Positions 1 to 17,614 of a stretch of 17,614 nucleotides of DNA are shown here, piece after piece; positions within the stretch are counted from its first letter, which is position 1; every line of letters begins with the position of its first letter. The position numbers and the translations under genes were made by a program. The notes below the pieces were generated by a model. That model worked only from the letters and a program-made list of their open reading frames with translations, searched no databases and had not been told where the DNA came from. The stretch lies in NCBI GenBank assembly GCA_004298675.1, contig SCRI01000033.1, forward strand, positions 1 to 17,614, written 5' to 3'. This DNA comes from a bacterium. Its GTDB lineage: Bacteria; Vulcanimicrobiota; Vulcanimicrobiia; Vulcanimicrobiales; SCRA01.

Positions 1-1
1 C

Positions 2-79
2 GTGCGCAAGCAGCGCGGTGCGCCCCCGGGCCTCGTGTGGTACGACGGCGAACGCACCATCCATGTCGCACCGGGATGA
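2..79 (+). CDS. rqcH: C-terminal tail of RqcH/NFACT-family protein (partial)
   Basis: The reading frame enters from the left edge and ends in TGA at 77-79, giving only the last 25 residues of a protein. The tail contains RGAPPGLVWYDGERTIHV, which resembles the conserved end of NFACT/RqcH/FbpA proteins (the pattern R-K-x-x-G-A-x-P-G-x-V-x-Y-x-x-x-x-T-x-x-V). RqcH binds stalled 50S-peptidyl-tRNA complexes and directs alanine tailing in bacterial ribosome quality control. The frame overlaps the start of the next gene by 17 bp, which suggests co-transcription. The identification rests on a short motif only. Confidence 0.6.
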   Translation: MRKQRGAPPGLVWYDGERTIHVAPG

Positions 80-512
80 GGGCGGCCGCGGCGAGCGCTG
101 GGTGCTCGCGCAGACGGCGCTGTTCGTGCTCTACGTTTTGCTCCCAGGGCAGCGCCCAGTCTGGCGTTCGCCGGGCATGCTGTTGGCGGCGCTGGGCGCG
201 GCGGCGGCGGTCGCGGGTGCGCTGCAGTTGGGGCGCTCGCTGACGCCCTTTCCGGAGCCGGCGCAGCACGGGCAGTTGGTGGAGTCCGGCATCTATGCCT
301 GGGTGCGCCATCCCATCTATGCCGGTGTGCTGCTGGCGGCGTTCGGCGGCGCTTGGGCCACGCACAGCGCGGGGCGCGCACTGCTGAGCGTGGCACTCTC
401 GCTCTTCTTCGACGCCAAAACGCGCGCTGAAGAGCGCCGGCTCGCCCGCCGCTTCGAAGGCTACGCAGGCTATGCCGGCCGCGTGCGCAAGTTCATTCCG
501 TGGCTCTACTGA
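63..512 (+). CDS. Isoprenylcysteine carboxyl methyltransferase-family membrane protein
   Basis: This 149-residue protein belongs to the ICMT/PEMT-like family of small membrane methyltransferases that use S-adenosylmethionine; the substrate cannot be told from sequence. Hydrophobic segments lie at about 14-29, 38-55, 86-98 and 105-117. The SAM-binding signature RHPIY is at 82-86, directly after GIYAW, and the C-terminal part has the family's Glu pair (123-124) followed by Tyr-rich F-E-G-Y and a final KFIPWLY. I chose ATG 63 because an earlier in-frame ATG at 18 would add 15 unrelated residues deeper inside the upstream rqcH-like frame. The 3' end overlaps queA on the opposite strand by 20 bp, so the two genes converge with no space for a separate terminator. 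Confidence 0.8.
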   Translation: MSHRDEGGRGERWVLAQTALFVLYVLLPGQRPVWRSPGMLLAALGAAAAVAGALQLGRSLTPFPEPAQHGQLVESGIYAWVRHPIYAGVLLAAFGGAWATHSAGRALLSVALSLFFDAKTRAEERRLARRFEGYAGYAGRVRKFIPWLY

Positions 513-1596
513 GCAGCATGGCGTCACCGAAACTGTAGAAACGGTAACCCGCCGCCACGGCCTCGGTGTAGGCGCGCAGGATGCGTTCGCGCCCCGCGAA
601 GGCGCTCACCAACACCAGCAGCGTGGAGCGCGGCAAGTGGAAGTTGGTGACGAGCGCGTCGACGACGGCGAAGCGAAAACCAGGCGTAATAAAGATTGAG
701 GTCTCGTCGCTGACGGCGTCCAGCGCTCCATGATCGTGCACGCAGCCCTCGAGCGCGCGCAGCGTGGTGGTGCCCACGGCCACGACCCGCCGCCCCGCGC
801 TCTTGGCACGCGCGATCGACTCGACACAGCTGCGCGGGATGGTATAGCGCTCGGCATGCATGCGATGCTGATCGAGCCGCTCGCCCGTCATGGGGCGGAA
901 GGTGCCCAGGCCCACGTCGAGCACCAGGCGCGCGGTCTCGATGCCGCGAGCCTCGAGCGCGGCGAGCAGCTCCGGCGTGAAGTGCAGCCCCGCGGTGGGC
1001 GCGGCCACGCTGCCCTCGACGCGCGCATAGACCGTCTGGTAGTCCTCCTCCGGCACCGGCTCGTGGACGTACGGCGGCAACGGTACGCTGCCGATCTCGC
1101 GCAAAAAGGCCTCGAGCGGTTGCGTGAGGTGGAGCGTCACGCTGCGCTCGCCCTCCTCGCCCGCAGCCGTAACTTCGGCGAGCGAGCCGTCGGCGAAGCG
1201 CACGCGCGCGCCCACGGGTAACTTCTTGGCCGGACGCACGAGCGCCGCCCAGTGTTGCGCCGCGCTGCCGTCAGGGTGTAGCAGGAAGACCTCGCAGGCG
1301 CCCCCCGAGGGCTCGCGCCGACCGTGGAGGCGCGCCCGGATGACACGGGTCTCGTTGAGGACCAGCAAATCGTCCAGGCGCAGCAGAGCGGGGAGCTTGT
1401 GGAAGGTGTGATGCTCCGGCGCGCCGCTACCAACCACCATCAGCCGCGCGGCATCGCGCGGCTCGATGGGGTGTTGCGCGATCAGCGCCTCCGGCAGATG
1501 GAACGCGTAAGCCGAGGCGAGTAACGGATCGATGTCTACGCCTAAGCGCGTACGGGAACGGGACGCTTCTCGTCGAGGTCGAGCAGATCGGGCCAT
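493..1596 (-). CDS. queA: S-adenosylmethionine:tRNA ribosyltransferase-isomerase QueA
   Basis: QueA moves the ribosyl group of S-adenosylmethionine onto 7-aminomethyl-7-deazaguanine in tRNA to give epoxyqueuosine. The 367-residue protein carries the family hallmarks in order: HLPEALIAQHPIEPRDAARL near 33-52, LLVLNETRVI near 77-86, AAPTAGLHFT at 198-207, VGLGTFRP at 228-235, a TTTLRALE segment and NFHLPRSTLLVLVSAF near the C-terminus. Length fits the family. The only in-frame start codon upstream of the conserved core is ATG 1596, which overlaps the DUF5069 gene by 55 bp and adds about 24 non-conserved Arg-rich residues. No clear Shine-Dalgarno lies before it, so translational coupling to the upstream gene is likely. 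Confidence 0.95.
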   Translation of the reverse strand: MARSARPRREASRSRTRLGVDIDPLLASAYAFHLPEALIAQHPIEPRDAARLMVVGSGAPEHHTFHKLPALLRLDDLLVLNETRVIRARLHGRREPSGGACEVFLLHPDGSAAQHWAALVRPAKKLPVGARVRFADGSLAEVTAAGEEGERSVTLHLTQPLEAFLREIGSVPLPPYVHEPVPEEDYQTVYARVEGSVAAPTAGLHFTPELLAALEARGIETARLVLDVGLGTFRPMTGERLDQHRMHAERYTIPRSCVESIARAKSAGRRVVAVGTTTLRALEGCVHDHGALDAVSDETSIFITPGFRFAVVDALVTNFHLPRSTLLVLVSAFAGRERILRAYTEAVAAGYRFYSFGDAMLLSRATE

Positions 1597-1976
1597 GTCG
1601 TGACGTCCGTGCGCCCGGGCGCCACTTGGTTGCGTAAGTTGACGAAGTAGGCCTCGGAGTCGCTACCCTTCTCAGGGCTGCGCTGGAGGAACGCGGCATT
1701 CCACTGCGCGATCTCGGCGGCGCTCTTCCGGGAGACGTAGGTCTCCTTCACCCACTGCTCGAGCTTGGCGTCGTCGAGCTGCTTGAGTTTCGCGAGGTAC
1801 ACGTCCTTGTCGATGCCCAAGAAGCCGAAGACGGCCTGATCCATCGGGCAGTTGTAGTTGTACTCCCCGTTCTTGCCTTCGGCGAAGGCACGGCCCTTGT
1901 CGGTCGCGCGGGCCAGCATGACCACGCCGGCGAACTCCTCGCGCACGCTGCGCGGATACGTCTTGGTGAGATCCAT
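1542..1976 (-). CDS. DUF5069 domain-containing protein
   Basis: This 144-residue soluble protein begins MDLTKTYPRSVREEFAG and continues VMLARATDKGRAFAEGKNG, the typical opening of DUF5069 proteins, whose function is unknown. The middle (YNYNCPMDQAVFGFLGID) and the Trp/Glu-rich second half also fit. I chose ATG 1976 over longer in-frame options because the family normally starts with M-D-L-T. An AAGGAG lies about 12 nt upstream, and an in-frame TTG at 1985 sits closer to it and cannot be excluded. The gene lies between the mmsA-type dehydrogenase (79 nt gap) and queA (55 bp overlap) on the same strand, so the three are probably co-transcribed. That context gives no clear functional link. Confidence 0.85.
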   Translation of the reverse strand: MDLTKTYPRSVREEFAGVVMLARATDKGRAFAEGKNGEYNYNCPMDQAVFGFLGIDKDVYLAKLKQLDDAKLEQWVKETYVSRKSAAEIAQWNAAFLQRSPEKGSDSEAYFVNLRNQVAPGRTDVTTWPDLLDLDEKRPVPVRA

Positions 1977-2000
1977 CGTATTCAACGACTCCTTCGTGAA

Positions 2001-2020
2001 GCGGGCGCCGATGCGCCCGC
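2001..2020 (-). repeat. Perfect GC-rich hairpin in the mmsA-DUF5069 gap
   Basis: GCGGGCGC (2001-2008) and GCGCCCGC (2013-2020) form a perfect 8-bp stem with a 4-nt loop. The hairpin lies between the mmsA stop codon and the DUF5069 start, just upstream of the latter's AAGGAG. There is no T-tract, so it is not a canonical intrinsic terminator. It could be a processing site, a partial terminator or an RNA stabiliser. Confidence 0.4.
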
Positions 2021-2055
2021 CAACGAGAACACCAGGACGCTCCCTGAGGGTTGCG

Positions 2056-3570
2056 CTAGGAGTGGCCACCCGGGAAGCGCAGGTTGACGCCCACGCGGTC
2101 GACTTCATGCCAGCGGCTGGTGACGACCTTGGAGCGGGTGTAGAAGCGGAAACCCTCGGGCCCGTAGATGTGCTGATCGCCGAAGAGCGAGGCCTTCCAG
2201 CCGCCGAAGCTGTACGAGCCGACGGGCACGGGAATCGGCACGTTGATGCCCACCATGCCGGCGCTGGCGTGGCGCTCGAAGCGGCGCGCCGCGGCGCCGT
2301 CCGTGGTGAAGATCGAGCAGCCGTTGCCGTATGGATTGCGCTCCACGATGTCGAGCGCCTCGTCGAGCGAATTCACGCGCATCACCACGAGCACGGGGCC
2401 GAAGATCTCCTGACGGTAGATCTCCATCTCCGCGCCGACGCGATCGAAGAGCGTGGGCCCGACGAAGAAACCGTCGGCATGCCCGGGCACGGAGACCCCG
2501 CGCCCATCGAGCACGAGTTGCGCGCCTTCGCGCACACCCTGTCCGATCAGGCTCTCCACGCGCGCCTTGGCGTCCTTCGAGACCAGCGGCCCGACTTCGG
2601 AGCCGGAATCGCTACCCGGTCCCACCTTCAAGCGCGACATCCTTTCGCGCAGGGCCGGGACCAGCCGATCGCCCATGTCGCCCACGGCCAACGCCACCGA
2701 GATCGCCATGCAGCGCTGGCCCGTCGAGCCCAAGGCGGCGGAGGTCAGCGCATCGGCCACGGCGTCGAGATCGGCATCGGGCATCGCGACGAGGTGGTTC
2801 TTCGCGCCGCCCAGCGCCTGGACGCGCTTACCCGCCGCAGCCGCGCGGCCGTAGACGTACTTGGCGATCGGCGTCGAGCCCACGAAACTCACCGCCGCAA
2901 CGCCGGGATGGTCGAGCAGCGCATCCACGGCGGCCTTGTCGCCGTGCAGCACGTTGAAGACGCCGTCGGGCAAGCCGGCTTCGCGCAGCAACTGCGCAAG
3001 CAGCAGCGAGGCCGAAGGATCGCGCTCCGAGGGCTTGAGCACGAACGTGTTGCCGCAGGCTAGCGCCACGGGAAACATCCACAGCGGCACCATGGCGGGG
3101 AAGTTGAACGGCGTGATGCCGGCGCAGACGCCCAGCGGCTGATGCATCGAGTAGACGTCGACATTGCGCGATACCTGCTCGCTGAATTCGCCTTTGAGCA
3201 TGAGCGGCAACGAACACGCCAGCTCGACGATCTCCAGACCGCGTGCGATCTCACCGCCGGCATCGGAGACGGGCTTGCCGTGCTCGGCGCTGATGATGTG
3301 CGAAAACTCGTCGGCGTGAGCCTTGAGCAACTCGCGAAACGCGAAGAAGACCTCGCTGCGCTTGCCCAGCGAGGTGCGGCTCCACTCGGGAAATGCACGC
3401 GACGCCGCGTCGACCGCGCGCTCGACGTCCTCGCGCTCCGCGAGCGGCACGAGCGCGCCGACTCTGCCGGTCGCGGGATCGTAGACGTCTCCATAGCGCT
3501 TACCGGCGCCGGCATACGCGGCTCCGGAGATCCAGTGGGTGAGGGTCCTCGGCTCGGCCATGATGCTCAT
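2056..3570 (-). CDS. mmsA: CoA-acylating methylmalonate-semialdehyde dehydrogenase
   Basis: This 504-residue aldehyde dehydrogenase superfamily enzyme is of the MmsA/IolA class, which oxidises methylmalonate (or malonate) semialdehyde with NAD and CoA to propionyl-CoA (or acetyl-CoA) in valine or inositol breakdown. Visible elements are the N-terminal HWISGAAY, the catalytic Asn in TPFNFPAMVPLWMFPVAL (Asn155), VLKPSERDP, SFVGSTPIAKYVY, ALGGAKNH and the catalytic Cys287 in GSTGQRCMA. In GGAKNH the usual general-base Glu of hydrolytic aldehyde dehydrogenases is absent, as expected for the CoA-dependent class. ATG 3570 has an AAGGAG about 6 nt upstream, and an in-frame extension further upstream is low-complexity and unlikely. 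The gene heads the minus-strand set with DUF5069 and queA and diverges from the kinase operon. Confidence 0.93.
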   Translation of the reverse strand: MSIMAEPRTLTHWISGAAYAGAGKRYGDVYDPATGRVGALVPLAEREDVERAVDAASRAFPEWSRTSLGKRSEVFFAFRELLKAHADEFSHIISAEHGKPVSDAGGEIARGLEIVELACSLPLMLKGEFSEQVSRNVDVYSMHQPLGVCAGITPFNFPAMVPLWMFPVALACGNTFVLKPSERDPSASLLLAQLLREAGLPDGVFNVLHGDKAAVDALLDHPGVAAVSFVGSTPIAKYVYGRAAAAGKRVQALGGAKNHLVAMPDADLDAVADALTSAALGSTGQRCMAISVALAVGDMGDRLVPALRERMSRLKVGPGSDSGSEVGPLVSKDAKARVESLIGQGVREGAQLVLDGRGVSVPGHADGFFVGPTLFDRVGAEMEIYRQEIFGPVLVVMRVNSLDEALDIVERNPYGNGCSIFTTDGAAARRFERHASAGMVGINVPIPVPVGSYSFGGWKASLFGDQHIYGPEGFRFYTRSKVVTSRWHEVDRVGVNLRFPGGHS

Positions 3571-3679
3571 GGCGGCTCCTTCTCCGCCGGCGCCGCCCGC
3601 GGCTAGCATGCGAACAGTGTTTTTCATGGCGCAGAAAACGAGAGGGATCGGCGCCGCTCGCGCGATATTGCCTCCCTGC

Positions 3680-5050
3680 ATGCAGCAGGCGACGGGAAGC
3701 CAAGGTCCAGGCGGCATCTCGCCGGCAAGCACCTTCTTGCTCGTGGGCATCGTGATCATCGCGATCGTGACCGGCATCGTCGCCTACGGCGTGATTCGTG
3801 ACAGCCGCGCGGCGCTGATCGACGCCTATCTCGTGCGCCTGGATCTGCAGCGCGCGCAGACGTTGATTACCGAGGAAGTCACCGCCGTGCGCGGCTACGT
3901 CAGCATCAGGCAGCGGCCGCTACTGGCGAACTTCGACGCGACCGACCGCGAGCTGCAGTACACGCTCGACAGTCTGCGCGCGCGAGCGCGCCGGCCGCTC
4001 TTGTCCGGCCTATCCGCCGACGTTGCGGACGTCGAGGCCATGCACGCGCGCTGGCACCGGAGCGTAGCCGCGCCGCTGCTGGCCGGCTCCGCCGCCGCAG
4101 CGCGCTTGGAGCCGTCCGGCAACCTGCTCGTCGACCACATGAACGCCGATCTGACCGCGGCGCAAGGCGTGGCCGAGGCGGCGGCCGCAAGCACCGAGTC
4201 CAGCGTGGCGCGCACCGTCGCCGTCTCGATCGGCGTCATCGTCTTCTTCGTCGTCATGCTGGGGATCGTCGCGCTACGGCTGGAGTACGTGCGCTTCGCC
4301 AAAGAGCGTGCGTTGCGCTCCGAGATCGACGAGCGTAACCAGGCGCTGGAGCGCTCCAATGCCTCGCTGCAAGAGTTCGCCTACGTCGCCTCGCACGATC
4401 TCCAGGAGCCGCTGCGCACGGTGGCAAGCTTCACGCAGCTGCTGCAGCGGCGCTACGCCGGCCGTCTGGACAAGGATGCCGACGAGTTCATCGCCTTTGC
4501 CGTCGACGGCGCCACGCGCATGCAGCAACTCGTCAACGACATCTTGGAGTACTCGCGCATCACCACTCACGGCAAGCCGCTGGTGGCGCTCGACTTGAAG
4601 GTTCCGCTGGAGCGCGCGCTGACGAATCTGCGCAGCGCCATCGCGGAGCACGGAGCGGCGATCGACGTGCAGACGCTCCCGGTCGTCTGGGGCGACGAGG
4701 TGCAGTTGACGCAACTGCTGCAGAATCTCGTCGCCAATTCCATGAAGTACTGCAACCACGCGCAGCCCGAGGTCGCCGTGCGAGCGACCCGTTCCGACGG
4801 CGAGTGGACGATCTCCGTCCACGACAATGGGATCGGAATCGCACCGGAGTATCACGAGCGCATCTTCCGTATCTTTCAGCGCCTCCATTCGCGGGGCGAG
4901 TATGAGGGAACGGGGATCGGCCTGGCGATCTGTAAGAGGATCGTCGACCGGCACGGCGGCCGGATATGGGTGGAATCAGAAGAGGGCCAGGGGGCCACGT
5001 TCTCGTTCACGCTACGTGCCGCGACCGCGAGCGAAGGTGAGGCAGGATGA
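3680..5050 (+). CDS. CHASE3-type membrane sensor histidine kinase
   Basis: This 456-residue kinase (from ATG 3680) has a first membrane helix at about 18-39, an extracytoplasmic region of about 140 residues whose start (SRAALIDAY, ITEEVTAVRGYV) resembles CHASE3, and a second helix at about 180-200. The HisKA H-box FAYVASHDLQEPLRTV follows with phospho-accepting His239. The ATPase domain has N-box QNLVANSMKY, DNGIGI (Asp382), and GTGIGLAICKRIV. The H-box is of the phytochrome-like kind commonly paired with Rcp1-type regulators, which matches the next gene. The stop overlaps that gene as ATGA. The start is uncertain: ATG 3608 and ATG 3626 are in frame and none has a strong Shine-Dalgarno. I prefer 3680 because it puts a short N-terminus before the first helix. 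Confidence 0.9.
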   Translation: MQQATGSQGPGGISPASTFLLVGIVIIAIVTGIVAYGVIRDSRAALIDAYLVRLDLQRAQTLITEEVTAVRGYVSIRQRPLLANFDATDRELQYTLDSLRARARRPLLSGLSADVADVEAMHARWHRSVAAPLLAGSAAAARLEPSGNLLVDHMNADLTAAQGVAEAAAASTESSVARTVAVSIGVIVFFVVMLGIVALRLEYVRFAKERALRSEIDERNQALERSNASLQEFAYVASHDLQEPLRTVASFTQLLQRRYAGRLDKDADEFIAFAVDGATRMQQLVNDILEYSRITTHGKPLVALDLKVPLERALTNLRSAIAEHGAAIDVQTLPVVWGDEVQLTQLLQNLVANSMKYCNHAQPEVAVRATRSDGEWTISVHDNGIGIAPEYHERIFRIFQRLHSRGEYEGTGIGLAICKRIVDRHGGRIWVESEEGQGATFSFTLRAATASEGEAG

Positions 5051-5487
5051 CGATTCAGACGATCGAGGTGCTGCTCGTGGAGGACAGTCCCTCGGATGCG
5101 CGTCTCACACAGGAGGCGTTCAAGGACGGGAAGATCCGGAACAACCTCTCCATCGTCGGCGACGGCGCCGAAGCGTTGGATTACCTCTTTCGCAAGGGCA
5201 AGCACGTGGAGGCCAGGCGCCCCGATCTCGTGCTGTTGGACCTCAATCTCCCCAAGGTGGACGGCCGTGAGGTCCTGCGCAGGGTCAAGAGCGATCCCCA
5301 TCTGGGATCGATTCCTGTGGTCATTCTCACGACTTCGGAGGCTGAGGAGGACGTGGCCAAGGCGTATGAATATCACGCCAACTGCTATATCCGTAAACCG
5401 GTCGACCTCGCCCGCTTTCTGGAGATCGTGTCGGTCATCGAGAATTTCTGGCTAACGGTCGTGAAGCTGCCTCCGAACGCCGAGTGA
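5047..5487 (+). CDS. Rcp1-like single-domain response regulator
   Basis: This 146-residue protein is a stand-alone CheY-like receiver with no output domain. The acidic pocket is at Glu12-Asp13, the phospho-acceptor is Asp65 in VLLDLNLPKVDG, the switch Thr is in ILTTSEAEED and the conserved Lys117 is in YIRKPVD. The insert LDYLFRKGKHVEARRPDLVLLD and the C-terminal F-x-x-I-V-x-x-I-E-x-F-W segment are typical of regulators partnered with phytochrome-like kinases. It overlaps the upstream kinase by 4 bp (ATGA) and the downstream hybrid kinase by GTGA, so translational coupling is likely. With no DNA-binding domain it probably acts through phosphotransfer or protein contacts, perhaps passing phosphate between its two neighbours. 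Confidence 0.93.
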   Translation: MTIQTIEVLLVEDSPSDARLTQEAFKDGKIRNNLSIVGDGAEALDYLFRKGKHVEARRPDLVLLDLNLPKVDGREVLRRVKSDPHLGSIPVVILTTSEAEEDVAKAYEYHANCYIRKPVDLARFLEIVSVIENFWLTVVKLPPNAE

Positions 5488-7406
5488 GCGGCAGGGAGCA
5501 TCCCGTGCACGTGCTGCTGATCGAAGACAACCCGGCGGATGCCGCGCTCGTGCGCGCCTTCCTCTCCGTTTCACAGCCGCCGGTGCAAACCGAGCACGTC
5601 GCGCGCCTGGCCGACGCGCTTGCGCTGCTGGCGCGCGGCGCCTACGATGCCGTCCTGCTGGATCTTTCGTTGCCGGACTGTCAAGGGCTCGATTCCATCG
5701 CCCGCGTGCGCGCCGTCGCCCCGCACCAGGCCATCGTCATTCTCAGCGGCCACGGCGAGGAGGCCCTGGCGACGGCGGCGGTACAGGCGGGGGCCCAAGA
5801 CTACCTCATCAAGGGCCACGTCGACGAACTGATGTTGCAGCGCGCGCTACGCTACGCCGTGGAGCGTCAACAGCTCACGGATCGTTTGGCGCACAGCGAG
5901 GCGCGTCTGCAAGACGAGAACGCGCTCTTGCGCCGGCTGAGCTCCAGTGCCGGCGAGCTCTTCAGCGCACGCGGTACCGCGGAGATCTGCTCGCTGCTGC
6001 CCGCGTTGGCACAGCGGATCTCGGGCGGCAGCGTCACGCTGCATCGCGTGCGCCGCCAGCGTGAGTCGACGTCCGTGGAGAGCGATCACGGCCATCCGGC
6101 CGATGCCTTCATCCGCGCGGCGAGCAACGCCCAGCGCGCCGTCCCGGAACCCGGTCGGGGACGCGTGGTGCTGCCGATCGCGGGCAGCGACGGGCGTACC
6201 AGTTGGCTCGTCGACGTGCGCGCGGACGCGGCGCGCCCCTTTACCGATGCCGACGTCTTCGCGCTCGAGCTGCTGCGCCACGATGCGAGCATCGCGCTAC
6301 GCAACGCGGTCTTGTTGGCCGAGCTGCAAGAACAGCGGGCCAGCGTCATCCGGCTCAATCATTTCAAGGACGACCTCATCGCGGTGCTGGCGCACGACTT
6401 CAAGGGTCCGCTCACCACGATCGTCGGCTACGTGGACGCGCTGGACGACCACATCTTCGACCCACAGCAGACCAGCGCCGCCATCCATGCCATTCGCGAA
6501 GCCGCGCTGCGCTTGGGTGATCTCGCCAACGACACCCTCAGCCTCTCGCGCGCCGAACAGGGAGAGATGCATTTGAGCGAGGAGCCGCTGGCGGTTGCGG
6601 AACTGATCTCAGAGGTCATCGCTCCACTGAACGGAGAGCGCCGCGTGCGTCTGACGATCGACGCCCCCGGCGCCCAGGTTCTCGGCGACCGGGCGCGCCT
6701 GCGCCAGGCCCTCGACAACGTCCTGCGCAACGCCGTCAAGTACTCGCCCGCGGAGGCTCCGATCGGCGTGCGCCTGGACGGCGACGGCGAGTCGGTACGC
6801 ATCGCCGTCACGGATCGCGGAATCGGCGTGCCACGCGAGGAGATCGCGTTTCTCTTCGACCGCTTCAGCCGCGGCTCCAATGCCAAGCGTTCGACCATCA
6901 AGGGCTCGGGCTTGGGGCTCTATCTCTCCAACATCATCGTGCAGCGTCATGGCGGCCGCATCGACGTCGAGAGCGAGGTTGGCAAAGGCAGCACGTTCAC
7001 GATCGTGCTGCCCGCCCTCGCGGCGCGCGCCCGCACCCGCCCGGTCCATCTGCGCGTCCTGGCGGCCTGCGCAGACCGCGATTTGGGGTCCTTCCTGATC
7101 CACGAGCTACGCCGCAACGGCTGCAGCGCGCGCCTGGCCCGCAGCGCCGAGCAGGCCGTCACGCAGTTCGGCATCGAGGCCTTCGATGCGCTGATCATCG
7201 ACCGCGAGACCATCGAATACGGGCTGCTCGAGCATGCCCTGACAGGCGCGAACATGCCCGCGCTGATTGCCGTTGGCGGCGAGCCAGGCGAGGACGCCCA
7301 GAACTGGGATGCACAGTTACCCCGGCTTTTCATGAGCGCGGATCTCGCAGCCGCGTTGGGCCGCGCGGCGCGCTACCGCGCCACGACCGCCGTTCCGGGA
7401 AAGTAG
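5484..7406 (+). CDS. Hybrid kinase: receiver-GAF-HisKA-HATPase-degenerate receiver
   Basis: This 640-residue cytoplasmic protein starts at GTG 5484, overlapping the previous stop. Residues 8-120 are an intact receiver (Glu14-Asp15, Asp60, Ser88, Lys110). Residues about 150-285 look like a GAF sensor. The H-box LIAVLAHDFKGPLTTIVGY carries His304, and the ATPase domain runs to about 510 with N-box LDNVLRNAVKYS, DRGIGVP (Asp444) and KGSGLGLYLSN. The last 120 residues (from about 522) fold-predict by eye as a second receiver: hydrophobic strand LRVLAACADRD, then DALIIDRE with Asp573, but no Lys-Pro near the end, so phosphorylation there is doubtful. There are no membrane helices. It is probably phosphorylated through its N-terminal receiver by the upstream kinase. 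The 3' end overlaps the convergent SpoIID-domain gene by 34 bp. Confidence 0.9.
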   Translation: MSGREHPVHVLLIEDNPADAALVRAFLSVSQPPVQTEHVARLADALALLARGAYDAVLLDLSLPDCQGLDSIARVRAVAPHQAIVILSGHGEEALATAAVQAGAQDYLIKGHVDELMLQRALRYAVERQQLTDRLAHSEARLQDENALLRRLSSSAGELFSARGTAEICSLLPALAQRISGGSVTLHRVRRQRESTSVESDHGHPADAFIRAASNAQRAVPEPGRGRVVLPIAGSDGRTSWLVDVRADAARPFTDADVFALELLRHDASIALRNAVLLAELQEQRASVIRLNHFKDDLIAVLAHDFKGPLTTIVGYVDALDDHIFDPQQTSAAIHAIREAALRLGDLANDTLSLSRAEQGEMHLSEEPLAVAELISEVIAPLNGERRVRLTIDAPGAQVLGDRARLRQALDNVLRNAVKYSPAEAPIGVRLDGDGESVRIAVTDRGIGVPREEIAFLFDRFSRGSNAKRSTIKGSGLGLYLSNIIVQRHGGRIDVESEVGKGSTFTIVLPALAARARTRPVHLRVLAACADRDLGSFLIHELRRNGCSARLARSAEQAVTQFGIEAFDALIIDRETIEYGLLEHALTGANMPALIAVGGEPGEDAQNWDAQLPRLFMSADLAAALGRAARYRATTAVPGK

Positions 7407-8653
7407 AAGGCAAGGATCTGCGTCGCCGAGGCTCCGCGCAGTGCCATGCCGCGCGCGCCCCACTGACAGAGCCCCACACCGTGCCCCCAGCCGGCGCCTT
7501 CGATCATCGCCAGCGGGCCGCCCTGCGGCGGCGGCGGTGGTGCGACGGGTGAGGGATCGTCGAAGGCGGGATCGGGCTGTAACTGCTCGGGCGAGTTGGC
7601 GATCTGCATGCGGTGCAGCAACGTCGAGCGCACGACGTTCGAGCCTAAACGCTCGCGAAAGGCCTTGGCTTCGATCTCGCGCCGGCCGTCCTGTCCTTGC
7701 ACGGCGACCTGGCGCGCACGCCCGGAGTTGTCGACATCCAGCGGCTCGAGCGCCGCAATCTCACCCAGCGCCGCCACCTCGGAGCTCAGCCGCGCGCGCA
7801 GCGTCTCCTCGCTGACGTAGGAGCGCCAGCGGTAGTGCGGCGAGCCGGCGCAGTACGGATCCGCCACGCCGCCCAGATAGGGGATGTCCCTCCCCCAGAG
7901 TGCGCCCGCGCTCTCCGTGTGACCGCCGCAGCACGACGAGAAGAATGCCGACGCCACGCCGCCCCCGTACCACAGCAGTTGGCCCCGCGTCTGATAGACG
8001 GCGTCATTGCCGGCGGCCGATTCGGCGGCGACGCCGCCGTAGACTTGGTCCGCAGTGGTGGCGGAGACGTCGAAGGCATGGGCCGCATCCTTGCGCCGTC
8101 CGAGCGCGTAACTGCGCGAGACGATCGCGTGCGCCTGCAAGACGGCGGCCGGCCACTTCGGGGACACCTCGCGCCCCAACACCCCCAAGACGTAGAGCTC
8201 GATCGGTAGTTGATTCACGGCCATCATGCCGCCGCCGTCGGGGAAGAGCAGCAGCCGGCCGCGGTAGGAACGGCCATCGAGCTGCAAGGGCGCGTCCCCC
8301 ACGGGTTCCACGACGGCGCCCCCGCTGCCATGCGCAAGTGCGGTTGCGTCGATGCTGCGGCTCTGACCGGGCTGCGCGCGCAGGATCGGATTCTCGCCGC
8401 CGCTCGGGCCGTCGAAGACGGCGAAGCCGCCCGCTGCCGTGATCCGCACCGCGGGTCGCCCACGCAGCAGCAGCACGCGGATGGTATCGCCGGGCAATGG
8501 GCGCGTCGTGACGGGGGGCGGCGTCGCGCCGAGCTGGGCGGCATCGGCGTCGCTCTCGATGATGCCGCCGGTGGCCCCCACGGCGCGCGGGAGCGCGAGG
8601 GCCGCCGCCACCCCGGCGGCAGCCTGCAGCAGCGTGCGCCGATCGAGTCTCAT
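7373..8653 (-). CDS. SpoIID/LytB-domain exported protein with Tat-like signal
   Basis: This 426-residue protein contains the SpoIID/LytB domain; characterised SpoIID is a lytic transglycosylase acting on denuded peptidoglycan glycans, but many non-sporulating phyla carry the domain with unknown role. From ATG 8653 the N-terminus is RLDRRTLLQAAAGVAAALAL, a twin-arginine-like signal ending near AVGA. Conserved blocks are ELYVLGVLGREVSPKWPAAV (catalytic-type Glu162), AIVSRSYAL, FFSSCCGGHTES at about 238-249, and the terminal GWGHGVGLCQWGARGMA. A Pro-rich insert (about 358-379) separates the last block from the rest. An upstream in-frame ATG exists but lies deep in the divergent promoter region with pirin. 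No strong Shine-Dalgarno is visible. Confidence 0.88.
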   Translation of the reverse strand: MRLDRRTLLQAAAGVAAALALPRAVGATGGIIESDADAAQLGATPPPVTTRPLPGDTIRVLLLRGRPAVRITAAGGFAVFDGPSGGENPILRAQPGQSRSIDATALAHGSGGAVVEPVGDAPLQLDGRSYRGRLLLFPDGGGMMAVNQLPIELYVLGVLGREVSPKWPAAVLQAHAIVSRSYALGRRKDAAHAFDVSATTADQVYGGVAAESAAGNDAVYQTRGQLLWYGGGVASAFFSSCCGGHTESAGALWGRDIPYLGGVADPYCAGSPHYRWRSYVSEETLRARLSSEVAALGEIAALEPLDVDNSGRARQVAVQGQDGRREIEAKAFRERLGSNVVRSTLLHRMQIANSPEQLQPDPAFDDPSPVAPPPPPQGGPLAMIEGAGWGHGVGLCQWGARGMALRGASATQILAFYFPGTAVVAR

Positions 8654-8715
8654 GCACAAGTGTTCGGCAGTTCCGCGGCTCGCCCTCGACAAGCGAGCGG
8701 CCCTACGGGGAACAT

Positions 8716-8739
8716 GGGTCGTGCAACCCAAGCCGGGTT
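8716..8739. promoter_or_regulatory. Overlapping inverted repeats in the spoIID-pirin divergent region
   Basis: In the 105-bp gap between two divergent genes, GGGT-N6-ACCC (8716-8729) overlaps a second inverted repeat, AACCC-N5-GGGTT (8725-8739). The shared ACCC arm can pair with either side. The position just upstream of the pirin Shine-Dalgarno fits an operator or leader structure, but no factor can be named. Confidence 0.3.
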
Positions 8740-8758
8740 CACACGTGTAGGAGGCAGC

Positions 8759-9646
8759 ATGCAGCAGCGATCGATTGAGGCCGTGGTACCGGCTCCGCAA
8801 TTCACCGAAGGTGGAGGATTCATCGTCCACCGTCCCTTTCCAACCGTCCGCCTGGATCAAGTCGATCCATTCCTGCTCTTAGACGAGATGGGACCGGTCG
8901 TGTACGGCAAGGGGGAGGCCATCGGCGCCCCCGATCACCCGCACCGCGGCTTCGAGACCGTCACCTACCTCTTGGAGGGTGGGATGCAGCACCGCGATTC
9001 GGCGGGGCATGCCGGCCAGTTGCGCCCCGGCGACGTGCAGTGGATGACCGCCGGTGCGGGCGTGGTGCACTCGGAGATGCCCTCCGACGCGATGCTGCGC
9101 GATGGCGGCGCGTCGCACGGCTTCCAGATCTGGGTGAACCTGCCGCGCGCCGACAAGATGACGCGGCCGCGCTACCAGGAGATTCCCGGCGAGCGCATTC
9201 CCGTGTGGAAGAGCGCCGACGGCCGCGTGACGGCGAAGGTGATCAGCGGCGAAGTCGAGTCGACCCACGCGCTGATCCAGACGCACACGCCGATCGTCTT
9301 CCTGCATCTCACGCTCGAGCCGGGCGCAAGCTTCACGCAGCCGATCGAGGCCGGCTTCAACGCCTTTGCCTTCGTTTTCGCCGGAGCGATGGAGGCACCG
9401 GGGGAGGCGCGCGCCGTGCGTCCGCATGCCGCGGTGGTCTACCGACACGACGGCGACAGCGTCGCGCTGCAAGCCGCGCCGGGCGCGGAGCAGCTGCAAG
9501 CGCTGCTGCTAGCCGGGCGCCCAATCGGCGAACCCGTCGCGCGTTACGGTCCCTTCGTGATGAACGCGCGCCACGAGTTGGAGCAGGCCTTCGAAGACTA
9601 TCAGGCCGGGCGCATGGGCCACATCCCGGCCGACGTCACGGGCTAG
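8759..9646 (+). CDS. Pirin family protein (cupin metalloprotein)
   Basis: This 295-residue bicupin belongs to the pirin family, iron-binding proteins of which some show quercetin 2,3-dioxygenase activity; the native substrate is usually unknown. The metal-binding set is complete: His60 and His62 in DHPHRGFETVTYLLEG and His104 with Glu106 in GAGVVHSEMP, matching His56, His58, His101 and Glu103 of human pirin. The C-terminal cupin half includes FNAFAFVFAG, and the tail RYGPFVMNARHELEQAFEDY is characteristic. ATG 8759 is supported by AGGAGG (8749-8754) at 4-5 nt spacing. A longer in-frame opening towards 8210 is antisense to the SpoIID-domain gene and was discarded. Confidence 0.95.
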   Translation: MQQRSIEAVVPAPQFTEGGGFIVHRPFPTVRLDQVDPFLLLDEMGPVVYGKGEAIGAPDHPHRGFETVTYLLEGGMQHRDSAGHAGQLRPGDVQWMTAGAGVVHSEMPSDAMLRDGGASHGFQIWVNLPRADKMTRPRYQEIPGERIPVWKSADGRVTAKVISGEVESTHALIQTHTPIVFLHLTLEPGASFTQPIEAGFNAFAFVFAGAMEAPGEARAVRPHAAVVYRHDGDSVALQAAPGAEQLQALLLAGRPIGEPVARYGPFVMNARHELEQAFEDYQAGRMGHIPADVTG

Positions 9647-9669
9647 GGGTTGCGCTAGTCGAGGGGGTT

Positions 9670-9688
9670 CGCGCGCTCGCATCGCGCG
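9670..9688. repeat. GC-rich hairpin downstream of pirin
   Basis: CGCGCG (9670-9675) and CGCGCG (9683-9688) can pair around a 7-nt loop shortly after the pirin stop codon. No T-tract follows, so it is at best a factor-assisted terminator. I see no gene in the rest of 9647-9935 on either strand; it becomes AT-richer from about 9830, where the promoter of the next small gene probably lies. Confidence 0.3.
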
Positions 9689-9865
9689 CCGGGGTGGGGC
9701 GCGATCGTGCGCCTACCTCGCGTTTGACGTTGGGCGTTGCCGAGGCGCTATCCATGTACACGTGGCGCGGCCCGAGGCAGTCGCGATTGGCGCGCGCTGC
9801 TATCACGGATTCGCTGCTAAGCGCCGGTCGTAAGAGGCCTTACATCCAAACGCGCATACGTGAGC

Positions 9866-9871
9866 TATACT
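9866..9871 (+). promoter_or_regulatory. Candidate -10 element for small exported protein gene
   Basis: TATACT sits in an AT-enriched stretch 64 nt upstream of ATG 9936. No good -35 is found at 17 bp; TTACAT lies at a 20-bp spacing. This would leave a leader of about 58 nt. Confidence 0.3.
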
Positions 9872-9935
9872 CGTAGCATTCCAAACGAGATCGCAAGATC
9901 GATAGGCGCAAATAGGAACACCTGGAGAACTTAGA

Positions 9936-10139
9936 ATGAACAAGAACATGCGAGCATTCGTCGCGGCGGCGCTCTTCGTCGGCCTCGCAATCCCTGCGGC
10001 TGCCTCAGCACAGCAGCTGCCTGCGCGACAATTGGCCGCGGCCAACTTCGGTACGCGGCCGAGTATCTGCGATAGCACAGCAGCTTCGCGACAGAGCGAC
10101 CAGGTGCCGGCGCGCTACATCTGGATGGCGGGGCCGTAA
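9936..10139 (+). CDS. Small exported hypothetical protein (67 aa)
   Basis: I do not recognise this family. The protein has a textbook Sec signal peptide: basic start MNKNMR, hydrophobic core FVAAALFVGLAIPAAA and an ASA cleavage motif followed by QQLP. The mature part would be about 42 residues, with one Cys, several Arg and Ala, and a final ARYIWMAGP. ATG 9936 is preceded by GGAGA (9924-9928) at good spacing, and a possible promoter element lies upstream, which supports real expression. It stands alone between pirin and a stretch of fragments, so context gives no role. The single Cys and small size exclude a disulfide-rich toxin by itself. Confidence 0.6.
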   Translation: MNKNMRAFVAAALFVGLAIPAAASAQQLPARQLAAANFGTRPSICDSTAASRQSDQVPARYIWMAGP

Positions 10140-10168
10140 ACCAGAGTATAGGCCACCTGTGACGATTT

Positions 10169-10221
10169 GGAGGCGAGAGGGAGGCATGCGGTTTGACGGC
10201 TCTCACGATCGCCTCCTCTCG
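10169..10221. repeat. Inverted repeats with alternative pairing after the small exported gene
   Basis: GGAGGCGA (10169-10176) is complementary to TCGCCTCC (10209-10216), and the overlapping CGAGAGG (10174-10180) is complementary to CCTCTCG (10215-10221). The two stems exclude each other. They begin 30 nt after the stop at 10139, with a loop of about 32 nt and no T-tract. This may be a weak terminator or simply debris in a region of poor coding signal. Confidence 0.3.
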
Positions 10222-10241
10222 ATATTCTCGTGATATGTTCG

Positions 10242-10406
10242 ATGCTTGTCATGGTCACACAACTTAGGCGCTCCCGAGCTGGGAACATCATTCTTTCGGT
10301 CATCTATGCTGTGGTCGGTCTTGCAATCGGAGCCACCGGAAGCGAGATCAACGTCATGGCGTCGGCGGTTTTCAGCACGTATCGGTGCTGCCAGCAAGCA
10401 CTATAA
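10242..10406 (+). CDS. Possible 54-residue small membrane protein
   Basis: A short open frame from ATG 10242 (or ATG 10251) ends at TAA 10404-10406. It encodes a basic N-terminus (QLRRSRAGN), a hydrophobic stretch IILSVIYAVVGLAIGA and a tail ending STYRCCQQAL with a vicinal Cys pair. No Shine-Dalgarno is evident. GC at third codon positions is about 60%, below the clear genes on the left. It could be a real single-helix peptide, a gene fragment or chance; I do not recognise a family. Confidence 0.25.
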   Translation: MLVMVTQLRRSRAGNIILSVIYAVVGLAIGATGSEINVMASAVFSTYRCCQQAL

Positions 10407-10411
10407 CGTAG

Positions 10412-10546
10412 CGTCGCGCCGCTGCAAAGCCGATGACGCATGGACTGCCTTGTATTTCTCCGCTCATCCCGGAGCACTGGACATGGGTGGGACTGCGGAG
10501 AATCCCATACCACGGCGGCGAGTTCTCGTATGCCGCCGTCCGCTAA
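10412..10546 (+). pseudogene. Possible C-terminal remnant of a glycoside hydrolase-like protein
   Basis: After a stop at 10409-10411 the frame reads through to TAA 10544-10546. It contains LPCISPLIPEHWTWVGLRRI followed by PYHGGEFSYAAVR. The pattern P-x-I/L-P-x-x-W-x-x-V-x-L-x-x-I-P-Y-x-G resembles the C-terminal strands of six-hairpin glycosidases and phosphorylases (GH15/63/65/94-like). The richness in Trp, Tyr and His is unlike random GC-rich frames. ATG 10433 would allow a 37-residue peptide, but a gene remnant is more likely. The match is from memory of motif shape only. Confidence 0.25.
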
Positions 10547-10557
10547 CGCGGCGGTAT
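10512..10557 (+). promoter_or_regulatory. Mutually exclusive hairpins upstream of a small gene
   Basis: Three arms lie in a row: ACGGCGGC (10512-10519), GCCGCCGT (10532-10539, within ATGCCGCCG from 10530) and CGGCGGTAT (10549-10557). The middle arm can pair perfectly with the first (8 bp) or with the third (9 bp, one G-T wobble). The last arm ends 16 nt before ATG 10574. The layout resembles an attenuator-like switch, but simple repeated GC triplets could also produce it. Confidence 0.3.
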
Positions 10558-10573
10558 CCATATCTACTCGACT

Positions 10574-10846
10574 ATGCCCGTACAAAGCGAGTCGGACGTT
10601 CACGTGCTCGAAGAAGACGTGTCGGACCAGGTCGCTATCTTCGCCGAGGCCGGGGTAGCAGTGGCGCTTCGTAGCAAGGAACAGGTCGTCGTCCTTCTCG
10701 GTAATGTTGGATTGACGACCGCGAATGTCGCGATGAATATGGCGCCACTCCTAGATTCTACGCCGCAAGGGCGCGAGTTGGCGGGGTTGGCATTTTCCGT
10801 AGAGATGCAAGGCTTCCGGCTCCTCGAGTTCACGCGTTCGATATAG
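10574..10846 (+). CDS. Hypothetical protein (90 aa)
   Basis: I do not recognise this protein. It opens with an acidic stretch (SESDVHVLEEDVSDQ), then an alternating hydrophobic pattern VAIFAEAGVAVALRSKEQVV, VLLGNVGLTTANVAMNMAPL, and ends GLAFSVEMQGFRLLEFTRSI. No membrane helix or metal motif is clear; it looks like a small alpha/beta domain. The balanced residue composition and normal codons argue for a real gene, but no Shine-Dalgarno precedes ATG 10574 and a hairpin region lies just upstream. The convergent CMD gene ends 20 bp after its stop. It may also be a fragment of a larger protein. Confidence 0.45.
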   Translation: MPVQSESDVHVLEEDVSDQVAIFAEAGVAVALRSKEQVVVLLGNVGLTTANVAMNMAPLLDSTPQGRELAGLAFSVEMQGFRLLEFTRSI

Positions 10847-10865
10847 AGGGCATCTTTTCGACGGG

Positions 10866-11456
10866 CTATCTATCTTGCACCGCTGCCGGCGCCCATTTGC
10901 GCGCCTTGAACGCGTCGTCCAACGGCGTCGCGAACAGATGGTTCGAGTAGTTGCTCAGTGTCTTGACCGCGATGGCGAGGATAACGTCGAGGACCTGCTT
11001 CTCGCTATACCCCGCTCGCAGGAACCCGTGCACATCGGACTCCGTCGGACGTCCACGCGTAAGGAGCATGGCGCGCGTGAACGCTGCGAGCGCCGCGAGC
11101 TTCGCGTCAGGGATGGGCGCGCCGTCGCGGATCGCTTCGGTCACCGGTTGCGGGACCTTCGACTTCGCTTCGGCGATCACGCTGTGAGCAGCCATGCAGT
11201 AATCACAACCGTTCTCGTAGCTGATGGTGAGGAAGACGACCTCCTGCTCCGCCGGCGTGAAACCGGAGAGCGAGCGGAACTTTTCATACCCGGAGAGGTA
11301 CGTCTCGAGGACCTCGGGGGCGTTGGCCATATACGCATACATATTCGGTATCATGCCGCTGCGCCGCCGCACTTCGGCCAGCACGGCTCGGACGCGCTCG
11401 TTCGAGGCGTTGGCGTCGTGCTTGGGTAGTTGAAGGCGGTAGGTTGCTTCGCTCAT
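10866..11456 (-). CDS. Carboxymuconolactone decarboxylase/AhpD-family protein
   Basis: This 196-residue protein is of the CMD/AhpD fold, all-helical with a redox-active CxxC. The core motif ENGCDYCMAAH gives Cys84, Cys87 and His91, the AhpD-type catalytic set that supports peroxidase or disulfide-reductase activity. The preceding GFTPAEQEVVFLTISYENGC and the later GYSEKQVLDVILAIAVKTLSNYSNH are typical of the peroxidase-related subgroup. ATG 11456 has AGAGGAC about 9 nt upstream. The gene lies 29 nt after a TetR-family gene on the same strand, so the pair probably forms an operon in which the regulator controls a redox-stress enzyme. Confidence 0.92.
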   Translation of the reverse strand: MSEATYRLQLPKHDANASNERVRAVLAEVRRRSGMIPNMYAYMANAPEVLETYLSGYEKFRSLSGFTPAEQEVVFLTISYENGCDYCMAAHSVIAEAKSKVPQPVTEAIRDGAPIPDAKLAALAAFTRAMLLTRGRPTESDVHGFLRAGYSEKQVLDVILAIAVKTLSNYSNHLFATPLDDAFKARKWAPAAVQDR

Positions 11457-11485
11457 CGGATGTCGTCCTCTCTCATGAATGTAGG

Positions 11486-12106
11486 TTAGCGTATGCTGGG
11501 ATCGCGCGCACCGGGTTGGCGCAGCTCGTCGATGAGGTGTAACGCGCCGCGCAACGAGTGTAGGACCAAATCGCGCGGCGCGGGGGAGCGCATCAGCGAC
11601 AGGAGGCCGATGAGCGCTCCCAGCAGCAGAGCGGCAGTCTGCTGCACGTCCAAGTTTGCGCGCAACTCGCCGAGCGCCGCGGCGCGGTCGAGCGCGGCGG
11701 CAAGCGCCGCCTGCAGCTGCTCGAAGTGCATGGAGATCCGTTTACGCGTCGCGGTCTCGAGCGGGGCCGTCTCCGCCGAGGTAACGACCATCAGGCAGCC
11801 AAGGCGGCCCTGCGGCCGGCCGATCTGTTCGCCGAACTGCTCGAAGAAGGCGCGGACCTGCTGCAGCGACGCGTGGGGGCGCCTCAGGGGTGTCATCCAG
11901 CGTCCGGCCACCTCGTCGCGGTAGAGGTCGAGCGAGCGCCTGAACAAGCCCTGTTTGCCGCCGAAGCTGCTATAGAGCCCATAGCGCTGCACGCCCGTGC
12001 TCCGCACTAGCTCGTCGATGGAAGTCTGGCCAAAGCCCCGTGCCCAGAACAGGTGCATGGCCGCGCGTAGAGTCTCTTGAGGTTCGAATGTCTTGCTTCT
12101 CGGCAT
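11486..12106 (-). CDS. TetR/AcrR-family transcriptional regulator
   Basis: This 206-residue protein has the TetR N-terminal helix-turn-helix at about 10-56: ETLRAAMHLFWARGFGQTSI, DELVRSTGVQRYGLYSSFGG and KQGLFRRSLDLY. The rest is a helical ligand-binding domain, with GCLMVVTSAE as in the subgroup that regulates oxidoreductase genes. It is followed closely by the CMD/AhpD-like gene. A promoter-like pair with an inverted repeat filling the spacer lies right before the start codon, which suggests autoregulation. ATG 12106 is the only sensible start; the protein begins MPRSKTFEPQETL as in relatives. The inducer is unknown. Confidence 0.93.
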   Translation of the reverse strand: MPRSKTFEPQETLRAAMHLFWARGFGQTSIDELVRSTGVQRYGLYSSFGGKQGLFRRSLDLYRDEVAGRWMTPLRRPHASLQQVRAFFEQFGEQIGRPQGRLGCLMVVTSAETAPLETATRKRISMHFEQLQAALAAALDRAAALGELRANLDVQQTAALLLGALIGLLSLMRSPAPRDLVLHSLRGALHLIDELRQPGARDPSIR

Positions 12107-12111
12107 GGTGC

Positions 12112-12140
12112 TAAATACCAGAATAGGCGTTCTGCTTCAA
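12112..12140 (-). promoter_or_regulatory. TetR-gene promoter with inverted repeat in the spacer
   Basis: On the minus strand TTGAAG (12135-12140) and TATTTA (12112-12117) are 17 bp apart, a plausible -35/-10 pair upstream of ATG 12106. The spacer is filled by CAGAA-N6-TTCTG (12119-12134), a perfect 16-bp dyad. That is where a TetR-family dimer would block RNA polymerase. The -10 ends 5 bp before the ATG, so the message would be nearly leaderless. The -10 match is only moderate. Confidence 0.4.
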
Positions 12141-12307
12141 GAATTCAAGCCCCCGGGGCGGTACAGCGCCGGATCGCCGCGGAAGAGCACCGTAACCTTG
12201 CTGCCGCAGCGCGCGAACATCTGCGCGAACTCCATACCGATCGGCCCGGCACGAATCACCACGAGTTGGCGTGGCAGGCGTTGGAGCGCACTCCTGTGGT
12301 TGAGCAT
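12137..12307 (-). pseudogene. Remnant of mercuric-reductase-like gene, NAD-binding segment
   Basis: A 56-residue frame (ATG 12305-12307 to TGA 12137-12139) contains LPRQLVVIRAGPIGMEFAQM, then FARCGSKVTVLFRGD. This is the NAD-binding beta-alpha-beta unit of a class I pyridine nucleotide-disulfide oxidoreductase. The first Gly of the GxGxxG motif is replaced by Arg. The flavin domain, the redox Cys pair and everything after the motif are missing; the sequence departs from the family after FRGD. It is closely similar, without gaps, to 13996-14083 in the larger reductase pseudogene. It is a decayed fragment, probably not functional. Confidence 0.7.
12172..12259 (-). repeat. Dispersed repeat copy A (pairs with 13996-14083)
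   Basis: These 88 bp align without gaps to 13996-14083 at an offset of 1824 bp, including long identical runs. Both copies encode the NAD-binding motif of a reductase on the minus strand. They represent two homologous genes or a duplicated one, both now damaged. Confidence 0.75.
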
Positions 12308-12417
12308 AGGCGCACCCTATCAGTCAGCATTACGCAACGAGCGCGGTTTGTAAGCCCGACTACCGAAGAGTCAGGCGCGCTGCGCTACCCTGTTCGTACG
12401 AGGCATTAGGAGCGCAA

Positions 12418-13155
12418 TTGATTACTCGGGAGATCCGCTGGGTTGACACAGACCTGCCGGAGACGATCGATCGGCAGTGTCTCCTTCTAGCGCTCCTCTT
12501 GCTTCTTCCGCCGAGTGCCAGCGCGCTCGCGGCAAGTGTACCACAGACGGACGCGAGTCCAGGAGCGATGCCCACTACGGATGCTCGAGAGATCGTGCAG
12601 CGCCTCATCGAGCGCGAGCCCGACTTACAAACATATCGCGCACACGTTAACGTGAAGATCCGTATGAGGAGTTTTCCATTTCTTGCGCCGGCACTCCCGG
12701 GACAGGTGTACTTCAAGCGGCCGGGCAAGTACGAAGTGATCTTCGACCACGTACCGTTCTATGCCAAGGGCTTCGAGCGCGTATATGGGGACATTGGCGA
12801 CCCCTCGGATTGGTATCAGCGCTTCCACGTCTCATATTCCGGACAGGTCATCGTGAGCGGCCATCCTGACATTGTGCTGACGCTCGTTCAGCGCGTGCGC
12901 GGAATGATCGATCATGAGCGCGTCATGGTCGATCCAACGGTGTGGCACATCGACCAGATGGAGTGGCGTTACTACAGTGGCGGTGTTATCACGATGTCGC
13001 AGCAGTATTCCAATGAGGGCGGCTTCGACATGGTCGTTCGTCAATCGGCGGACATCCGGATACCACACTTCTCCGCCATCGGGAACGCCGACCTGAGCGA
13101 CTATCGGACGAACGTCGCAATCGATGATGCCACGTTTGCGGAGAACCATCGATAG
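12418..13155 (+). CDS. LolA-like exported protein
   Basis: This 245-residue protein appears exported: hydrophobic core CLLLALLLLLPPSASALA at about 21-38, then a likely cleavage near Ala38. The remainder resembles LolA-like outer-membrane lipoprotein-sorting folds: REIVQRLIEREPDLQTYRAH, beta-rich segments VNVKIRMRSFPFLAPALPGQ, VYFKRPGKYEVIFDHVP and later MEWRYYSGGVITMSQQYSNE. Such proteins bind lipids or lipoproteins in the periplasm, but the specific role is unknown. The start is TTG 12418, supported by AGGAG (12408-12412) 5 nt upstream; no ATG or GTG lies before the hydrophobic core. The N-region is unusually long and acidic for a signal peptide. It sits between two reductase remnants. Confidence 0.75.
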   Translation: MITREIRWVDTDLPETIDRQCLLLALLLLLPPSASALAASVPQTDASPGAMPTTDAREIVQRLIEREPDLQTYRAHVNVKIRMRSFPFLAPALPGQVYFKRPGKYEVIFDHVPFYAKGFERVYGDIGDPSDWYQRFHVSYSGQVIVSGHPDIVLTLVQRVRGMIDHERVMVDPTVWHIDQMEWRYYSGGVITMSQQYSNEGGFDMVVRQSADIRIPHFSAIGNADLSDYRTNVAIDDATFAENHR

Positions 13156-13177
13156 CGAGTCCTGAGCCGCCCGTCGA

Positions 13178-14204
13178 TCAGTGCGCCATTCTCGCCGGCA
13201 TGGCGCTCACTAGCTCCTCGAAAGCGGACTGCACGCCTTCGGCGAGTGTCGGGTGGATGAATACGGCATCGAGAATCGGCCGCGGTGACCGGCTCTCGGT
13301 GGCCATCGCCGTGGCGATGACGTGCACGATCTCGCCAGCATTCGGGCCGAAGAGGTGTGCGCCCAGAATGCGTCCGCTGGTGGCATCGACCAGCACCTTG
13401 ATGATGCCCTCGCGCTCGCCCATTGCGCGCGCTCGGCCGATCTTCGCAAACGGATAGGTTGCATACACAGGCTCGAAACCGGCGGCACGCGCCTCTGCTA
13501 CGGTGAGGCCGACGCGGGCGACCTCCGGCTCGGTGAAGACCGCCCCGGGGACCACCGTGGGATCGAAGCGCTCGCTGCCGCCGTTGCCCGCGTTACGCGC
13601 GGCAATGCCCCCTTCCAGGACCGCCACGTGCGTGTAGAGCTGACTGCCGCTGGTGTGCCCGACGGCATCGCCCACGGCGAAGATGCCCTCGACGTTGGTG
13701 CGCATCGTAGGGTCCACCGAGATCCATCGCTCTCGCGTGGTCGCAATCCCCGCGTGGGCGACCTCCAGCGCCGCAGCATTCGGCTCGCGCCCGATCGCTA
13801 GGAGCACCTCATCCGCAGCGAAGCGCCGCTCTTGGCCGTCGACCGTGGCAACGACCACGCGCGGCGCATCTGCATCCCGCGCGTCACCGCTCTCCATGCG
13901 CAATACCTTCGTGTACGGCACCATCTCGAGCCCCTCTCGGGCGAGATACGCTGTGAGAGCCGCGCCGACCTCAGGATCCTCGTGCGGCAGCACGCGATCG
14001 CCGCGGAAGAGCACGGTTACGCGACTGCCGAAGCGCGCGAACATCTGCGCGAACTCCATGCCGATCGGGCCGGCGCCGATCACTGCCGATGGCGCCGCGC
14101 TCGACTAGCGCGACCCGCGCACCGCTCTCCGCGGCGGTCGTCGCCGCGGCGACCCCGCCCATCCCGGCACCGATGACGATCACGTCGTATACTTGACAAT
14201 TCAT
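13178..14204 (-). pseudogene. Mercuric-reductase-like flavoprotein with internal deletion and frameshift
   Basis: From ATG 14204 the frame reads MNCQVYDVIVIGAGMGGVAA, then TTAAESGARVALVERGAIG, the FAD-binding start of a MerA/dihydrolipoamide-dehydrogenase-type enzyme. Where the redox motif GxxCxxxxC should follow, the DNA jumps to AVIGAGPIGMEFAQMFARFG, the NAD-binding motif, in another frame. About 130-140 codons, including both redox cysteines, are missing by family comparison. The rest is intact from GTG 14083 to TGA 13178: IFAVGDAVG (second FAD motif), VFTEPEVARVGLT and the dimer-interface motif IHPTLAEGV. The 301-residue C-terminal part alone lacks flavin binding and catalysis. It diverges from the ArsR gene by 26 bp, so it was probably the reductase of this metal cluster. 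An assembly error at 14080-14095 should be ruled out. Confidence 0.8.
13996..14083 (-). repeat. Dispersed repeat copy B (pairs with 12172-12259)
   Basis: This is the second copy of the 88-bp NAD-binding segment described at 12172-12259. Its upstream end (14083) coincides with the deletion junction in the reductase pseudogene. Confidence 0.75.
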
Positions 14205-14220
14205 AAATACATGATATATC
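14193..14220 (+). promoter_or_regulatory. arsR promoter with candidate operator dyad
   Basis: A consensus -35 TTGACA (14193-14198) is followed after 16 bp by TATATC (14215-14220). The spacer contains the perfect dyad TCAT-N6-ATGA (14201-14214), a good position for an ArsR-family repressor. The -10 ends 10 bp before ATG 14231, so transcription should start about 3-4 nt before the start codon. There is no Shine-Dalgarno, which fits a near-leaderless message. The AT-rich block stands out from its GC-rich surroundings and also overlaps the start of the divergent reductase pseudogene. Confidence 0.6.
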
Positions 14221-14225
14221 CTCCC
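14201..14225 (-). other. Possible three-codon leader ORF coupled to the reductase start
   Basis: On the minus strand GGGAGG (14220-14225) lies 7 nt before ATG 14210-14212, which reads Met-Tyr-Leu-stop. The stop TGA (14201-14203) overlaps the reductase ATG (14202-14204) as ATGA. The good Shine-Dalgarno therefore serves the mini-frame, and the reductase could be translated by re-initiation. The site may be chance. Confidence 0.3.
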
Positions 14226-14230
14226 GTCAA

Positions 14231-14602
14231 ATGGCTAAGCTGCGTACTCGTCCGGGGATCTCGCCGGAGCCCGAGGAGTCGGCGGACCTGCCCTACGCCA
14301 AGTTCATGAGCGGGCTGGCCGATCCCACGCGCCTGCGCATCGTGCGCTTCCTCATCGACGGTCCGCGCTCGGTGGGTGAGATCGTCGAGTATTTGGGCAT
14401 GAGCCCGAGCCGAGTGAGCAACCACTTGGCCTGCCTCAAATGGTGCGGCTACGTCGATACCGAGCGCCACGGACGCAGCATCAGCTACCGGCTCACCGAC
14501 CGCCGCATCCGCAATATCCTCGAGCTGGCGCAGGCCGTCGTCGCGGACAACGCTGCGAACATCGCGGCATGCACCCGAATCGACCTCGAGGCGCAGCCGT
14601 GA
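14231..14602 (+). CDS. ArsR/SmtB-family metal sensor with CmtR-like cysteines
   Basis: This 123-residue winged-helix regulator contains FMSGLADPTRLRIVRFLIDG, the recognition region MSPSRVSNHLACLKWCGYV and the wing TERHGRSISYRLTD. Cys68 and Cys72 in the recognition helix and Cys114 near the C-terminus reproduce the spacing of Cys57, Cys61 and Cys102 of mycobacterial CmtR, which senses Cd(II)/Pb(II). The protein should repress its operon in the absence of metal and release DNA when metal binds; which metal is inferred, and Hg(II) is possible given the neighbours. The start at ATG 14231 gives a short N-terminal extension. The stop overlaps the next gene's GTG (GTGA). It is divergent from the broken reductase, sharing a 26-bp control region. 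Confidence 0.9.
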   Translation: MAKLRTRPGISPEPEESADLPYAKFMSGLADPTRLRIVRFLIDGPRSVGEIVEYLGMSPSRVSNHLACLKWCGYVDTERHGRSISYRLTDRRIRNILELAQAVVADNAANIAACTRIDLEAQP

Positions 14603-14868
14603 GATCAGAATCGCCGCTCGACTGGCTTATAGCGCTCGGCGCGGCAGCGGCGGTCCTTGTCTGCTGCGTGGCTCCGCTCGTGCTTGCCGCGACCGGGTTC
14701 TCACTCATGGCACTTGTACTGACCGGCGCACGCCGCTTATCTGTGGTCACGGCTGCTGCGGTAAGTGCGCTTGTTGTCGTAGCGTTCGTTGTGCGCCGAC
14801 GCCGTGCGGCGGCATGCCGCGGGGTGAGCGGTAAAGGCCTGCCGGAGGCACGTGTTGGTCACGAGTAA
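14599..14868 (+). CDS. MerF/MerT-like small metal-transport membrane protein
   Basis: This 89-residue protein starts at GTG 14599, overlapping the arsR stop. It has two hydrophobic helices, at about 10-43 (with a bend) and 47-65, followed by a cytoplasmic-looking Arg cluster. Helix 1 holds a vicinal Cys pair, Cys22-Cys23, followed by Val-Ala-Pro, as in the CC-x-x-P site of MerF and MerT that takes Hg(II) from the periplasm. A further Cys73 in RRAAACRG sits where MerF has its second Cys pair. Size and topology fit MerF (about 80 residues) better than MerT. It probably moves a soft metal ion across the inner membrane. With the reductase broken, import alone would be harmful unless the metal is handled otherwise. 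Confidence 0.7.
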   Translation: MRSESPLDWLIALGAAAAVLVCCVAPLVLAATGFSLMALVLTGARRLSVVTAAAVSALVVVAFVVRRRRAAACRGVSGKGLPEARVGHE

Positions 14869-14980
14869 TGCCGATGCGTTCATCGCTGGCTCGGTGATCT
14901 TGGTCCTCCTCTCCGTGTGGTTTGCTGCGCACAACCTTACGACGCCGTGCTCGCCCAAGGCTTTGAAAGGATCGCGCTAA
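14852..14980 (+). CDS. Small single-helix membrane peptide (42 aa)
   Basis: This frame is shorter than usual gene-calling limits. GGAGG (14844-14848) precedes GTG 14852 by 3 nt and TTG 14855 by 6 nt, so the latter may be the true start. The peptide reads TSNADAFIAGSVILVLLSVW, then FAAHNLTTPCSPKALKGSR: one membrane helix, a short tail with a single Cys after Thr-Pro, and a basic end. It overlaps the MerF-like gene by 17 bp, and its TAA overlaps the next gene's ATG (TAATG), so it fills the gap exactly within the operon. I do not recognise a family; it may be an accessory subunit for metal transfer. Confidence 0.55.
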   Translation: MLVTSNADAFIAGSVILVLLSVWFAAHNLTTPCSPKALKGSR

Positions 14981-15519
14981 TGAGGCGGTTGATTTCCTTC
15001 GGCTTTCCCGCACTGATGCTCACCGTTAGCCTGGTGCTTCTCGGGTTCCATTGGTCGGCAGCGGCGGAACGGCCCGGCATCGGGCAACCGGCTCCAGCTT
15101 TCGCCTACCGCCTCACCGACGGTAAGACCTTGACCCCGAGCGAGCTGCGCGGCCATCCGTACATGCTCTGGCTCATGGCAACGTGGTGCTCGTCGTGCCA
15201 AGGCGGCACCGCCGTCGTTGCCCAGCACATCGGCGAGCTGCGCGCGCACGGCGTGCGCGTCGTCCAGGTCGAGGTGGCCAACGATCTCGGCTATTCCGGT
15301 CCGCCGCTCGCGTCGTTCCGAAAGGCTGTGGGAATGGCCGCGGCGTCTCCCAACTGGTACTGGGGCGAGCTGACCCGGGCCCAGACGCAAACGCTCGATC
15401 CCCGCGCCTATCCGGACATCTACTACCTTATCAACGCGCAGGGACGCATCGTTGCGATCGACGGCGCGCCGGCGGCAACCTGGTCGAGCATCGAACGCTT
15501 CGCCGAAGGAAAGAGTTAA
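14980..15519 (+). CDS. TlpA/redoxin-like membrane-anchored thioredoxin
   Basis: This 179-residue protein has an N-terminal hydrophobic helix (about 4-28, ending WSAAAERPG) that is an anchor or signal, then a thioredoxin-like domain. GQPAPAFAYRLTDGKTLTPS is the typical redoxin opening, LRGHPYMLWLMATWCSSCQG gives the active site Cys70-x-x-Cys73, and YPDIYYLINAQGRIVAIDG carries the cis-Pro region. It should act in the periplasm as a disulfide reductase or oxidase. ATG 14980 overlaps the small peptide's stop (TAATG), and AAAGGA lies about 8 nt upstream. In this setting it could keep metal-binding thiols reduced or deliver metal, which is inference. The position next to MerF-like and ArsR-like genes argues for a metal-stress role. 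Confidence 0.88.
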   Translation: MRRLISFGFPALMLTVSLVLLGFHWSAAAERPGIGQPAPAFAYRLTDGKTLTPSELRGHPYMLWLMATWCSSCQGGTAVVAQHIGELRAHGVRVVQVEVANDLGYSGPPLASFRKAVGMAAASPNWYWGELTRAQTQTLDPRAYPDIYYLINAQGRIVAIDGAPAATWSSIERFAEGKS

Positions 15520-15549
15520 ACTCGTCTCCCGCGAGGCTGGGCCGCTGAC

Positions 15550-15822
15550 GTGGCGCGTTCCAAGGTGCCTCTCGCCCATGACGTGGCCGCAGTGCCTCAT
15601 GCGTCTCGCCACTTTCGGCGAACGTGGCGGGTCATCGCTCATCCCGACCACCTCTATCGGACAATCTTGATCGGATCCGCGGTTGGCACGTGGCTATTTA
15701 ACGAAGGCGACGCTCTCTGGCGCGGCGGTGTTACACATCTCCTCATGCTGAAGATCGTTCTCAATTACGTCACCCCAATCGTCGTCGCGAATCTCGGCCT
15801 CCTTTCGGGGAGAGACTCTTGA
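15550..15822 (+). CDS. NrtS-like small membrane protein
   Basis: This 90-residue protein resembles the NrtS family of small membrane proteins linked to nitrate/nitrite uptake. After a basic amphipathic N-terminus there are two hydrophobic segments. YRTILIGSAVGTWLFNEGDA contains the N-x-G-D motif (residues 51-54) typical of the family between the helices. The second segment is LKIVLNYVTPIVVANLGLLS. The start at GTG 15550 is uncertain; GTG 15565 is also in frame and no strong Shine-Dalgarno is present. It follows the TlpA-like gene by 30 bp and precedes a weak short frame and a Crp/Fnr gene. The link to nitrogen is by family name only. Confidence 0.6.
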   Translation: MARSKVPLAHDVAAVPHASRHFRRTWRVIAHPDHLYRTILIGSAVGTWLFNEGDALWRGGVTHLLMLKIVLNYVTPIVVANLGLLSGRDS

Positions 15823-15829
15823 GGAGGGT

Positions 15830-16039
15830 ATGACAGCAGCGCTTGCCCGGCTCTGTGTACATGAGGTCGTGGCTCCGTTCTTGGAACGCGTCGCTCGTGC
15901 ACGCATGCTCCGCAAGAAGATGCACCGTTGTTCCCCTGGTCTCGGTTGGCGTGGCACGCGCAGCACTGCCCGAGCCCGGATTAGGCGCCTAAGGACGAAG
16001 AGTGCAATGCGTCCCCTCAGCTTAGGAGGTATTGCTTGA
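15830..16039 (+). CDS. Doubtful 69-residue Arg-rich ORF
   Basis: ATG 15830 follows GAGGAGGG (15821-15828) at an unusually tight 1-2 nt spacing, and the TGA at 16037-16039 overlaps the Crp/Fnr start codon. The protein, with HEVVAPFLERVARARMLRKK near its start, becomes extremely Arg-rich, which often marks a wrong frame in GC-rich DNA. It could be a coupling ORF for the regulator or not a gene at all. No better candidate is seen in 15823-16038. Confidence 0.3.
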   Translation: MTAALARLCVHEVVAPFLERVARARMLRKKMHRCSPGLGWRGTRSTARARIRRLRTKSAMRPLSLGGIA

Positions 16040-16725
16040 TGGCGGATCGGACGCAAGAGAGCGGGAAGCGCCTGGAAGACAGCGAGCTCATTTCCTGCTG
16101 TCTGCCGGCCGTGGGGAGTAGCCTGCTTGCTGCCGGAAAGAAGCGGCAACACCGCAAAGATGCGCTCATCTTCGCGCAAGGCGATCCCGCAACGAGCGTC
16201 ATGCTCATCGAGACGGGCTCCGCAGTATGGTTTCGTGAGAGCATTGGCGGCCGCCGCCTGATCGTCAAACTCGAGGGGCCAGGCCAGAGTCTGGGCCTGC
16301 CCGCTGTCGTGGCCGGGTCTACGCGGCTCGTGAGTGCTGCGGCTCTTGAGCCGCTGACGGTCGTCGAGATCCCGAGTAGCGCGATCCTCGACGTGATGCT
16401 CAGGGACGCTGCCATGGCGACGCGTATTGCCCGCATTGCATTAGAAGATTACATGAAGCTCTTGGCTTTCGTGATGGAGGTAACGTTTCACCCCGTATCC
16501 CATCGCATTCTCCGATTACTCTTGCGCCTTGAAGAACAAGGACGACGCTTGGATGTGACGTTGCGCCACCGCGACTTCGCCGATATGGTAGCGACGACAC
16601 GTGAAACCTTTACGGCTCAACTTGGAGCACTCGAACGGTCGGGTCTTATCGCGCGGAGCGGCCACGACGTGTACATCATCAATCCATCGGTCGTACGGAC
16701 GATGGTCGAGGAGCCGTATACATAA
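16039..16725 (+). CDS. Crp/Fnr-family transcriptional regulator
   Basis: This 228-residue protein has a cyclic-nucleotide-binding-like beta-barrel at about 20-130 (KDALIFAQGDPATSVMLIET, PGQSLGLPAVVAG), a long dimerisation helix and a C-terminal Crp-type helix-turn-helix at about 165-215 (LRHRDFADMVATTRETFTAQ, LGALERSGLIARSG). The four-Cys cluster set of Fnr is absent and the cAMP phosphate-binding Arg-Ser pair of Crp is not evident, so the signal is unknown. Cys20-Cys21 form a vicinal pair that could bind metal or sense thiol oxidation. ATG 16039 has AGGAGG (16024-16029) 9 nt upstream; TTG 16036 is closer to it. It may control the upstream NrtS/TlpA/metal genes. Confidence 0.9.
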   Translation: MADRTQESGKRLEDSELISCCLPAVGSSLLAAGKKRQHRKDALIFAQGDPATSVMLIETGSAVWFRESIGGRRLIVKLEGPGQSLGLPAVVAGSTRLVSAAALEPLTVVEIPSSAILDVMLRDAAMATRIARIALEDYMKLLAFVMEVTFHPVSHRILRLLLRLEEQGRRLDVTLRHRDFADMVATTRETFTAQLGALERSGLIARSGHDVYIINPSVVRTMVEEPYT

Positions 16726-16754
16726 CCTACATTGACGTATCCGTGACAGCACGG

Positions 16755-16898
16755 TCATGCCCGAAGCCACGTGTGCTTCGCGCGAGTAAATGCGTCGAGA
16801 GCGTCGTCTATCGTCGAATGAACGGGGAAGATACGGTCCAGACCGGTGATGGATAGTACGCGCGCCTTCCGAGTATCTCGCACTACTAAAGCTACGCC
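16755..16898 (-). pseudogene. C-terminal remnant of a STAS (anti-anti-sigma) protein
   Basis: A 47-codon minus-strand frame, ending in TGA at 16755-16757, reads GVALVVRDTRKARVLSITGL, then DRIFPVHSTIDDALDAF. This matches the C-terminal half of STAS/anti-sigma-factor-antagonist domains (V-x-x-V-L-x-I-T-G-L-D-x-x-F-P-x-x-x-x-x-x-x-A-L). There is no start codon: the frame begins directly after the TAA (16899-16901) that ends the upstream 95-residue gene, in the same frame. The Ser that is phosphorylated in such proteins would lie in the missing part. It is a decayed fragment, or the upstream stop arose within a fusion. Confidence 0.6.
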
Positions 16899-17186
16899 TT
16901 ATCCGTCATCTGCGGTAGCGGGGCGCGTCGTGCCGTTCGATCGTGCATCGCCAGTGATGGATCTGTACTCCTCGGCGTAACCTTCGAGCCATGCGTTGCG
17001 GCATGCGTCGCAGAGGCCGGACCGCCAGGCGTGCCAGAGCATGTCCTCGGCGCGCCGAAACCGAGCCGCATGACTGTTGCCGAAAGCGTAACGGGCTGCG
17101 TTCGCGCCGAGGCGGCGCCAAAGGTCCAGGTTCGGGGCTCTGTCTAGCGCAGGAGCGCCGCGTTCACTTCTGCTTTCAGGTGTCAT
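16899..17186 (-). CDS. Small hypothetical protein with CxxC (95 aa)
   Basis: I do not recognise the family. From ATG 17186 the protein has a polar start, then RAPNLDLWRRLGANAARYAF and the segment EDMLWHAWRSGLCDACRNAW, which is rich in Trp and contains a CDAC pair, followed by LEGYAEEYRSITGD. The C-terminal 15 residues look disordered. It starts 11 bp inside the 3' end of the HD-GYP gene, so the two are probably translated together, and it may bind a metal or a partner through the Cys pair. The in-frame continuation past its stop codon encodes a STAS remnant, so the present C-terminus may be the result of a rearrangement. Confidence 0.5.
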   Translation of the reverse strand: MTPESRSERGAPALDRAPNLDLWRRLGANAARYAFGNSHAARFRRAEDMLWHAWRSGLCDACRNAWLEGYAEEYRSITGDARSNGTTRPATADDG

Positions 17187-17614
17187 CTTCGTGGGTGTGC
17201 ACAAGCCCGTCGTCGAGCTGCCAGCAGCGAGCATGTAGGAACACGGCGACGAGCGTAGGGTCGAATTGTCCACCGGCGTTTGCCAGTAGCTCTGAAAGCG
17301 CCTCGTTTTGCACGATAACCGGGCGATACGGCCGAGGCGAGGTCATCGCGTCGTAAGCGTCGCAGATCGCGATGATTCGTGCCGGGCGGGAGACTGCCTC
17401 GCCCTGCAAGCCCCGCGGGTAGCCCAAGCCGTCATACCGCTCGTGGTGTGCCCCGACCGCAAGCGCGACCGCGTGCATGTGGCTCCCGGTCAGTCGGGAC
17501 AGGAACTGCTCGCCAACCGCGGCATGTCGTTGCACCGTCATGCGCTCGTCGTCCGTCAGGGGGCCGGCTTTCAGTACGATGGCCTCCGGGACGACGATCA
17601 TCCCGATGTCGTGC
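17176..17614 (-). CDS. HD-GYP domain protein, C-terminal part (partial)
   Basis: The frame runs off the right edge; the visible 145 residues are the C-terminal part of an HD-GYP domain, the class that hydrolyses cyclic di-GMP. The first visible residues are HDIGM, so the metal-binding His-Asp pair is present, but the Lys of the usual HDxGK is Met. Next come LKAGPLTDDERMTVQRHAAV, then HHERYDGLGYPRGLQGE with an intact GYP-type loop, and RIIAICDAYDAMTSPRPYRP. The end GGQFDPTLVAVFL is also typical. N-terminal sensory or receiver domains, if any, lie outside the window. Whether the Lys-to-Met change alters activity is unknown. Confidence 0.9.
   Translation of the reverse strand, partial: HDIGMIVVPEAIVLKAGPLTDDERMTVQRHAAVGEQFLSRLTGSHMHAVALAVGAHHERYDGLGYPRGLQGEAVSRPARIIAICDAYDAMTSPRPYRPVIVQNEALSELLANAGGQFDPTLVAVFLHARCWQLDDGLVHTHEDDT

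Follow-up and report, generated by a model that had tools for sequence, protein, structure and literature searches.

Mercury resistance is a textbook case of detoxification and relies on an established set of transporters, among which MerT and MerF are small membrane proteins with a helix-embedded CC motif. Mer operons with an ArsR-type regulator have already been documented in Streptomyces lividans and Sulfolobus, where an ArsR-family repressor controls merA, sometimes together with membrane transporters (PMC3466566). Compared with these, the gene set described here adds a membrane protein, MerX, and a TlpA-like thioredoxin, and it has no MerP; in the window (the whole stretch of DNA analysed, 17,614 nucleotides) the reductase and MerX are disrupted. 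The regulator of the window shares the ArsR fold with CmtR, the Cd(II)/Pb(II) sensor of Mycobacterium tuberculosis (Rv1994c, PDB 2JSC).

Regulator, putative operator and gene inventory of the window

All five open reading frames that the first-pass annotation had read as a compact metal-handling operon are present in the window sequence as given there (Table 1), and the coordinates of their overlaps hold as well: GTGA between arsR and ORF2 (14599-14602), 17 bp between ORF2 and the 42-aa ORF (14852-14868) and TAATG between the latter and tlpA (14978-14982).

Table 1. Features of the metal-handling locus in the window.
Feature	Position	Strand	Remarks
Second relic piece of the flavoenzyme gene	12164..12292	-	79-bp repeat 12172-12250 / 13996-14074
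Disrupted MerA-like flavoprotein disulfide reductase	13178..14204	-	profile matches and blastn against C68
arsR promoter with putative operator	14193..14220	+	TTGACA 14193-14198, inverted repeat 14198-14217, -10-like TATATC
ArsR/SmtB-family regulator, CmtR-like	14231..14602	+	123 aa; Cys68/Cys72/Cys114; NF033788 and NF047906 matches
Two-TM protein with CCxxP motif (ORF2), weakly MerT-like	14599..14868	+	89 aa; NF010314
MerX stub ORF, 42 aa	14852..14980	+	homologous part ~36 aa, from about 14867
TlpA/ResA-like thioredoxin, membrane-anchored or secreted	14980..15519	+	179 aa; WCSSC; PF00578
NrtS-like small membrane protein, neighbour outside the conserved operon	15550..15822	+	

The regulator matches NF033788 (E 2e-23, NCBIfam profile search), and its nearest metal-specific curated family is CmtR (NF047906, E 4e-20), whose equivalog threshold of more than 150 bits it misses at 71.5 bits; CmtR (2JSC) is also its top solved relative in a profile search. 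Cysteines occur at positions 68, 72 and 114 only. Among 14 homologues the first two are invariant and the third nearly so, and they are presumably the counterparts of the CmtR ligands, which we take to be Cys57, Cys61 and Cys102, since both proteins have the same three-Cys pattern with spacings of 4 and about 41 residues. The earlier reading of a CmtR-like sensor with this pattern was thus well founded, with the qualification that, unlike CmtR, the protein scores below the equivalog cut-off and sits with mercuric reductase genes.

The arsR gene is divergent from the relic of the reductase gene, with a promoter region common to both, and the same pairing is seen in relatives; in gene order the window therefore shows the regulator (MerR or ArsR) adjoining merA that marks a mer operon. 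Upstream of arsR an inverted repeat with the consensus ATATCAT-N6-ATGATAT is shared by the majority of 22 loci that span many genera, and is likely to be the ArsR operator, as judged from this recurrence. The copy of the window is imperfect (AATTCAT-N6-ATGATAT) and lies between TTGACA and the -10 box; it scores 12 of 14, and a score of at least 12 was reached in none of 1100 shuffled upstream regions. Paralogues of the regulator are encoded elsewhere in the genome, on contigs C23 and C51. A whole-genome homologue search detected no arsR on contig C68, which carries intact genes of the system (see below) and whose reductase promoter retains the related sequence GATATATCATGAAGTTATG. The regulator search of other genome contigs returned only two Bacillus-group loci with arsR and merA; none of the genes lying between the two is MerX.

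ORF2 had been proposed to be a MerF-like carrier. The CC-x-x-P motif embedded in a helix was confirmed, and two transmembrane segments are predicted. The identification with MerF was rejected, as neither Pfam nor NCBIfam gave a MerF match at E up to 1; the one relevant profile match is to MerT (NF010314, E 6e-4, far below cut-off), a weak likeness. The orthologue in locus L023 (contig C37 of genome G002) matches the Pfam MerT family, also at E 6e-4, and the copies on C23 and C26 are 84-85% identical. Among the mapped loci the MerT-like protein is confined to the genus of the window, plus a doubtful case in L089.

The conserved kernel and the probable decay of the window copy

Close homologues of the regulator were found in related genomes, and the genes around them form a recurring set of four, which encode ArsR, MerX, TlpA-like thioredoxin and MerA-type reductase. 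Of 17 loci mapped, all those whose contig extends past MerX have TlpA beside it, and ArsR and/or MerA adjoin in 16 of the 17, C68 being the exception. There are three layouts: all genes run in one direction, or arsR is turned the other way, or, as in the window, the reductase is. Judged from homology and gene order, the conserved unit is an arsR - merX - tlpA - merA kernel and represents a form of the mer operon specific to this phylum. The gene-order comparison proposed by the first-pass annotation as a check hence came out in its favour for ArsR and TlpA, which are conserved together and with mercuric reductases, and against it for the peptide as such and the NrtS-like protein.

MerX is a membrane protein of ~180 aa with 4-5 predicted transmembrane segments and a CCT-x-x-IP motif, intact in the relatives. 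It resembles MerT, MerF and ORF2 in having a CC motif in a helix, and yet has no profile match to MerT, MerF or MerC, nor a profile link to any known transporter; a homology to MerT was rejected, since profile comparisons were not significant. No family match was obtained in Pfam, NCBIfam or PDB sequences and none on plasmids or viral contigs. Within the phylum, 16 of 149 genomes carry MerX according to a profile search. The TlpA-like protein of the window, which had been recognised by its WCSSC motif, was confirmed by a match to AhpC-TSA (PF00578, E 6e-8); it has a hydrophobic stretch at residues 4-22 as in TlpA/ResA thioredoxins and is 71-76% identical to the TlpA of intact operons. MerP, the periplasmic GMTCxxC protein, is a usual though not an indispensable component of mer operons. 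A search for a MerP-type GMxCxxC protein in 17 related operons found none apart from one spurious ORF, in keeping with the absence of MerP noticed for the window. Since TlpA accompanies the transporter and MerP is missing throughout, the suggestion that a thioredoxin replaces the usual periplasmic carrier fits the genomic pattern. A literature search returned no paper naming TlpA together with a mer operon, MerA and MerT. The kernel thus points to a mostly uncultured phylum that uses the same logic of sensor and enzyme with an undescribed membrane protein and with a thioredoxin in the place of MerP, and the pairing of MerX and TlpA renders the idea of a thioredoxin as metal carrier directly testable.

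Mapped against the intact copies on C68 and in G002, the genes of the window prove to be incomplete. The 42-aa ORF aligns with the last ~36 residues of MerX only (80% identity to the intact C-terminus on C68 of genome G000), and the profile match is limited to positions 143-173 of 179. We therefore reject it as a genuine small protein and regard the peptide as the C-terminal stub of MerX. The reductase, rightly described as broken, lacks ~415 bp including the region of the redox-active cysteines: an N-terminus of ~40 aa (14204-14085) is followed, in another reading frame, by residues ~177-478 (14083-13178), the deletion beginning just before the redox-active residue, and a second fragment lies apart (Table 1). 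In a blastn comparison position 14085 of the window corresponds to 11415 on C68 and 14079 to 11831. A merA with both a CxxxxC active site and C-terminal vicinal cysteines is accordingly not present in the window. On C68 MerX, TlpA and the reductase are all intact, with the MerX-TlpA pair about 3.6 kb from the reductase.

Two more decayed copies exist in the same genome. The copy on C23 has lost tlpA and nearly all of merA, with the end of merT running directly into the end of tlpA, while arsR, merX and tlpA are lost on C26. C23 shares the merT-end junction, GTCACGAGTAATGCCG, with the contig of the window (C16), so that C23 is probably a more advanced stage of decay, reached from a state like that of C16. 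With MerX reduced to a tail stub and a flavoenzyme without active site, the window copy would be unable to complete the pathway, and it is very probably a decayed paralogue of the mer operon variant with the arsR - merX - tlpA - merA kernel. The homology seen by the first-pass annotation is genuine and its general functional reading correct, but it took remnants for a compact operon. That the window holds a working unit of five genes is not supported, as the peptide is a leftover of MerX, the flavoenzyme gene is broken, the NrtS-like protein lies outside the conserved set and the carrier is only weakly MerT-like.

Alternatively, the locus could be streamlined and still useful, with selection having preserved ArsR, the MerT-like protein and TlpA; these might, for instance, supply a regulator in trans and a partial uptake or redox module for the genes on C68. 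The three reading frames and the operator are indeed still intact, dN/dS is low for ArsR (0.20 against the C23 copy), 0.22 for TlpA and 0.16-0.56 for the MerT-like protein, and C68, with no detectable arsR homologue, keeps a related sequence at its reductase promoter. We nevertheless consider this doubtful, as the MerT-like protein is missing from nearly all other loci and the losses on C23 and C26 affect different parts, resembling drift. The dN/dS values, moreover, are averaged over the time preceding decay and did not tell decay and function apart. With a value of 0.13 for the broken reductase itself, such averages are unable to prove a present function of ArsR. Neither TlpA nor the broken reductase shows relaxed constraint, which indicates for the decayed paralogue either that its decay is recent or that partial function persists.

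The reductase of the relatives and a candidate selenocysteine

Intact reductases of the genus are encoded at L046:11296-12729 (C68 of G000) and L023:9003-7573 (C37 of G002) and are 76% identical. In both, the codon of the first redox cysteine is TGA (GGT-TGA-MNVGC), with no other stop in the gene. A run of 18 consecutive codons around the TGA is identical between the two, compared to 58% of conserved-residue codons overall; a run of this length was reached in 1 of 20,000 shuffles, a figure that overstates the case somewhat, since strong protein conservation at the active site adds to the run. G000 encodes selA (543 bits) and selB (303 bits) side by side and a tRNA-Sec (71.7 bits with Rfam, also found by ARAGORN), and selB and tRNA-Sec were found in G002 as well. 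The same site is affected in a member of another family, G050, where a classic mer operon (MerR - MerTP fusion - MerA, L113:405-2889 on contig C326) encodes a MerA with GGT-TGA-LNRGC and a retained C-terminal SCC. The in-frame UGA at the cysteine position of the homologues is thus conserved between species. A UGA at a redox cysteine with cysteine homologues, in company with selA, selB and tRNA-Sec, is also how prokaryotic selenoproteins present themselves (PMC9312934, PMC13188914).

Bacterial SECIS elements are expected to have their loop 16-37 nt after the UGA, a G at the start of the loop and a minimum free energy of -7.5 or lower (PMC13188914). In all three genes a hairpin loop with G at its start lies 32 nt after the UGA, with energies of -8.8 (C68, GGUC loop), -7.7 (G050, GUU loop) and -5.0 (G002), two of the three being within the limit; z-scores against shuffled sequences were weak, except for G050 (-3.0). 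The in-frame TGA, the insertion machinery and the recurrence of the TGA in a third genome together make selenocysteine insertion in a mercuric-reductase-type enzyme likely, and the enzyme of G050 is a candidate for a true selenocysteine MerA within a classic MerR-MerTP operon. In the two recent reviews of prokaryotic selenoproteins that were searched, a MerT selenoprotein and a metal-binding "putative mercuric reductase" of the UxxU type are mentioned, and a flavoenzyme of the MerA/lipoamide dehydrogenase type with GGTU was not found (PMC9312934, PMC13188914). Our literature search likewise returned no paper on a GGTU-type selenocysteine mercuric reductase.

Selenium binds mercury extremely tightly, and should the UGA be decoded as selenocysteine, the mercury pathway would include an enzyme with selenium at its active site. 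The intact operon probably comprises such a flavoenzyme (GGT-Sec-xNxGC), fed by the new transporter family MerX working with a secreted thioredoxin and not with MerP; it is in these relatives, with MerX and TlpA replacing MerP and a candidate selenocysteine mercuric-reductase-type enzyme, that the interest of the system lies. Homology, gene order, the deletions and the shared operator-like repeat are observed; the metal, the direction of transport, the part played by TlpA and regulation in trans are inferred. In the likely mechanism of the intact relatives, the CmtR-like ArsR would sit on the operator between -35 and -10 and be released once its three cysteines bind Hg(II) or some other thiophilic metal. 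MerX, with or without the MerT-like helper, would use its CC site to carry the metal through the membrane. The secreted TlpA-like thioredoxin may stand in for MerP by passing the metal to MerX or by maintaining the MerX thiols in reduced form, and a cytosolic MerA-type flavoenzyme would reduce Hg(II) with NADPH. As the intact genes on C68 are without a detectable arsR homologue, they may be regulated in trans by the ArsR of the window or by its paralogues on C23 and C51.

The operon might instead serve against another thiophilic stress (Cd/Pb, reactive sulfur or oxidants), with the flavoenzyme of the genus acting as a disulfide reductase and not as a mercuric reductase. The regulator is nearest to CmtR, and the genus enzyme gives similar scores against lipoamide dehydrogenase and MerA. 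Even when intact, it is without the C-terminal CC of MerA and has HPTxxE, which we take to be the dyad of disulfide reductases; it may for these two reasons not reduce Hg(II). However, the orthologous f2/f3 operons carry true MerA (GGTCVNxGC, Tyr in a PYLT motif, either FPYLT or HPYLT, and C-terminal SCC), and the two f2/f3 enzymes scanned both exceed the MerA cut-off. Together with the presence of the MerT-like protein and the documented ArsR-type regulators of mer operons (PMC3466566), this makes a system unconnected with mercury unlikely.

Contig ends and neighbouring genes

An assembly artefact, with gaps left where strain variants were collapsed in the draft genome, is highly improbable: C16 and C23 do end at the same node and C39 and C72 begin with the same 103 bases, but the deletions differ between C16, C23 and C26, which at 84-97% identity are thus distinct sequences, the merT-end junction is found in both C23 and C16, and genome completeness is 98.5% and contamination 0.38%. 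The final 103 bases of the window (17512-17614) are the first 103 of C39 and C72, and since C16 and C23 have this end in common, the contig stops at a repeat node.

The arsR-merT-nrtS region (12333-17614) is present in three divergent copies with different internal deletions, the others being L021 (C23) and L039 (C26), and the deletions share a breakpoint region near the end of merT (14849-14873).

The NrtS-like ORF, which had been counted as the last gene of the operon, is a neighbour only and was rejected as a member, as no other genome searched, those of the same genus included, has a clear counterpart. Profile searches gave no family match for it, and its 85% identical copy on C26 reaches 15.8 bits against NrtS (NF038050, E 0.0096), below the more than 25 bits required for assignment to this family; its dN/dS is 0.60.

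Further downstream, at 16036-16725, a CRP/FNR-type regulator is encoded (FixK-like, E 2e-15), which is 95% identical in C23 with a dN/dS of 0.19. On the other side of the locus a carboxymuconolactone decarboxylase/AhpD-like protein lies beside a TetR regulator (10866-12106, both on the minus strand), and a dispersed repeat of ~620 bp (9816-10434) is 84-86% identical to C26:1233-1861, near the relic copy on that contig. On C68 the reading frame at L046:10264-11271, with an apparent glutaredoxin-like N-terminus and a CRP-like domain, ends 24 bp upstream of the TGA-containing reductase.
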